This document shows, piece by piece, positions 1 through 64,000 of a stretch of DNA of 64,000 bases. Within the stretch, counting starts at the first letter, position 1; every line of letters starts with the position of its first letter. The translations under genes and the position numbers were made by a program. The stretch covers positions 496,001 through 560,000 of the forward strand of contig NZ_VKAC01000001.1 of assembly GCF_008041935.1 (NCBI RefSeq), in the 5' to 3' direction. The stretch comes from Quadrisphaera setariae (GTDB taxonomy: Bacteria > Actinomycetota > Actinomycetes > Actinomycetales > Quadrisphaeraceae). Under the pieces are notes generated by a model. It saw only the letters and a list, made by a program, of their open reading frames with translations. It ran no database searches and had not been told where the DNA came from.

Positions 1-1
1 G

Positions 2-220
2 CTCGACGACGTCGACACCGACCCGGGCGTCCAGCAGGCGCTGCGCGACCTGCGCGTCTGCTACGTCTACTCCGGCGGCCGCCCGGTGTACGCCTCGATG
101 CGCCTGGCCCCCGGGTTCACCGACCTCGACCTGGCCGCGTCGCTGGAGCCGGTGGCGCGTTCGGGCAGCGCTTCGGCGTACCGGGTGCTCGTGCCCGGTA
201 CGCCCTGCGCCCCGGCCTGA
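2..220 (+). CDS. C-terminal fragment of a DUF6541-like membrane protein (5' end outside the window)
   Basis: An open frame enters from the left edge and ends at TGA 218-220, giving 72 residues. The fragment holds a short YV..GG stretch, then APGF, then a YRVL...C ending. The same order (YVLDFG, APGF, LYRIDAC) closes the complete DUF6541 protein at 1490-3685. I therefore infer that this is the extracytoplasmic tail of a paralog. The N-terminal membrane part is not visible, so the family call rests on this weak C-terminal match alone. Confidence 0.45.
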   Translation, partial: LDDVDTDPGVQQALRDLRVCYVYSGGRPVYASMRLAPGFTDLDLAASLEPVARSGSASAYRVLVPGTPCAPA

Positions 221-265
221 AGGAGCGGCGGCCCCTGTTCACCCGCGGGCCCTACAGTCCGGGCC

Positions 266-1423
266 ATGGCCCCCGGGCAGCGCGGCGACGCAGCCGGCGA
301 CGCCGACCAGCTCGACCTCGACGAGCCCGTCGACGACCTCGACGACGTCGACGACCTCGACGACCTCGACGACGACGAGCCGCCCGCGCGGTCCCTGCGC
401 GGTGCTCCCGGCTCGACGGCGTCGCGCTGGTCGCGGTGGCCCGAGGTGGTGCCGGGATGGGCCCGCGGACCCGCCGCCGTCGTCGTCCTCGTGCTCGCGG
501 CGGGGCTCGGCGGCGCGGCCGTGGGCAGCTCCCACCGCGACGCCCTCGACGCCCGGTCGGCGCTGCAGCGCGCGCTGACCGTGGGGTACGCCTTCGTGGC
601 CGCGAGCGACGATCGTGACGGCAGCCTCTCCGCTCAGGTGCGCGTGGTGCTGGTCAACCACAGCGACACCGCGCTGGACGTGCGGCTGCAGGGCCTGTCC
701 ACCCCGCACCAGGGCACCACCGAGCCACCCGACGAGGTGCAGGTCGACCCGGGGGAGCAGGCCGTGGCGCCGGTCGCGGTGCGGGTCGACTGCGCGGCGG
801 TGCGCGGTGACGCTCGCATGCTCGCCGCCGCGGAGGAGGGGGACGTCGTCCTCGACCCCGACACCGGCGACGAGGTGGAGGGGGCGTCGGCGCAGCCAGC
901 GGCGTCGTCCGGGGGACCCTCGGGGACGGCGAGCACCCCGACCGTGGTGCTCGCCTCGGTGCGCCCGGTCGGTGGCGGGTCGGCTCTGGACGTGCAGCTC
1001 CCGGTGGTCGGGTCCATCGCCGACTCCATCGACAGGAGGCTCGGCCAGGCGTGCGGTGCCTCCGGCCCGCCGGAGCTCCAGACCGGCTGGCTGTGGCAGG
1101 ACGACGGCGCGCTGCGCGTCAGCGTCACCGCGCCCGCCGGCGCCGAGCCCGTGCGCCTGCAGCTCGAGAGCACCAACGGCCTGGGCGCCACCTCCGACCC
1201 GCCGCTCCCGCGCGACCTGCGCCCGGGCGAGACCGCCGTCATCGACATCGAGGTCCACCCCCGCTGCTCCGTGGTGGGAGACGGCGCGCTGAGCCGGCTC
1301 GACCTGCAGGCGGTGGACGGCAGCGGCGCCACCGACTCCCTCGGCCAGGGGTTCGACGCCACCACGCCGGCGGCCGGCACCCCGCAGTGGCTGGCCCGCC
1401 AGGTGGCGCTCGCCTGCGGCTGA
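266..1423 (+). CDS. Asp-rich single-pass membrane protein of unknown function
   Basis: This 385-residue protein has an unusual N-terminus. Residues 17-38 are almost entirely Asp and Leu, and the DNA there is a run of near-identical GAC/CTC/GTC triplets. A single hydrophobic segment at about residues 68-87 follows a short basic stretch. The remaining roughly 295 residues contain paired cysteines and would lie outside the cell as a type II membrane protein. I recognise no catalytic motif. It sits between two DUF6541-type genes, 45 bases after the first and 66 bases before the second, so a shared envelope role is plausible. The ATG start follows no clear ribosome binding site. Function unknown. 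Confidence 0.7.
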   Translation: MAPGQRGDAAGDADQLDLDEPVDDLDDVDDLDDLDDDEPPARSLRGAPGSTASRWSRWPEVVPGWARGPAAVVVLVLAAGLGGAAVGSSHRDALDARSALQRALTVGYAFVAASDDRDGSLSAQVRVVLVNHSDTALDVRLQGLSTPHQGTTEPPDEVQVDPGEQAVAPVAVRVDCAAVRGDARMLAAAEEGDVVLDPDTGDEVEGASAQPAASSGGPSGTASTPTVVLASVRPVGGGSALDVQLPVVGSIADSIDRRLGQACGASGPPELQTGWLWQDDGALRVSVTAPAGAEPVRLQLESTNGLGATSDPPLPRDLRPGETAVIDIEVHPRCSVVGDGALSRLDLQAVDGSGATDSLGQGFDATTPAAGTPQWLARQVALACG

Positions 1424-1489
1424 GACCCTCGCGGGACGGGCCTGCGCGTTCGCCCGCGCCGGAGGGGCGCTCCTGGTTACCGTCGGCGG

Positions 1490-3685
1490 GTGGTCGGCTG
1501 GTCGGGTGCGGTCGCGCCCGCAGCAGTCGCCGCCGCCGTCCTCGTGGTGCCGGGCTTGCTGGTGGGGCGCGCTGCCGGCCTGCGCGGGCTCGTGTGGAGC
1601 GGGGTCGCCCCGGCGCTGTCCACCGGCGTGGTGGCGCTGGCCGCCGTCGGCGCCGCCGTCTCCGGGGTCCGCTGGGGCCTGCTGCCGCTCGCGCTGGCCA
1701 CCGCGCTCACCGTCGTCATCGCCCTCCCGGTGGGGCTGCTGACGGGCGGCTTCGGCAGCGGGCGCGGCAGCCGGGCCGGCGACGGCTCGCGGCTGCGGGG
1801 GCTCGGCCACCGCGACGCCGCCGTCGCGCTCGGCGCCGCGGGTGGCCTCCTCGGCGGTGGGCTGCTCGCCGGACGGCGCCTCACCTCCGCGCTGTGGGAC
1901 CCGACCGCCGTCTCGCAGAGCTACGACGCGGTGTTCCACCTCAACGCGGTCCGCTGGGTGCTCGACACCGGCGACGGATCCTCCCTGCACCTGGGCCGCC
2001 TCGACCACCCCGGCGCGGCCACCGCGTTCTACCCGGCCGCCTGGCACGACGTCGTCTCGCTGGCGGCGATGACCACCGGCGGCGCCGTCGACGTCTCCAC
2101 CAACGCCACCGCCCTCGCCGTGGCCCTGGTGGTGTGGCCGCTGGGCGCGGTGGGCCTGGTCCGCGCCGTGCTGGGCCGCCGCCCCGTGGCCCTGGCCGCC
2201 GCCGGCGCGCTCACCGCGGCGTTCACCGCGATGCCCGTCGCCCCGCTGGAGTGGGGGGTCCTCTACCCGACCTTCCTCACCACGAGCCTGCTGCCCGCCC
2301 CGCTGGCGCTCCTCGTGCTGGCCGCCGACAGGTCCCGCACCCTGCGTGCGCGCCTCGGGGCGCTCGCGGTCGCCGCGGGGACGCTGCCGGGGCTGGCGCT
2401 CGCCCAGCCCAGCGGCGGGTTCGCCCTGGTGGCGCTGGCGCTGCCGCTCGGGCTGGTGGTGCTGGGCAGGACCACGACGGCGTGGTGGCGCGCCGGGCAC
2501 CGCGTCCCCGCGCTGGCGCTGCCGGTGCTGTCGGTGCTGGTCGTGGCGCTCGGCTGGCGCGTGGTGGACACGTCGGCGTCCGTGGTGAGCGCCCGCGCCA
2601 CGGTGTGGGACCCCGAGTCGTCCCTGCGACAGGCCGTCGAGCAGGCCGTGCTCTACAGCCACCTCAGCATCCCCGAGCCCGTGCGCTGGGAGGTCACCCG
2701 ACCGCCGCTGTGGCTCGCCGCCGCCCTCGTGCTGCTCGGGCTGGCGCTCGCCGTCCGTCGCCGGCAGCTGCGGTGGGTCGCGGGGGCGCACCTGGTGGCC
2801 TCGGTGCTGTACGTGTGCGCGTGGGCGGTGCAGACACCGCTGACCCGGCGGCTCACCGGGTACTGGTTCAACGACGCCTACCGGATCGCGCCGCTGACGG
2901 TCATCACGGGGATCGTGCTGGCCAGCGCGGCGGTGTCGCTCGCCCCGGCTGCCGTGCGGCGGCTCGTGCGGCGGCTGCGGCTCCTCGCCGCCGGAACGCG
3001 CCCCCCGGTGCGCACCCCAGGACGGCGGGCCCTGTCGGGGCGGCGGCGCGCGGCACCCGCGGTGCGCCTGGTACCTGCTGAGCGGTGGACGGCGCTGGCC
3101 ACGACGAGCGCCGCCGTGGCCGTGCTCGTGGTGCTCGCGGGAGCGCGCGGGCCGGGCTACGCCGTGACCTACGGCTCGCTGCACGCCAACTCCGTGGCCA
3201 CCAGCGACACCGAGTACTCCGACGTGCTCGACGCACCGGAGCGGGCCCTGCTGGACCGGGTGGCCTCGGAGGTGCCGGCGGGCGTCATGGTGGCGGGCAA
3301 CCCGTGGAACGGGTCGGGGCTCGTCTACGCCGTCGCCGACCGGCTGACCCCCTTCCCGCACATGACCTCGACGTTCGACGCCGACCGCCAGGTGGTGGCG
3401 GCGCACCTGCGCGACGCGATGACCGACCCCGCCGTCTGCCCCGCCGTGCAGCGGCTGCACCTGGGGTACGTGCTCGACTTCGGCACCTACTACCTCTGGG
3501 GCGGGGACCCCGCGGACCGGGACAAGAGGTACCCCGGCCTGCTCGACCTCGCGACCGCCCCCGGCTTCGCGGCCGTCGACTCGCAGGACGGCCCCGATCC
3601 CTCCAAGGGCCCGGTCGCCACGCTGTACCGGATCGACGCCTGCGGGGCCATCACACCCGGAGCGTTCCCTTCGTCGTCGTCCTGA
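1490..3685 (+). CDS. DUF6541-type polytopic membrane protein
   Basis: The protein has 731 residues. Hydrophobic segments begin at residue 5 and recur up to about residue 560. They are followed by a roughly 170-residue extracytoplasmic domain with a NPWNGSG motif and a C-terminal LYRIDAC. This layout, many membrane passes followed by a soluble tail, fits the DUF6541 family, whose members resemble GT-C glycosyltransferases and often lie near actinobacterial envelope sugar genes. No acceptor or donor can be inferred. The GTG start at 1490 places the first membrane segment at the N-terminus. It faces the DUF1501 gene convergently, with a palindromic terminator region between them. Confidence 0.75.
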   Translation: MVGWSGAVAPAAVAAAVLVVPGLLVGRAAGLRGLVWSGVAPALSTGVVALAAVGAAVSGVRWGLLPLALATALTVVIALPVGLLTGGFGSGRGSRAGDGSRLRGLGHRDAAVALGAAGGLLGGGLLAGRRLTSALWDPTAVSQSYDAVFHLNAVRWVLDTGDGSSLHLGRLDHPGAATAFYPAAWHDVVSLAAMTTGGAVDVSTNATALAVALVVWPLGAVGLVRAVLGRRPVALAAAGALTAAFTAMPVAPLEWGVLYPTFLTTSLLPAPLALLVLAADRSRTLRARLGALAVAAGTLPGLALAQPSGGFALVALALPLGLVVLGRTTTAWWRAGHRVPALALPVLSVLVVALGWRVVDTSASVVSARATVWDPESSLRQAVEQAVLYSHLSIPEPVRWEVTRPPLWLAAALVLLGLALAVRRRQLRWVAGAHLVASVLYVCAWAVQTPLTRRLTGYWFNDAYRIAPLTVITGIVLASAAVSLAPAAVRRLVRRLRLLAAGTRPPVRTPGRRALSGRRRAAPAVRLVPAERWTALATTSAAVAVLVVLAGARGPGYAVTYGSLHANSVATSDTEYSDVLDAPERALLDRVASEVPAGVMVAGNPWNGSGLVYAVADRLTPFPHMTSTFDADRQVVAAHLRDAMTDPAVCPAVQRLHLGYVLDFGTYYLWGGDPADRDKRYPGLLDLATAPGFAAVDSQDGPDPSKGPVATLYRIDACGAITPGAFPSSSS

Positions 3686-3699
3686 CCCCGCCCTCTCCT

Positions 3700-3721
3700 C
3701 GCACTTGCCGCGGAAAGTGCG
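3700..3721 (+). repeat. 22-bp dispersed near-palindrome, copy 1
   Basis: A 7-bp inverted stem (CGCACTT/AAGTGCG) surrounds the asymmetric core GCCGCGGA. The same 22 bases recur at 3741-3762 and, in reverse complement, at 17205-17226 and 17247-17268. Confidence 0.85.
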
Positions 3722-3740
3722 CTAAGGACCCCCTCCTTGT

Positions 3741-3762
3741 CGCACTTGCCGCGGAAAGTGCG
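3741..3762 (+). repeat. 22-bp dispersed near-palindrome, copy 2
   Basis: Identical to copy 1 and 41 bases downstream of it. This copy sits inside a longer perfect stem, 3732-3747 with 3756-3771. Confidence 0.85.
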
Positions 3763-3780
3763 ACAAGGAGGAGAGGGGCG

Positions 3781-5142
3781 TCAGCGGGAGCGGACCAGGC
3801 CCAGCGCCCCGGCCGAGGAGAAGCCCGGGAACACCTCCGACAGCGACCCGGCGCCGCAGCGCTTCTGCAGCACCTCGCCGATGACGTCGCGGTAGTCGGT
3901 CACGCTGGCCACCGCCCCGTTGTCCAGCGCGGACGCGCCGAGCCCGGGGTACTTGCCGTGCACCTTCCCGCCGGCCACGCCGCCGCCCAGGGCGAGCATG
4001 AGGTTGCCGTGCCCGTGGTCGAGGCCGCCGGAGCCGTTCTCGTCGGCCCGGCGCCCGAACTCGCTGATGGTCAGCACCGTCACGCCGGACATGAGCGCGC
4101 CGAGGTCGGCGTCGAACGCCGCCAGCGCCGTCGCCAGCTCGGTGAGCTTGTCCTTCATCCAGCCGCCGCCCGCGGCGCCGAGGCCGGAGTGCATGTCCCA
4201 GTCGCCGTGGTCGACGGCTGCCGCCTGCACGCCCACGCCGGCCTTCACCATCCGGGCGAGGTCGCGCAGGGACTTCCCCAGGTCGGTGTCCGGGTAGCCG
4301 CTGCCCGCGGGCGTGGAGCCGAGGGTGCTGGAGATGGTGGCCGCGGCGGCCAGCGCCGCCCGCCCGGTCTCGGCGACGGTCGGCGGTCCCTCGGCGTGCA
4401 GCGCCGCGTACGCCTTGGTCCAGCGGGCCTTCTCCACGGCGCTGTCGCCGGGGCCGGCCAGCGCGAAGCCCTCCAGCCGCTTGAGCGTCAGCTCCGGAGC
4501 GGGCCCGGCGAGCATCTGCGGGGTCTGCGAGCCCGTCATCGACACGGCCTGGAAGGTCCCCGCGGCCCCGCCGTTGACCGAGCGCGTCCCGAGGGTCCGG
4601 TCCAGCCAGCCCGTGCGCAGGGACGTCCCCGGCGCGGCCTTCTCCATGTCCTCCATGGCGGCGAAGTGGCTGCGGCTCGCACCGGGCAGCCCCACGCCGT
4701 GCACCGCTCCGAGCCGTCCCGCCTTCCACAGCGGCATCAGCGGTGCCATCGCCGGGTGCAGCCCGAACGTGCCGTCCAGCCCCAGCAGCGACGACTGCGG
4801 CACCGCGATCGTCGGCCGCAGGCGGTAGTAGTCGGGGTCTCCACCGGGGACCACGGCGCTCAGCCCGTCCATGCCGCCGCGCAGGCTGAGCACCACGAGC
4901 ACGTCGCCGGTGTAGCCGGGCGCGGCGAACGCCACCTGCGTGTGCACCTGCTCGGTGGCCACGAGCGTCATCGCGCCCACGCCGAGGGCCTTGAGCAGCG
5001 AGCGGCGCGAGAAGCTCCCGGCGCCGCCGCGCCCGTCAGGGCAGCCGCACCCGGCGGTCGTCGTCGCCGAGGTCGCCGACGTCGAGGAGGACGGCGAGGG
5101 CGCAGCGGGCTGCGTGCGGGGGAGCGGAACGGGTCGGGCCAT
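3781..5142 (-). CDS. Tat-exported DUF1501 family protein
   Basis: This 453-residue protein carries a twin-arginine signal (SFSRRSLLKALG, about residues 43-54) followed by a hydrophobic stretch and an Ala-rich cleavage region. The mature part contains the DUF1501 hallmarks: LRGGMDGLSAV near the start, GWLDRT, and SEFGRR plus DHGHGN toward the end. DUF1501 proteins resemble the alkaline phosphatase/sulfatase fold, but their reaction is not established. The ATG at 5142 overlaps the TGA of the DUF1800 gene by one base (TGATG), so the two are translationally coupled. An 18-residue Ser/Thr/Ala-rich stretch precedes the Tat motif. Confidence 0.9.
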   Translation of the reverse strand: MARPVPLPRTQPAAPSPSSSTSATSATTTAGCGCPDGRGGAGSFSRRSLLKALGVGAMTLVATEQVHTQVAFAAPGYTGDVLVVLSLRGGMDGLSAVVPGGDPDYYRLRPTIAVPQSSLLGLDGTFGLHPAMAPLMPLWKAGRLGAVHGVGLPGASRSHFAAMEDMEKAAPGTSLRTGWLDRTLGTRSVNGGAAGTFQAVSMTGSQTPQMLAGPAPELTLKRLEGFALAGPGDSAVEKARWTKAYAALHAEGPPTVAETGRAALAAAATISSTLGSTPAGSGYPDTDLGKSLRDLARMVKAGVGVQAAAVDHGDWDMHSGLGAAGGGWMKDKLTELATALAAFDADLGALMSGVTVLTISEFGRRADENGSGGLDHGHGNLMLALGGGVAGGKVHGKYPGLGASALDNGAVASVTDYRDVIGEVLQKRCGAGSLSEVFPGFSSAGALGLVRSR

Positions 5143-6620
5143 CAGCGCTCCATGTGTCCGGGCGAGTTGAGGATGGTGGTCACCACGCTGTTCAGCCGCC
5201 AGCCGACCCACTGGTCGGTGCTCTTCAGCGCGTCGCCCGCGCCGTGCTCGGTGAAGGCCAGCAGCGCGGCGCGCTCGGTGGCGGTGGCCGGGCGGCCGAG
5301 CAGGCGCAGCACGAGGGCGTCGACCAGCGCGCCGAACGTCGTCGGCAGCGGGGAGGGCAGGAGGCTCTTGTCGGGCAGGCGGGCCAGCTTGTTGGGCCAC
5401 CACCCGTTGACCACCTTGGTGCTCTCGTTCCAGCGGCTCAGGGTGCCGCCGGCCGAGCGCCACGCGGCCGCGACGTCCGGGTAGCCGTTGGGCGGGGCCC
5501 ACGCCAGCGGCGCCTGGCCGAGCTCGCGGGTCTGCCAGTACAGGTCGTCGATGCCGCCGCGCCCGGCGTCGCCGGGGGTGGAGCCGGTCATGCGCACGGT
5601 GGCGATGAACCCCTCCAGCGGCCGCCGGGTCTTCTGGCCGGCCGAGGCCCAGAACTCGTCGGAGGTGAACAGCGCCTTGAGCACCGGAACCACCTGCGTG
5701 CCCGCTGCGGTGTAGACGCCCGCGAGCCGGCTGACCAGGGACGCCGGGGGGTCGTCGCTGACGAAGCGGACGGCCAGCTTGCGCGCGACCGCCGTCGCCG
5801 TGGCGCTGTGCCGCGCGAGGTGGCGCAGCAGGGAGGTGGCCACCGCCTCGCCGTCGGCGGCGCTGTGCGCGGGGGTCGACCAGCCCAGCACGGACGCGGC
5901 CGAGGTGTCGTGGCGGCTGGGGTCGTAGGCGTAGGTGCCGTCCTTGCCGACGGTCAGGCCCGTGAGGACGCGGGCTGCGGCGCGCACGCCGGCCTCGCCG
6001 TACCCGGCGCCGACCCCGACGGTGTGCAGCTCCATGACCTCGCGCGCGTAGTTCTCGTTCGGCGCCTTCTTGGTGGAGGAGGTGTTGTCGAGGTAGCGCA
6101 GCATCGCGGGGTGCTTGGCCGAGGCGACGAGCATCTCCTCGAACGAGCCCAGGGCGTGGCGCCGGATGACGGCGGCGTCGTAGTCGTGCCGGGAGTCCCA
6201 CACGTCGGAGCTGGGGTTCGTGACGTTGAGGTGGTTGGACCAGAAGTCGCAGACCACCTCGAAGAGCTGGCGCCGGCTCCACGCGTACCGCGCGGTGGTG
6301 AGCCAGCCGAGCTCGGACATGGTGTCCCAGCTGCCGTTCTTGTCCTGCGCCCGCACCTCGGCGATCGAGCGCCGCACCTTGGTGAACCGGGCGGTGTACC
6401 CGTCGCAGGCGGAGTCGTCGACGCGGGACGGGTCGAGCTGGGCGTCGAACCACGCCTGCGGGTCCCGCCGCACCTCCTCGAGCAGGCCGGGGGACTCGCC
6501 CCAGGTGAGGCGCCGCACGAGGTGGCGCACGCCGGCGGCGTCCAGCGGCACGGGGAGGCCGCCGGGCGCGTACAGGCGCACGCGGTCGTGGAGGGCGTCG
6601 AGCTGGGGGCTGAGCGCCAC
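5142..6620 (-). CDS. DUF1800 family protein
   Basis: The 492-residue product has the DUF1800 landmarks: HLVRRLTWGESPG near the N-terminus, FWSNHLNV, SSTKKAPNENYAREVMELHTVG, and AWAPPNGYPD in the C-terminal half. The family nearly always pairs with a DUF1501 gene, as here, and the pair is thought to be exported together; the biochemical role is unknown. I chose GTG at 6620 because GGAGG lies 6 bases upstream. Longer in-frame starts would add Arg/Pro-rich sequence unlike the family. The gene diverges from the cell-wall-binding-repeat gene. Confidence 0.88.
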   Translation of the reverse strand: MALSPQLDALHDRVRLYAPGGLPVPLDAAGVRHLVRRLTWGESPGLLEEVRRDPQAWFDAQLDPSRVDDSACDGYTARFTKVRRSIAEVRAQDKNGSWDTMSELGWLTTARYAWSRRQLFEVVCDFWSNHLNVTNPSSDVWDSRHDYDAAVIRRHALGSFEEMLVASAKHPAMLRYLDNTSSTKKAPNENYAREVMELHTVGVGAGYGEAGVRAAARVLTGLTVGKDGTYAYDPSRHDTSAASVLGWSTPAHSAADGEAVATSLLRHLARHSATATAVARKLAVRFVSDDPPASLVSRLAGVYTAAGTQVVPVLKALFTSDEFWASAGQKTRRPLEGFIATVRMTGSTPGDAGRGGIDDLYWQTRELGQAPLAWAPPNGYPDVAAAWRSAGGTLSRWNESTKVVNGWWPNKLARLPDKSLLPSPLPTTFGALVDALVLRLLGRPATATERAALLAFTEHGAGDALKSTDQWVGWRLNSVVTTILNSPGHMER

Positions 6621-6775
6621 GGGGGTCCTCCGCACTCCGGGCTCGGGCTGGCCGGGCAGCTGGTCGCGAGGTGGTCTTCGCGTGTCTGGCCCCGACGCTA
6701 GGTGATGACGTGTGACGATCTGTGCACATCCGGACGATCCGCTCGGCGCGTCGCCCATTCGCGAGGAGGACGGCC

Positions 6776-7834
6776 GTGGCGAACAGGACCGGCGGCGAGG
6801 ACCGCTACGCGACCGCCGCGCTCGTGGCCGCCCAGGTGGTCGCCGCGCTGCGCGAGGGCGGGGCCGCCCCCGGCGGGGTGCTGCTCGCCAGCGGCGAGGA
6901 CGCCCCCGGCGGCATCGACGCGCTCTCGGCGTCCTTCCTGGCCGGACACCTGTCGGCGCCCCTCCTGCTCACCGCCCGCGGTGGCCTGCCGGCCCCGACC
7001 GCTGCCGCGCTGCGCGACCTGCTGCCCTCCCTGCCCCGCGACTCCGGGGGCAGGCCGACCGTGCACGTCATGGGCGGCACCGCCGTCATCACCGCTGACG
7101 TGGTGCGGGCCGTGGAGGCGCTCGGCGCCGCGGTGGTGCGGGTGGCCGGCGACGACAGGTACGGCACCGCGGCCGCGGCCGCCGCCATCGGCGCCCCCTC
7201 GGCCCGCACGTACGCGCTGGTGGGTCGCTCGTCCGGGACCGCCGCCGAGCGCACGGCCATCATCGCCAGCGGCACCAACCCCGCCGACGCCCTCTCCGCC
7301 GGACCGCTCGCGTGCGCGGCCCGCGTGCCGCTGCTGCTGACCGGCCGCGACGCGCTGCCGGACGCCACGCGCACCGCGCTGACGACCATGAAGGTGCGCC
7401 AGGTGGTCACCCTCGGCGGCCCGGCGGCCATCGGGACGGCGGTCCTCGACGCCCTCCACGCCATGGGCCTGGCGGTGCTGCCCGTGCGCGGCGCCGACAG
7501 GTACGACACCTCCGCGGTGCTCCTGGCGCTCGCCTGCGCCCCGCAGCTGGGCAGCGGCGCGAAGGACGGCGACGTCGGCGGCTTCGGGACCGGCTTCGAC
7601 ACCGCCGCGTCCGGCTACCTGGCCAACGGCGCCCGCTTCCCCGACGCCCTGGCCTGCGGCCCCCTGGCCGGGCTGGCGCGCCGCCCGCTGTTCGTCACCG
7701 GGCCCGACGCGCTCGCGGACGCGACGCGCTCGGTGCTGCCGGGCACGGGCGTCCGCTCGCTGGTGGGCGTGGGCCGCTCCGGCGCCCTGCCCGACGCGGT
7801 GCTCGACGCCGCCGTCGGCGCCCTGGCCCGCTGA
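6776..7834 (+). CDS. Cell wall binding repeat 2 (CWB2) protein
   Basis: The 352 residues form about three CWB2 repeats. Each carries the RYxTA or RYGTA motif (EDRYAT, DDRYGT, ADRYDT), a LLLT strand and a GGxxxI turn, and the last has FPDALACGPLA. CWB2 repeats bind secondary cell wall polymers in clostridial surface proteins and also occur in actinobacterial secreted enzymes. The start is GTG 6776, with GAGGAGG six bases upstream. From this start, and from the 18-residue upstream extension, there is no signal peptide or membrane segment. No catalytic domain accompanies the repeats. How it would reach the wall is unclear. Confidence 0.85.
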   Translation: MANRTGGEDRYATAALVAAQVVAALREGGAAPGGVLLASGEDAPGGIDALSASFLAGHLSAPLLLTARGGLPAPTAAALRDLLPSLPRDSGGRPTVHVMGGTAVITADVVRAVEALGAAVVRVAGDDRYGTAAAAAAIGAPSARTYALVGRSSGTAAERTAIIASGTNPADALSAGPLACAARVPLLLTGRDALPDATRTALTTMKVRQVVTLGGPAAIGTAVLDALHAMGLAVLPVRGADRYDTSAVLLALACAPQLGSGAKDGDVGGFGTGFDTAASGYLANGARFPDALACGPLAGLARRPLFVTGPDALADATRSVLPGTGVRSLVGVGRSGALPDAVLDAAVGALAR

Positions 7835-7860
7835 CACCGAGCCGCGCCGGCCCCGGGGGC

Positions 7861-7937
7861 GTGACGCCCGACGTGCAGAACCCCGCCGGAGGGACCTCGG
7901 GGACGGCTCCCCGCGACTTCTGCACGTCTGACGTCAC
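7861..7937. repeat. Long imperfect inverted repeat, possible terminator
   Basis: Arms 7861-7886 and 7912-7937 are imperfectly complementary, with a perfect 11-bp core (7870-7880 with 7918-7928). It lies just after the CWB2 stop and before the serine hydrolase promoter, where a rho-independent terminator would fit. No poly-T follows. Confidence 0.5.
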
Positions 7938-7957
7938 GCGCCGGAGCGATCCATCGT

Positions 7958-7996
7958 CACTACGACATTGCGTATCTACGTAGTCCGACATAGCGT
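7958..7996 (+). promoter_or_regulatory. Candidate operator/promoter of the serine hydrolase operon
   Basis: This AT-richer patch holds an inverted pair ACTACG-N14-CGTAGT (7959-7984) and a direct repeat of CGACATnGCG (7963-7972 and 7986-7995). It ends seven bases before the ATG at 8003, which lacks a ribosome binding site, so a leaderless or very short leader is possible. The third gene of the operon encodes a winged-helix protein that could bind here. Confidence 0.35.
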
Positions 7997-8002
7997 CGTC
8001 GC

Positions 8003-9175
8003 ATGCGCAGCTCACCGAGACTCCGCACCCCAGCCCCGTCCGTCCTGGCCGCGCTCGTCGCCCTGGTGGTCGGCGCCGTCGCTGCCGCGCTGGTGGGCCC
8101 GCGCCCGCTGGACCTGGGTGACGCCCGCACGGGCGACCCCGCCCTGGCCGAGCGCGTCACCGCCGCCCTCGGCACCACCGCGGGCCACCGCGGCCTGGCG
8201 GTCGCCTGGGTCGAGGACGGCCGCGTCACCACGGCCGGGCTCGGCACCGCCGCGCGCGGCGGCGCCCCGGTCACCGGTGGCACGCCGTTCGAGACCGGGT
8301 CGGTGGCCAAGGTGCTCACAGGGATGCTGCTGGCCGACGCCGCCGGGCGCGGCGAGGTCCGCCTCGACCAGCCCGTGGGCGAGCTGGTCCCCGGCACCGC
8401 CCTCGCCGACGGGCGCGCGACCCTGGCCGAGCTGGCCACCCACCGCTCCGGCCTGCCCCGGCTCGACCCCGCCCCGGCAGCCGTGCTGCGCGCCACGACC
8501 GCCTCCCTGACCGCGGGCGACCCCTACGACGGCAGCGCGGCCGAGGTGCTCGACGCCGCGGGCCGCGCCGGTGCTCCCGGCGGCGCCGAGCCCGCCTACT
8601 CCAACCTCGGCGTCGCGGCCCTCGGCGACGCGCTCGCCGCCCGCGCGGGCACCAGCTACGCCGACCTCCTCGCCGACCGCCTCACCGGTCCGCTGGGCAT
8701 GACCTCGACCACCGTCGCCACCACGGCGCAGGAGGTGCCCGCCGGTGCCGCCCAGCCGGTGTCCGCCAACGGGCGCGAGCACGCCTTCTGGACCGCCGAG
8801 GGCTACGCCCCCGCGGGCGTCGGCACCTTCTCCACCGCCGCCGACCTGGGCGCCCTCGCCGCCGCCGCGCTCGAGGGGCGCGCGCCCGGCCAGACCGCGC
8901 TCGACCCCGTCGCCCCCGCCGGCGGCGACGCGCCCGCAGGCCAGCAGGACGGGCTCGGCTGGGTGGTCGACCCGGCCGACCCCGCCACGGGTCGTCCAGC
9001 GATCACCTGGCACAACGGCGGCACCGGCGGGACCCGCACCTACGTCGGGCTCGACAGGGCGGGCGGGCGCGCCGTCGTCGTCCTGGCCACCGGGGCCGAC
9101 GGCGTGGAGGCGCTCGGGCGGGCCCTGCTCACCGACGGCAGCGGCACTGACGGCGCGCCAGGGCGGGACCGGTGA
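8003..9175 (+). CDS. Serine hydrolase of the beta-lactamase/class C penicillin-binding family
   Basis: The 390-residue protein starts with a basic stretch and a hydrophobic signal or anchor (about residues 11-32). Next come the three motifs of the PF00144 family: SVAK (SxxK nucleophile) in ETGSVAKVLTG, YSN in AYSNLG, and HNGGTGG in the KTG-box position. Such enzymes are D-Ala-D-Ala carboxypeptidases, esterases or beta-lactamases acting outside the membrane; the substrate cannot be read from the sequence. It heads a three-gene operon and its stop overlaps the next GTG by four bases. Confidence 0.88.
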   Translation: MRSSPRLRTPAPSVLAALVALVVGAVAAALVGPRPLDLGDARTGDPALAERVTAALGTTAGHRGLAVAWVEDGRVTTAGLGTAARGGAPVTGGTPFETGSVAKVLTGMLLADAAGRGEVRLDQPVGELVPGTALADGRATLAELATHRSGLPRLDPAPAAVLRATTASLTAGDPYDGSAAEVLDAAGRAGAPGGAEPAYSNLGVAALGDALAARAGTSYADLLADRLTGPLGMTSTTVATTAQEVPAGAAQPVSANGREHAFWTAEGYAPAGVGTFSTAADLGALAAAALEGRAPGQTALDPVAPAGGDAPAGQQDGLGWVVDPADPATGRPAITWHNGGTGGTRTYVGLDRAGGRAVVVLATGADGVEALGRALLTDGSGTDGAPGRDR

Positions 9176-9540
9176 CCGGGGCGCTGCTCGGCTGGGGTGT
9201 GCTCGCCCTCGCCGCCCTGTACGCCGCGGGGCTCGTGCGCGCCGCGCACCGCGCGACCTCCGGAGCCCCGGGCGCCGACCGCGCCGGCCTGCTGCGCCGC
9301 GCCGTGGCCGCCACCACGGGCCTCGTCGCCGCTCGGGCGCTCGCCCCCGGTGAGGACGTCGTGACGCTCGTGTGGGGGCTGCTCGTCGCCGCCTGGGCCT
9401 GGGCCCTGCTGGTGGGCGCCGCGTCCGTGCACCACCTGCCCTGGCGCGCCGCCGGCGGCCCGGGACCGCGCCGCACCGTCACCGACCTCGCGGCCGAGGC
9501 CGCGCTGCTGGTGGTCGCCGTCGCGGTGCTCGTGCCGTGA
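9172..9540 (+). CDS. Small integral membrane protein of unknown function
   Basis: The 122 residues are mostly hydrophobic, with about four predicted membrane segments: an N-terminal helix, two in the middle around VTLVWGLLVAAWAWALLVG, and a C-terminal AALLVVAVAVLVP. The GTG start overlaps the upstream hydrolase stop (GTGA), so translation is likely coupled. I recognise no family. Its position between a periplasmic serine hydrolase and a winged-helix regulator hints at a sensing or accessory role, but this is context only. Confidence 0.75.
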   Translation: MTGALLGWGVLALAALYAAGLVRAAHRATSGAPGADRAGLLRRAVAATTGLVAARALAPGEDVVTLVWGLLVAAWAWALLVGAASVHHLPWRAAGGPGPRRTVTDLAAEAALLVVAVAVLVP

Positions 9541-9554
9541 GGGAGGGTGGCGCC

Positions 9555-10172
9555 GTGCGCCACCCCGGTCCCCGCCACGAGCAGGACGACGACGAGGACG
9601 ACCGCTGGCGCGCCCTCGAGCGCCGCGTCGCCGCCCTCGAGGCCGCTGCCGGGGCCGAGCGGGCCGGGTCCGCGGCCGAGCTCCCGTCGTCCCCGTCGCC
9701 CGCGGCTGGGTCCGTGCCCCCGGCGCGCGCCGGGGGCGGGGCCTCGTTCTGGGCCCTGGAGGAGGTGCGCCGCCAGGTCGCCGGGCACGGCCTGGACGGG
9801 GGAGCGGTGCTGTTCACCGGCACCGCCACCCTTCCCGGCGGCACGGCCGAGTGGCAGGAGACCCGCGTGGTCGACGACCTCCTCGACGACGGCTCCCTCG
9901 ACGCCCTCGAGGCCCCGGCGTCCGCGCTGGCCGCCCTCGGCAGCCCGGTCCGCCTGCTCCTGCTGGTGCGCGTGCTGCGCAGCCCCACCGGCACGGCCAG
10001 CGCCGCCGAGCTCACCGCCGACGAGGCGCTCGGGACGAGCGGGCAGGTGTACCACCACGTGCGGCAGCTGGTGGCCGCCGGCTGGCTGCGCACCGCCGCG
10101 CGCGGTCGCTACGCCGTCCCCGCGGAGCGCGTGGTGCCGCTGCTGGTGGCGCTGGCGCTCGCCGGCCGCTGA
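9555..10172 (+). CDS. Winged helix-turn-helix regulator (ArsR-like)
   Basis: The 205-residue product opens with an acidic and coiled-coil-like stretch (ERRVAALEAA). After a Pro/Ala-rich linker, the C-terminal 80 residues (LGSPVRLLLLVRVL ... GTSGQVYHHVRQLVAAGWL) read as an ArsR-type winged helix. The recognition helix would be TSGQVYHHVRQLVAAG. I chose GTG 9555 because GGGAGGG lies just upstream; an in-frame GTG at 9537 overlaps the preceding stop. It probably regulates the operon it ends. The effector is unknown and no metal-binding cysteines are evident. Confidence 0.75.
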   Translation: MRHPGPRHEQDDDEDDRWRALERRVAALEAAAGAERAGSAAELPSSPSPAAGSVPPARAGGGASFWALEEVRRQVAGHGLDGGAVLFTGTATLPGGTAEWQETRVVDDLLDDGSLDALEAPASALAALGSPVRLLLLVRVLRSPTGTASAAELTADEALGTSGQVYHHVRQLVAAGWLRTAARGRYAVPAERVVPLLVALALAGR

Positions 10173-10194
10173 CCGGCCGCTGACCGGCCGCTGA
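10162..10194 (+). repeat. Three tandem copies of an 11-bp unit over a stop codon
   Basis: The unit CCGGCCGCTGA occurs three times without spacing. The first TGA (10170-10172) ends the winged-helix gene. Because 11 is not a multiple of 3, the copies place a TGA in all three forward frames. Confidence 0.9.
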
Positions 10195-10274
10195 CCGCCG
10201 TCCTGGGTGCGCCGGGCGGACGGGAGATCGAGTGCTCCGCGCCAGCGCGCGGGCCGCCGTCTACGGTGGGACCC

Positions 10275-11252
10275 GTGTCCGCACAGCTCCGCGTCGTCGC
10301 CGTCGTGGTCGCGCACGACAGGCGCGAGCTGCTCCTGGCCTGCCTGAGGGCGCTGGCGGAGCAGAAGCGCCCCGTCGACCTCGTCGTCGTCGTCGACAAC
10401 GCCTCCCACGACGGGTCCGCCGACGCCGCCGTCACCCTCGCGCACGAGCTCGACCTCCCCGTCGACGTGATCCGCCTGGTCCGCAACACCGGCGGCGCGG
10501 GCGGCTTCGCCGCCGGCCTCGCACGCGCCGTGGCCGGGCACGCCGCCGACCGGGTCTGGCTCATGGACGACGACACCATCCCCACACCCACGGCGCTGGG
10601 TGAGCTGCTCGCCGTGGACGAGCGCTACCAGTGGCTCGGCGGCGCACGCCCCGCCGTCACCGCCAGCCGCGTGGTGTGGACCGACGGGCGCGACCACCCC
10701 ATGAACACCCCGCGCCGCCGCCCGCTCGCCCGCACCGCGGACCAGCGCCTCGCGGCGCGGGCCGGTGCGGTGCCGGTGCGCTCGTCGTCGTTCGTGTCGA
10801 TGCTCGTCGACGCCTCCGCGGTGCGTCGCCACGGCCTGCCCGTGGCCGACTACTTCCTCTGGAACGACGACTTCGAGTACTCCACCCGACTGCTGCGCCA
10901 CGGCGTGGGGCTGTACGTGCCGACGTCCGTGGTGGAGCACCGCACGAAGACGTTCGGCGCCACCGACGCCGACCCCGGCGAGCGCTTCCGGTGGGAGGTG
11001 CGCAACAAGCTCTGGATGTTCACCCGCTCCGGCAGCCTCGCGTGGTGGGAGAAGCTCCTCTACGGCGGCTCCAGCGCGCGCCGCTGGGTGCGGACCTTCC
11101 GGCGCTCCCAGGCTCCCGAGGTGCTGTGGGCGGCGGCCCGCGCCGGCGTCCGCGAGGCGCTGCGGCCGCCGCGGACCACCGCGCAGGTGCTCGCCGGGCT
11201 CGGTCCGGTGAGCGAGCAGGCCGCCGGCCTGGAGGCCGGGACCTGGCGATGA
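10275..11252 (+). CDS. GT2 glycosyltransferase, GlfT1/rhamnosyltransferase-like
   Basis: The 325-residue protein is a GT-A fold enzyme. It has VVVVDNASHDGS (nucleotide-binding strand), RNTGGAGGFAAG, the metal-binding VWLMDDD and a downstream WNDDFEYSTRL acidic motif. These motifs match the GT2 subfamily containing mycobacterial GlfT1, which adds the first galactofuranoses onto the rhamnosyl linker lipid. Given Glf, GlfT2 and the exporter just downstream, a GlfT1-like role is attractive, but a rhamnosyltransferase cannot be excluded. GTG 10275 has GGTGGG four bases upstream. Its stop overlaps the next ATG by four bases. Confidence 0.8.
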   Translation: MSAQLRVVAVVVAHDRRELLLACLRALAEQKRPVDLVVVVDNASHDGSADAAVTLAHELDLPVDVIRLVRNTGGAGGFAAGLARAVAGHAADRVWLMDDDTIPTPTALGELLAVDERYQWLGGARPAVTASRVVWTDGRDHPMNTPRRRPLARTADQRLAARAGAVPVRSSSFVSMLVDASAVRRHGLPVADYFLWNDDFEYSTRLLRHGVGLYVPTSVVEHRTKTFGATDADPGERFRWEVRNKLWMFTRSGSLAWWEKLLYGGSSARRWVRTFRRSQAPEVLWAAARAGVREALRPPRTTAQVLAGLGPVSEQAAGLEAGTWR

Positions 11253-12157
11253 GCCCACCGCTCGCAGGAGCGGGTGAGCCCTTCTCCCTGCTCCTGCCGG
11301 TCTACCGCCGCGACAGCCCTGCGTTCCTGCGCCGCGCGTTCGCGTCGGCCACGCGGGAGCAGACCCGGCCGCCGGCCGAGGTCGTGCTCGTGCGCGACGG
11401 CCCCGTGCCGGACGCGCTGGCCGTCGTGCTCGACCAGCTGGAGGCCAGCTCGGCGGTCCCAGTGGTGCGCGTCGACCTGCCCGTCAACCGCGGCCTCGCC
11501 GCGGCGCTGGAGGCCGGCCTGGCCCGCTGCTCCCACGAGCTGGTGGCCCGCATGGACGCCGACGACGTCTCCCTGCCCCACCGCTTCGCCGTGCAGCTGC
11601 CGCTGCTCGACGGGGAGGTCGACACCTGCGACGTGGTCGGCTCGGCGCTGGAGGAGTTCTCCGGCGGCCCGTCGGACCAGGACGACGACGAGCACGCGGC
11701 GTCCGGAGCGGGGGAGACCACGCTCGCGGTGCGCACGCCCCCCGCCGGGCACGACGCCATCGCCGTCCGCGCGCGCTTCCACAGCCCGTTCAACCACCCC
11801 ACGGTGGTGTACCGGCGCTCCGCGGTGGCGCGCGCCGGCGGGTACCGGGACCTGCCGCTGCTGGAGGACTACTGGCTGTTCACCCGGATGATCGCCACCG
11901 GCTCCAGGGCCGCGAACGTGCAGGTGCCGCTGGTGCGCTACCGCGTCGGGGCGGGGGCCTACGCACGCCGCGGCGGGCTGCGGCTGCTGCGCAGCGAGCT
12001 GCAGCTGCAGCGCCACCTCGTGGCGGAGGGCTTCACCACGCCCGCGCAGTTCGCGCGCAACGTCCTGGTGCGCGGCGGGTACCGGGCCGTGCCGCAGGGG
12101 CTGCGCCGCCTGGCGTACCGCGCGGTGTTCACGCGGCGCCCGCCGTCGTCGTCCTGA
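11249..12157 (+). CDS. GT2 family glycosyltransferase
   Basis: This 302-residue GT-A enzyme has FSLLLPVYRRDSP at the N-terminus, VLVRDGP, NRGLAAALEAGL, the catalytic metal motif RMDADDVSLPHR, and HPTVVYRRSAV followed by LLEDYWLF. The set is typical of bacterial GT2 proteins acting on lipid-linked or capsular glycans at the cytoplasmic face. An Asp/Glu-rich insertion (DQDDDEHAASG) splits the middle. It is translationally coupled to the upstream GT2 gene (ATGA) and lies 86 bases before glf, so it probably works on the same polymer. Donor and acceptor are unknown. Confidence 0.82.
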   Translation: MSPPLAGAGEPFSLLLPVYRRDSPAFLRRAFASATREQTRPPAEVVLVRDGPVPDALAVVLDQLEASSAVPVVRVDLPVNRGLAAALEAGLARCSHELVARMDADDVSLPHRFAVQLPLLDGEVDTCDVVGSALEEFSGGPSDQDDDEHAASGAGETTLAVRTPPAGHDAIAVRARFHSPFNHPTVVYRRSAVARAGGYRDLPLLEDYWLFTRMIATGSRAANVQVPLVRYRVGAGAYARRGGLRLLRSELQLQRHLVAEGFTTPAQFARNVLVRGGYRAVPQGLRRLAYRAVFTRRPPSSS

Positions 12158-12189
12158 GCGGTCACCGGGACGAGCCTGGCCAAACGGGC

Positions 12190-15505
<3,316 letters not shown>

Positions 15506-15509
<4 letters not shown>

Positions 15510-16381
15510 GCGCGCCGGCCCCGCTCGTCGACCAGCCCTGGACCGAACCGGGGAGGGGCGCCGGGCTGCTCGACGTCGTCCGGCGGCGGTACCTGCTGAA
15601 GCTGCTCGTCCGCAAGGAGCTGCGGGTCCGCTACCGCGGGTCGGTGCTCGGGCTGGCGTGGAGCTACGTCAAGCCGGGCGTGCAGTACGTCGTGTACTTC
15701 CTCGCGCTGGGGATCTTCCTGAACCTGCGCGGGTCCATCGAGGACTACCCGGTCTACCTGTTCTCGGGCCTGGTGGTGGTGAACTTCTTCACGGAGGCCT
15801 TCGGCAACGCCACCCGGGCGGTGGTGTGGAACGCCCCGCTGGTGAAGAAGATCTTCCTGCCGCGCGAGCTGTTCCCCGTGGCCAGCGTCTGGGTGGCCGG
15901 CGTGCACTTCGTGCCGCAGCTGGTGGTGCTGCTCGTGGGCGCTGTCATCTCCGGGTGGCGCCCGGAGGTGGGCCCCCTCGTCGGTGCCGTCCTCGCCACG
16001 CTGATCATCGCTGCGCTCGCCACCGGGCTGGGCCTGCTCTTCGGCTCGCTCAACGTGGTCTTCCGCGACATGGAGAACTTCGTCGACCTGTTCAACATGG
16101 TCGTCGTCTGGCTCTCGCCGGTGCTCTACCAGTTCAGCCAGGTCTCGAGGGCCGTCCCCGAGTGGGTGGCGACGCTGTACCAGCTCAACCCCATCACCGT
16201 GGCGGTGGAGCTGTACCACTACGCGTTCTGGTGGCCGGGCACGGAGAACACCCCCACGTCGGCGCTGCCCCCGGACCTCCTGGTCAACTCGCTGGTGGCC
16301 GTCGTCGTCGCCGCCGTCGTCCTCGTGGCCGGCCAGCTGGTCTTCCGGCGGGTCGAGGGCCGCTTCGCCATCGACCTGTGA
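15506..16381 (+). CDS. wzm: ABC-2 type polysaccharide exporter permease (Wzm-like)
   Basis: The 291-residue membrane protein has a cytoplasmic N-terminal helix with KLLVRKELRVRYRGSVLGLAWS, typical of Wzm/TagG permeases. About six membrane spans follow, with the ELFPVASV and LSPVLYQFSQV loop motifs. With the adjacent ATPase it would move a lipid-linked glycan across the membrane, as Rv3783/Rv3781 do for mycobacterial galactan. GTG 15506 overlaps the glfT2 stop by four bases, which supports galactan as the cargo. Confidence 0.92.
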
Positions 16382-16406
16382 GACACGAGACCCCCGTGAG
16401 GGCACG

Positions 16407-17174
16407 ATGACCTCGATGAGCACCACCAGCAGCGCTCCGCGCGCCGCGGGGCCGAACGCCCGCATCGTCGTCGACGACGTCCGCATGCAGTTCGTGCTGC
16501 GGCACAACCGCTCCCTCAAGGAGCTGGCGATGGCGATGGTCCGCGGCAAGGACCTCGGCAACACGTTCATGGCGCTGGACGGCGTCTCGCTCCAGGTCGA
16601 CTCCGGCGAGACCGTCGCGCTGCTGGGCCACAACGGCTCCGGCAAGTCGACGCTGCTCAAGCTCATCTCCGGCGTCATGCACCCGACGTCGGGCTCCGTG
16701 CGGCTGCGCGGGCGGATCGCCGGCCTCATCGAGGTGGGTGCCGGGTTCCACCCCGACCTCACCGGCCGCGAGAACGTCTACCTCAACGGCGCGATCCTCG
16801 GCATGGACGAGGCCTCCATCCGCGCCCGGTTCGACGAGATCGTCGCGTTCAGCGAGATCGAGAGGTTCATCGACACCGAGGTCAAGCACTACTCCTCGGG
16901 CATGTTCCTGCGCCTGGCGTTCTCCGTGGCGGTGCACACCGATCCGGAGATCTTCCTCATCGACGAGATCCTGTCGGTCGGTGACGAGCCGTTCCAGCGC
17001 AAGTGCCTGGACCGCATCCGCGAGCTCAAGGACGAGGGCCGCACGCTCGTCGTCGTCTCCCACGACCTCAACATGGTCTCCGAGCTGTGCTCGCGCGGCA
17101 TCGTGCTGCAGCGCGGCAACCAGGTCTTCGACGGCAGCGCCGCCGACGCGGTCGCGCACCTGCGCTCCCTCTGA
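16407..17174 (+). CDS. wzt: Polysaccharide ABC exporter ATPase (Wzt-like)
   Basis: The 255-residue ATPase has Walker A LLGHNGSGKSTLLKL, the Q-loop/GLIEVGAGFHPDLTGREN motif characteristic of polysaccharide and teichoic acid exporters, the signature YSSGMFLRLAFSVA and Walker B IFLIDEILSVGDE. It ends soon after the nucleotide-binding domain, so the C-terminal carbohydrate-binding domain of some Wzt proteins is absent. That suggests export does not depend on a chain-end cap. The start ATG 16407 follows GTGAGGG. It lies 25 bases behind wzm and ends the galactan operon. Confidence 0.93.
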   Translation: MTSMSTTSSAPRAAGPNARIVVDDVRMQFVLRHNRSLKELAMAMVRGKDLGNTFMALDGVSLQVDSGETVALLGHNGSGKSTLLKLISGVMHPTSGSVRLRGRIAGLIEVGAGFHPDLTGRENVYLNGAILGMDEASIRARFDEIVAFSEIERFIDTEVKHYSSGMFLRLAFSVAVHTDPEIFLIDEILSVGDEPFQRKCLDRIRELKDEGRTLVVVSHDLNMVSELCSRGIVLQRGNQVFDGSAADAVAHLRSL

Positions 17175-17204
17175 CCCACCCCCTCCTCCCGCCGCCGTCC
17201 TTTC

Positions 17205-17226
17205 CGCACTTTCCGCGGCAAGTGCG
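17205..17226 (-). repeat. 22-bp dispersed near-palindrome, copy 3 (inverted)
   Basis: Exact reverse complement of the copies at 3700 and 3741, here with core TCCGCGGC. It is extended by flanking complementary bases into a 14-bp stem. Confidence 0.85.
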
Positions 17227-17246
17227 GAAAGGACAGGGGCGGGTAG

Positions 17247-17268
17247 CGCACTTTCCGCGGCAAGTGCG
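17247..17268 (-). repeat. 22-bp dispersed near-palindrome, copy 4 (inverted)
   Basis: Identical to copy 3, 42 bases further on. It lacks the extended stem. Confidence 0.85.
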
Positions 17269-17290
17269 AGAACGACGACGAGCGGGAGCG

Positions 17291-20200
17291 TCAGCCCAGG
17301 GACGGGACCGAGGGGCCCTCCCAGCCCGGGGCGGTCTCCGGTTCGAGGGTCATGTCGTAAGCGTCAGCTGCGTACGGGTACACCAGCTGCGCCACCTGGC
17401 CCCAGCGCGGCACCGCCTGCCGCAGCTCCGGGTACGCGAACTCGCTGACCGGCTCGAACAGCGTCGCCGCGTCCGGCAGGGGCGCGGCGATGCCGCCGCG
17501 CCCGTACTGCCAGATGGAGTCGTTGGTGCCCTCCAGCGGGTCACCACCCCACAGCACCGTGTACGTGGGGCGCTCCACGACGCCGTCGCTGATGGCCGGC
17601 TGCTGCTGGCAGCCGAAGAGGTACGTGAACTGCCAGGACGTGATTACCACCGCGTCGCGGGGGATCCAGTCCTCCAGCAGCACCGCGGGCTGCGCGACCG
17701 GCGCCGAGACGGCGAGCCAGCCGCCCGTGCCGCCCGACGCGTCACGGGCCACGAGGCGCACCAGGTCGGCCCCGTCGCGCGGGTCCTGACCGGGGCGCAG
17801 CAGGAGCACCGAGCGCCACTCGGGGGAGTCGATGCTGTCGTCGACCTCGCGGGTGCGCACCACCTCCACCGAGCCGTCGGCGGCGCGGCGCCCGTACTCC
17901 ACCTCGAGGGAGTTGCCGAGGTCGAGGCGGCCCGCCACGACCGTGGTGACGTACTCGTCGCTCCGCGTCGATCCGTCCCGGAGCTGGTACCAGCCGGTGG
18001 TGAGCGAGCCGGTGTTGTCGTCACCGGCGCCGGTGAGGCTGCCCCACACCTGCGGGAAGGCGCCCTGGCCCGGCGTCCCCGGCAGCGGGTCGCCGTTCCA
18101 CCAGCCGCCCTGGGACGCGAAGCCCTCCACCTGCCCGCGGCCCTCGGCGCCCGGGAGCGCCTCCAGGGCCCGAGACCGGGCCGGGTCGGCCACCTGGATG
18201 GCCGACGCCGCGTCGCAGCGCGTGCCGAACGGGTCCTTCACGCGCGCCTGGGCCGCGGACCAGGTGTTCCAGGTGCCGTAGACGGAGGCCGCGAAGGTGC
18301 CGCCGAGCACGGCGGTGGTCAGCCCGAGGGCGACGACGGCGGTGGTCGCGGCCCCCACCACCAGGGCGTCCGGCCGGCTGTCGTCCCCACCGGAGCGGCT
18401 GCGACGCCTCAGCACGGCGCGCGCGACCAGCACCGCCACCACCGCCACCAGCACCCACAGCGCCGGCGAGGAGAGCGGCCCCCGCCCCACCAGCTCGTCG
18501 CCCTGGAACGGCATGCCGAGCTGCCAGCTGTACGGCCACAGGTTGGGGCCGCGGAAGGACAGCGCGGCGACGGCGACGACGCCCGCGACGAGCCCGAGGC
18601 GCGGCGCCAGGGCCGTGCGGGGCCACAGCCGTGCGGCGGCGGCCGGTCCCACGAGGACGAGCACCACCACGAGCAGGGGGAGCAGGCCGGACAGGCTCCC
18701 GAAGTGGTGGGTCCACTTGCTGGGCGTGATCCACAGCGCGAGGTAGGCGAGCAGGCCCGTCAGGCCCAGGGCCGCCATCTCCGCGGGGAGGACGGCGGTG
18801 GGGGCACCCGCACCGGTGGTGGGGGCGCCGCGCCGCCGCGCCGCCGCGACGAGCAGGAGGGAGACCAGCACCGCCAGCAGCCCCACCAGCACGGTGGTGC
18901 GCTTGGCGTAGGCGCCCATGGGGATGCCCGGGTTGAGCAGGAAGCTGTACCGGACGTACTCGTCGGTCCAGCGCAGCGGCTCCTCGATCGACGTGAAGAT
19001 CTTGCGACCCTCGCGGTAGTCGAAGAGCGTGCCGTCGGCGAAGCCCCCCGCGCTCGCCATCGCCCCCGGCGCGATGACGGCCAGCGCGCGGACCGCCGTC
19101 GCCGTCCTCTCGCCCCAGGTCCGCGTGCCGGTGCTGACCAGCGTCCACAGCCGCGGCAGGTACGCCACCAGGGGCGCCACGGCCACGAGGCCCGTGGGGT
19201 GCGCCGCGCAGGAGAACGCCGCCAGCACCACGGCCAGCGCCAGCGGCAGCAGCCGACGGGTCCGCAGCGCCGTGAGAACCCCCACGAGGGTCCACGCCGA
19301 CAGGGCCGCGACCACGCCCTCCGGGCGCACGCCCATGACGTAGGGCGAGCAGGCGGCCGCGTACACGAGGGCGAGCAGCCACACCGACCGGTGCCGCGAG
19401 CCCGCGCGCCCGTCCGCCGCCGCCGCGCCGCCGCGGCGCCAGGCGGGCACCAGCGGCAGCACGAGGTCGAGCGCCCGGCGCAGCGCGAACCAGGTGGCCA
19501 CGCAGAAGAGGAACCCGGGGACGCGCAGGAACAGCGCCCCGTCCCCCAGCTGCTCCCACCACGACAGCGCGTACCAGGGCCAGGTCAGCGGCACGAACGA
19601 CTGGTCGTACAGCTGGTAGTACTGCCCCACGAAGCCGCTGTGCGGCACGTTGCGGGCCATCGCGGCGTAGTAGCCGTCGTCGTCGGTCATCGGCGCGAGG
19701 GCCGTCCACACCGCCAGGCCCACCACGACGACGACGTGCGCGGTCACCGGTCGCAGCGTCGAGCGCCAGCGGGGCAGGGCGGCCGCCTGCAGCGCCGCCG
19801 CAGCGCCGGGGGAGGCGGCTGGACCGGTGGCCGGGCCGGCGCGGACGGGGTGCGCGCGGCGGTCGAGCAGCCACACCCCGAGCAGGAGCAGCAGGCCGCT
19901 GGCCACGAGCGTCCACACCAGCGCGAGCTTGAGCGGCGTGGGGGAGCTGGCGAACTCGTCGTCCACGGCCACCCGCACCTGCAGCTGCTGCCCCGTGCCG
20001 GCGGTGGCCCCGGTGACGCTGGTCACCAGCGAGTCGAGCCGCGGCTGGCCGCGGACCGGCTCCCCGACCTGCTGGCCGTCCAGGGTGGCCGTGGTGGTGT
20101 CGTCGCGCAGCTCGGTCACCAGCTCGCAGTCACCGGTGGCGGGGACGGCGACGTCGGCGGCCTGCTCCCCCTTGACCGTGAGCACCGCCCGCCCGTCGCG

Positions 20201-20689
20201 CACCTGCCACAGCAGCGCCTCCTGCCGGGCCAGGGCCACGTCGGGGCGCTGCGTGGAGAACAGCACGCCGTCGGCGCTGGAGCCCGCGGCGCGCACGGCG
20301 GCGCAGTTCGCGGTGAGGCGCAGGGCCGACGGCGTCTGCGCCGCCAGCACCAGGCTGCTGCTCACCGGGGCGGAGGGGTCCTGCGGCCAGGAGACCACGG
20401 GCCGCTCGTGCCGCACGGGCGCCAGCGGCAGGGCCGCGGCGCACACCAGCGCGAGCAGGCCCAGCACCGACAGGAGCGGCAGCAGCAGGTCGAGGCGGCG
20501 TCCGGCCGGCGCGGGCGGAGGCGCCGCGGAGGCCCCGGAGCCGGACGGCGCGGCGGGCGGCTGGTCGGGCGGTGGTCCACCAGCGGACCCCGGTGCCTCC
20601 GGACGCTCGGGACCCCCCACTGCCTGTGCCACGCTCCCACCGGTCTCCGGCGCCGCACGGGCGCTCGGTGCTCTGCTCTCCCGCGCCAC
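17291..20689 (-). CDS. EmbC/EmbA/EmbB-type arabinofuranosyltransferase
   Basis: Emb enzymes transfer arabinofuranose from decaprenyl-phosphoryl-arabinose to cell wall or lipoglycan arabinan outside the membrane. The 1132 residues show the family order. After a Pro-rich lead comes a first membrane helix followed by LPLAPV and WPQ. An extracellular N-terminal domain follows, with paired cysteines. About twelve further spans come next, with the GT-C acidic motif PMTDDDGYYAA after the second. A C-terminal carbohydrate-binding-like domain ends in WEGPS. Size fits Emb (about 1050-1100). GTG 20689 is a tentative start; GTG 20632 is also possible. It converges on wzt and diverges from the flippase-like gene. 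Confidence 0.88.
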   Translation of the reverse strand: MARESRAPSARAAPETGGSVAQAVGGPERPEAPGSAGGPPPDQPPAAPSGSGASAAPPPAPAGRRLDLLLPLLSVLGLLALVCAAALPLAPVRHERPVVSWPQDPSAPVSSSLVLAAQTPSALRLTANCAAVRAAGSSADGVLFSTQRPDVALARQEALLWQVRDGRAVLTVKGEQAADVAVPATGDCELVTELRDDTTTATLDGQQVGEPVRGQPRLDSLVTSVTGATAGTGQQLQVRVAVDDEFASSPTPLKLALVWTLVASGLLLLLGVWLLDRRAHPVRAGPATGPAASPGAAAALQAAALPRWRSTLRPVTAHVVVVVGLAVWTALAPMTDDDGYYAAMARNVPHSGFVGQYYQLYDQSFVPLTWPWYALSWWEQLGDGALFLRVPGFLFCVATWFALRRALDLVLPLVPAWRRGGAAAADGRAGSRHRSVWLLALVYAAACSPYVMGVRPEGVVAALSAWTLVGVLTALRTRRLLPLALAVVLAAFSCAAHPTGLVAVAPLVAYLPRLWTLVSTGTRTWGERTATAVRALAVIAPGAMASAGGFADGTLFDYREGRKIFTSIEEPLRWTDEYVRYSFLLNPGIPMGAYAKRTTVLVGLLAVLVSLLLVAAARRRGAPTTGAGAPTAVLPAEMAALGLTGLLAYLALWITPSKWTHHFGSLSGLLPLLVVVLVLVGPAAAARLWPRTALAPRLGLVAGVVAVAALSFRGPNLWPYSWQLGMPFQGDELVGRGPLSSPALWVLVAVVAVLVARAVLRRRSRSGGDDSRPDALVVGAATTAVVALGLTTAVLGGTFAASVYGTWNTWSAAQARVKDPFGTRCDAASAIQVADPARSRALEALPGAEGRGQVEGFASQGGWWNGDPLPGTPGQGAFPQVWGSLTGAGDDNTGSLTTGWYQLRDGSTRSDEYVTTVVAGRLDLGNSLEVEYGRRAADGSVEVVRTREVDDSIDSPEWRSVLLLRPGQDPRDGADLVRLVARDASGGTGGWLAVSAPVAQPAVLLEDWIPRDAVVITSWQFTYLFGCQQQPAISDGVVERPTYTVLWGGDPLEGTNDSIWQYGRGGIAAPLPDAATLFEPVSEFAYPELRQAVPRWGQVAQLVYPYAADAYDMTLEPETAPGWEGPSVPSLG

Positions 20690-20765
20690 CGTAACGGGAG
20701 TTCCCGGGCGTGCGGTCCAGGCGAGGTCCGGGCGCGGCCCGGTGCGGGGAGGGCCGCGGCCCGTA

Positions 20766-22076
20766 GTGTGGCCGCTCGTGCGCGGCGGCTTCCTCGGCGT
20801 GGCGGTGGCCACCGGCGCCGCCGCCGTCTTCACCCTCCTGCTGAACGCCGCCGTCTTCCGCGGGTCGACCACCCCGGACCAGGCTGCCGCCTTCAACCTC
20901 TTCTGGTACGGCGCGCTCATCGTCAGCTTCGGCGTCTTCCTGCCGCTGGAGCAGGTGGTCTCGCGGGCGGCCACCGAGGGCCGGCTGCGAGGGGCCGCCG
21001 TGGTGCGGCCCGCGCTCGTGCTCGTCGTCGTCGCCGTCGCCGGGGTGCTGCTCGCCTCCCCGCTCCTGGGCCGGGACGCCGCCACCCGCGCCTGGGTGGT
21101 CACGGCCCTCGTGGCGCTGGCCGCCGTCAGCGCGCTGCAGTACGCGGCCCGGGGCCTGGCCCTGGGCCGGAGCCGGTTGGGCGCCTACGCCGGGGCCCTG
21201 GCCGCCGACGCCGGGCTGCGCGGCCTCGCCGCCCTGGCCACCACCGTGGTGGTGTTCCGCCCGCCGGGCTGGCTCTTCGCGGTCTTCGTGGTCTCCAGCG
21301 CGCTGGTGGCCCACGCCGCCCTCCTGCTGGTGGTCCGGCGCGGCGGCAGGCGTGCCGGCCCGGCGGAGGAGCTGCACGACTTCGGCGACCTGGGCCTGGC
21401 CCGCGAGCACCGCGGCCCCGGCGCCGCGCCCTCCTCGCGGACCATGACGCGGGCGGTGCTGACGCTGCTCGGCGCCAGCGTGGCCGGGCAGCTCCTGCTC
21501 AACGCCGGACCGATCGCGGTCGGCCTCGAGGGCAGCGAGGCCGTGCTCGCGGCGTACGGCGCGGCGTTCACGCTGGCCAGGGCCCCGCTCTTCGTCGTCG
21601 TCCCCGCCCAGGCGGTGCTCGTGCCCCCGCTCACGCGGATGGTGGCCGAGGGGCGCCTCCACGAGCTGCGGGTGCGGATGGCGCAGTTCTCCGCAGCCGT
21701 CGTGGTGGTGGCCGCGGTGGGCGCGGTGGCGGGTGCGCTGCTGTCGGGACTGGCCATGGAGCTCTTCACCAAGGGCAAGTACGAGGTGCCCGCCGGGCTC
21801 ATGGCGCTCATGGTGGGCGGCTGCCTCGTCCACGCCGGCCTCGTCGTGGGGACGCAGGCGCTGGTGGCCATCGGCAAGGAGCGCGCCGTGCTCACCTGCT
21901 GGGTGGCGGGCCTGGTCGTGGCGGCGGCGTGGATCGCGGTGGTCCAGCTCGGTCTGGGCGTCGGCGCCTCCTGGGGCGTGGCCGGCGGGTTCACCGCGGG
22001 GTCGGCAGCGGCCTGGCTGCTCTCGGTGCTCGTCCTGGTGCAGAGCCCGCAGGGCGCCACCAGCGGCAGCCGCTAG
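20766..22076 (+). CDS. Polysaccharide flippase-like polytopic membrane protein
   Basis: The 436-residue protein has about twelve hydrophobic segments arranged in two halves, split by a polar loop near residue 215 (EELHDFGDLGLAREHRGPG). This layout and segments such as FTLARAPLFVVVPAQAVLVPPLTRM resemble the Wzx/MurJ-like MOP flippases. It may flip a lipid-linked sugar intermediate for the neighbouring glycosyltransferases, but the substrate is unknown. GTG 20766 follows GGGGAGGG by 12 bases; GTG 20778 is an alternative. It diverges from emb over a 76-base gap and precedes the GT4 gene by nine bases. Confidence 0.72.
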   Translation: MWPLVRGGFLGVAVATGAAAVFTLLLNAAVFRGSTTPDQAAAFNLFWYGALIVSFGVFLPLEQVVSRAATEGRLRGAAVVRPALVLVVVAVAGVLLASPLLGRDAATRAWVVTALVALAAVSALQYAARGLALGRSRLGAYAGALAADAGLRGLAALATTVVVFRPPGWLFAVFVVSSALVAHAALLLVVRRGGRRAGPAEELHDFGDLGLAREHRGPGAAPSSRTMTRAVLTLLGASVAGQLLLNAGPIAVGLEGSEAVLAAYGAAFTLARAPLFVVVPAQAVLVPPLTRMVAEGRLHELRVRMAQFSAAVVVVAAVGAVAGALLSGLAMELFTKGKYEVPAGLMALMVGGCLVHAGLVVGTQALVAIGKERAVLTCWVAGLVVAAAWIAVVQLGLGVGASWGVAGGFTAGSAAAWLLSVLVLVQSPQGATSGSR

Positions 22077-22085
22077 CGTTCACCA

Positions 22086-23291
22086 GTGCCTCGTTCGCCC
22101 CGCCTCCCACTGCTCCTGCCGCCCGCAGCCGCCGGACGCCGTGGTCAGAGGCCGCCGGACGTCGTCATGGGGCTCACCTACTACACGCCGTACGTCTCCG
22201 GCCTGACCAACGCCGCCCGCGACGTCGCCGAGGGCCTCGTGCGCCGCGGCCGCTCCGTGACGGTGGTGACCACCCGCCACGACGACGCGCTCCCGGTCGA
22301 GGAGTGGGTCAACGGCGTCCGGGTGCTGCGCGCGCCGGTCGTCGCCCGCCTCGGCAAGGGCACCATCGCCCCCGCGCTGCCGGTGTGGCTGGCCGCCGCG
22401 TCCAAGGGTGCCGGGGTGGTCAACCTCCACCTGCCGCTGCTCGAGGCCGGCGTGCTCGCCGCCGCCGCCCGCGGGGCGGGCGCGCCCGTGGTCCTGACCT
22501 ACCAGTGCGACGTCGACCTGCCGCCCGGCGTCGCCGGTGAGGTGCAGAAGGTCGTCGTCGACGCCTCCTCGCGGGTGGCGATGCGCCTCGCCACCACGGT
22601 GTGCACCACCTCCCTCGACTACGCCGAGCACAGCCGCCTGTTCGCGTCCATGCGCGGCAAGGTGGAGGGCATCCCCGCCGCCTGCCACGACCGGTCCGGC
22701 GGCGCCCCCCGCTTCCGCGACGGGACCGGCTTCCACGTGGGCTTCCTCGGCCGGATCGTGGAGGAGAAGGGCGTGCCGTGGCTCGTGGAGGGCTTCCGGG
22801 CCCTGGACGACGACGACGCCCGCCTCATCATCGCCGGCGACTTCGCCAAGATCGCCGGCGGCAGCGTCATCGACGCCGTCCGCGACGCCATCGGCGGCGA
22901 CGACAGGATCCGCGTGCTCGGGTTCGTCCCCGACGACGCCCTGCCCGACCTGTACGCCTCGATCGACGCGTTCGCGCTGCCGTCGGTCAACGCCTTCGAG
23001 GCGTTCGGCATCGTGCAGGTGGAGGCGATGATGCTGGGCGTCCCGGCGCTGGCCTCCGACCTCCCGGGCGTGCGCGTGCCGGTGCAGCGGGTGGGGGAGG
23101 GCGTCATCGTGGCCCCGAAGGACGCCGCCGCCATCACGCGCGGCCTGGAGCAGCTGCGCGACCAGCACGTCGCGGGGACCATCGACAGGCCCGCCCTGGC
23201 GGAGCGCGCGCGCCAGCACTACGGCGTGGAGCTCACCGTCGACTCCTACGAGCGCGTCTTCGACGCCGCCCGGGACGCCGCCCGGCGCTGA
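22086..23291 (+). CDS. GT4 family glycosyltransferase
   Basis: The 401-residue protein is a GT-B fold enzyme. The N-terminal half has the glycine-rich TYYTPYVSGLTN and VNLHLPLLEAG motifs. The C-terminal half has VGFLGRIVEEKGVPWLVEGF and the donor-binding FALPSVNAFEAFGIVQVEAM, which contains the EX7E motif. Such enzymes use nucleotide sugars at the cytoplasmic face, often mannosyl or glucosyl donors. The start is GTG 22086, just after the flippase-like gene, suggesting one transcript. Its stop lies four bases before the convergent UbiA-family stop. Confidence 0.85.
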   Translation: MPRSPRLPLLLPPAAAGRRGQRPPDVVMGLTYYTPYVSGLTNAARDVAEGLVRRGRSVTVVTTRHDDALPVEEWVNGVRVLRAPVVARLGKGTIAPALPVWLAAASKGAGVVNLHLPLLEAGVLAAAARGAGAPVVLTYQCDVDLPPGVAGEVQKVVVDASSRVAMRLATTVCTTSLDYAEHSRLFASMRGKVEGIPAACHDRSGGAPRFRDGTGFHVGFLGRIVEEKGVPWLVEGFRALDDDDARLIIAGDFAKIAGGSVIDAVRDAIGGDDRIRVLGFVPDDALPDLYASIDAFALPSVNAFEAFGIVQVEAMMLGVPALASDLPGVRVPVQRVGEGVIVAPKDAAAITRGLEQLRDQHVAGTIDRPALAERARQHYGVELTVDSYERVFDAARDAARR

Positions 23292-23295
23292 CGGG

Positions 23296-24231
23296 TCACG
23301 CCAGGGGGAGGTACACGCCCAGGGCGAAGCTCGCGACCCACGCCAGCGCCACGACCTGGAGCACCCGGTCGCGCAGGGCGATGTCCTCCGGGGCGCCCGC
23401 GCGGCCGCCGTCCACGTCGACCGCGTACCGCAGCACCGCCAGCACGAACGGCACGATGGAGATGGCCGACCACGTCGAGCCGCCGGCCGAGACCGTGGCG
23501 GAGTCCCCCTCGCGGATCTCGAACGCCCACAGCGCGTAGGCGGTGACCATGACGCTGGCCGCCAGGCTCCACACGAACCGCAGGTAGCTCTGGGAGTACC
23601 GCAGCAGCGACGCCCGCGTGGTGCCGCCGGCGGCCTCGGCGAGCTTCATCTCGCTGTACCGCTTGCCGGCCACCATGAACAGCGAGCCGAACGCCGTGAC
23701 GAGCAGGAACCACTGCGACAGGGGGATGCCGCTGGCCACGCCGCCGGCGATGGCGCGCAGCAGGAACCCCGAGGCGACGATGGCGATGTCGAGGACGGGC
23801 TCGTGCTTGAGGCGCACGCAGTACCCGACCTGCACCACGAGGTACACGGTCATGAGCACGGTGAGCTGCCAGGAGGCCGCCCAGGCCACCGCCAGGGAGG
23901 CCACCGCCAGCAGCACGGCCGTCGCGCCGGCGGCCGGCACAGGCACCACTCCGGCTGCGATGGGGCGGTTCCGCTTGGTGGGGTGGGCGCGGTCGGCCTC
24001 GACGTCGAGGGTGTCGTTGAGCAGGTACACGGCCGAGGCGGCCAGGCAGAAGCTCACGAACGCCAGCGCCGTGGTGACCACGACGTCGACGTGGAAGAGA
24101 AGCCCTGCCGACAGCGGCGCCGCCCCCACCAGGACGTTCTTGACCCACTGGCGCGGGCGCATGGTGCGCAGCACGCCGAGCGCGGCCCCGGTCGGGGTGC
24201 GGCGCACGGGCGTGTCGACCCCGGAGCTCAC
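23296..24231 (-). CDS. ubiA: Decaprenyl-phosphate phosphoribosyltransferase (UbiA family)
   Basis: This 311-residue enzyme transfers phosphoribose from PRPP to decaprenyl phosphate, the first step to the arabinose donor. It has RPRQWVKNVLVGAAP at the N-terminus, the first Asp-rich motif NDTLDVEADRAHPTKRNRP and the second region GKRYSEMKL. About nine membrane helices are visible. These features match Rv3806c rather than quinone UbiA enzymes. GTG 24231 overlaps the PAP2 stop (GTGA), so the two consecutive steps are translationally coupled, as in mycobacteria. Confidence 0.93.
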   Translation of the reverse strand: MSSGVDTPVRRTPTGAALGVLRTMRPRQWVKNVLVGAAPLSAGLLFHVDVVVTTALAFVSFCLAASAVYLLNDTLDVEADRAHPTKRNRPIAAGVVPVPAAGATAVLLAVASLAVAWAASWQLTVLMTVYLVVQVGYCVRLKHEPVLDIAIVASGFLLRAIAGGVASGIPLSQWFLLVTAFGSLFMVAGKRYSEMKLAEAAGGTTRASLLRYSQSYLRFVWSLAASVMVTAYALWAFEIREGDSATVSAGGSTWSAISIVPFVLAVLRYAVDVDGGRAGAPEDIALRDRVLQVVALAWVASFALGVYLPLA

Positions 24232-24770
24232 CGCTGGCCGCCCTTCGCCGCGACCAGGCGGTCGGTGATGACACCCGTCAGCGCGCCGACCAGCACGTCG
24301 GTGGGGAAGTGCAGGCCCAGCAGCACCCGCGACACCCCCTGCGCGGGGACGAGGACGGGGGCCAGCGGCAGGCGCAGCAGCCGGCCGTAGGCCAGCGCCG
24401 CCGCCGTCGTCGAGGCCGCGTGGGAGGACGGGAAGCTCAGGCGCGAGGGCGAGGTGGAGCGCACCTGGACCGCGGCGTCGCCCGAGGAGCCGTCGGTGCC
24501 GGGGCGCAGGCGCCGCACCACCCGCTTGAGGACGACGGTGGCCGCGTGCGCGCCGAGCACGGACACCAGCGCGCACGACCACTGCGGGCGGCGGGGCGCG
24601 TCCAGCAGCCATCCGGCGGCGCCGATGACCAGCCACCCGGCCGCGTGGTCGCCGAACCGCCCCAGCTGCGTGGCGGCCGCGACGACGCCCGGCTGCTCCG
24701 TCCGGCGCTGCAGGGCCACGAGCAGGGAGGTCTCTGCGCCTCTCAGTGAAAGGCCATCGCGGGACGTCAC
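24228..24770 (-). CDS. PAP2 family phosphatase, likely decaprenyl-phosphoribose-5-phosphate phosphatase
   Basis: The 180-residue membrane enzyme has the three PAP2 motifs: KRVVRRLRPG, FPSSHAAST, and SRVLLGLHFPTDV with catalytic His and Asp. Size and position, overlapping the UbiA-family gene, match Rv3807c, the candidate phosphatase that removes the 5-phosphate of decaprenyl-phosphoribose. I took GTG 24770 as start because upstream in-frame sequence is Pro/Arg-rich and unlike the family; no strong ribosome binding site supports it. It diverges from the SpoIID/LytB gene. Confidence 0.85.
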   Translation of the reverse strand: MTSRDGLSLRGAETSLLVALQRRTEQPGVVAAATQLGRFGDHAAGWLVIGAAGWLLDAPRRPQWSCALVSVLGAHAATVVLKRVVRRLRPGTDGSSGDAAVQVRSTSPSRLSFPSSHAASTTAAALAYGRLLRLPLAPVLVPAQGVSRVLLGLHFPTDVLVGALTGVITDRLVAAKGGQR

Positions 24771-24920
24771 GTCCTGGGACAGTACCCGTTGAGTCGAGCC
24801 CGGTCCCCCGACCGGCCGGTGGCCCGACCCGCCCGGTTCGTCCGGTCGTGTGGCCTCCGTGACGCCTGGCTGCTCGGCCGGGCGGTCAAGGCTGCCCCCG
24901 GACCTGCCGAGGTGATACGT

Positions 24921-26924
24921 GTGCACCACCACGACCGCGACGCCCAGCCCGCTGCCCGCCACGCCCGCCGCTCCGCCGAGCGCAAGGCTGACGGGGCTGC
25001 GCGCCACCGGCGCGGGCGGTGGTGGCACAAGCCGGCCGCGCTGCTGGCCGTGGTGGCCGCCGGCGCCGGCGGGGTGCAGCTCTCCCAGGGGGACGACGCG
25101 CGCGCCGACACGAGCCAGCTGACGCTCACCGGGCACGGCTTCGGCCACGGGCGCGGCCTGAGCCAGTGGGGCTCCTACGGCTACGCCGTGGACAAGGGCT
25201 GGTCCTCCGCGCGGATCCTCGACAGGTACTACGGCGGCACCACCGCCGGCTCCATCCGCAACGACGAGGTCTCCGTCCGCCTCCTGGCCCTGGACGGCGC
25301 CTCCACCATCACCCTCGCCTCCGGCGGCGACTACAACGTCGAGGGCACCTCCGTCCCCGCGGGCACTGCCGCGCGCTTCACCCGCACCGGCGGCACCTGG
25401 GCGCTCACCACGGTGCCCGGCGGCTGCGCCGCGGCCGCCAGCCCGAGCGCGACGCCCGCGACCGGGCCGGTGGACGTCGGCCCCAGCCCGGCCGTCTGGC
25501 TGACGAACGACCCCGGCGACGACCGCTCCAAGATGTTCACCGTCTGCAACAGCGGCTCCACCTACCGCGGCAGCTTCCGGCCCGTCGTCGACAGCACCGG
25601 GACCTCCCGCCTGGTCAACTTCGTGGCCATCGAGCAGTACCTGCGCGGCGTGGTCCCCGCGGAGTCACCCGCGGCCTGGGGCGACGCTGCCGGCGGCGCC
25701 GGCATGGCGGCGCTGGAGGCGCAGGCGGTGGCGGCCCGCTCCTACGCGCGCTCCGAGGGCCGCTACAGCTACGCCCAGACCTGCGACACCACCGCCTGCC
25801 AGGTGTACGGCGGCGCGGGCCGCGAGGACCGCCGCACCGACACCGCCATCCGCGGCACCGCCGGGGTGGTCCGCCTGGACTCCCGCGGCGCCGTGGTCCG
25901 CACCGAGTTCAGCGCCTCCACCGGCGGCTGGACCGCTGGCGGTGCCTTCCCCGCCGTGGAGGACGAGGGCGACACCCGCTCGCCGTACCACGACTGGAAG
26001 GTCACGGTCGACGGTCCGAGCATCAGCCGCGCGTGGCCGCAGATCGGCGCCTTCTCCAGCATGCAGGTGACCGCCCGCAACGGCCTCGGCGCCGACGGCG
26101 GCCGCGCCACCAAGGTGGTCGTCACCGGCAGCGCGGGCTCGGTGACCACCACCGGGAGCGACGTGCGCAGCCGCCTGGGCCTGCGCTCGGACTGGTTCTC
26201 CGTGGTGAGCCCGTCCGCGCAGACGTGGATGCTGCGCGGCACCCCCGACGGCGGCGACCCCGCCCTCACCTCGCGCTTCGGCGGCCCCAAGGACACCACC
26301 CTGGCCTGCGACTTCGACGGCTCCGGCCGTGACGGGCTGACCACGTACCGCAATGGGGTGTGGACCAAGCGCGACGACGCCTCGACGCCCGACCCGAACG
26401 CCGTGGCCTCCCCTGACGCGACGATCTCCTACGGCGCCTCCTGGATGCTGCCGGTCTGCGGCGACTGGGACGGTGACGGCAAGGACGGCGTCGGCGTGTA
26501 CGACACCCGCACCGGCACCTGGTACCTGCGGAACTCCTTCTCCGGGGGGAACCCCGACACCAAGTTCCAGTACGGCTGGTCCGCGGCGCTGCCCGTGGTC
26601 GGCGACTGGGACGGCGACGGCAAGGACTCCATCGGCGTCTACTACGCCGGCACCTGGATGGTCCGCAACACCGCCACCCCCGGTCGTCCCGACACCACGG
26701 TCCAGTACGGGTGGAAGGGCGCCACGCCGGTGACCGGTGACTGGGCCGGGAGCGGCTTGTCTGGTATCGGCGTGTTCTCCGGCGGTCGGTGGATGCTTCG
26801 TGACACCGTGTCACCGGGTGACCCGCAGCGGCTCTTCGACTACGGGGTGCCCGGAGACGCCCCCGTGGCCGGCCGCTGGACGGACGGCCGCGACGGCGCC
26901 GGCATCACCCGCCCGACAGCGTGA
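24921..26924 (+). CDS. SpoIID/LytB domain protein with C-terminal DWDGDG repeats
   Basis: The 667-residue secreted protein starts at GTG 24921 with GAGGTG six bases upstream. A basic N-terminus leads into a signal or anchor around WWHKPAALLAVVAAGAG. The SpoIID/LytB region follows, with GHGFGHGRGLSQWG, YLRGVVPAESP and EAQAVAARSYA. SpoIID proteins are lytic transglycosylases acting on denuded glycan strands. From about residue 430 there are five repeats of about 48 residues built on LPVCGDWDGDGKDGVGVYD and a WYLRN motif. The DxDxDG cores could bind calcium. The same repeats end the amidase encoded downstream. Confidence 0.9.
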   Translation: MHHHDRDAQPAARHARRSAERKADGAARHRRGRWWHKPAALLAVVAAGAGGVQLSQGDDARADTSQLTLTGHGFGHGRGLSQWGSYGYAVDKGWSSARILDRYYGGTTAGSIRNDEVSVRLLALDGASTITLASGGDYNVEGTSVPAGTAARFTRTGGTWALTTVPGGCAAAASPSATPATGPVDVGPSPAVWLTNDPGDDRSKMFTVCNSGSTYRGSFRPVVDSTGTSRLVNFVAIEQYLRGVVPAESPAAWGDAAGGAGMAALEAQAVAARSYARSEGRYSYAQTCDTTACQVYGGAGREDRRTDTAIRGTAGVVRLDSRGAVVRTEFSASTGGWTAGGAFPAVEDEGDTRSPYHDWKVTVDGPSISRAWPQIGAFSSMQVTARNGLGADGGRATKVVVTGSAGSVTTTGSDVRSRLGLRSDWFSVVSPSAQTWMLRGTPDGGDPALTSRFGGPKDTTLACDFDGSGRDGLTTYRNGVWTKRDDASTPDPNAVASPDATISYGASWMLPVCGDWDGDGKDGVGVYDTRTGTWYLRNSFSGGNPDTKFQYGWSAALPVVGDWDGDGKDSIGVYYAGTWMVRNTATPGRPDTTVQYGWKGATPVTGDWAGSGLSGIGVFSGGRWMLRDTVSPGDPQRLFDYGVPGDAPVAGRWTDGRDGAGITRPTA

Positions 26925-27060
26925 GGCCCGCCGCCCCGGCTCGCCGCGCGCTGAGCCACCCGACCGACCACGTCGTCGACCACCCCGCACGAACCGCCCA
27001 CCGAGACGACCCGGCCCCCGCCCGCCCGCGGGTGGCGGCCGAGCGCGAGGAGCAGCAGCC

Positions 27061-29202
27061 GTGACACCACGCCCGCACGCCACCAGCCGGACCAGCAGGA
27101 CGGCCGGGTGGTGGGGCGGCCGCTGGGCGCTGCGCTGCGGCGCCCTGGCCGTGCTCGCCTCCGGAGCCGGCGTCGTGCCCGTCGTCAGCGCCGGTGCGGC
27201 CCCGAAGCCCGTCACCCCCACCTCCCAGGTGCTCGAGGTGCCGGTCGTGGCCGTGGACGGCACGCCGACGGCCCCGCCGTCGTCGTCCTCGAAGCCCTCC
27301 GCGAGCTCGTCGGCGACGCCGTCGGCCACCCCGCCGGGGGGCGGCTCCAAGGACGGCCTCGCCGCCGACGGCCGCCAGGCCGTGCCGTCGGCGCCCGGTG
27401 GGGAGCCAGCCGAGGAGCTGGCCACCGGACCGGTCCGCACCAAGGACTTCAACCTGGTCTCCGTCATGTGGGACGGCGACCCCGAGGCCGACGTCGACGT
27501 GCAGGTGCGCGTGCGCACCGACGACGGCTGGTCGGGCTGGCAGGCCCTGGAGGTGGAGGACTCCTCGCCCGACCCGGGCACCAAGGAGGCCGCCCAGGCC
27601 GCCGACAAGGGCAGCACCAGCCCGCTGTGGGTCTCCGGCGGCGCCGACGCCGTGGACGTGCGCGTCACCGTGCCGTCCGACGCGAAGACCCCCGACGGGG
27701 AGCCGGCCGTGTCCGACGTGCGCACCAGCCTCGTGGACCCCAAGGCGTCCGTGGGCACCCAGCCCGCCGCCGCCACACCGGCCGCGTCCGCTCAGGCCGC
27801 CTCGGCCATGCCGGGCGTCATCACCCGCGCCCAGTGGGGCGCCGACGAGTCGCTGCGCCTGGCGAAGTGCTCCGCGCCCACGTACACCGGCACCCCCAAG
27901 GTGGCCTTCGTCCACCACACGGCCGGGTCGAACACGTACACCGCCGCGGAGTCCGCGGCCATCGTGCGCGGCATCTACTACCAGCACACGGTGGTCCAGG
28001 GCTGGTGCGACATCGGCTACAACTTCCTCGTCGACAAGTACGGCCAGGTCTTCGAGGGCCGCTACGGCGGCATGGACAAGGCCGTCCTCGGCGCCCACGC
28101 CGGAGGCTTCAACGGCAACAGCTTCGGCGTCTCGGTGCTCGGCAACTACGAGACCGCCGCGCCCACCCCGGCGATCCTCGACGCGCTCGCCCGGGTCATC
28201 GCGTGGAAGTTCTCGCTCAGCCAGACCGACCCGACCGGCAAGGCCGTGCTCTACAGCGCCGGCATCGGCGGCACCAACATCCGCTACCCCGCGGGCACCC
28301 CGGTGACGCTCAACGCCATCTCCGGGCACCGCGACGTGGGCGCCACCGCCTGCCCCGGCGCCAACCTCTACTCCCAGCTCCCGGCGCTGCGCACGAAGGT
28401 CGCGCAGCTCATGAGCGAGAAGGAGTGGGACCTGCGCACCACCGCCACGCCCGGCGCCCCGGACGGCACCGCCTACTTCGGCGAGCAGAAGGGCACGGCC
28501 CTGTCGTGCGACTGGGACGGCGACGGCACCGACGGCCTCGCCGTCTACAACGCCGGGCGCTGGTCGATCAAGCAGACCCCGGGCAACGACGACGCCGACC
28601 TGACCTTCAGCTACGGCTCGGCGAGCATGCTCCCCGTCTGCGGCGACTGGACCGGGAAGGGCACCGACGGCATCGGCGTCTACGACCCGACCACCTACAC
28701 CTGGTGGCTGCGCGACACCGCCACACCCGGCCCGCCGGACCACAAGTTCGTCTACGGCTTCAAGGGCACCCGCCCGGTGGTCGGCGACTGGGACGGTGCT
28801 GGTCGTTCCGGCATCGGCGTCTACGACGGCTACAGCTGGTGGTTGCGCGGCACCGCGACGCCCGGACGCGCCGGCGCGGTGTTCGGCTACGGCTGGCCCC
28901 AGGCGACCCCCGTGGTCGGCGACTGGGACGGCGACGGCCGCGACTCGATCGGCGTGTACGCCGCGGGGACGTGGTGGCTGCGGAACTCCATCACCCCCGG
29001 CCAGCCCGACTCCCTGTTCGGCTACGGCGCCGCCACCGACAGGCCCGTCGTGGGTCGGTGGGACGTCAGCGGCCTGACGGCGTCCGCCGCCACGGGCGGC
29101 GGCTCCGGCGGCGGCAGCGAGGGCGCCGGCGACGGCGACGCCGCCACGGGGGTCAGCCCCGGGCGCGGCGACGGCGTGGGCGTCTGGCGCACCTGGCCGT
29201 AG
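27061..29202 (+). CDS. Secreted peptidoglycan-recognition/N-acetylmuramoyl-L-alanine amidase with DWDGDG repeats
   Basis: The 713-residue protein has a signal sequence (about residues 20-45) and a Ser/Pro-rich linker. An N-terminal beta domain precedes the PGRP/amidase domain. That domain contains VAFVHHTAG, GWCDIGYNFLVDKYGQVFEGR and AISGHRDVGATACPG, which give the zinc His-His-Cys ligands of type 2 amidases. The enzyme would cut between MurNAc and L-Ala. After about residue 455 come five copies of the repeat found in the SpoIID protein, then a Gly/Ser-rich tail. GTG 27061 is preceded by GAGGAGC. The two genes are 136 bases apart and co-directional, suggesting joint wall remodelling. Confidence 0.92.
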   Translation: MTPRPHATSRTSRTAGWWGGRWALRCGALAVLASGAGVVPVVSAGAAPKPVTPTSQVLEVPVVAVDGTPTAPPSSSSKPSASSSATPSATPPGGGSKDGLAADGRQAVPSAPGGEPAEELATGPVRTKDFNLVSVMWDGDPEADVDVQVRVRTDDGWSGWQALEVEDSSPDPGTKEAAQAADKGSTSPLWVSGGADAVDVRVTVPSDAKTPDGEPAVSDVRTSLVDPKASVGTQPAAATPAASAQAASAMPGVITRAQWGADESLRLAKCSAPTYTGTPKVAFVHHTAGSNTYTAAESAAIVRGIYYQHTVVQGWCDIGYNFLVDKYGQVFEGRYGGMDKAVLGAHAGGFNGNSFGVSVLGNYETAAPTPAILDALARVIAWKFSLSQTDPTGKAVLYSAGIGGTNIRYPAGTPVTLNAISGHRDVGATACPGANLYSQLPALRTKVAQLMSEKEWDLRTTATPGAPDGTAYFGEQKGTALSCDWDGDGTDGLAVYNAGRWSIKQTPGNDDADLTFSYGSASMLPVCGDWTGKGTDGIGVYDPTTYTWWLRDTATPGPPDHKFVYGFKGTRPVVGDWDGAGRSGIGVYDGYSWWLRGTATPGRAGAVFGYGWPQATPVVGDWDGDGRDSIGVYAAGTWWLRNSITPGQPDSLFGYGAATDRPVVGRWDVSGLTASAATGGGSGGGSEGAGDGDAATGVSPGRGDGVGVWRTWP

Positions 29203-29214
29203 CCCCCTGAGGCC

Positions 29215-29255
29215 GAGAGGGCCCGTCCCCGCGCAGCGCGGGGGCGGGCCCTCTC
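29215..29255. terminator. Hairpin terminator between convergent genes
   Basis: A 19-bp stem (29215-29233 with 29237-29255, one G-T pair) closes on a 3-base loop between the amidase stop and the convergent dehydratase stop. Confidence 0.8.
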
Positions 29256-29273
29256 GTCGTCGTCCCCGAGGGG

Positions 29274-30275
29274 TCAGGCGTCGAGGAGCGCCAGGTCCGC
29301 GTCGACCATGGCGCCGACGACGTCGGCGAACGGCACCGTCGGGGCCCATCCCAGCGCCTCGCGGGCGAGGGTCGGGTCGCCCACCAGGTCCGCGGCGTCG
29401 TTGGGGCGCACGAACGCCGGGTCGGTGCGCACCAGGTGCAGCCACTCGGCCACCCCGGCCCGCGCGAACGCGGCCGCCACGAACTCCTCCACGGAGTGCG
29501 ACGTGCCCGTGGCCACCACGAGGTCGAGCGGCTCGGTGTGCCGCAGCGCCGCCACCATCGCGCGCACCGTGTCGGGGGCCCAGCCCCAGTCGCGGCGGGC
29601 GGCGGTGTTGCCGAGCACCAGCTCGTCGGCGCGGCCGCGGGCGATCGCCGCCACCGTCGACGTGATCTTGCGGGTCACGAAGCGCGCGGGGCGCCGCGGC
29701 GACTCGTGCGGGTAGAGCACGGCGTTCACCGCGAAGGCGCCGCCCGCCCGGTGCGCCTGCACGAGGTGGTGGGCGTAGGCCTTGGCGGCGCCGTAGGGGT
29801 TGGTCGGCACCACCGGCGTCGACTCGTCCTGCGGGGTCACCCCCGAACCCGCGTAGACCTCGGCGCTGGACGCCTGGAGCACGCGGACCTGGCCTCCGCT
29901 GGAGCTCGTGGTCTGCTCCGCCGCGTGCAGGAGCGCCGCCGGGAGCACGGCGTTGAGGAGGGCCGTCTCCACCGGCTCCTCCCACGAGCGCGCCACCGAG
30001 CTCTCCGCCGCGAGGTTGTAGACCTCGTCGGGGCGCACGTCACGCACCAGCGCGTCGGCCGCGCCCGGGTCGAGCAGGTCGATCGTGTGGACGACGAGGC
30101 GGTCGCCGAGCGCCTCCAGGTGGGGCGGCAGCGGACCGCTGCCGCGCCGCACCCCGTGGACGAGCGTGCCTTCGGCGGCGAGCAGCTCGGCGAGGTAGCC
30201 GCCGTCCTGCCCGGTGAGCCCGGTGACCAGCGCGACCCGGCGCGCGGCAGCCGGAGGGGCCGTCTGCTCGCTCAC
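29274..30275 (-). CDS. GDP-mannose 4,6-dehydratase paralog (second copy)
   Basis: The 333-residue SDR protein follows the Gmd pattern: the NADP-binding GLTGQDGGYLAEL, NLAAESSVARSWEEP, the catalytic SSAEVYAG with YGAAK, PHESPRRPARFVTRKI and RRDWGWAPD. In the catalytic S/T-x-E element it has Ser-Ala-Glu, where the neighbour has Ser-Ser-Glu. It is much more divergent and Ala-rich than the upstream copy. GTG 30275 overlaps the upstream stop (GTGA). It may be a second dehydratase with altered specificity, or the partner of a heteromer. No fucose synthase or reductase gene is present nearby. Confidence 0.78.
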   Translation of the reverse strand: MSEQTAPPAAARRVALVTGLTGQDGGYLAELLAAEGTLVHGVRRGSGPLPPHLEALGDRLVVHTIDLLDPGAADALVRDVRPDEVYNLAAESSVARSWEEPVETALLNAVLPAALLHAAEQTTSSSGGQVRVLQASSAEVYAGSGVTPQDESTPVVPTNPYGAAKAYAHHLVQAHRAGGAFAVNAVLYPHESPRRPARFVTRKITSTVAAIARGRADELVLGNTAARRDWGWAPDTVRAMVAALRHTEPLDLVVATGTSHSVEEFVAAAFARAGVAEWLHLVRTDPAFVRPNDAADLVGDPTLAREALGWAPTVPFADVVGAMVDADLALLDA

Positions 30276-31261
30276 TTGCCGGCGAGCGCCTTCTGCTCGG
30301 CGAGGTCGGAGTCGACCATCATCTGCACCAGCTCGGTGAAGCCGACCTTCAGCTCCCAGCCGAGCTGGGTCTTGGCCTTGGTCGGGTCGCCGATGAGCAG
30401 GTCGACCTCGGCCGGGCGCATGAAGGCCGGGTCCTGGCGGACGTAGCCGGACCAGTCGCTGATGCCGACGTGGGCGAAGGCGACGTCGAGCAGCTCGCTG
30501 ATGGCGTGGGTCTCCCCGGTGGCCACGACGTAGTCGTCGGCGGTGTCCTGCTGCAGCATCCGCCACATCGCCTCGACGTAGTCCCCGGCGAAGCCCCAGT
30601 CGCGGCGGGCGTCGAGGTTGCCCAGCACGAGTTCATCCTGCAGGCCCAGGCTGATGCGGGCGACGGCCTGGGTGACCTTGCGGGTGACGAACTCCGGGCC
30701 GCGCCGGGGGCTCTCGTGGTTGAACAGGATCCCCGAGGAGGCGTGCATGCCGTAGGACTCGCGGTAGTTGATGGTCATGTAGTGGCCGAAGACCTTGGCC
30801 ACGCCGTAGGGGGAGCGGGGCCACAGCAGGGTGTCCTCCTTCTGGGGCACGGCCTGGACCTTGCCGTACATCTCCGAGGAGGAGGCCTGGTAGAAGCGGA
30901 CCTTGGTCATGTCGTCGCCGGAGTAGAGGCGGACGGCTTCCAGGGCGTTGAGCACCCCCTTGCCGGTGACCTCGGCGGTGAGGTCGGCGTTCTCCCAGGA
31001 GTAGGCCACGAAGGAGATGGCACCGAGGTTGTAGAACTCGTCGGGCCGGGCGATGTTGAGGGCCCTGATCAGGGAGGACAGGTCCATGAGGTCGCCGGTG
31101 AGGACCTTGACGCCGGGGACCTCGCGGGCCAGCAGCGGCAGCTTGGGGTTGTTCTGCCCGCGGACCAGGCCGTACACCTCATAGCCCTTGGACAGCAGCA
31201 GCTCGGACAGGTACAGACCGTCCTGGCCGGTGACTCCGGTGATCAGCGCGCGCTTGGCCAT
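30272..31261 (-). CDS. gmd: GDP-mannose 4,6-dehydratase
   Basis: Gmd converts GDP-D-mannose to GDP-4-keto-6-deoxy-D-mannose, the precursor of GDP-fucose, GDP-rhamnose and related sugars. The 329-residue protein has GVTGQDGLYLSELL, FYNLGAISFVAYSW, the catalytic ASSSEMYG plus SPYGVAK, FNHESPRRGPEFVTRKVTQ and ARRDWGFAGDYVEAMW, all typical of active Gmd. Its codon use is less extremely GC-rich than the paralog. It is the first gene of a two-gene operon and starts at ATG 31261. ManB encoded at 48.5 kb could supply mannose-1-phosphate. Confidence 0.93.
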   Translation of the reverse strand: MAKRALITGVTGQDGLYLSELLLSKGYEVYGLVRGQNNPKLPLLAREVPGVKVLTGDLMDLSSLIRALNIARPDEFYNLGAISFVAYSWENADLTAEVTGKGVLNALEAVRLYSGDDMTKVRFYQASSSEMYGKVQAVPQKEDTLLWPRSPYGVAKVFGHYMTINYRESYGMHASSGILFNHESPRRGPEFVTRKVTQAVARISLGLQDELVLGNLDARRDWGFAGDYVEAMWRMLQQDTADDYVVATGETHAISELLDVAFAHVGISDWSGYVRQDPAFMRPAEVDLLIGDPTKAKTQLGWELKVGFTELVQMMVDSDLAEQKALAGK

Positions 31262-31345
31262 GCGCCGACCCTAGGGGACGGTCCTCGACGTCGTCCTCGG
31301 AGTGCTCGGCTGTGCCACCCTGGGACCGGGCCCCTGACCGGGCCC

Positions 31346-31384
31346 CCGGACGAGGGTGCCGTACCCGGACAGCGACAAGACGGC
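31346..31384 (+). promoter_or_regulatory. Guanidine-III riboswitch (mini-ykkC family, ykkC-III)
   Basis: The 39-base segment matches the ykkC-III consensus almost fully, including CCGGACGAGG, GCCGTACCCGG and GACAAGACGGC. Stem 1 is 31346-31349 with 31365-31368; stem 2 is 31358-31362 with 31380-31384, together an H-type pseudoknot. The ribosome binding site GGGAGG (31398-31403) starts 14 bases after it and the SMR gene at 31410. Guanidinium binding would therefore most likely act on translation initiation of the exporter. Confidence 0.92.
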
Positions 31385-31409
31385 CGTGCTGTCGACTGGG
31401 AGGTCACCC

Positions 31410-31724
31410 GTGTCCTGGCTCGTGCTCGTCCTGTCCGGTGTGCTGGAGGCCGTCTGGGCCACCGCCCTGGGCCGGTCGGAGGGCTTCACCCGGCCCGGCC
31501 CGACCGTCGTCTTCGCCGTCGTGATCCTCGCGAGCATGGCCGGCCTGGCCTACGCGATGCGCGAGCTGCCCGTCGGCACGTCCTACGCGGTGTGGGTGGG
31601 CATCGGCGCGACGCTCACGGTCGCGTACGCGATGGCCACCGGCACCGAGCCGGTCTCCGTGCTCAAGGTGGTGTTCCTGGCGATGATCGTCGGCGGCGTG
31701 GTGGGCCTCAAGCTCGTCCACTGA
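31410..31724 (+). CDS. Small multidrug resistance family guanidinium exporter (Gdx/SugE-type)
   Basis: The 104-residue protein has four membrane helices. The essential Glu is at position 13 in SGVLEAVWATAL, and GFTRPGPTVVF, LPVGTSYAVWVGIGA and a C-terminal LKLVH follow. These features favour the Gdx/SugE branch, which exports guanidinium in exchange for protons, over EmrE-like drug pumps. GTG 31410 is fixed by GGGAGG six bases upstream. A longer open frame begins inside the riboswitch and is not the start. The preceding guanidine-III riboswitch independently supports the substrate. Its last 17 bases overlap the convergent TIGR03089 gene. Confidence 0.93.
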   Translation: MSWLVLVLSGVLEAVWATALGRSEGFTRPGPTVVFAVVILASMAGLAYAMRELPVGTSYAVWVGIGATLTVAYAMATGTEPVSVLKVVFLAMIVGGVVGLKLVH

Positions 31725-32391
31725 CCGCGGTGGCGCCCTCCTGGGCGGCCACGCGGTCAGCGTCGGGGGCGCCGGGGCCCAGCAGCACCGCGCTGCCGCC
31801 GCCGGCGAGCGCCGACAGCACCGCGTCGAGCGCGGCAGCGTCGCCCAGCTCGCGCACGTCGACGAGCACGCGGGCGCCCGGCGCGGCCGGGTCCGCCACC
31901 TCCAGGCCCGGGGCGTCCAGCACGAAGGGCAGGGCGTCACCGAACCCGGCCACCACCGCGGCCGAGTCCAGCGCCCCCGCCGGCACGGACGAGGCGCGCA
32001 GCGCCAGCGCCCCCAGCGCCTGCACCACCACCTGCTCCGCACCCTCGCTGGCGGCCGGGTCGGCTCCGTCGGCGACCACCGCGACGCGCGCGTCGTCGTC
32101 CTGCTCCACCGGCTCCGCGCCGACCGCGCCCAGCGCGAGCCGCCAGGCCACCGTCCGCCAGTGCGCGGGCAGCGCCAGGAGCACGGGGTCGCCGACCTCG
32201 ACGTCCAGCTCCTCCACGAGCAGGTTGGCGGTCTTGGCCACCCAGTTCTCCAGCACGCGCGCCGACAGCTCCACGCGCTCGCCGTCAGCGCCGTACCAGG
32301 TGACGCGGGGGCGGCCCGAGTCCTGGGAGCGCAGGCCGGCCAGGAGGCGGGCGACGTCGACGCGGGTGGTGCTGTCGGCGGGGGAGCTCAC
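31708..32391 (-). CDS. TIGR03089 family protein (AMP-binding-enzyme-like fragment)
   Basis: The 227-residue protein matches the actinobacterial TIGR03089 family, which resembles only the N-terminal part of AMP-forming acyl-CoA synthetases. Visible features are TWYGADGERVELSARVLENWVAKTANLL, VLLALPAHWRTVAWRLALGAVGA and a C-terminal GSAVLLGPGAPD. It lacks the phosphate-binding and adenylation motifs of active ligases, so it is probably not an enzyme of that type. GTG 32391 has no good ribosome binding site. The 3' end overlaps the SMR gene by 17 bases on the opposite strand. Function unknown. Confidence 0.75.
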   Translation of the reverse strand: MSSPADSTTRVDVARLLAGLRSQDSGRPRVTWYGADGERVELSARVLENWVAKTANLLVEELDVEVGDPVLLALPAHWRTVAWRLALGAVGAEPVEQDDDARVAVVADGADPAASEGAEQVVVQALGALALRASSVPAGALDSAAVVAGFGDALPFVLDAPGLEVADPAAPGARVLVDVRELGDAAALDAVLSALAGGGSAVLLGPGAPDADRVAAQEGATAVSGRA

Positions 32392-32449
32392 GACGACGAC
32401 GGTAGGCGCAGGGTTCCGCGGCGCCTCGCGCAGGCCGCAGGATGGACGC

Positions 32450-33475
32450 GTGGACCGGGCGGGGGGAGCGGGGGCTGCTCCGGCGGCGCAGCGCACGCTC
32501 GTGCTGCGGCAGCCGCTCGACCTGTCCGCCACGCTCGGGCCGCTGCGCCGCGGCGGCGGGGACCCCGCGGTGCGCCGCGTGGGCGTCGGGCCGTGGGCCA
32601 CGTGGTGGTGGGCCACGCGGACCCCTGCGGGCACTGCGCTGATGAGCCTGCAGCACCTGCCCAGTGGCGGTCCGCACGGAGCGGTGCGGGCCGCGGCGTG
32701 GGGCGCGGGCGCCGACTGCGCGGTGGCGGGCGTGCCCGAGCTGCTCGGGGAGGACCAGGACGGCAGCGCGTTCGTCCCCCGCGCCGAGCACGCCGCGCTG
32801 GTCTCCGCGTGGCGCCGCCACCGGGGCGTGCGCGTGCCGCGCACCCGCGCCGTCTTCGAGGCGCTGGCCGGCGCCGCCATCGAGCAGGTGGTGACCGGCG
32901 TGGAGGCGCACCGCGCGTGGCGCGACCTGCTGCGCCGCTTCGGGGAGGTGGCGCCCGGAGGCCTCCACGACGCCGGGCCGGTCGGGCCGTCGGCGCCCGG
33001 AGGCCCCGCCGAGGGCATGCGCGTGCCCCCGACAGCACGGGAGTGGGCCGCGATCCCCAGCTGGGAGTGGCTGCGCGCGGGCGTGGAGGAGCGCCGCCGC
33101 CGCGTGGTGGTCGGCGCCTCGCGGTGCGCGCCCGCGCTGGAGCGCACCGTGCTCCTGCCGCCCGAGCGCGTCGAGCCGGCCCTGCGGACGCTGCCGGGGG
33201 TGGGCGTGTGGACGGCGGCCGAGGTGCGCCACCGCGCCCACGGAGACCCCGACGCCTTCTCCTTCGCCGACTACCACGTGGCCAAGAACGTCTCCTACGC
33301 CCTGACCGGCCAGGTGCTGGACGACGCCGGCTGCGCCGAGGTCATCGAGTGCTACCGCGGGCACCGCTACCGGGTGCAGCGGCTGCTGGAGCTCGACGGC
33401 ATCGCCAGGCCCCGCCGTGCGGCGCGGATGACGCTGCCCACCCACGTGCCGGTGGCCACCGGCATGAGGTCGTGA
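32450..33475 (+). CDS. DNA-3-methyladenine glycosylase II-like (AlkA/HhH-GPD)
   Basis: The 341-residue protein carries the helix-hairpin-helix GPD motif LRTLPGVGVWTAAEV, followed by the catalytic-Asp region FSFADYHVAKN, in its C-terminal third. An N-terminal region with RTLVLRQPLDLSATLGPL matches the AlkA beta domain. Such enzymes excise alkylated purines during base excision repair. GTG 32450 is preceded by AGGATGG. There is no Cys cluster for an iron-sulfur site. It diverges from the TIGR03089 gene and is not obviously part of an operon. Confidence 0.85.
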   Translation: MDRAGGAGAAPAAQRTLVLRQPLDLSATLGPLRRGGGDPAVRRVGVGPWATWWWATRTPAGTALMSLQHLPSGGPHGAVRAAAWGAGADCAVAGVPELLGEDQDGSAFVPRAEHAALVSAWRRHRGVRVPRTRAVFEALAGAAIEQVVTGVEAHRAWRDLLRRFGEVAPGGLHDAGPVGPSAPGGPAEGMRVPPTAREWAAIPSWEWLRAGVEERRRRVVVGASRCAPALERTVLLPPERVEPALRTLPGVGVWTAAEVRHRAHGDPDAFSFADYHVAKNVSYALTGQVLDDAGCAEVIECYRGHRYRVQRLLELDGIARPRRAARMTLPTHVPVATGMRS

Positions 33476-33687
33476 ACCACCCCTGACCCACGCCCGCTGG
33501 GTCGTCGAACCGCGCTGACCTGCGGATCTGGCGGAGCTGGCGGTGCTGGGCTCTGCCGTCCGGGCGATCGCCGTCCCGAATCCCTGTGGCGAACGGGGGA
33601 CGAGATCACATCGCCCGTCAAGCGGACGACGCCCTCCGTCGATGCGTTCTTCGTAGACCACCCGTCGAAGGCATCACGGAGGAAGCC

Positions 33688-34098
33688 ATGCGCAGGAAAA
33701 CCGCCATCGTCCTAGGCGTGTCGGGCGCTGCCCTGGCGCTGACCGCCAGCAGCGCGTTCACGGCGGGAGGACTCACCTTCGCGACCGGTGCGACGGGGTT
33801 CATCGGCGGCAGCCAGCAGGTGACCATCTCCGGCACCGAGGTCAGCTCCATCGAGTACACGAAGAACACCGCTGGTGACGAGCTGACCGCTGCCAAGTTC
33901 GTCTTCTCCGACACCAACGCCGTGGGCAAGACCCCGACCATCACCCTCAACGACGGCTCCAGCTCGGGCGTGACGGACTGGACGTGCACGGCGGTGGCCA
34001 CGGCGAGCACGGTCACCTCCTCGACCTGCTCCAAGGGCACCAGCGGCACCGCCGTCACCCTGGCGTCGCTCGTCTCCATCAAGCTGACCGTCGCCTGA
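33688..34098 (+). CDS. Small secreted protein with a SipW-type signal region
   Basis: The 136-residue product begins MRRKTAIVLGVSGAALALTASSAF, a signal sequence with a basic start and short hydrophobic core. A Thr/Ser/Gly-rich beta-type body with two cysteines (WTCTA and STCSK) follows. GGAGG sits a few bases before ATG 33688. It is followed 13 bases later by a SipW-like signal peptidase gene. That pairing recalls TasA/camelysin-type subunits processed by SipW, and I infer that this is the substrate. No close family is recognised, and its codons are less GC-extreme than its neighbours. Confidence 0.72.
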   Translation: MRRKTAIVLGVSGAALALTASSAFTAGGLTFATGATGFIGGSQQVTISGTEVSSIEYTKNTAGDELTAAKFVFSDTNAVGKTPTITLNDGSSSGVTDWTCTAVATASTVTSSTCSKGTSGTAVTLASLVSIKLTVA

Positions 34099-34111
34099 TC
34101 CCCTTGGTCCT

Positions 34112-36202
34112 GTGACCGCACGGCAGCGCCTCGCCGCCGCCGCGACCGCCCTCGCGGTGGTCGTGGCGGCGGCGGTCGTGCTGCCCGTGCTCCTGGGGCA
34201 GATGAAGCTCGTGGTCACCCACGGCGTCAGCATGCAGCCCCTCTACCACCAGGGAGACCTGGTGGCCGTGTGGCGGGAGGACCACTACCGGGTCGGCGAC
34301 ATCATCGCCTTCGACCACGACGGCACCGACGCCAGCAAGACCCGCGTGCTCCACCGCGTCATCTCCGCCGGCGACGGGGGGTTCGTCACCCAGGGCGACA
34401 ACAACCCGAACCCGGACCCGGGCGTCACCCATCCCGACCGGGTCCTCGGCCGCGCCGTCCTCCACCTGGCCGGCGCGGGCGTCTGGGTGCAGCGCGCGGG
34501 AAGCCCCTGGGGCATCGCCCTCCTCGTCGGGGTGCCCCTCCTGCTGTCCCTCGGCGGCGGGGCTGCTGCCAGCGTCGGTCGTGGCGCCAGCCGAGCCCGC
34601 GGCGCCAGGGCGCGGCGCGCCGGGCAGCCCCTGGCGCCCGCGGCCCGTTCCCAGCTCCGCGTCGGCGCGCACACCAACCCTCCCGGCTCCGACCGCTGGG
34701 GCTCCCGGGCGGGACCCCCGACCCGGTCGAGCACCGCCGTCCCCACCCCGGGCGCGAACCCCATCGCCCTCGGGGTCGTCCTGGTGCTCGGGGCCGCCGG
34801 TCTCGGGCTCGGGGTCAGCGGCTGGACGACGCCGCCCGACACCACCACCACCCAGCCCGCAGCGGACCTCGTGCGCACGGCGACGTTCTCCTACGCCGCG
34901 GACGTGCGCCGCTCACCCGTCTACGACGGCTCCGTCGTCACCTCCCCCACCCCGGTCTTCCGCGCGGTGGCCACCGGCGTCCACGCCGACCTCGTCTACC
35001 GCGGCGCCGACGGCGAAGCGGGCAGCATCGACCTCACCGCCCTCCTGTCCAGCCCGGGAGGGTGGACGACGACGGTGCCCGTCGCCACCGGTCTCCGCTA
35101 CAGCGGCGGGTCGGCGGACCTGCAGGAGCTGCTCGACCTCGACGCGTTCCTCGCGCGCTCCGCGGCCGCCGCCGCCATCACCAAGCTCGACCCCCAGCCG
35201 CTGGCGGTGACGCTGACGGCCACGATCACCCCAGCCGACGCTGACCACGCCTCAGACCCGACGGCCGGTGGCCCGCTCGTCGCCACCATGCCGCTGACCG
35301 TGAGCGACGCCCAGGTCGGCCTCTCCAGCGCGGACGCCGAGCTTGTGGCCACCGCCAAGGTGCCGCAGACGCGGACCGTCACCTCACCCGGTGCCGTCTC
35401 CGTGGTGGGGATGGAGCTGCCCGTGCAGCCGGTGCGCGTCGCCGCCGTCGTCCTGCTCGTCCTCGCGGCTCTCGGTGGCCTCGTGCTGGCGCTCGTCACT
35501 GCGCTCGCCCGTTCCCGCGCCGCACACGCCGACGCGCGCAGCACCGAGACCGAGCGCGTGGCCGCGTGCCTCGCCGACCTGCTCGTGCCCGTCGTCGAGA
35601 TCCCCGGCGCGGACGCCGCCGTCGAGGTCATCTCGCCCGAGGCGCTGGAGCGCCTCGCCCGCGCCCACGAGCTCCCGGTGCTGCACCGCCGCGACCACGG
35701 GGCGGCGGTCTTCGCCGTCGTCGTGGAGGGCACCACCTACACCTGGTCGGAGCACGACGGCGAGGTCGTCTCGGACGAGGGGTTCCTCCTCGACCACGTG
35801 CTCCACCACGCGGACGGGGCGGGACCGATGCCCTGGGACGAGCCGTGCGGAGCGTCGCCGTCGTCGTCGCCCTTCGCGGCGACGACCCGGCCGGACGCTC
35901 CCGAGCACTGGAGCACTCCCGACCCCCAGGCCGCTCCGGCCCCCCTGTCACCGCGCCGCGCGGCGCGCGCGGCGCTGGCGGCCCAGCGCGAACCCGACCC
36001 CGACGAGCCGACCTTCGCGGAGCTCCTCCAGCCCGACGCCTTCAGCCGCCTCGTGGACCCCGATCCGTTCGCCCGCCTCGGGCCAGCGGCGCGAGGACCG
36101 GCGCGGCGCGCGCGCTCCGGTGACGGAGCTGGTCAGAGGACAGGTCAGCTCGGCTCGACCCGGCGGGAGCTCCCGCCGGGTCCTTCGCACGCCCGGCGCT
36201 GA
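34112..36202 (+). CDS. SipW-like signal peptidase I fused to a DUF5305-like membrane region
   Basis: A single 696-residue frame joins two proteins usually seen as separate genes. Residues 1-150 form a signal peptidase with an N-terminal membrane helix, the catalytic Ser in THGVSMQPLY, KTRVLHRVIS (the His replacing the bacterial Lys, as in SipW and eukaryotic enzymes) and TQGDNN, followed by a second helix. After a basic linker, residues 205-480 show a helix, an extracytoplasmic beta-rich domain (YSGGSADLQELLDLDAFLAR) and another helix, consistent with DUF5305. A cytoplasmic tail with ALERLARAHELPVLHR follows. GTG 34112 is the likely start. No frameshift or internal start with a good ribosome binding site is evident. 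Confidence 0.78.
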   Translation: MTARQRLAAAATALAVVVAAAVVLPVLLGQMKLVVTHGVSMQPLYHQGDLVAVWREDHYRVGDIIAFDHDGTDASKTRVLHRVISAGDGGFVTQGDNNPNPDPGVTHPDRVLGRAVLHLAGAGVWVQRAGSPWGIALLVGVPLLLSLGGGAAASVGRGASRARGARARRAGQPLAPAARSQLRVGAHTNPPGSDRWGSRAGPPTRSSTAVPTPGANPIALGVVLVLGAAGLGLGVSGWTTPPDTTTTQPAADLVRTATFSYAADVRRSPVYDGSVVTSPTPVFRAVATGVHADLVYRGADGEAGSIDLTALLSSPGGWTTTVPVATGLRYSGGSADLQELLDLDAFLARSAAAAAITKLDPQPLAVTLTATITPADADHASDPTAGGPLVATMPLTVSDAQVGLSSADAELVATAKVPQTRTVTSPGAVSVVGMELPVQPVRVAAVVLLVLAALGGLVLALVTALARSRAAHADARSTETERVAACLADLLVPVVEIPGADAAVEVISPEALERLARAHELPVLHRRDHGAAVFAVVVEGTTYTWSEHDGEVVSDEGFLLDHVLHHADGAGPMPWDEPCGASPSSSPFAATTRPDAPEHWSTPDPQAAPAPLSPRRAARAALAAQREPDPDEPTFAELLQPDAFSRLVDPDPFARLGPAARGPARRARSGDGAGQRTGQLGSTRRELPPGPSHARR

Positions 36203-36217
36203 CCGCGAGGAGCCGCC

Positions 36218-37147
36218 TCAGAGGCGCAGGCGGCGCAGCAGCCGCGGCGGCGCCCACCGCAGCACCTCGGTCACGGCCTGCGCTCCCGGCGGCGCCCACA
36301 CGACGTCGCGCTCGTCCTCCAGGCCCTGCGCGGTGAGGTCGGCGACGGCCTCCTTGGTGGTCGCCAGCCAGGCGGACCGTCCCGCCGTCATCCGCGTCCG
36401 CACGAAGCCCGGGCGCACCACCACCACGCGCACGCCGTCACCGCGGACGGCCTCCCGCAGCCCTGAGGCGAAGGCGTCGAGCCCGGCCTTGCTGGCCCCG
36501 TAGGCGAAGTCGGTGGAGCGCGCCCGCACCGCCGCGGCGCTGGAGAGCACCACGAGCGTGCCGCCGCGCTGGGTCTTCAACCGCTGCGCCGCCTCGGCGG
36601 CCAGCGCCACCGGCGCCGCCGTGTTGACCTGCACGAGGTCGGCCGCAGCGGTCGGGTCCTGCCAGGAGCGCTTGCCGTCAGGCAGCACCCCCACCGCCAG
36701 GACGACGACGTCGACGGGACCGACCGGCACGCCGCCGGCCACTCCGCGGGACCCGAACGCCTCCGCGAGCGCGGGTGACCACGTGGACGGTGCGCGGGCG
36801 TCCAGCGGCACGGCCCGCGCCGCGTGCCCCTCGGCGACCAGGGCCGTCACCGCCTCGGACAGCCGCGGGCCGGGACGTCCGGCGAGCACCACGTCCAGCG
36901 CGCGGTCGCGCCCGAGGCGGCGCACCAGGGCGAGGCCGATGTCGGAGGTGCCGCCGAGCAGCACCACGCGCTTCGGCTCGTGCGGCGGGCGGACCGGCAG
37001 CGCGGGCGGGGCGGCGGGGCCGGCCGCCGGGTCGCCGTCGCGTCCGGCCAGTCGGCTGGCGATCTGGTCCGAGAGGCGGTCTGCGAGGTCACCGAGCGGC
37101 AGCTGGGGGAGGCGCACCCCGACCATGCTGGCCGAGGGGCCGCTCAT
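36218..37147 (-). CDS. DprE2-like decaprenylphosphoryl-2-keto-ribose reductase (SDR family)
   Basis: The 309-residue SDR enzyme has RVVLLGGTSDIGLALVRRL, VLSSAAAVRARSTDFAYGASKAGLDAF (Ser-Tyr-Lys triad) and VVVVRPGFVRTRMTAG. It ends in VWAPPGAQAV and RWAPPRLLRRL. Order and C-terminus match mycobacterial DprE2, which reduces the 2-keto intermediate to decaprenylphosphoryl-arabinose. A roughly 55-residue Pro-rich N-terminal extension with a short helix is added. No DprE1 oxidase gene is present in the window. It converges with the DUF5305 fusion gene with only 15 bases between stops and diverges from cofD. Confidence 0.78.
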   Translation of the reverse strand: MSGPSASMVGVRLPQLPLGDLADRLSDQIASRLAGRDGDPAAGPAAPPALPVRPPHEPKRVVLLGGTSDIGLALVRRLGRDRALDVVLAGRPGPRLSEAVTALVAEGHAARAVPLDARAPSTWSPALAEAFGSRGVAGGVPVGPVDVVVLAVGVLPDGKRSWQDPTAAADLVQVNTAAPVALAAEAAQRLKTQRGGTLVVLSSAAAVRARSTDFAYGASKAGLDAFASGLREAVRGDGVRVVVVRPGFVRTRMTAGRSAWLATTKEAVADLTAQGLEDERDVVWAPPGAQAVTEVLRWAPPRLLRRLRL

Positions 37148-37182
37148 CGGCCAGAGCGGGCCAGACCGGCTCTGGAGCCGGT

Positions 37183-38238
37183 GTGAAGATGGACGACGTG
37201 CACATCTCGGCCATCGCCGGGGGCGTGGGCGGTGCGCGCTTCCTGCGCGGGCTGCTCGCCCACCTCGCGGCCTCGCCCGACCCCGACCGCCGCAGCGCCC
37301 GCGTGACCGCCGTCGTCAACACCGGCGACGACACCACGATGCACGGCCTGCGCATCACGCCCGACCTCGACACGGTCATGTACACCCTCGGCGGCGCCGT
37401 CCACGAGGAGCAGGGCTGGGGCCGGCGCGACGAGAGCCGCGTCGTCTCGTCAGAGCTCGCCGCCTACGGCACGGGCCCGGACTGGTTCACGCTCGGAGAC
37501 CGCGACCTCGGCACGCACGTCTTCCGCACCCAGCTGCTGCGCGAGGGACTGCCCCTGTCGGCGGTGGTGGAGCGCCTGTGCCAGCGGTGGCTGCCCGGCG
37601 GGGTGCCCGCCGGTGGGCTGCCCGGTGGGCCGACCGTGCGGCTGCTCCCCATGAGCGACGACGACGTCGAGACGCACGTCCACCTGACCGACGGCCGGAC
37701 CGTGCACTTCCAGGAGTGGTGGGTGCGGCTGCGGGCCTCGGTGCCCGCCACGGGCTTCTCGCAGGTGGGCGTCGACGCCGCGTCGCCCGCGCCGGGCGTG
37801 CTGGAGGCGCTGCGCGACGCCGACGCGGTGCTCCTGCCGCCGTCCAACCCCGTGGTGAGCATCGGCACGGTGCTCGGGGTGCCCGGCGTGAGGGAGGCGC
37901 TGCGCGACGGGGGAGCACCCGTCGTCGGCGTCTCGCCGATCCTCGGCGGGAAGGCGGTGCGGGGCATGGCCGACGCGTGCCTGAGCGCGATCGGCGCGGA
38001 GACGTCCGCCCTGGGCGTGGCCGGCCTGCACGCCGACCTGCTCGACACCTGGCTCGTGGACGACGACGCCGACGGCGCTCTGCACGGCACCAGCGTCCCG
38101 GGAGCCGCGCCCGGCAGGGGGCGGGTGCTCGCCCGGCCGCTGCTCATGAGCTCGCCGCAGGCCGCCGCCGACCTCGCCGGAGCCGCCCTCGACGCCGCCC
38201 TGGCCACCGGTCGCCGCCCGAGGCGGAGCGCCGCATGA
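37183..38238 (+). CDS. cofD: 2-phospho-L-lactate transferase (F420 biosynthesis, CofD/FbiA)
   Basis: CofD joins the lactyl or phosphoenolpyruvyl phospho-moiety to the deazaflavin Fo. The 351-residue protein has the CofD signature IAGGVGGARFLRGLL, NTGDDTTMHGLRITPDLDTVMYTLGG, RDLGTHVFRTQLL and PPSNPVVSIGTVL, and ends near VSPILGGKAVRGMAD. These cover the Fo- and GTP-binding sites. GTG 37183 has GGAG five bases upstream; ATG 37189 is the alternative. It starts a three-gene operon of four-base overlaps and diverges from the DprE2-like gene over about 35 bases. Confidence 0.95.
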   Translation: MKMDDVHISAIAGGVGGARFLRGLLAHLAASPDPDRRSARVTAVVNTGDDTTMHGLRITPDLDTVMYTLGGAVHEEQGWGRRDESRVVSSELAAYGTGPDWFTLGDRDLGTHVFRTQLLREGLPLSAVVERLCQRWLPGGVPAGGLPGGPTVRLLPMSDDDVETHVHLTDGRTVHFQEWWVRLRASVPATGFSQVGVDAASPAPGVLEALRDADAVLLPPSNPVVSIGTVLGVPGVREALRDGGAPVVGVSPILGGKAVRGMADACLSAIGAETSALGVAGLHADLLDTWLVDDDADGALHGTSVPGAAPGRGRVLARPLLMSSPQAAADLAGAALDAALATGRRPRRSAA

Positions 38239-38648
38239 CCCCCCCGACCATGATCACGGTGGTGGGGCGGGTGGTGGCCGAAGGCGTGGGGCTGCTCGCC
38301 GCGGCGCTCGCCCGCGCTGACGGCGCCAGCTGCCGCACGGTCGAGGTGCCGGGCGTGCCCGGCGCCCGCGACGGCGAGCTGGTGAGGGTGCGGGTGTGCT
38401 CCGGCGCCCGCGGCCGCACCTACGCCCGCGGCGGCACCACGTACGGCACCACCTACGTCACGGGCCCCCACCCCCGCACGTGCGCCGACGACCGGCTGCG
38501 CCACGAGGCCGTCCACGTGCTGCAGTGGCAGCGCTGGGGACTGCTCCTGCCGCTGCTGTACGGCCTGGCCGAGCTGCGCGCCGGCGGCGACCCCGCCCGC
38601 AACCGCTTCGAGGCCGCAGCCGGTCTGCGCGACGGAGGCTACGCATGA
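38235..38648 (+). CDS. Small HEAVH-motif protein inside the F420 operon
   Basis: The 137-residue protein starts with a hydrophobic segment (about residues 8-27). It contains a Cys-bearing middle (SCRTVEV, VCSGARG, RTCADD) and a candidate zinc motif, LRHEAVHVLQWQRWG. A hydrophobic stretch, LLLPLLYGLAELRAGG, follows, then NRFEAAAGL, whose Glu could be the third ligand of a HExxH-type site. It overlaps both cofD and cofE by four bases. I know no F420 enzyme of this type. It may be a membrane-associated metalloprotease-like protein; function unknown. Confidence 0.7.
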   Translation: MTPPTMITVVGRVVAEGVGLLAAALARADGASCRTVEVPGVPGARDGELVRVRVCSGARGRTYARGGTTYGTTYVTGPHPRTCADDRLRHEAVHVLQWQRWGLLLPLLYGLAELRAGGDPARNRFEAAAGLRDGGYA

Positions 38649-39775
38649 GCACGCCCCACCCCGGCCCGCCGTCCAGCGCGAGCACCCCGCCGCTGCCGCC
38701 CGGCGAGGTGGTGGCGCTGTCCGTTCCCGGGCTGCCCGAGGTCGGCCCGAGCGACGACCTCGCCGGCCTGCTCGCCCGCGCCTGCGCCGCAGCGGGGATC
38801 GCGCTGGGGGCCGAGGACGTCGTCGTCGTCGCCAGCAAGGTGGTCGCCAAGGCGGAGGGGCGGAGCATCCCGGCGGCGATGCGAGAGCGCGCCCTCGACC
38901 GGGAGTCCGTGCGGCTCGTGGCGGAGCGGGGCCTGCCGGACGGGCGCACCACGCGGGTGGTGCAGTCGCGGTCCGGGCCGGTGATGGCGGCCGCGGGCAT
39001 CGACGCCTCCGACGTCGCCGAGGGCACGGTGCTGCTGCTCCCCGCCGACCCCGACGCCTCCGCGCGCGCCCTGAGGACCCGCCTGCGGGCGCTGCTCGAG
39101 CCCGCCCTCGGCGGGAGAGCCCCGGCCGTGGTGGTCAGCGACACCAGCGGGCGGCCGTGGCGCGACGGCGTCACCGACTTCGCCCTCGGCGCCGCGGGCC
39201 TGGAGGTCCTCGACGACGCCCGGGGGCGCCTCGACAGGTCCGGCCGCGTCATGGAGGTCACCGTGCGCGGCGTGGCCGACGAGGTCGCCGCGCTCGCGGA
39301 CCTCGTCAAGGGCAAGGCCGCCGGCACGCCCGTGGCCGTGGTGCGCGGGCTGGGGGCGCACGTCGCCGACGACGACGGCGACGGCGCCGCCCGGCTCGTC
39401 CGCACAGGACCTGCCGACTGGTTCGCCTTCGGGCACGTCGAGGCGGTGCGCGCTGCGCTCGGGCTCGCCGAGCGCGAGGTGGCGCCCCCGCCCATCGCCC
39501 CCGGCGGTCCGGTGCGCGAGCGGGTGGCGCGGGCCGTGGACGTGGCGGCCGCCGGGCGCGGCCTCGGTGAGGCCGCCGTCTCGGCGGACGGCGACGTGCT
39601 CGCGGTCAGCGGGCCCGCCTACGACGTCGGCGCAGCGGTGGAGCGCCTGCGCGCGGCCCTGTGGGCCGAGCGCCTGGAGGCGGACGTGGCTCCTGGTGCG
39701 GTGCGGTCGGTCGACGGCGTGGAGGTCGTCGACGTCGCGGTGGCCGTCCAGCTGCGGGCGCGCGAGCGCTCCTGA
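38645..39775 (+). CDS. cofE: Coenzyme F420-0:L-glutamate ligase (CofE/FbiB N-terminal type)
   Basis: CofE adds glutamates to F420-0 with GTP. The 376 residues open with a Pro/Ser-rich lead and contain SVPGLPEVGPSDDLA, VVVVASKVVAKAEGR, SGPVMAAAGIDASDV and VVVSDTSGRPWRDGVTDFALGAAGL, the CofE core. The last 110 residues are Ala/Val-rich and do not show the nitroreductase fold that completes the two-domain actinobacterial FbiB (about 450 residues). ATG 38645 overlaps the HEAVH gene stop (ATGA). Confidence 0.9.
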   Translation: MSTPHPGPPSSASTPPLPPGEVVALSVPGLPEVGPSDDLAGLLARACAAAGIALGAEDVVVVASKVVAKAEGRSIPAAMRERALDRESVRLVAERGLPDGRTTRVVQSRSGPVMAAAGIDASDVAEGTVLLLPADPDASARALRTRLRALLEPALGGRAPAVVVSDTSGRPWRDGVTDFALGAAGLEVLDDARGRLDRSGRVMEVTVRGVADEVAALADLVKGKAAGTPVAVVRGLGAHVADDDGDGAARLVRTGPADWFAFGHVEAVRAALGLAEREVAPPPIAPGGPVRERVARAVDVAAAGRGLGEAAVSADGDVLAVSGPAYDVGAAVERLRAALWAERLEADVAPGAVRSVDGVEVVDVAVAVQLRARERS

Positions 39776-40175
39776 GCGACCAGGCGGTGGTCGCGCTGGG
39801 TGACGGGGTGTCGGTGGTCGGTGCCACCCTCTGCTGGACGTGGCGCCGTGGCGGGTGTGACAGGTGGTACGCCTGTGACCAATGGGGCATCGGTGCTGGT
39901 CAGGAGCGCGCGATCGTCCCCCCGTGGCGCCACTGGTCCGATCCGTCCGGTCCGTCCCGGGCGCCGATCGGGCCCGGATCGGGCCCGGAGTGTCCAGCGG
40001 TGTCCGTTCTGCCCCGCGGCGCGCAGGGCGCGACACGCCAGGGCTGACAAACACGTGACGCGGCTTCCTGCGTTTCGCCTGCACGCGGAGTAGTCGCACG
40101 TATGTAATTCAGTCACCGCCTCACCCGGTGGGAGCTCCTCCGCGGGGCTCGCTGAGACTGATCCAAGGAGTCGAG
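39776..40175 (+). promoter_or_regulatory. 400-base intergenic region upstream of whiB
   Basis: No open frame here looks coding. An 11-bp tandem duplication (ATCGGGCCCGG twice, 39967-39988) lies in the middle. A clear AT-rich patch with TATGTAAT at 40101-40108 is the best -10 candidate. It would give a leader of about 60 bases to the whiB start, with AAGGAG at 40165-40170 as ribosome binding site. A long regulatory region suits a developmental WhiB gene; no known operator was identified. Confidence 0.5.
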
Positions 40176-40676
40176 ATGAGCGAGAGCACCACCGTCTCCC
40201 TCGGCCTTCCGCGACCGCGGACGGCCCTCCCCACCGAGACGGGCTCACTGCCCGTCGTCGCTGCTGCGAGTGCCGGCGTCATCGCGCCGCGCAGCTCGTT
40301 CGAGGCGCTCACCGGCCCCTCGCTGGAGGAGCTCGACACCGAGCTCGAGGCCGTGCTGGACGACCTGTCCGACGTCGACGACGACGCCGAGGACGAGGAG
40401 CTCACCGACGGCGACCCGGCCCTGGAGCTGCTGCTCGGCGAGGGCGACGCCGACGACGCCGTCGACTGGCAGGAGCGCGCCCTGTGCGCGCAGACCGACC
40501 CCGAGAGCTTCTTCCCCGAGAAGGGCGGCTCGACCCGTGAGGCCAAGCGCGTCTGCATGAGCTGCGAGGTGCGCGTCCCGTGCCTCGAGTACGCGCTGGC
40601 CAACGACGAGCGCTTCGGCATCTGGGGCGGGCTCTCCGAGCGCGAGCGGCGCCGCGTCAAGCGCCGCGCGGTCTGA
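40176..40676 (+). CDS. whiB: WhiB family iron-sulfur transcription factor (WhiB/WhiB2 type)
   Basis: The 166-residue protein has a C-terminal WhiB domain with the four cluster cysteines at about 104, 127, 130 and 136 (ALCAQTDPE, VCMSCEVRVPCLEY). The turn GIWGGLSERERR and a basic tail complete it. Proteins of this class bind a [4Fe-4S] cluster and partner with the primary sigma factor, acting in cell division or sporulation. Unusually, about 100 residues precede the domain, including a strongly acidic stretch (about residues 50-100). The location beside cofD/cofE and manB matches the WhiB2 locus of mycobacteria and Streptomyces whiB. Confidence 0.95.
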   Translation: MSESTTVSLGLPRPRTALPTETGSLPVVAAASAGVIAPRSSFEALTGPSLEELDTELEAVLDDLSDVDDDAEDEELTDGDPALELLLGEGDADDAVDWQERALCAQTDPESFFPEKGGSTREAKRVCMSCEVRVPCLEYALANDERFGIWGGLSERERRRVKRRAV

Positions 40677-40834
40677 GCCCCAGCCCCTCCTCGGCGCCCC
40701 TGTCGCCGCAGCCCCGGCACGCCCGCCGGGGTGCGGCGGAGCGCGGCGCCACCGCCACCGCCAGCGGTGAGCGGCTCGTCAGCCGCGAGCGCGGCGCCGG
40801 GGAGCTCCCGGCGCACACCGGGCGCCTGCGGCAG

Positions 40835-43800
40835 GTGCCGCGCGAGCGCGGTGACGGCGCGCTGGTGGCCCACGTCGACGTCGTGGTGCTCGCCTGCGAC
40901 GGCGAGCGCTGGCTGCCGGACGCGCTGTCGGCGCTCGACGCGCAGACCCGCACCCCCGACCGCGTCGTCCTCCTGGACGCCGCGTCCACCGACGGCAGCG
41001 CCGCGCTGCTGGGGGCGCACGCGCGCCGGTCGCGCGCCCTCGGCGGACCACCGGTCGTGGGTGTGCTGCCGCTGCGCCGCCGCGCCGGCCTGATGGACGC
41101 CGCGCGCGCCGCGCTCGCCGCCACCGACGCCGACGCCCTCGTCGCCGGCCCGGCGACCAGCGCCTCCGGTCCGTCGTCCGGCGCCCCGGCGCCGCGCCAG
41201 CACACGAGCGCGCCCGCACCGCTGCGCTGGGTGTGGCTGCTCCACGACGACTGCGCCCCCGCCCCCGACGCGCTCGAGCAGCTGCTCGCCGCGGTGGAGG
41301 TGGCGCCCTCGGTCGGCGTCGCCGGCTGCAAGGTCGTCGACTGGCACGACGAGGGCCTGCTCCACCAGGTGGGCTTCAGCACGTCCGCCATGGGCCGGCG
41401 CCTGACCGGTGTGGAGCACGGCGACCGCGACCAGGGCCAGCGCGACCACCGCGACGACGTCCTCGCCGTGTCCAGCGCCGGCGTGCTGGTGCGCCGCGAC
41501 CTGCTCGAGCGCCTCGGGGGAGACCCCGGCCTGCCCGTGCTCGGCGAGGACCTCGACCTGTGCCGCCGCGCGCGGCTCGCGGGTTCGCGCGTGGTCGTCG
41601 TCCCCAGCGCCGTGGTGCGCCACGTCGACGCGACGCGCTCGGGAGCCCGCTCCACCCGCGCCGCGCAGTCCGTCCGCTGGACCGAGCGCCGCCACGAGGC
41701 CCACGCCCGCCTCGTGGCCGCCGCGCCCCTCGCGCTGCCGCTGGTGGCGCTGGCCGTGCTGCTGGGCGGGCTCGCGCGCCTGCTCGTGCGGGTGGCGGCC
41801 AAGCAGCCCAGCAGCGCCGGCGGCGAGCTCACGGCCGTGCTCGCGGCGCTGGGACGTCCCGACCGGGTGCTCGCCGCCCGCCGCGCGGCCGCCCTCACCG
41901 CGGTGCGCCCCCGCAGCTCGCTCAAGCCCCTCCTCGTGCCGCGCCGGGAGGTGGTGCGCTGGCACCGCGACCGCTGGGCCCGCACGGGCATCGCCCCGGC
42001 CACCGGCGTGCTGCCCGTGGTCGCCGCGCGGGCGCTGGCCGCCGCCACCACACCGCCGTCCGGCGTGCCGGTGGTCCGGCTGCCGTCGGTTCCCGTCCCG
42101 CGGGAGGCGTCCGACGCCCCCCTGCTCGCCGGGGACGACGCCGAGCCGGCGCGCCGCGGCCTCGGCGTGCTCGTCCCGCTGCTGGTGGCGCTGCTCGTGG
42201 CAGGTGCGGTGGTCCTGCACCCCCTGCTGGGGGCCCTCGCACCCGGCGCGCAGGTCACCGGCGGCGCCCTGGCCGCCGCGCCCGGCCTGGGCGACCTGTG
42301 GGCCGCCGCCCGCTCCGACTGGCAGCCCCTCGGCCTCGGCACCCCGGCCCCCGCCGACCCGTGGCTGTCCGCGCTGGCGGTGCTGAGCCTGCCGGTGGGC
42401 GGGTCGCCGCACCTGGCGGTGGTGGCCCTGCTGCTCCTGGCCCTGCCGCTGGCCGCCCTCAGCGGGTGGGTCGCCGCGGGCACCGCCACGCGCTCCGGCC
42501 TGCTGCGCGCCGCCGCGGCGCTGACCTGGGCGTGCGCCGCGCCGCTGCTGGCGGCCTCCACCACCGGCCGCCTCGGCGCGCTCGTCGCCCACCTCGCACT
42601 GCCCTGGGTGGCGGTGGGCCTGGCCCGCACCGCCACGGCCGCGGCGCGCCGTCCCGCCGTGGCCGCCGGCGCCCTCGCCGGGATGGCGGGCGCCCTCGCC
42701 GTGGCAGGGGCGCCGCTGCTCCTGCTCCCGCTGCTCCTGGTAGTCTCGGTGGTGGCCGTCACCGCCCGCCGCTGGCCGGGCGCGGTGCTGTGGGCGGTCC
42801 TCGCGCCGCTGGCCGTGACCGGTCCGCTGCTCGCTCCCGCGCTCGCCGACCCCCGCGCTCTGCTCCTCGGCCCCGGGCTGCCGCTGGCGGTGACCGCCGT
42901 GCCGTCGTGGCAGCTGCTCCTGGCCGATCCCGGTGCCGTCCTCGGCGTCCGCGCCGGGGCCGCGCTGCCGGCCACTGCGCTGCCCGTGCTCCCCGGCGCC
43001 GTGGCGCTGGTGCTGGCCCTGGTCGGGGCGGCTGCCCGGGGACCCCGGGCGCGCGTCGCCCGCGCCGGGTGGTGGACCGCCGGAGCGGGTCTGCTCGCCG
43101 GGGTGGCCGCCGCGGCGGCCGGCGGGTGGTCCGGCCCCGCCGCGAGCCTGGTGCTGCTCGGCCTGGGCGCCGCCGCCCTCGCGCGCGCGCCGCGCGTGCT
43201 GCGGGCCACGGCCCCCGACCTGCCCCTCGACCCCCTCGACCCCCTCGACCCCCTCGACGAGGACGGGGACGACCCCTCCGACCACGACGGGCGCCCCCAC
43301 CGGACCAGCCGCGGCGCTGGCCGCGGGGTGCGCTGGGCGACCCTGGCCGGCGTCACCGCCCTCCTGGGCCCGGCGCTGCTGCTGGCCGGGTGGGCGCTGC
43401 AGCAGACCGGTGCGGACGGGCGCGCGGCCGCACCGCAGCCGGGCGTGGCCGTCAGCCGCGCCACCGACCAGGTGCCGGCCGTCGCCCTGGACGCCGCCCG
43501 CTCGCCCGACGCCGTGAGCACCCTGCACCTGCGCTTCGGCGGCGAGGGCGCCGACAGCACCGTCACCGCGCTGCTGCGCCGCGGCCCGCTGACGCTGGCC
43601 AGCACCTCGGTGGTCGCCCAGCTCGCGGCCGAGGGCAGCCCCGTGGCCGGTGCCAGCACCGCGACGTCGGGTGCTGCTGCCGACACCGCCCTGCGCTCGG
43701 CCACCGCCCTGCTCGTGGCCGGCACCACCGACCCGCGGACCGCGCTCGCCCAGCTGGGCGTCGGGTACGTCCTCCTCGAGCCCACGGCCGCGGCCGTGCC

Positions 43801-44293
43801 CGAGCGCGCCACCGCCCGCTTCGACGCGGTGGCGGGCCTGTCGCGGGCGGGCAGCACCGGCGCCGGCGTCCTCTACCGCGTGCTCCCGGCGAGCGGCGCC
43901 GGTGACACCGCCGCGGACCGCCCCTCCCGCGCCCGCCTGGTGGCCTCCGACGGCACCGTGCTGGCGGCGCTGCCCTCCGACGGCCAGGACGTCGACGCCC
44001 GCGTGCCCGCGATCGGCACCGCCTCCGGGGGAGGGGCTGCGGAGGACCGCACCGTCGTCGTCGCCGAGCGCTCCGACCCGGGCTGGACCGCCCGCCTGGA
44101 CGGCCGCCGGCTGCCCGTGGTGACCGTGGACGGGTGGGCCCTCGGTGTGGAGGTCCCCGCCTCCGGCGGCCACCTCGTCATCACCCGCTCCGCCCCCGCG
44201 ACCCTCGTCTGGGACTGGCTGCAGGGCGCGGTGCTGCTGCTCACCGCCATGGTCGCGGTGCCCGTTCCGGTGCGCGGACGGAGGCGGTCGTGA
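40835..44293 (+). CDS. Large GT2 glycosyltransferase with polytopic membrane domain
   Basis: The roughly 1152-residue protein begins with a GT-A domain (VDVVVLACDGERWLPDAL, RVVLLDAASTDGS, WVWLLHDDCAPAPDALEQLL, SSAGVLVRRDLLERLGG with GEDLDLCRRA). Ten or more membrane helices run from about residue 300 to 850. A Pro/Asp-rich linker and a C-terminal extracytoplasmic domain ending at a last helix complete it. Actinobacteria conserve this gene between whiB and DUF5719, but no substrate is assigned. The start is uncertain: GTG 40835 is the first standard start after whiB, GTG 40865 is next, and neither has a good ribosome binding site. It overlaps the DUF5719 gene. Confidence 0.85.
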   Translation: MPRERGDGALVAHVDVVVLACDGERWLPDALSALDAQTRTPDRVVLLDAASTDGSAALLGAHARRSRALGGPPVVGVLPLRRRAGLMDAARAALAATDADALVAGPATSASGPSSGAPAPRQHTSAPAPLRWVWLLHDDCAPAPDALEQLLAAVEVAPSVGVAGCKVVDWHDEGLLHQVGFSTSAMGRRLTGVEHGDRDQGQRDHRDDVLAVSSAGVLVRRDLLERLGGDPGLPVLGEDLDLCRRARLAGSRVVVVPSAVVRHVDATRSGARSTRAAQSVRWTERRHEAHARLVAAAPLALPLVALAVLLGGLARLLVRVAAKQPSSAGGELTAVLAALGRPDRVLAARRAAALTAVRPRSSLKPLLVPRREVVRWHRDRWARTGIAPATGVLPVVAARALAAATTPPSGVPVVRLPSVPVPREASDAPLLAGDDAEPARRGLGVLVPLLVALLVAGAVVLHPLLGALAPGAQVTGGALAAAPGLGDLWAAARSDWQPLGLGTPAPADPWLSALAVLSLPVGGSPHLAVVALLLLALPLAALSGWVAAGTATRSGLLRAAAALTWACAAPLLAASTTGRLGALVAHLALPWVAVGLARTATAAARRPAVAAGALAGMAGALAVAGAPLLLLPLLLVVSVVAVTARRWPGAVLWAVLAPLAVTGPLLAPALADPRALLLGPGLPLAVTAVPSWQLLLADPGAVLGVRAGAALPATALPVLPGAVALVLALVGAAARGPRARVARAGWWTAGAGLLAGVAAAAAGGWSGPAASLVLLGLGAAALARAPRVLRATAPDLPLDPLDPLDPLDEDGDDPSDHDGRPHRTSRGAGRGVRWATLAGVTALLGPALLLAGWALQQTGADGRAAAPQPGVAVSRATDQVPAVALDAARSPDAVSTLHLRFGGEGADSTVTALLRRGPLTLASTSVVAQLAAEGSPVAGASTATSGAAADTALRSATALLVAGTTDPRTALAQLGVGYVLLEPTAAAVPERATARFDAVAGLSRAGSTGAGVLYRVLPASGAGDTAADRPSRARLVASDGTVLAALPSDGQDVDARVPAIGTASGGGAAEDRTVVVAERSDPGWTARLDGRRLPVVTVDGWALGVEVPASGGHLVITRSAPATLVWDWLQGAVLLLTAMVAVPVPVRGRRRS
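43226..43258 (+). repeat. 9-bp coding tandem repeat
   Basis: Three and a half copies of CTCGACCCC encode Leu-Asp-Pro repeats in the linker between the membrane part and the C-terminal domain of the GT2 protein. The repeat could vary in number by slippage without breaking frame. Confidence 0.85.
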
Positions 44294-46011
44294 GCCGCGC
44301 CGGGCGCGCCGCGGCGGCCCTCAGCGCCCTCGGTGCCGCGGCCCTGGTGGCCGGCGGCCTGGCGCTGGGCGCCGTCGCGGCCCCCGTCGGCGGAGCCGCA
44401 GGCGCCCCGGGCGCCGCCCCCACCGGTCGGGGGGGCGCCGTGGGCGTCCCCGTGCCCGCCTCCGGCGCCCAGCTGGTGTGCCCGGGCGCACCCGTGCCCG
44501 TCACGGGCGGCGAGGCCGGTGCCCGCCGCGGGACACCTCCCGCGGTCACGAGCGGCGCGGTGGGGCTGGTGGTCGCGAGCGGCGCACCGGTGCTCAGCGG
44601 CCAGCCGCTGGTGCAGCGTCCGACCACCGACGCCGACCCGGCCCCCAGCGCGAGCCCCGGCTCGAGCGAAGGGGCTCCGCCCGCAGCTGCCGCGACGACC
44701 CTCGGCGACCTCCAGCGGGTCGACGCCGACGCCGCCGCCGCGTCCGCCGGCAGCGCCGCGGCGCTGTCCTCCGGCCCCGTCGACGGGCGCGCCCCGCTGC
44801 TCGCCGGTGCCGCGACGTCGGTGGCGGCCACCGGCGACCTGCGCGGGCTGTCCACACCGGCGTGCACGGCGCCGCAGGAGCAGTCGTGGCTCGTCGGCGG
44901 CGGCACGGGGGCCGGCAGGTCCACCCGGCTCGTGCTCGCCGACGTCGCCCAGACCCCCACCACCGTCGACGTCACCGTGCTCACCGCGCAGGGCGCCCAG
45001 CAGCCGCCCTCCCTGCAGGGGCTGTCCCTAGGCCCCGGCGAGCAGCGGTCGGTGCTGCTGGAGGGCGCCCTCGAGGGCACCGCCGACACCTCGGGGGGCG
45101 GCGCGAGCGGTGCCGGGTCCCCGCTGGCGGTGCAGGTGCGCTCCTCCGCCGGGCCGGTGGCCGCGTGGCTGGTCGAGCAGGTCCTCCACGGCCTCGTGCC
45201 CGGCGGCACCGAGGTGGTCGGCCCCGCGGCGGCTCCCGCCACCTCCCTCGTGGTGCCCGGCGTCGCGGCCACCGGCACCCAGCCGGCCGTGCTGCGGCTG
45301 GCGAACCCGGGCACCGACCCGGTGGTCGCGCGGTTCGCCGTGGTCGGCGCCTCGGGGTCCAGCGTGCCCGCGGGCACCGCACCCGCCACCGCCGTGCCGC
45401 CGCAGTCGGTGGTCGACGTGCCGCTGCCGGGCCTCCCGGCCGGCGGCGTGGCGCTGTCGGTGGAGGCCGACGGCCCCGTGCTCGCCGGCGTCCGCACGGA
45501 CACCGCCCCCTCCGCCGACGGCACCCAGCCCGGCGACCTCGCCTGGACCGCGGCGGCCCCGCCGCTGACCGGGGCCACCCTCGTGGCGCTCCCGCCCGCC
45601 GCGAAGCAGGGCCGCCAGGGCGCGGGTGGGTCGGGGACCACCCCCGACGTGCGGCTGGTGCTCAGCTCGCGCGGACCCTCGCAGGTCGACGTCGCCGTCG
45701 TCGGCGCCGACGGCCGCACCAGCCCGGCGCGGCGCGTGGAGCTGCCCGCCTCCACGACCACCGCCGCCGACGTCGACGACCTCGCCCGCGCCGCCGGCGC
45801 CACCGGCACCCCGGTCGCGCTGCTCCTCACCCCCGTCGCGCCCTCCACCGGTCCCGGGAAGGACGACGACGGCGCCGGTCAGGTGGTCGCTGCGCTCACC
45901 GCGCGCGTCGCGGCACCCGCCGGTGGTGGGGGAGACCTCGTCTCGGCCGCCCCCGTGGGCGGTGGCGCTGCCGCGCCGTCGTCGGTCTCGGTGGTGCTCA
46001 CCGGTCCGTGA
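44290..46011 (+). CDS. DUF5719 family secreted protein
   Basis: The 573-residue protein starts with a membrane or signal segment (residues 8-30) followed by an Ala/Gly/Pro-rich region and a beta-rich body. Motifs such as SWLVGGGTGAGRSTRLVLAD, VLRLANPGTDPVVARF and SVVDVPLPGLPAGGVALSVEADGPVLAGVR are typical of DUF5719. In actinobacteria it always follows the large GT2 gene, suggesting a joint role at the cell surface; the activity is unknown. GTG 44290 overlaps the GT2 stop by four bases. Its last 14 bases overlap the convergent CtaG-like gene. Confidence 0.85.
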   Translation: MSRAGRAAAALSALGAAALVAGGLALGAVAAPVGGAAGAPGAAPTGRGGAVGVPVPASGAQLVCPGAPVPVTGGEAGARRGTPPAVTSGAVGLVVASGAPVLSGQPLVQRPTTDADPAPSASPGSSEGAPPAAAATTLGDLQRVDADAAAASAGSAAALSSGPVDGRAPLLAGAATSVAATGDLRGLSTPACTAPQEQSWLVGGGTGAGRSTRLVLADVAQTPTTVDVTVLTAQGAQQPPSLQGLSLGPGEQRSVLLEGALEGTADTSGGGASGAGSPLAVQVRSSAGPVAAWLVEQVLHGLVPGGTEVVGPAAAPATSLVVPGVAATGTQPAVLRLANPGTDPVVARFAVVGASGSSVPAGTAPATAVPPQSVVDVPLPGLPAGGVALSVEADGPVLAGVRTDTAPSADGTQPGDLAWTAAAPPLTGATLVALPPAAKQGRQGAGGSGTTPDVRLVLSSRGPSQVDVAVVGADGRTSPARRVELPASTTTAADVDDLARAAGATGTPVALLLTPVAPSTGPGKDDDGAGQVVAALTARVAAPAGGGGDLVSAAPVGGGAAAPSSVSVVLTGP

Positions 46012-46924
46012 CCGCGGGACCCCCGCGTTCCAGGGCGTCCAGCAGGGCGTCCTCGCGGGCGGCCTGCGCCGCGTCGGCGCGGGCCCAGCGGCGGCACGCG
46101 AGGAGCAGCAGCGGCACGGCCACCACCTCCGCCACCACCACCGACAGGGTCCCGCCGAGCAGCTGGTCCTGCGGGGCGGTCATGGACCCGGGGAGGCGGT
46201 GCGCGACGTACCAGCCGCCCGCCACCGCGGCGCCGCTCACGCCCACCACCAGGCCGGGCACCGCGTCGACCACCCCGTCGACGAAGGCGAGCAGCACCCG
46301 CAGCCCCGCCGCGCCCGAGGTGCCGCCGGTGCCCGGGCCGTCGTCGGCGGCGAAGACGGGCAGGGCGAACAGCGTCCCCACCGCCACCAGCGCCAGGCCC
46401 GTTCCGGACCTGACCGGTCCGGAGCGGAGCGTGGCGGCCCACCACGGGCTGAGGAACAGCGCCAGCTGCAGCGCCACCCCCGCCAGCGCGCCGACCACCG
46501 GCAGCGCCAGCACCCGCCGGGTCAGCCGACGGCCCGCGTCGTCGTCCTGGCGGGGCGGTAGCACGCCGGCCAGGCGCAGCAGCCGCAGCGGGTCGCCCAC
46601 GGCGATCCCCGCGGGGACGACGACGAGCAGCAGCGCGCTGGCCAGCGCCCCGGGCCAGAAGGCCACCTCGCGGTAGACGGCCAGGAACGAGCAGCTGGCC
46701 AGGAGCAGCACCCCCGGGCCCAGCACGGCGCCCACCGCTGTGCGCCACCACGGCCACCGGTGGCCCCTGCTGCGCGCTCGTCGCACCAGCCACAGCTGGC
46801 CGGCCACCAGGAGCACCGCCACCGCGACCGCGGCGGGGTCGACCGTCCACGTGCCCAGCGCCGCGGACGGGGTCAGAGGGCCCGGCACCGTCGCTGCGGC
46901 GCCCACCACCACCTGCTCCACCAC
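45998..46924 (-). CDS. CtaG-like polytopic membrane protein without the usual His motif
   Basis: The 308-residue protein has about nine membrane segments. Several blocks resemble the CtaG/caa3-oxidase assembly family: WWRTAVGAVLGPGVLLLAS, VVPAGIAVGDPLRLLRL after the fourth helix, and a GTLFALPVFAADDGPG loop. CtaG proteins normally carry HMxxH-type histidines for copper delivery, but here the equivalent position reads ALASALLLVVVPAG. It may therefore have lost copper handling. GTG 46924 is tentative. The family call is moderate; it could also be an unrelated conserved membrane protein. Confidence 0.5.
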   Translation of the reverse strand: MVEQVVVGAAATVPGPLTPSAALGTWTVDPAAVAVAVLLVAGQLWLVRRARSRGHRWPWWRTAVGAVLGPGVLLLASCSFLAVYREVAFWPGALASALLLVVVPAGIAVGDPLRLLRLAGVLPPRQDDDAGRRLTRRVLALPVVGALAGVALQLALFLSPWWAATLRSGPVRSGTGLALVAVGTLFALPVFAADDGPGTGGTSGAAGLRVLLAFVDGVVDAVPGLVVGVSGAAVAGGWYVAHRLPGSMTAPQDQLLGGTLSVVVAEVVAVPLLLLACRRWARADAAQAAREDALLDALERGGPAVTDR

Positions 46925-46999
46925 GGGCGCGGAGGCTAGGGCCGGCGCCTGGGCGACGCCTGTGACCGCGCCCCTGCCAGCGGCTGCGCGCGGGGGAGG

Positions 47000-47440
47000 T
47001 CAGTCGTCGTCGGCCCGGTAGCGGGGGTCCACCTGCTCGGGGGTCATGCCCGTGGCCGCGGCGACCTGCTCGACCACCACCTCGTGCACGAGGGAGGCGA
47101 GGTCCGCCTCGTCGGTGCTGCGGGTCTCCAGCGGGCGGCGGTACAGCACGATCCGCGCGCGCTGCGTCCGCGTGGCGGGGAAGAAGCGGCCGAGGGCCAC
47201 CTCGGGCCGCTCCCACGCGGCGGAGTCGCCCGGGGGGACGTCCTCCACCGCGAACTCCACCGCGGCCATCGGCTCGGCCCAGCGGCGCTCGAGGCGCTCG
47301 ACGGCGTCCAGGACGAGGTCGTCGAAGCGCTCGGCGCGGGTGCGCGTGCCGGGCAGCTCCGGCGGCATGAGCGGACCTCGCAGCCCGCGGCCGTGGCGGT
47401 CGCGGCGGCGACGGCGGACTCCGTGGGCGCTGGGCACCAC
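47000..47440 (-). CDS. Zincin-like metallopeptidase family protein (Rv3259-type)
   Basis: The 146-residue protein matches by size, order and locus the actinobacterial metallopeptidase family encoded near whiB and DUF3499. The N-terminus is basic. FDDLVLDAVERLERRWAEPMAAVEFAVEDVPP and ARIVLYRRPLETR precede the presumed active-site helix ASLVHEVVVEQVAAATGM. That helix has HE but Val where the second His of HExxH should be, so zinc binding is doubtful. GTG 47440 is a tentative start; an internal ATG (MPPELPG) would shorten the protein by 24 residues. Confidence 0.72.
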   Translation of the reverse strand: MVPSAHGVRRRRRDRHGRGLRGPLMPPELPGTRTRAERFDDLVLDAVERLERRWAEPMAAVEFAVEDVPPGDSAAWERPEVALGRFFPATRTQRARIVLYRRPLETRSTDEADLASLVHEVVVEQVAAATGMTPEQVDPRYRADDD

Positions 47441-47566
47441 CCGACCCTAGACGCCGGCGGGTGGCAGGACCCGCGGCCCACGACGCGCCCGGGATCGTGG
47501 CGACGCGAACACGGCGAGTCGTGGCGAATACCCGACCGGAGCAGCGGGCAGGAGTACCGTCAGGTC

Positions 47567-47935
47567 ATGGCGTCGCGACGGTGCAGCAGGACAGGGTGCG
47601 GGTCTCCCGCGATCGCCACGCTGACGTACGTGTACGCCGACTCCACGGCCGTGCTGGGGCCGCTCGCGCTGGCCGCGGAGCCCCACTGCTACGACCTGTG
47701 CTCGGCCCACGCCGAGCGGCTCACCGCGCCGCGCGGGTGGGAGGTGGTCCGGCTGCAGCCGGAGGCCTACGAGCACCGGCAGAGCCACGACGACCTGCTG
47801 GCCCTCGCCGACGCCGTCCGCGAGGCGGCGCGCCCGGCTCCCGAGCCGGTGCAGGTGCGCGAGCCGGTGTCCGTGGGTCCCGCCGCGGGCAGCGGCCCGG
47901 GTCGGCGCGGGCACCTGCGGGTGCTGCGCGACTGA
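47567..47935 (+). CDS. DUF3499 family small protein
   Basis: The 122-residue protein has the DUF3499 pattern: SRRCSRTGCGSPAIATLTYVYADSTAVLGPL and then HCYDLCSAHAERLTAPRGWEVVRL. Two Cys/His pairs suggest a small zinc site. The C-terminal 40 residues are Pro/Val-rich and end in RRGHLRVLRD. GGAG lies about 12 bases before ATG 47567. Actinobacteria conserve it next to manB and the zincin-like gene (Rv3258c position). Function unknown. Confidence 0.88.
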   Translation: MASRRCSRTGCGSPAIATLTYVYADSTAVLGPLALAAEPHCYDLCSAHAERLTAPRGWEVVRLQPEAYEHRQSHDDLLALADAVREAARPAPEPVQVREPVSVGPAAGSGPGRRGHLRVLRD

Positions 47936-47941
47936 CGCCCC

Positions 47942-48002
47942 CCCCAGACACGGCGGAGCCCCGTCGAGCGCACCGCTCGACGGGGCTCCGCCGTGTCTGG
48001 GG
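47942..48002. terminator. Perfect 29-bp hairpin terminator
   Basis: Arms 47942-47970 and 47974-48002 are perfectly complementary over 29 bp with only a 3-base loop. The hairpin lies between the convergent DUF3499 and zinc-ribbon genes. It is the longest perfect hairpin seen in the window. Confidence 0.85.
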
Positions 48003-48018
48003 TCTGACGCCGGCCGGG

Positions 48019-48354
48019 TCAGCCCCGGCTGCGCTCCAGCACCTCGCTGATGCTCAGGGTCGAGTCCTGCGCGTCCCACTGCCGGTGCTCGCAGCCGCGG
48101 CAGGAGCTGAAGCGGACGGCGGTGCCGTCGGTCAGCACCAGCGACAGGACGGTCAGCTGCTCGGCGCCGCACGCCGGGCACGCCGGTCGCGCGGACGCGA
48201 CCTGCAGGAGCGACCCCAGCGGCTGGGGCGCCGCGGCCTGGCGGCGCCGACGGCGGGGAGCACCCGCCGGGCTGGCCGCACCCCCGCCCGGGGCGGTGCT
48301 CACAGGGGTGGGGGGCAGGGTGGTGGTGGAGCTGGTGCTGGTGGGCTGGACCAC
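48019..48354 (-). CDS. Small zinc-ribbon protein
   Basis: The 111-residue protein has a Ser/Thr/Pro-rich first half and a C-terminal zinc ribbon: CPACGAEQLTV, then FSSCRGCEHRQW, two CxxC pairs about 24 residues apart. A short helix, STLSISEVLERSRG, ends it. The GTG at 48354 is fixed by GAGGAGG just upstream. It diverges from manB across 178 bases. The role is unknown; such ribbons may bind nucleic acid or protein. Confidence 0.78.
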   Translation of the reverse strand: MVQPTSTSSTTTLPPTPVSTAPGGGAASPAGAPRRRRRQAAAPQPLGSLLQVASARPACPACGAEQLTVLSLVLTDGTAVRFSSCRGCEHRQWDAQDSTLSISEVLERSRG

Positions 48355-48532
48355 GGTCCTCCTCGGCGGGGAAAGGCCAGGGTGCGCCGCTCGTGAGCGG
48401 CTGGGCGCGCTGGTGGGGGCGCTGCGGCACTCATCCCATCGGCGCAGCGCACTGCTCCCTGAGGGGTTCCTGGGCGCCCCTCCGGGCGGTTGGGCCTTCC
48501 TCGCGGCCTCGGCGTGGCTACGCTTCCCGCTC

Positions 48533-49966
48533 GTGCCGACCCAGCGGATCGACCTGGCCACCATCGTCAAGGCGTACGACGTCCGGGGCCTCGCCCCCGA
48601 GCAGCTCGACGAGACGGCGGCCCACGCCCTCGGAGCCGCCGCCGCCGACGTCCTCGGCGTCGCCGGCCGCACCGGCCAGCCCGGAGGCACCCTCGTCATC
48701 GGGCACGACATGCGTCCCACCAGCCCGGTGCTGGTCGACGCCTTCGCGCGCGGCGTCAACGACCGCGGCGGCGACGTGCTGGTCATCGGGCTGTGCTCCA
48801 CCGACGGCCTCTACTTCGCCTCCGGGCACCTCGGCGCGCCGGGCGCCATGTTCACGGCCAGCCACAACCCGGCCGCCTACAACGGCATCAAGATGTGCTT
48901 CGCCGGCGCCAAGCCCGTCGGCACCGGCACCGGCCTCGACGACGTGCGCACCCTCGCGCAGCAGTACCTCGACTCCGGCGAGCTGCCGCCCGCCGCCGCG
49001 GCCGGCACCCGCAGCGACCGCGCGATGCTCGCCGAGTACGCCGCGCACCTGCGCTCCCTCGTGGACCTGTCCGGCTCGCGCCGCCTGAAGGTGGTCGTCG
49101 ACGCCGGCAACGGCATGGCCGGGCTCACCGCCCCCGCCGTCCTGGGCGCGGAGGCGGGCCTGCCGGAGCTGCCCCTCGACGTCGTGCCGATGTACTTCGA
49201 GCTGGACGGCACGTTCCCCAACCACGAGGCGAACCCGCTGGAGCCCGCCAACCTCGTCGACCTGCAGAAGGCCGTCGTGGAGCACGGCGCGGACATCGGC
49301 CTGGCCTTCGACGGCGACGCCGACCGCGTCTTCGTCGTCGACGAGCGCGGCGAGCCGGTGAGCCCGTCGGCGGTGACCGCGATGGTGGCGCTGCGCGAGC
49401 TCGCCAAGACCCCCGGCGCCACGGTGCTGCACAACCTCATCTGCTCGCGCGCCGTGCCGGAGCAGATCGCCGCCGCCGGGGGCGTGCCCGTGCGCACCCG
49501 CGTCGGCCACTCCTTCATCAAGGCCGAGATGGCCCGCACCGGCGCCGTCTTCGGCGGCGAGCACTCCGCGCACTTCTACTTCCAGGACTTCTGGGGCGCC
49601 GACACCGGCATGCTCGCCGCGATGCACGTGCTCGCCGCGCTGGGGGAGCAGCCCGGCGCGCTCTCGGCGCTCGTGGCCGACTACGACCCGTACACCGCCA
49701 GCGGTGAGATCAACTCGACCGTCACCGACGTCGCGGGGACCACGGCCGCGGTGCGCGCCACCTGGGAGGCCCGCGGCGGCGTCGTCGACACCATGGACGG
49801 CCTCACCGTCTCCTCGCCCGAGGGCGAGAGCCCGATGTGGTGGTTCAACCTGCGCCCCTCCAACACCGAGCCGCTGCTGCGCCTCAACGCCGAGGGGGCG
49901 GACACTGCCACCATGGAGCGCGTGCGCGACGAGGTGCTGTCCCAGGTCCGCGGCGGGACCGCCTGA
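48533..49966 (+). CDS. manB: Phosphomannomutase/phosphoglucomutase
   Basis: ManB converts mannose-6-phosphate to mannose-1-phosphate for GDP-mannose synthesis. The 477-residue protein has all alpha-D-phosphohexomutase motifs. The catalytic phosphoserine is about residue 110 in FTASHNPAAYNGIK. The metal loop is LAFDGDADRVFVVD, the sugar loop is GGEHSAHFYF, and the phosphate-binding loop is RPSNTEPLLRLN. GTG 48533 has no ribosome binding site, and TACGCT lies 8 bases upstream, so a leaderless transcript is possible. Its stop overlaps the Trm112 ATG by one base (TGATG). Confidence 0.95.
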   Translation: MPTQRIDLATIVKAYDVRGLAPEQLDETAAHALGAAAADVLGVAGRTGQPGGTLVIGHDMRPTSPVLVDAFARGVNDRGGDVLVIGLCSTDGLYFASGHLGAPGAMFTASHNPAAYNGIKMCFAGAKPVGTGTGLDDVRTLAQQYLDSGELPPAAAAGTRSDRAMLAEYAAHLRSLVDLSGSRRLKVVVDAGNGMAGLTAPAVLGAEAGLPELPLDVVPMYFELDGTFPNHEANPLEPANLVDLQKAVVEHGADIGLAFDGDADRVFVVDERGEPVSPSAVTAMVALRELAKTPGATVLHNLICSRAVPEQIAAAGGVPVRTRVGHSFIKAEMARTGAVFGGEHSAHFYFQDFWGADTGMLAAMHVLAALGEQPGALSALVADYDPYTASGEINSTVTDVAGTTAAVRATWEARGGVVDTMDGLTVSSPEGESPMWWFNLRPSNTEPLLRLNAEGADTATMERVRDEVLSQVRGGTA

Positions 49967-50181
49967 TGGCGGGCGCCCCCGCCGGCAGCGGTGAGCCGTG
50001 GCGCGAGGAGTGGGTCCGCTCCCTCCTGCGCTGCCCGGTCGACCACGCCGAGCTGCGCGACGTCGCGCTCGCCGACGAGGTCGCGGGACTGGCCTGCACC
50101 GACGCCGGCCACCGCGTGGCCTACCCCGTCATCGACGGGGTCCCGGTGCTCCTCGTCGACGACGCCGTCCCCCTGGGCTGA
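49966..50181 (+). CDS. Trm112 family (UPF0434-like) small protein
   Basis: The 71-residue protein has the compact Trm112 pattern: LLRCPVDHAELRD, GLACTDAGHRVAYPVIDGVPVLLVDDAV. Only two cysteines remain of the usual four metal ligands. Bacterial Trm112-like proteins have no settled role, though eukaryotic homologs activate methyltransferases. It is translationally coupled to manB and leads into the SIS isomerase gene, an order conserved in actinobacteria. Confidence 0.85.
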   Translation: MAGAPAGSGEPWREEWVRSLLRCPVDHAELRDVALADEVAGLACTDAGHRVAYPVIDGVPVLLVDDAVPLG

Positions 50182-50258
50182 CGCCGCCGACGGGCCTCGT
50201 CGGCAGTCCCGCCCCGCGGCGGTGGCGGGACGTCGGATGATGGGGGCGTGATGCCGCG

Positions 50259-51395
50259 ATGATCGACGAAGCCCTCCTCGACGACCCCGCCGGCCTCGAG
50301 GCCGGTGACCCGCTCGGCGTGCTGCGCGCGCTCGCCGGGGCAGGCGCCCAGGTCCGCCGCGCCACCGACCACGCCCTCGAGAGCGGCATCGCCCGGCTCG
50401 ACCCCTCCGACCGGCCGCGCGCCGTGCTCGTGGCCGCCCGCGGCGGCTCGGAGGTGGTGGCCGACGCCGTCACCGCGCTCGCCGGCGCCGCCTCCCCGGT
50501 GCCCGTCATCGCGCGCACCGGAGACGTCCTTCCCGGGTGGGTGGGGCCGCTCGACATGGTGGTGTCGGTCTCGCTGTCCGGGTCCCACAGCCCGGCCATC
50601 CCCGTGGTGGCCGAGGCGGGACGGCGCGGCGCGCGCGTGCTCACCGTCTCCCGCGAGGGCTCCGCGCTGGCCCGCGTCAGCCAGCAGGTGCGCGGCCTGC
50701 ACGTCGAGACCCCGTCACCGGGCCGCGACGCCGTGGCGGTGCCCACCACCCGCACCGCCCTGTGGTCGCTGCTGACGCCCGTGCTGCTGGCCTTCGACAG
50801 GCTCGGCCTGCTCAGCGCCGGCCCGTCGGAGCTGGCGGCGCTGGCCGACGCCCTCGACGAGGAGGCCCGCGAGGACCGCCCCTCCTCGGAGACCTTCGTC
50901 AACCCCGCGAAGGCCCTCGCGGTGGAGCTGGACGGGTCGGTGCCCGTGGTGCTGGGCGACGGTCCCGTCTCCGCGGTGGCCGCGCGCCGCGCCGCCACGG
51001 TGCTGGCCCGCTCCGCGCGCGTGCCGGCGCTGGCCGGCACCCTCCCGGACGACGCCGGCGACGTCGTGGCGACCTTCGGCGGTCCCTTCGCCAGCGACGG
51101 CGGAGACGTCTCCAGCGTCTTCAGGGACCCCTTCCTCGACGGGCCCGGCGGTCCGAAGCTGCGGCTCATGCTGCTGCGCGAGCTGGAGGCGCCCGCCAGC
51201 TCCGCCGTCGTCGACATCGCCGAGCGCGCCGGGGTGCGCGTCTCGCAGGTGTCCGTGAAGGGTGAGAGCCCGCTGGAGCGGCTGGGGCTGCTCATCGCCC
51301 GCACCGACTTCGCCGCCACCTACCTGGCGCTCGGCTCCGGGACCGACCCGGGCTCGAGCCCGCACGTGGCGGACCTGCGCGACGCCCTCCGCTGA
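50259..51395 (+). CDS. SIS domain sugar isomerase (bifunctional phosphoglucose/phosphomannose isomerase type)
   Basis: The 378-residue protein has a weak N-terminal SIS half with MVVSVSLSGSHSPAIPVVAEAGRRGARVLTVSREGS, and a C-terminal bifunctional PGI/PMI domain (SVFRDPFLDGPGGPKLRLMLLRE ... GESPLERLGLLIARTDFAATYLAL). Family enzymes interconvert fructose-6-phosphate with glucose- or mannose-6-phosphate, which would feed ManB. This matches the Rv3256c position next to manB. ATG 50259 has a weak ribosome binding site. The canonical ManA isomerase is not in the window. Confidence 0.85.
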   Translation: MIDEALLDDPAGLEAGDPLGVLRALAGAGAQVRRATDHALESGIARLDPSDRPRAVLVAARGGSEVVADAVTALAGAASPVPVIARTGDVLPGWVGPLDMVVSVSLSGSHSPAIPVVAEAGRRGARVLTVSREGSALARVSQQVRGLHVETPSPGRDAVAVPTTRTALWSLLTPVLLAFDRLGLLSAGPSELAALADALDEEAREDRPSSETFVNPAKALAVELDGSVPVVLGDGPVSAVAARRAATVLARSARVPALAGTLPDDAGDVVATFGGPFASDGGDVSSVFRDPFLDGPGGPKLRLMLLRELEAPASSAVVDIAERAGVRVSQVSVKGESPLERLGLLIARTDFAATYLALGSGTDPGSSPHVADLRDALR

Positions 51396-51399
51396 CAGC

Positions 51400-51435
51400 G
51401 CCGCCCCGCTCACCGAGTGCGGTGGGCGGGGCGGC
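51400..51435. terminator. Hairpin terminator between convergent genes
   Basis: Stem 51400-51409 with 51426-51435 (10 bp perfect) plus an inner 5-bp stem (51411-51415 with 51420-51424) and a 4-base loop. It lies between the isomerase and MCP stops. Confidence 0.75.
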
Positions 51436-51462
51436 AGGGCTGAGCAGGGGTGTCAGCAGGTC

Positions 51463-53052
51463 TCAGTAGCGGAAGAGCGCCACCTGGGCGCGCAGCGCCG
51501 TCGCCATCTCCGCCAGACCCGCCACGGACGCGTTCGCCGCCGCCACCGACGTGCTGGTGGTGCCCGCGGCCGTGGTGACGCCGCCGATGGTCGACGCGAT
51601 CTGCTGCGCCCCGTCGGCGGCCTCGCCCACCGAGCGGGACATCTCCTGCGTCGTGGCCGACTGCTCCTCCACCGCCGAGGCGATGGTGGTCTGGAAGGTG
51701 GAGATCTGCGAGATCACGTCGGTGATCTGCGCGATGGCGGTGGCGGCGCCGGCAGAGTCCTGCTGGATGGTCTCCACGCGGTGGGCGATGTCCTCGGTGG
51801 CGCGCGCCGTCTCGCGGGCCAGCTCCTTGACCTCCCCGGCGACCACGGCGAAGCCCTTGCCGAGCTCTCCGGCGCGCGCTGCCTCGATGGTGGCGTTGAG
51901 GGCGAGGAGGTTGGTCTGCTCGGCGATGGAGGTGATGACCTTGACGACGTCGCCGATCTCGCGGCTGGAGACCGCCAGCTGGGTGACGGTGCCCGAGGCG
52001 GCCTCCGCCGCGGTGACCGCGTCGCTGGCCACCCGGGTCGCCTCGGAGGTGGACCTGGCGATCTCGCGGATCGCGGAGCCCATCTCGTCGGCGCCCGCGG
52101 CGACGGTCTGCACGCTGGCGGAGACCTCGTGAGCGGTGCTCGCGACCTGGTCGGACTGCGCGCTGGTCTGCTCGGCGGCCGCGGTGATGCGGGACGTGGT
52201 CGACGCCAGGTCGGCGGAGGCGGCGGCCACCCGGTCCGCGGACCCGACCACGGAGGCCATCACGCCGCGCAGCGACCCCATGGCGCTCGCGAGGGAGGTC
52301 GCCACCTCACCGAGCTCGTCGCGGTCGTGCACCTGAGGCACCACCGTGAGGTCACCGCTGGCCAGCGCCTCCGTGGCGGTGCGCACCGAGGCCAGCGCCC
52401 GCACCGTGCGGCGCACGACGAGCAGCGCCACGGCCCCGGCCACGAGGACACCGGCCACCAGCGCCGCCCACAGCGCCCGCTCCGCCGCGACCGCCGTGGC
52501 CTCGCCGCTCGCCGCGATGGCGCCGGCGGTCTCGCGGTTGTGGTCGGCCTCGGCCTGGATGTCGTCCATGACCGCGTCGACACCCGCCTGAAGCGGTCCG
52601 GTGATGACCGCCGACGCGGCGCCGGGCTGCCCGCTGTCGGCGGCGGGGACCAGCTGCTCGGTGGCGACCGCGTAGTAGGTGCCCAGGTCCTTCGAGAGCT
52701 CCTCGTAGGCCGCGGGGCTCGACGCCACGGTGGCGTAGTCCTCCAGCTGCGCGTCGATCTTCTGCTTGCGCTCGGCGAGCTCGGTCACCACGTCCGCGCG
52801 AGCTGCCGCGTCGAGGGAGTCGTAGGAGGCGTACCTGGCCCGGTCGCCCTGGTAGGAGCGCTGCAGGTCGTTGAGCTTGCTCATCGGCACGACGGTCTCG
52901 GCGTAGAGGTGCTGCTCGCCCTCCGCCAGCGCGTGGAGCCTGTCGACGGCGAGGACGGTCAGACCGGTGCTCACCACGCCCAGCAGGGCCAGGGAGGTGC
53001 CGATCTTGACGCTGAGGGACCTGTCGGTGAAGAAGCGGAGTGCGGGGGCCAT
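51463..53052 (-). CDS. Methyl-accepting chemotaxis protein
   Basis: The 529-residue receptor has a cytoplasmic start, a membrane helix (about 17-37) and an extracytoplasmic four-helix-bundle sensor domain of about 150 residues. A second helix (about 190-212) and a HAMP domain follow. The signalling domain has the conserved tip [19 protein letters not shown]. It ends in VALFRY, without a CheR-docking pentapeptide. ATG 53052 has AGGAGC nearby. It implies a chemotaxis system and motility, though no che or flagellar gene is in the window. The ligand is unknown. Confidence 0.93.
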
Positions 53053-53363
53053 GAGTGCTCCTGGTGTGCGACGTCGCTGGTGCACGGTGCCGGGCGACCG
53101 CGCGAGGTTCGGCGCGCTTCTCGGCCTTCTCCTCAGGGATCGGCCGCTGCCGCCGCACCTTGAGCGGCTGGGGCGCCCTCACGGGAGGGACGGCCCCGCC
53201 TCGGCTGCGCGCTGATGCGTCCGGGTGGGCGCGGCTACCATGGGTGTGCTCGGCGTCGGTGCTGACCGAGGCCCAGAGGGGCCGCGCCGGCAAGGTCATC
53301 GTCGGCTGCTGCCCCCTCGCGCGGCAGCACCCGACCGTCGCCACACCCTCTGGAGGCCCACCC
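53053..53363 (+). promoter_or_regulatory. 311-base region with ahcY promoter and structured leader
   Basis: No gene is evident here. TACCAT at 53236-53241 is a good -10 candidate for ahcY, giving a leader of roughly 115 bases. In this leader, 53302-53313 pairs with 53323-53334 (11 of 12 bp) around a 9-base loop. The ribosome binding site GGAGG follows, close to ATG 53364. The leader does not match the SAH riboswitch consensus. Confidence 0.45.
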
Positions 53364-54809
<1,446 letters not shown>

Positions 54810-54825
54810 GCCGCTGACGCGCTCC

Positions 54826-54864
54826 CGGCGGGCCGCTCCCTCACCTCAAGGGGGCGGCCCGCCG
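54826..54864. terminator. Hairpin terminator between ahcY and the RDD gene
   Basis: An 11-bp perfect stem (54826-54836 with 54854-54864), extended by C-G pairs inside, lies between convergent stops. Confidence 0.75.
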
Positions 54865-54887
54865 TCGTCGTCCCGCTCGCCGGCCCC

Positions 54888-55718
54888 TCAGAGGCCGGTG
54901 AGCCGGCGCGCCTGGTCGTGGAGGGCGTCGCGACGGGCGCGCTCCCGCTGCGCCCGGGCGGTGTCGCGGTCGCGCCGCTCCGCCAGGACGGCGGCCAGCA
55001 GCCGCTCCGGCCGGGTCCCCGCAGGGGGCGGGGGAGCCACCAGCGCCGACACCTCAGCGGCCAGGTCACCCAGCACCCGCTCCCGCGAGGCCGGGTGCAG
55101 CTGGTCGGCGCGGGCCAGGGCCGTGCGCGCGGCCACCGCGAGCCGACCGGGCAGCATGCCGACGTCGGCGCTGCGCGCCCAGTCCGCCAGCTCGGGGGCC
55201 TGGGGCAGCGGCTGCGGACGAGGCCGCGGCACCCGGTCGCGCACCACGACCGTGCCCGCCAGCTGGTCGCCCACCCGCTTGCCGCGGCTGGAGACCAGCG
55301 ACGCGATGGCCGCCACGGAGCCTCCCGCGACCCACAGCTCACCCACGCCGGCCAGCGCGCGCACCAGCGCCTGGCGGGCGCGGACGGGGCCGCCGTCGTC
55401 ACGGACCACCCGCAGCCCGGCGGCGGCCTTCCCGGGGGAGCGGCCCCGGCTCAGCGTCTCCCAGGCCACCGGCAGCACCACCAGCGCGAGCACCGACAGC
55501 GCCAGGGCGGTGGCGGCCAGGGTCGCCTCGTCGGCGCCGTCGGTGGCCACCGCCAGCACGAAGAAGCCGGCGAGGAGCAGACCCAGCTGGACGACGACGT
55601 CGAGGGCGAGCGCCAGCACCCGCGACAGCAGGCCCGCCGTGCGGACCTCCAGCTCCACCGCCTCGCCCGTGACGAGCGCAGGGGGCAGGGCGAGCGCGTC
55701 GTCGGGGTGGTCCACCAC
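54888..55718 (-). CDS. RDD family membrane protein
   Basis: The 276-residue protein has an RDD domain in its first 160 residues: VRTAGLLSRVLALALDVVV (the Arg-Asp positions), WETLSRGRSPGKAAAGLRVVRDDG, and helices on both sides. A soluble C-terminal region of about 110 residues is rich in Arg and Ala. I chose GTG 55718 because GGAGGAGG is five bases upstream. Earlier in-frame starts would place that site inside the gene. It diverges from the SpoIIM gene, as in many actinobacteria. RDD proteins may be ion exchangers; its role here is unknown. Confidence 0.85.
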   Translation of the reverse strand: MVDHPDDALALPPALVTGEAVELEVRTAGLLSRVLALALDVVVQLGLLLAGFFVLAVATDGADEATLAATALALSVLALVVLPVAWETLSRGRSPGKAAAGLRVVRDDGGPVRARQALVRALAGVGELWVAGGSVAAIASLVSSRGKRVGDQLAGTVVVRDRVPRPRPQPLPQAPELADWARSADVGMLPGRLAVAARTALARADQLHPASRERVLGDLAAEVSALVAPPPPAGTRPERLLAAVLAERRDRDTARAQRERARRDALHDQARRLTGL

Positions 55719-55795
55719 CGCTGCCTCCTCCACGCCGCTCGACCGCTGGCGGCTGCGTGCAGTCTGGCGCCTGCCCGGCACGGCACACTGGGCGG

Positions 55796-56791
55796 GTGGA
55801 CGCCGAGGCCTTCGCGGCCGTGCACTCCGACGAGTGGGACGAGCTGGAGCAGCTGCTCCGCCGCCGCCAGCTCAGCGGCGCCCAGGCCGACCGGCTGGTG
55901 CTGCTGTACCAGCGCGCCGCCACCCACCTGTCGCAGGTGCGCTCCTCCGGGGGCGACCCCGCCGTGGCCGCCCACCTCTCGCGCCTCGTGGCGCGGGCGC
56001 GCACGCGCATCGCCGGCGCCCGCGAGCCCGCGTGGCGGGACCTCGTCCGCTTCGTCACCACCTCGTTCCCCGCGGCGCTGTGGCGGGTGCGCTGGTGGAC
56101 GGCGGGTGCAGCGGCCTTCACCCTGGTCGTCGCCGCCGCCACGGCCGTGTGGATCGTCCGCGACCCCGCCGTCCTGGCGTCGCTGGGCACGCCCGAGGAG
56201 CTGCGCCAGTACGTCGAGTCCGACTTCGCCGGGTACTACTCCGCAGACCCGGCCGCGGCCTTCTCGGCCCGCGTCTGGACCAACAACGCCTGGATCGCCG
56301 CCCAGTGCGTCATCTTCGGCATCAGCGGCTTCTGGGTGCCGTGGGCGCTGTTCCAGAACGGGCTCAACGTCGGCGTCGCCGCCGGGCTGATGATCAGCTA
56401 CGGGCAGGGCCCGCTCTTCTTCGGGCTCATCCTCCCGCACGGGCTCCTCGAGCTGACCAGCGTCTTCGTGGCCGCCGGCGCCGGGCTCAAGCTGTTCTGG
56501 GCCCTCGTGGACCCGGGCCCGCGTCCCCGCACCCGTGCCCTCGCCGAGGAGGGCCGGGGGCTGGTCACGGTGGCCCTGGGGCTCGTGGTGGTGCTGGCCC
56601 TGTCAGGGGTCGTGGAGGGCTTCGTCACACCGAGCGGCCTGCCCACGTGGGCCCGCATCGGCATCGGCGCCCTGGCGCTGGGCTCCTTCCTCGCCTACGG
56701 CGGCGTGCTCGGCCGGCGGGCCACCCGTCGCGGTGAGACCGGTGACGTGCGCGAGGAGCAGCGCGAGGCCGTCCAGCCCGTCGCGGGCTGA
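55796..56791 (+). CDS. Stage II sporulation protein M (SpoIIM) family protein
   Basis: The 331-residue membrane protein has a cytoplasmic N-terminal helical region (EWDELEQLLRRRQLSGAQADRLVLLYQRA), then about six membrane helices. They carry FTNNAWIAAQ-like (VWTNNAWIAAQ), LFQNGLNVG and LPHGLLELTSVFVAAGAG, the SpoIIM hallmark. In firmicutes SpoIIM joins SpoIID and SpoIIP in peptidoglycan remodelling at the engulfing septum; in actinobacteria the homolog accompanies RDD and DUF58/MoxR genes. GTG 55796 has no clear ribosome binding site. Confidence 0.9.
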   Translation: MDAEAFAAVHSDEWDELEQLLRRRQLSGAQADRLVLLYQRAATHLSQVRSSGGDPAVAAHLSRLVARARTRIAGAREPAWRDLVRFVTTSFPAALWRVRWWTAGAAAFTLVVAAATAVWIVRDPAVLASLGTPEELRQYVESDFAGYYSADPAAAFSARVWTNNAWIAAQCVIFGISGFWVPWALFQNGLNVGVAAGLMISYGQGPLFFGLILPHGLLELTSVFVAAGAGLKLFWALVDPGPRPRTRALAEEGRGLVTVALGLVVVLALSGVVEGFVTPSGLPTWARIGIGALALGSFLAYGGVLGRRATRRGETGDVREEQREAVQPVAG

Positions 56792-56809
56792 CAGCACCCC
56801 GACGCGCGC

Positions 56810-57421
56810 TCAGGCGCTCCCGAACGGCACGTCGAGCACCTCGATCGCGGAGAAGCAGTCCGCCAGGTGACCGGGCAGCGAGCCGCCGTCCAGGGCCCAG
56901 TGCTCCGAGGCGGTGAGGACCGCCGCCATCACGGCCCCCGCCTGCGCCTCGGCGGCAGCGGTGCCCGGGCCGCTGGACCGCCCGGCGATGACCTCGGCCA
57001 GGCGCAGCTGCCCCTCGCGACCCGCCGCCAGCCAGCGGCGCGTCAGGGGCGGCTGGTCGAGGCACACGACGATCATCCGGCGCAGGTCCAGAGCAGGGGC
57101 CTCGACCGTCGCGAAGACCTCCTGCACCCCCTCGTGCACCGCCCACAGCAACGACGCCCCGCGGCGGCGGGACACCGCGTCGGCGAGGTCGCCCGCGGCG
57201 GTCACGAGGTGGCAGGTGGCGGCGTCCTCCGCGGTGTCGCAGTAGCGGCGCAGCGCGCTGGTGGAGATCCCCGCCGCCGCGGCGACCTGCTCGAACGACA
57301 CCGCCTCGCAGCCGTGCTCCTCGAACAGGTCCGCAGCAGCGCGCTGGACGGCCAGCCTCGTGGCTCTCCGGTGCCGCTCCACGAGGGCCACGATCTCACC
57401 CGGGCAGGACGGGCCCGCCAC
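56810..57421 (-). CDS. TetR family transcriptional regulator
   Basis: The 203-residue protein has the TetR helix-turn-helix at about residues 25-60 (AADLFEEHGCEAVSFEQVAAAAGISTSALRRYC). A divergent ligand-binding domain of all-helical type follows. It lies between the convergent SpoIIM gene and the DUF58 gene, 33 bases from the latter's stop. The start GTG 57421 has no good ribosome binding site. Its targets are unknown; the nearest candidates are itself and the adjacent envelope operon. Confidence 0.88.
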   Translation of the reverse strand: MAGPSCPGEIVALVERHRRATRLAVQRAAADLFEEHGCEAVSFEQVAAAAGISTSALRRYCDTAEDAATCHLVTAAGDLADAVSRRRGASLLWAVHEGVQEVFATVEAPALDLRRMIVVCLDQPPLTRRWLAAGREGQLRLAEVIAGRSSGPGTAAAEAQAGAVMAAVLTASEHWALDGGSLPGHLADCFSAIEVLDVPFGSA

Positions 57422-57454
57422 CGGTGTGATCTTCGGCTCGAGGTGGTCAGCAGC

Positions 57455-58849
57455 TCACAGGCGTCCGGCGGCCTTGAGCGACAGGTAGGCGTCGGCCAGC
57501 CGCGACGGGAGGAGGTCCGGGTCCGCGTCCACCACCACCGCACCGGTGCGCCGCACCAAGGCCGTCAGCGCCGCCCGCTCCAGACGGGTCCGCTCGGCAG
57601 CCGCTGCCGTGTACGCGTCAGCGGCGTCCGGCGCCCGTCGTCGTCCTGGTCCCCCGGGGCGCTGGCGGCCGGCGGCGCCCCCCTCACCGCGCTCGGAGGC
57701 CATCGCGTCCAGCGCGGGGTCGGCCACGGAGGCCACCACCACCGCGTGCAGCGCGGTGAGGCTGGACAGCACGGGCAGCAGTCCCGCCTCCGCCGCCGGC
57801 TCCAGCGGCGTGAGGAGCACCAGCAGGCCCCGGTGCGGCATGCGGCGACGCACCTGCGCGACCAGCGCCGGCCAGTCGGCCTCCACGAGCGCCGGCTCCA
57901 GCGGTGCCATCGCCTGCACGAGGGCGGGCATCAGCGCGGGCGGGCGCTGCGAGGTCACCGCCGCCCGGACGGTGCGGTCCGCGGCGAGCAGGTCCACCCG
58001 GTCCCCGGCGGTGGCGGCCACCGCCGCGAGCAGCAGCGCGGCGTCCATGGCGGCGTCCAGGCGGGGGGCGTCCCCGATGCGCGCCGCGGACGTGCGGGAG
58101 GTGTCGAGCACCACCAGCACCCGCCGGTCGCGCTCGGGACGCCAGGTGCGCACCACCAGCGAGCCGCGCCGGGCGGTGGCGCGCCAGTCGACCGAGCGCG
58201 CGTCGTCACCGTCCACCCACTCGCGCAGGCTGTCGAACTCGGTGCCCTGCCCGCGCACCTGCACGCTGGCCGAGCCGTCGAGGGTGCGCAGCCGCTCCAG
58301 CGCCGCCGGCAGGTGCCGGCGCGAGGAGAACGGCGGGAGCACGCGCACCCGGCCCGGGACGGGCAGCGTCCGCTGCCGCGCCGCCACGCCCAGCGGACCC
58401 CGCGACCTCACCACCACGGCCGCCACCTCGCGGTCGCCGCGGCGCACCGGCTCCAGCTCGGTGACCAGGCGGCGCCGCTCCCCGGGCGGCGCGTCGAACC
58501 GGTGACGACCCGCCGCGGGGACGACGACGCCCGCCGAAGGCCCCCACGCGTCGCGCAGCGCCCCGCGCACGCGCCGGGCGCCGGTGTTCTCCACCACCAG
58601 CGGCACCGCGGTCCGCTCGCCCAGGCGGACGGGCCCGGTCTCCTCGCGCCGCACCGACAGCGACCGCGGCGACCCCGCCAGGAGCAGGTCGAGCGCCGTG
58701 AGCCCCACCACGACGACGGCCCAGCCGAGCACGCCGGCCCAGGGCAGCCAGCCGCTGCCCCCGCCACCGGCATGGACCAGCGCGGGAACGAGCGCCGCCG
58801 GCAGCGCCCCGACCGCCACCAGCAGCACCCACCGGCCGGTCAGCACCAC
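57455..58849 (-). CDS. DUF58 domain protein
   Basis: The 464-residue protein has two N-terminal membrane helices, a beta-rich domain (VVVRSRGPLGVAARQRTL) and the DUF58 signature DDARSVDWRATARRGSLVVR. A von Willebrand A-like region follows, with VLVVLDTSRTS (the MIDAS-type DxSxS). DUF58 proteins are encoded next to MoxR ATPases and are thought to be their partners. An Arg/Pro/Gly-rich loop lies near residue 400. GTG 58849 is tentative. It is the last gene of the operon running from the polytopic membrane protein gene at 63.2 kb. Confidence 0.88.
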   Translation of the reverse strand: MVLTGRWVLLVAVGALPAALVPALVHAGGGGSGWLPWAGVLGWAVVVVGLTALDLLLAGSPRSLSVRREETGPVRLGERTAVPLVVENTGARRVRGALRDAWGPSAGVVVPAAGRHRFDAPPGERRRLVTELEPVRRGDREVAAVVVRSRGPLGVAARQRTLPVPGRVRVLPPFSSRRHLPAALERLRTLDGSASVQVRGQGTEFDSLREWVDGDDARSVDWRATARRGSLVVRTWRPERDRRVLVVLDTSRTSAARIGDAPRLDAAMDAALLLAAVAATAGDRVDLLAADRTVRAAVTSQRPPALMPALVQAMAPLEPALVEADWPALVAQVRRRMPHRGLLVLLTPLEPAAEAGLLPVLSSLTALHAVVVASVADPALDAMASERGEGGAAGRQRPGGPGRRRAPDAADAYTAAAAERTRLERAALTALVRRTGAVVVDADPDLLPSRLADAYLSLKAAGRL

Positions 58850-58895
58850 GGCGAGACCCCCACCGCGCTGGTCACCTGAGTGGTCACCGGGATGG

Positions 58896-59945
58896 TCAAC
58901 GGGGGACCGGCACGCCGGCCAGCACGCTCTCGAGCACCGCGTCGACGCTGGCGCCGTCGAGCTCCGCCTCCGGGCGCAGCTGCACGCGGTGGCGCAGCAC
59001 GGGCAGGCTGAACGCCTTGACGTCGTCGGGCACCACGTAGTCGCGCCCGGTCAGCCACGCCCACGCCCGCGCGGCCGCCAGCAGCGCCGTCGCTCCGCGG
59101 GGGGAGGCGCCCAGCCGCAGCGACGGTGCGGTCCGGGTGGCGCGGGCCACGTCGACGACGTACTCGACCACCTCGGGCGCCACGTGCACGCGGGCGACCG
59201 CCGCGCGCGCGGCGGCCAGGTCCTCAGGGCCGGCGACGGCCCGGACGCCCGCGGCTGACAGGTCCCGCGGGTCGAAGCCGGCGGCGTGGCGCGCCAGCAC
59301 CTCCACCTCCGCGTCGCGCGGGGGCAGCGGCACCACCAGCTTGAGCAGGAACCTGTCGAGCTGCGCCTCCGGCAGCGGGTAGGTGCCCTCCTGCTCCACG
59401 GGGTTCTGCGTGGCGGCCACCATGAACGGCTCCGGCAGGCGGTGCGCCGCGCCGTCCACCGTGACCTGCCGCTCCTCCATGGCCTCCAGCAGCGACGCCT
59501 GCGTCTTGGGAGGGGTGCGGTTGATCTCGTCGGCGAGCAGCAGCTGCGTGAACACCGGACCCGGGCGGAAGACGAACCCCCCGGTGTGCGACTCGTAGAC
59601 GAGCGACCCCGTCACGTCGCCGGGCATGAGGTCGGGGGTGAACTGGACCCGCTTGCTGCCCATCGACAGCGACGCCGAGAGCGCCCTCACCAGCAGCGTC
59701 TTCGCGGTGCCCGGCACGCCCTCCAGCAGCACGTGGCCGCCGCAGAGCAGGGCGACGACGACGCCGGTCACCACGCCCTCCTGGCCCACCACGGCCTTGC
59801 CCACCTCGGCGCGGACGGCTGCCAGCGCCGCCCGGGCGCGCTGGTCCGCCGCCTGCGCGCCCGGGGCCTGCGGCGCGGGCTGCTGGGTCGGCTCGGTCGC
59901 AGGGACCGCGGGGTCGCCCGACGGCTCGACGGGGGAGTCGGTCAC
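58896..59945 (-). CDS. MoxR family AAA+ ATPase
   Basis: The 349-residue ATPase has a Pro/Ala-rich lead, then Walker A GVPGTAKTLL and Walker B LLLADEINR. The MoxR insert GPVFTQLL and sensor ATQNPVEQEGTYPLPEAQLDRF are also present. The C-terminal lid ends in VVPDDVKAFSLPVLRHRV. MoxR proteins act as chaperone-like ATPases with VWA partners, here DUF58. GTG 59945 is fixed by GGAGG seven bases upstream and overlaps the DUF4350 stop by four bases. Confidence 0.95.
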   Translation of the reverse strand: MTDSPVEPSGDPAVPATEPTQQPAPQAPGAQAADQRARAALAAVRAEVGKAVVGQEGVVTGVVVALLCGGHVLLEGVPGTAKTLLVRALSASLSMGSKRVQFTPDLMPGDVTGSLVYESHTGGFVFRPGPVFTQLLLADEINRTPPKTQASLLEAMEERQVTVDGAAHRLPEPFMVAATQNPVEQEGTYPLPEAQLDRFLLKLVVPLPPRDAEVEVLARHAAGFDPRDLSAAGVRAVAGPEDLAAARAAVARVHVAPEVVEYVVDVARATRTAPSLRLGASPRGATALLAAARAWAWLTGRDYVVPDDVKAFSLPVLRHRVQLRPEAELDGASVDAVLESVLAGVPVPR

Positions 59946-61417
59946 GGGAGGTCCTCCGGGGTCTTCGACGGCTGGGGGGTCTGGGGGGTCTGGTCGGCCT
60001 GGGTCGCCTGGGCGGGGCGCGCCGGCCGGGGGGTCCGCGCGCTGGCTGCCGGGGCGAGCGCCGCCTCGAGGTCGTCGACGTCGCGCAGCAGCGCGGCGAG
60101 CTGGGCGTCGTCGGCGGGCGGCGGGCCGGCCAGGAGCCGCTCCACCGCCGGTGCGGTCCACCGGCCGGCCGCAGCGCTCGAGCCCGTGGTGCGCAGGTCG
60201 TGGGCGGTGCCGACCGCGAGCACGTCCGCCGCGGTCCCCGCGGGGAGCCCCAGGCGCTGCTGCAGCCGCCAGCGCAGCCCCGCCCGCAGGGCGCTCCCGG
60301 CGCCCGCCGGGTCTCGCGAGGCGCGGTACAGGGCGGCGCGGCCGCGGGCGGTCTCCACCGACCTCACCACCACGGGCAGCGGTTCGAGCACGAGCGCCCC
60401 GAAGCGCCGGGCCCGCCACACCACCGCGGCCACCGCCGCGAGCACCAGCTGCACCACCAGGGGCAGCACCCACCCCGGCACCAGCTGGGCCGGGGAGGGC
60501 GGCGCGTCCGGCGCGGCGTCGAGGAAGGAGGCCACCAGCCACACCACCCGCGGCTGCGACCCCGCGGCCCGCAGCCCGAGGGCGGCGTCGCCGGCGTCGT
60601 CCAGCAGCTCGTTCGACACCAGCGCCGGCTGGGTGAGCACCCGCACCGGGGAGCCGCCGGCGGTCGCGCCGACGCCGTAGAGGCCGTCGAAGCAGGTCTG
60701 CGCCCCTGGACCGCCGGAGCCGCTGCCAGAGCCGCTGACCGCCTCGAGCCGCTCGCGGCGGGCGTCGTAGGCGTCGGCGCGGGCGGTGTCGGCCTCGCTG
60801 GCCACGGTGCCCGCGGCCGAGGCGTCGCCGTCGCCGCAGCGCGCGGGGACCGGGTCGTCGTCGGGCGGGGCGTCCTGCGACCCCGCCGGTGCCGCGAGCG
60901 CCTCGCTCCGCACTCCCGTCCAGGTCGTCTGGGTGGTCTGCGTGGTCTGGGTGCTGCCGGCGGCGTCCCCGACCAGGCGCAGCCCCGAGCCGGTGGCCTC
61001 CAGCGCCGAGGGCGACGCCCCCAGGAGCAGCACCGCGCGGGAGCGCCCCACCAGGTCCGTGAGCTTGGCGGGGTCCAGCACCTGGGGGTCGGTGACCACC
61101 AGCGTGGCTCCTCCGTCGTCGTCCCCCAGGGCCTGCGAGGCCGCGGCGGCGGTGCCGACGCGCTGCACCGGCACCCCGCCCTGCTCCAGGAGCGCGGCCA
61201 GCGCCCGCGCTCCGCCGGGCGCGGGGTTGTCGGGGTCGAGGTCGCGTCCGCTCGAGCGGGTGCTGAGGACGCCGCCGAGCACCGGCAGGCCCACGAGCAG
61301 GACGACGAGCAGCGCCACGAGCAGTCGTCGGCGGCCCGGGCCGGACGCGCGGCCGGACGCGCGGGCGGTGGTCGTCACAGCCCCGGGCGCAGCCGCCGCC
61401 GGCTGCGTCGTCGTCAC
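59942..61417 (-). CDS. DUF4350 domain membrane protein
   Basis: The 491-residue protein has an N-terminal helix (about 32-52) and the DUF4350 region (LDPDNPAPGGARALAALLEQGGVPV, GATLVVTDPQVL, LLGASPSAL). A second helix lies near residue 335, and a cytoplasmic tail carries RALYRASRDP-like sequence. Thr/Gln and Ser/Gly repeats near residue 140 and 220, and a Pro/Gln/Thr tail, are low-complexity. It is coupled by four-base overlaps to the genes on both sides. The pathway is unknown; the operon is conserved around mtrA in actinobacteria. Confidence 0.85.
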   Translation of the reverse strand: MTTTQPAAAAPGAVTTTARASGRASGPGRRRLLVALLVVLLVGLPVLGGVLSTRSSGRDLDPDNPAPGGARALAALLEQGGVPVQRVGTAAAASQALGDDDGGATLVVTDPQVLDPAKLTDLVGRSRAVLLLGASPSALEATGSGLRLVGDAAGSTQTTQTTQTTWTGVRSEALAAPAGSQDAPPDDDPVPARCGDGDASAAGTVASEADTARADAYDARRERLEAVSGSGSGSGGPGAQTCFDGLYGVGATAGGSPVRVLTQPALVSNELLDDAGDAALGLRAAGSQPRVVWLVASFLDAAPDAPPSPAQLVPGWVLPLVVQLVLAAVAAVVWRARRFGALVLEPLPVVVRSVETARGRAALYRASRDPAGAGSALRAGLRWRLQQRLGLPAGTAADVLAVGTAHDLRTTGSSAAAGRWTAPAVERLLAGPPPADDAQLAALLRDVDDLEAALAPAASARTPRPARPAQATQADQTPQTPQPSKTPEDLP

Positions 61418-62079
61418 AGGCCAGCGCCCTGGGCGGTCGGCCGGGTGACCGTCGGCGCGGGGCGCGCCGGGCGCGTGGTGGTGGCGGTGCGGTCCAGGGA
61501 CGCGACGGAGCCGGCGTCCTCGCGGGTGGCGCGCCGGCCGCCGTAGAGGACGCCGTCGAAGAGGTCCGCCACGGCGCGCAGCCGCGGCGCGAGGTCGGGC
61601 AGGGCGCGTCCGGCCTCGCGGGCGGCCTCGGCGGCGGTGAGCCCGGGGGCGGCGCCCACGAGGTCGCGCTCCTGGAGGCCGCGCACCAGCGCCCGGAAGC
61701 CCACCACCACGGCGTCGTCCCAGCGCTCCTCGCGAGCGGCCCGCGCGGCCTCGCGCCGCAGCGCCTCGGCGTCCACCGGTCCGGTCAGCCCCGCCTCCTG
61801 CGCGGCGGGGGCCCGGCGGGCGGCGGCGCCGGTGCGGCGCACGAGCAGGGCGACCACCACGACCACGGCCAGCACGAGCAGCACGACCACCACCACCTGC
61901 AGCACCCCGCCGCCGGAGGGCCCCTGGATCCGGGAGAGGGCGTCGAGCACGGCGTCCCACGCGCGCTGGAGCAGGCCGGGCTCGGCGTCCCGGTAGACCT
62001 GCTTCGCCAGCTCGCGCTCCGCCGCGCGGCGCGCCTCGTCAGCGCCCGGCGCCAGCGGGGCGCCGGCGAGCAGCGTCAC
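61414..62079 (-). CDS. DUF4129 domain protein
   Basis: The 221-residue protein has a first soluble segment with AERELAKQVYRDAEPGLLQRAWD, one membrane helix (VVVVVLLVLAVVVVVALLV) and the DUF4129 region (REERWDDAVVVGFRALVRGLQERDL, LFDGVLYGGR). DUF4129 resembles part of protein-glutamine transglutaminases but lacks the catalytic core. It sits between the polytopic membrane protein and DUF4350 with four-base overlaps at both ends. GTG 62079 is set by this overlap. Confidence 0.88.
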   Translation of the reverse strand: MTLLAGAPLAPGADEARRAAERELAKQVYRDAEPGLLQRAWDAVLDALSRIQGPSGGGVLQVVVVVLLVLAVVVVVALLVRRTGAAARRAPAAQEAGLTGPVDAEALRREAARAAREERWDDAVVVGFRALVRGLQERDLVGAAPGLTAAEAAREAGRALPDLAPRLRAVADLFDGVLYGGRRATREDAGSVASLDRTATTTRPARPAPTVTRPTAQGAGL

Positions 62080-63197
62080 TGGGCCGCGGAGCGGGCGAGC
62101 TCCACGTCGAGGCCCTCCTGGCGCATGCGCTGGTCGACGTAGAGCAGCGCCGTCACCGCCGACTGCAGCGGGTACACGACGGTGGAGACCAGCGCGGTCC
62201 CGATGCCGGTGATGCCCAGCGTCACGGGCAGGTAGAGCGGGCTGCCGATGCCGACGGCCATGCCCGCCAGCCCCCCGACGATCGAGAAGGGGGCACCGAC
62301 GACGCCCGAGACCACGGCGATGCACACCGCCGTCAGCAGCCAGATGCCCAGCAGCCTCCAGAAGCCGCGGCGCGACAGCGCCCACGCTCGCTTGACCGCC
62401 CCGCCGACGCCCTGCCCCTCGAGGATGAGGGCCGCCGGCGCCAGCAGCAGCCGGGTGGCGAGCCAGAGGCCGAGGGCCACCGCCACCAGGCCGCCGAGCA
62501 GCAGGAGCGCGACACCGCCGGCCACCGAGCCACCGCTGCCGCCGACGGCTCCACCCACCGTCAGGACGAGCCCGGGCACCAGCAGGGCCGCCACGGCGAT
62601 CCCGGGGACCACCGAGATGAGCACCGACAGGCCGACCAGCGCCCAGAGCCGCTCGCGCACCCGGCGCCACAGCTCCGCTCCCGGGGTGCGGCGCCCCAGC
62701 ACCGCGGTGCTGACGGAGACCGTGACCACGCCCGTGAGCACCGCCGTGGCCACCAGGCTCAGCACGGTGGTGAGCACGTAGCCGCCGACGAGCCCCGGGG
62801 CGTCCGCGCCGAAGGCGCTGAGGACCTGCTCGGGCGACGCCGTCGGGTCCTGCTCGAGGGAGAGCACCCGCCCCTGGAGGATCCCCGAGAGCACCATCGA
62901 GGCCGCCGTGATGATGACGACGACGACGGCCGAGAAGCCCAGCAGAGGCTTCGGGTTGGAGCGCACCGCGCGGAAGGCGCCGTCCCACAGCTCCCCGAGG
63001 GACAGCGGCCGCAGCGGGATGATGCCCGGCCGGGGCGCGGCCGGCGCCCAGGAGCCGCCCGGGGCCCCCGCCGGCTGCCCCCAGCCACCGGGGCTGGGTG
63101 GCTGCGGTGCCTTCTGAGGTGCTCCCTGGGGCGGGACGGGCTGCTGCCCTCCGGTGCCGGGCGCGGTCCAGCTCGGCGGCTCGCTCATGCCTCCCAT
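62076..63197 (-). CDS. Polytopic membrane protein (GPDPase membrane-domain-like)
   Basis: The 373-residue protein begins with a 55-residue Pro/Gln/Gly-rich cytoplasmic stretch. The LRPLSLGELWDGAFRAVRSNPKPLLGF motif and about six long membrane helices follow. This matches the family often annotated as glycerophosphoryl diester phosphodiesterase membrane domain, without any phosphodiesterase domain. GTG is not used; ATG 63197 has GGGGGGTG upstream and ATG 63188 is an alternative. It is the first gene of a five-gene operon down to DUF58 and diverges from mtrA. Confidence 0.8.
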   Translation of the reverse strand: MGGMSEPPSWTAPGTGGQQPVPPQGAPQKAPQPPSPGGWGQPAGAPGGSWAPAAPRPGIIPLRPLSLGELWDGAFRAVRSNPKPLLGFSAVVVVIITAASMVLSGILQGRVLSLEQDPTASPEQVLSAFGADAPGLVGGYVLTTVLSLVATAVLTGVVTVSVSTAVLGRRTPGAELWRRVRERLWALVGLSVLISVVPGIAVAALLVPGLVLTVGGAVGGSGGSVAGGVALLLLGGLVAVALGLWLATRLLLAPAALILEGQGVGGAVKRAWALSRRGFWRLLGIWLLTAVCIAVVSGVVGAPFSIVGGLAGMAVGIGSPLYLPVTLGITGIGTALVSTVVYPLQSAVTALLYVDQRMRQEGLDVELARSAAQ

Positions 63198-63290
63198 CGT
63201 GGCACCCCCCGGCCGTCCACCGGGCGCAGCGCTCACCCGAGCGCTGCGGTGCTCGGGGAACTCCCAGCGCCGGTCAGGCAGACTGTGGGG

Positions 63291-63968
63291 GTGAAGGGAC
63301 GGGTCCTCGTCGTCGATGACGACACCGCGCTCGCCGAGATGATCGGCATCGTGCTCGGCGCGGAGGGGCTCGAGGTCTCCTTCTGCGCCACCGGCAGCGG
63401 CGCCGTCACGGCGTTCCGCGAGGCCCGGCCCGACCTCGTGCTGCTGGACCTCATGCTGCCGGGCATCGACGGCATCGAGGTCTGCCGCCGCATCCGCGCC
63501 GAGTCCGGCGTCCCCATCGTCATGCTCACCGCCCGCACGGACAGCATCGACGTGGTGGCGGGGCTGGAGTCCGGCGCCGACGACTACGTGCCCAAGCCGT
63601 TCAAGCCCAAGGAGCTCGTGGCGCGCGTGCGCGCCCGCCTGCGCCGCAACGACACCCCCGAGCAGGAGGTGCTGCGGATCGGGCCGGTGACCATCGACGT
63701 CGCCGGTCACGCCGTTCACCGGGGTGACGAGCCCGTCAACCTCACCCCGCTGGAGTTCGACCTGCTGCTGGCGCTCGCGCGCCGCCCCTGGCAGGTCTTC
63801 AGCCGCGAGGTGCTCCTCGAGCAGGTGTGGGGCTACCGCCACGCCGCCGACACCCGCCTGGTCAACGTCCACGTGCAACGGCTGCGCTCCAAGGTCGAGA
63901 CCGACCCCGAGCACCCCGAGGTGGTGCTGACGGTGCGCGGCGTCGGCTACAAGGCCGGCCCGCCCTGA
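63291..63968 (+). CDS. mtrA: Response regulator MtrA
   Basis: The 225-residue OmpR-type regulator has a receiver domain with the acidic triad VVDDD, the phospho-acceptor Asp at about 53 in LVLLDLMLPGIDG, and VPIVMLTAR and VPKPF. A winged helix follows, with LTPLEFDLLLALARRPWQVFSREVLLEQVWGY and ending VRGVGYKAG. These match MtrA, which with MtrB controls cell wall hydrolases and division in actinobacteria. GTG 63291 gives the usual MKxRVLVVDDD start; GTG 63285 is also possible. The expected mtrB gene would lie beyond the right edge. Its length is close to mycobacterial MtrA. Confidence 0.95.
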   Translation: MKGRVLVVDDDTALAEMIGIVLGAEGLEVSFCATGSGAVTAFREARPDLVLLDLMLPGIDGIEVCRRIRAESGVPIVMLTARTDSIDVVAGLESGADDYVPKPFKPKELVARVRARLRRNDTPEQEVLRIGPVTIDVAGHAVHRGDEPVNLTPLEFDLLLALARRPWQVFSREVLLEQVWGYRHAADTRLVNVHVQRLRSKVETDPEHPEVVLTVRGVGYKAGPP

Positions 63969-64000
63969 CCGGAGCCGGTCACCAGCCGGGCGCCCTGCCG

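Follow-up and report, generated by a model that had tools for sequence, protein, structure and literature searches.

A SipW-type signal peptidase fused to DUF5305 and its small secreted neighbour in Quadrisphaera setariae: a candidate secretion module linking a surface subunit to the cytoplasm

What does a signal peptidase do when it is built into the same polypeptide as a DUF5305 membrane region and is encoded directly behind a small secreted protein? The question is raised by a locus in the 4.9 Mb, high-GC actinobacterial genome of Quadrisphaera setariae, within the stretch of 64,000 nucleotides analysed here (the window). A sequence-only reading of this DNA had described a small secreted gene preceding a 696-residue fusion ORF, and both genes were located where it had placed them. 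The features of the locus are as follows.

33678..33683, plus strand: Shine-Dalgarno-like GGAGGA 5' of the small gene, read in the sequence
33688..34098, plus strand: small secreted protein gene, ATG start, 136 aa (ORF list and alignment of relatives)
33688..33756, plus strand: predicted SipW-type signal peptide, residues 1-23, ending ...TASSA ahead of FTA (Ala23-Phe24 alignment)
33757..34095, plus strand: predicted mature subunit, a disordered N-terminal segment (to ~residue 44) followed by an eight-stranded beta sandwich (AlphaFold2 model)
34112..36202, plus strand: SipW-type signal peptidase/DUF5305 fusion gene, GTG start, 696 aa, no internal stops
34112..34504, plus strand: TM1 and extracellular Ser-His peptidase domain, aa 1-131 (TIGR02228)
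34229-34231, 34352-34354 and 34415-34417, plus strand: catalytic Ser40, His81 and Asp102, invariant across 51 homologues
34505..34756, plus strand: TM2 (aa 132-151) and arginine-rich disordered linker (aa 152-215), inferred cytoplasmic (hydropathy, model, positive-inside rule)
34757..34828, plus strand: TM3, aa 216-239 (model, hydropathy)
34829..35422, plus strand: DUF5305 ectodomain, beta-rich, aa 240-437 (pLDDT mostly >90, DUF5305 match, homologue profile)
35423..35536, plus strand: TM4 running on into a helical stalk, aa 438-475 (one helix, 438-475, in the model)
35537..35755, plus strand: DUF5305 cytoplasmic alpha/beta domain, about aa 476-548 (conservation, position inside the DUF5305 profile, model)
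35756..36199, plus strand: mostly disordered tail, aa 549-696 (pLDDT mostly <50)

The GTG of the fusion ORF lies 13 bases past the stop of the small gene. Since the downstream neighbour (36218-37147, a short-chain dehydrogenase) is convergent with the fusion gene, and 212 bp separate the small gene from the end of the upstream same-strand gene (32642-33475), the two genes form a natural two-gene unit. The stretch GGCATCACGGAGGAAGCCATG at the Shine-Dalgarno-like site shows no difference from its counterpart in a congener. A GC-based gene caller ranked an antisense ORF above the small gene; on comparative grounds the plus frame is the coding frame, because more than 70 homologues align to it and the 13 of its 22 signal-peptide codons that differ from the congener have changed only synonymously. 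No phage or defence link of the module was found. Elsewhere in the window are two overlapping adjacent GDP-mannose 4,6-dehydratase-like genes (29274-31261, minus strand) and a small multidrug resistance (SMR) family transporter gene (31356-31724).

The peptidase part scores 62.1 bits against TIGR02228, the ER/SipW-type signal peptidase I model, above its cut-off of 51.85, and 33.3 bits against the Bacillus SipW equivalog NF046067 (cut-off 190), of which it is not a member. The solved structures nearest to it by sequence are SEC11A and SEC11C (E ~1e-13), which share the Ser-His ER-type peptidase and are general signal peptidase subunits without DUF5305. The DUF5305 match (PF17231; gathering cut-off 29) reaches 27.9 bits by hmmscan and 30.5 bits in the whole-genome search, while the congener orthologue scores 41.1 bits, clearly over the cut-off, and 44 of the 51 fusion homologues match the family. 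The sequence-only reading of a Ser-His peptidase joined to DUF5305 is therefore borne out by the TIGR02228 score, the orthologue's DUF5305 score and the invariant catalytic residues. Its description of a long unexplained cytoplasmic tail stands in part: profile positions 75-216 of 217 map to aa 391-544, which comprise the end of the ectodomain, the transmembrane helix and the cytoplasmic domain, so that the ordered portion is DUF5305's own domain, and some 150 further residues at the C-terminus lie beyond it and are for the most part predicted to be disordered. The AlphaFold2 model of the fusion, built from 51 sequences, has a mean pLDDT of 75.9 and places the small alpha/beta domain at aa 479-546. 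In Foldseek searches the ectodomain gave no significant structural match, and the top match to the fusion was SipA of Streptococcus pyogenes (E 4.6e-3). Homology between the small protein and the fusion ectodomain was considered and dropped, as profile comparison found no similarity between them.

The small protein belongs to a family of 62 aligned members without a name and is present in a single copy in this genome; neither it nor its relatives fit any Pfam or NCBIfam family above cut-off. Its relatives share conserved glycines, one tyrosine and two cysteines (Cys100 and Cys114), and the AlphaFold2 model, based on 62 sequences, predicts the sandwich confidently from residue 45. By analogy with TasA, a fibre protein processed by a SipW-type peptidase (PMC9674648), we infer cleavage between Ala23 and Phe24, a pair that is invariant in a 10-sequence alignment; an A[FYS] motif was found in 65 of 73 cases. 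Comparison with the congener indicates that the signal peptide is under strong constraint: all 23 residues are identical and its 14 base differences, spread over 13 codons, are all synonymous, compared with 54 of 111 identical residues (49%) in the mature part.

Membership of the TasA family was rejected as not supported by sequence. The PDB profile search returned no TasA chain for the small protein up to E = 10, Foldseek gave nothing significant and no TasA among its 50 best matches, and the NCBIfam TasA model touched one of the 62 family members, at E 0.03 only. The predicted layout is nevertheless compatible with donor-strand exchange, because the donor strand of TasA (residues 28-38) occupies the same position, directly after the cleaved signal (PMC9674648). 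Assembly of the small subunit into fibres is thus a plausible further step, to which we assign slightly less than even chances.

Is the arrangement a peculiarity of this genome? In the congener both genes are found in synteny, with the same upstream neighbours and the same fusion, at 71% identity; DUF5305 is absent from four of the five sampled congeners, which counts against our preferred reading. An earlier scan of genome contigs with the single fusion protein gave no matches. A scan of GTDB genomes was then seeded with the full-fusion alignment and the best 80 loci were kept, so that the counts measure recurrence and not an unbiased frequency. Peptidase and DUF5305 share one frame in 73 of these best 80 loci, from Actinomycetota and Chloroflexota, and lie in adjacent frames in two more. 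Likewise, in 73 of the best 80 loci the small gene is the immediate upstream gene, in the same orientation, at an estimated gap of 5-206 bp; five fusions lack a detected small gene, some of them beginning at or near a contig edge. The homologue search that the sequence-only reading had proposed, for the same fusion with an adjacent small secreted gene, thus returned both widely, and the module sits in unrelated gene neighbourhoods across the two phyla. At seven loci (L086, L092, L099, L109, L121, L134 and L143) the small gene is repeated in tandem, with two to four copies ahead of a single fusion gene.

The two parts had also been thought to be usually separate genes, which holds for haloarchaea (one annotated case) and a minority of Chloroflexota; in Actinomycetota and most sampled Chloroflexota they are fused. 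Every clear DUF5305 match in the Actinomycetota samples is in frame with a SipW-type peptidase (L033, L057, L059, L060 and L068-L072), with the exception of L058, where the two occupy overlapping separate frames. In the class of genome G848 (Chloroflexota, reached via L147), a family-seeded sample of 396 genomes, 29 match DUF5305 and ~21 of those are peptidase-fused. Weak DUF5305 matches at L066/L073 and L067/L074 proved false, L073 being a LepB-type peptidase and L074 showing no module, and among the neighbours examined at the haloarchaeal plasmid SipW loci L075, L076 and L077 Pfam found no DUF5305. Halarchaeum (L201) shows the separate form: the gene for a secreted protein with a SAFT-type signal is followed in turn by those for a signal peptidase, another secreted protein and a DUF5305 protein scoring 113.6 bits, and a receiver/PAS/GAF/HTH regulator gene comes next. 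Among Chloroflexota, L196 keeps separate genes in the Halarchaeum order, and at L199 the peptidase gene adjoins that of DUF5305. Because such neighbouring forms exist, the fusion unites two functions that also travel as separate genes. At L139, L142 and L151 the small gene accompanies a peptidase and the ectodomain is missing, so DUF5305 is not always required.

The pairing also appears to be specific. Around ~40 stand-alone SipW loci of related genomes, with flanks of 1.5-6 kb, no member of the small family was found, and a second SipW-type peptidase in the source genome (L034) is accompanied by a substrate of another kind, bearing a TYAAFSST signal. Given these two observations, peptidases and substrates appear to be matched to each other. 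The L034 locus (G000:C16, 2857-6590, one strand) holds histidine-kinase-like and response-regulator-like genes, the substrate with the TTYAAFSSTS signal and a stand-alone SipW, and similar arrangements occur in congeners (L035, L038 and L040). A different small secreted family, of the AATLTVD... type, lies beside stand-alone SipW-type peptidases at L161 (6044-6448), L162 (6102-6506) and L149 (4248-4658). The dedicated two-gene system that the sequence-only reading had suggested is supported by the conservation of the pairing in two phyla and by the constraint on the signal peptide, and comparative data make it very probable that the fused peptidase processes the small subunit as its dedicated partner.

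The most conserved segment of the fusion lies on its cytoplasmic side. Residues 476-565 are identical to the congener at 87 of 90 positions (97%; dN 0.02, dS 0.48), identity being lower in the peptidase (61%), the ectodomain (73%) and the tail (54%), and the cytoplasmic alpha/beta domain is also found in haloarchaeal DUF5305. By Pfam the window fusion has no EAL match and no recognisable signalling domain beyond DUF5305's own. Eight relatives, all from Chloroflexota, carry a C-terminal EAL domain at the position of the tail (L095, L096, L118, L133, L136, L147, L184 and L190); inspected by eye, the DDFGTG motif is not intact in any of them, and because it is degenerate, binding of c-di-GMP would be likelier than its hydrolysis. 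The fusion of L092 (6001-8127) has an HD_5 domain with an intact HD...GYP-like motif (by eye), and that of L114 (5959-8094, Actinophytocola xanthii) a HisKA/HATPase in which the phospho-acceptor His is apparently missing (by eye); Pfam found neither HAMP nor GGDEF among the members scanned. At L151 (5923-6726) the peptidase is joined directly to the DUF5305 cytoplasmic domain. The sole recurring third neighbours are two-component regulators, present at about a quarter of the loci and close upstream in several, which is at most suggestive of a conserved third partner. Together, the EAL, HD-GYP and kinase-like domains of relatives, the L151 arrangement and the nearby two-component genes suggest that the cytoplasmic side is regulatory.

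The reading we consider the best, and moderately probable, is a dedicated secretion module in which the fusion cleaves the small subunit and couples the surface state of that subunit to the cytoplasm. The small pre-protein would be exported through Sec, and the extracellular Ser-His domain would cut before Phe24, so that the released subunit is a beta sandwich preceded by an unattached N-terminal arm. The DUF5305 ectodomain, anchored next to the peptidase, would then receive or hold the cleaved subunit at the membrane, while the stalk and conserved cytoplasmic domain would link the state of the subunit to the cell interior, either by sensing or by regulation from inside; taken alone, the steps in which the ectodomain captures or senses the subunit and couples it to the cytoplasm have chances that seem even or slightly better. 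This preferred reading rests on the recurrent fusion, the conserved and specific pairing, the signal-peptide constraint, the invariant catalytic residues and the neighbouring separate-gene forms, together with the signalling domains of relatives, the conserved cytoplasmic domain and the precedents of TasA and BsaA. Against it stand the missing structural matches, the dissimilarity of the small protein and the ectodomain in profile comparison, the window fusion's want of a signalling domain, the degenerate EAL, the congeners without DUF5305 and the ectodomain-less loci.

Known systems offer partial parallels. As in the tapA-sipW-tasA operon of Bacillus subtilis, a dedicated signal peptidase of the Ser-His type neighbours a small, beta-rich secreted substrate that has an Ala|Phe junction; in tapA-sipW-tasA, however, the peptidase gene stands alone, the substrates are larger and there is no DUF5305, and between the small protein and TasA no sequence or fold homology was detected. 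B. subtilis SipW itself has been reported to be bifunctional, acting as a peptidase and in the control of biofilm formation (Terra et al. 2012, as cited in PMC4551309). In the sipW-bsaABCRSD operon of Clostridium perfringens, a SipW-type peptidase processes the fibre protein BsaA and the two-component system BsaR/BsaS is included (PMC7395162). The likeness lies in a SipW peptidase, a secreted protein (polymer-forming there) and a signalling system encoded together there; the C. perfringens signalling genes are separate two-component genes and not a domain fused to the peptidase, and the comparison concerns organization. The Halarchaeum cluster contains the same components, among them signal peptides of the SAFT type and the cytoplasmic domain of DUF5305, as separate genes followed by a separate regulator; this likeness is one of components. 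LapD-type c-di-GMP receptors are transmembrane proteins with a degenerate EAL domain, linked to surface-protein control. The EAL-bearing Chloroflexota relatives resemble them in general terms, whereas the window fusion lacks an EAL and has its peptidase in the same chain.

Other explanations draw on the same evidence. The small protein might form a plain SipW/TasA-like fibre, polymerising by donor-strand exchange through its N-terminal arm, with DUF5305 as a TapA-like anchor or nucleator and no signalling. The TasA-like Ala|Phe cleavage, the predicted disordered residues that precede the sandwich at the donor-strand position of TasA (PMC9674648), the fibres formed by the SipW substrates TasA and BsaA, and the Foldseek match to SipA, a signal-peptidase homologue required for pilus polymerisation, all point this way. 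Yet TasA appears neither in the PDB profile matches up to E = 10 nor in the 50 best Foldseek matches, and this explanation leaves the conservation of the cytoplasmic domain and the EAL, HD-GYP and kinase fusions unexplained; we regard it as unlikely, if worth keeping in view. Alternatively, the fusion could mature its own ligand, the small protein serving as an autocrine or quorum-type signal to the DUF5305 ectodomain, which would suit a single chain holding peptidase, membrane ectodomain and cytoplasmic domain and the two-component regulators close upstream at several loci. Tandem small paralogues, two to four at several loci, are more typical of structural subunits, however, and the SipW substrates with known function are matrix proteins, which makes a ligand improbable.

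That the genes are mere neighbours, with LepB processing the small protein and the fusion acting on something else, is very improbable. Cleavage by LepB was one of the two conditions under which the sequence-only reading would fall, and the co-conservation of the two genes makes it unlikely. The genome does contain a further SipW/substrate pair (L034), and general signal peptidases are presumably present too, but adjacency is kept across two phyla despite unrelated neighbourhoods, and every codon change in the signal peptide is synonymous. A sequencing or assembly error joining two genes, the other condition that the sequence-only reading had named, is refuted by the orthologous fusion in the congener and in 73 further assemblies, with nothing found in its favour.

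Returning to the module that cleaves its subunit and couples it to the cytoplasm, its boldest form is a transmembrane secretion sensor, in which one chain matures a surface subunit and relays its presence or assembly state inward, or is gated by the cell interior, with c-di-GMP-related EAL or HD-GYP domains as the route in some lineages; we advance this tentatively, as somewhat less than an even prospect. If true, surface-protein processing and intracellular signalling would be directly tied together in a peptidase-receptor class that is widespread among Actinomycetota and Chloroflexota. Proteins of matrix fibres are known partners of SipW-type peptidases; here the partner is a small family without a name, in two phyla with few such systems described. 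A literature search of partial coverage, and hence weak evidence, found no text on DUF5305, and the EAL, HD-GYP and kinase-like relatives make a role for this family as a coupling module in the membrane open to test. These relatives suggest that some bacteria may use the very enzyme that releases the subunits of a surface structure to sense or gate that structure.
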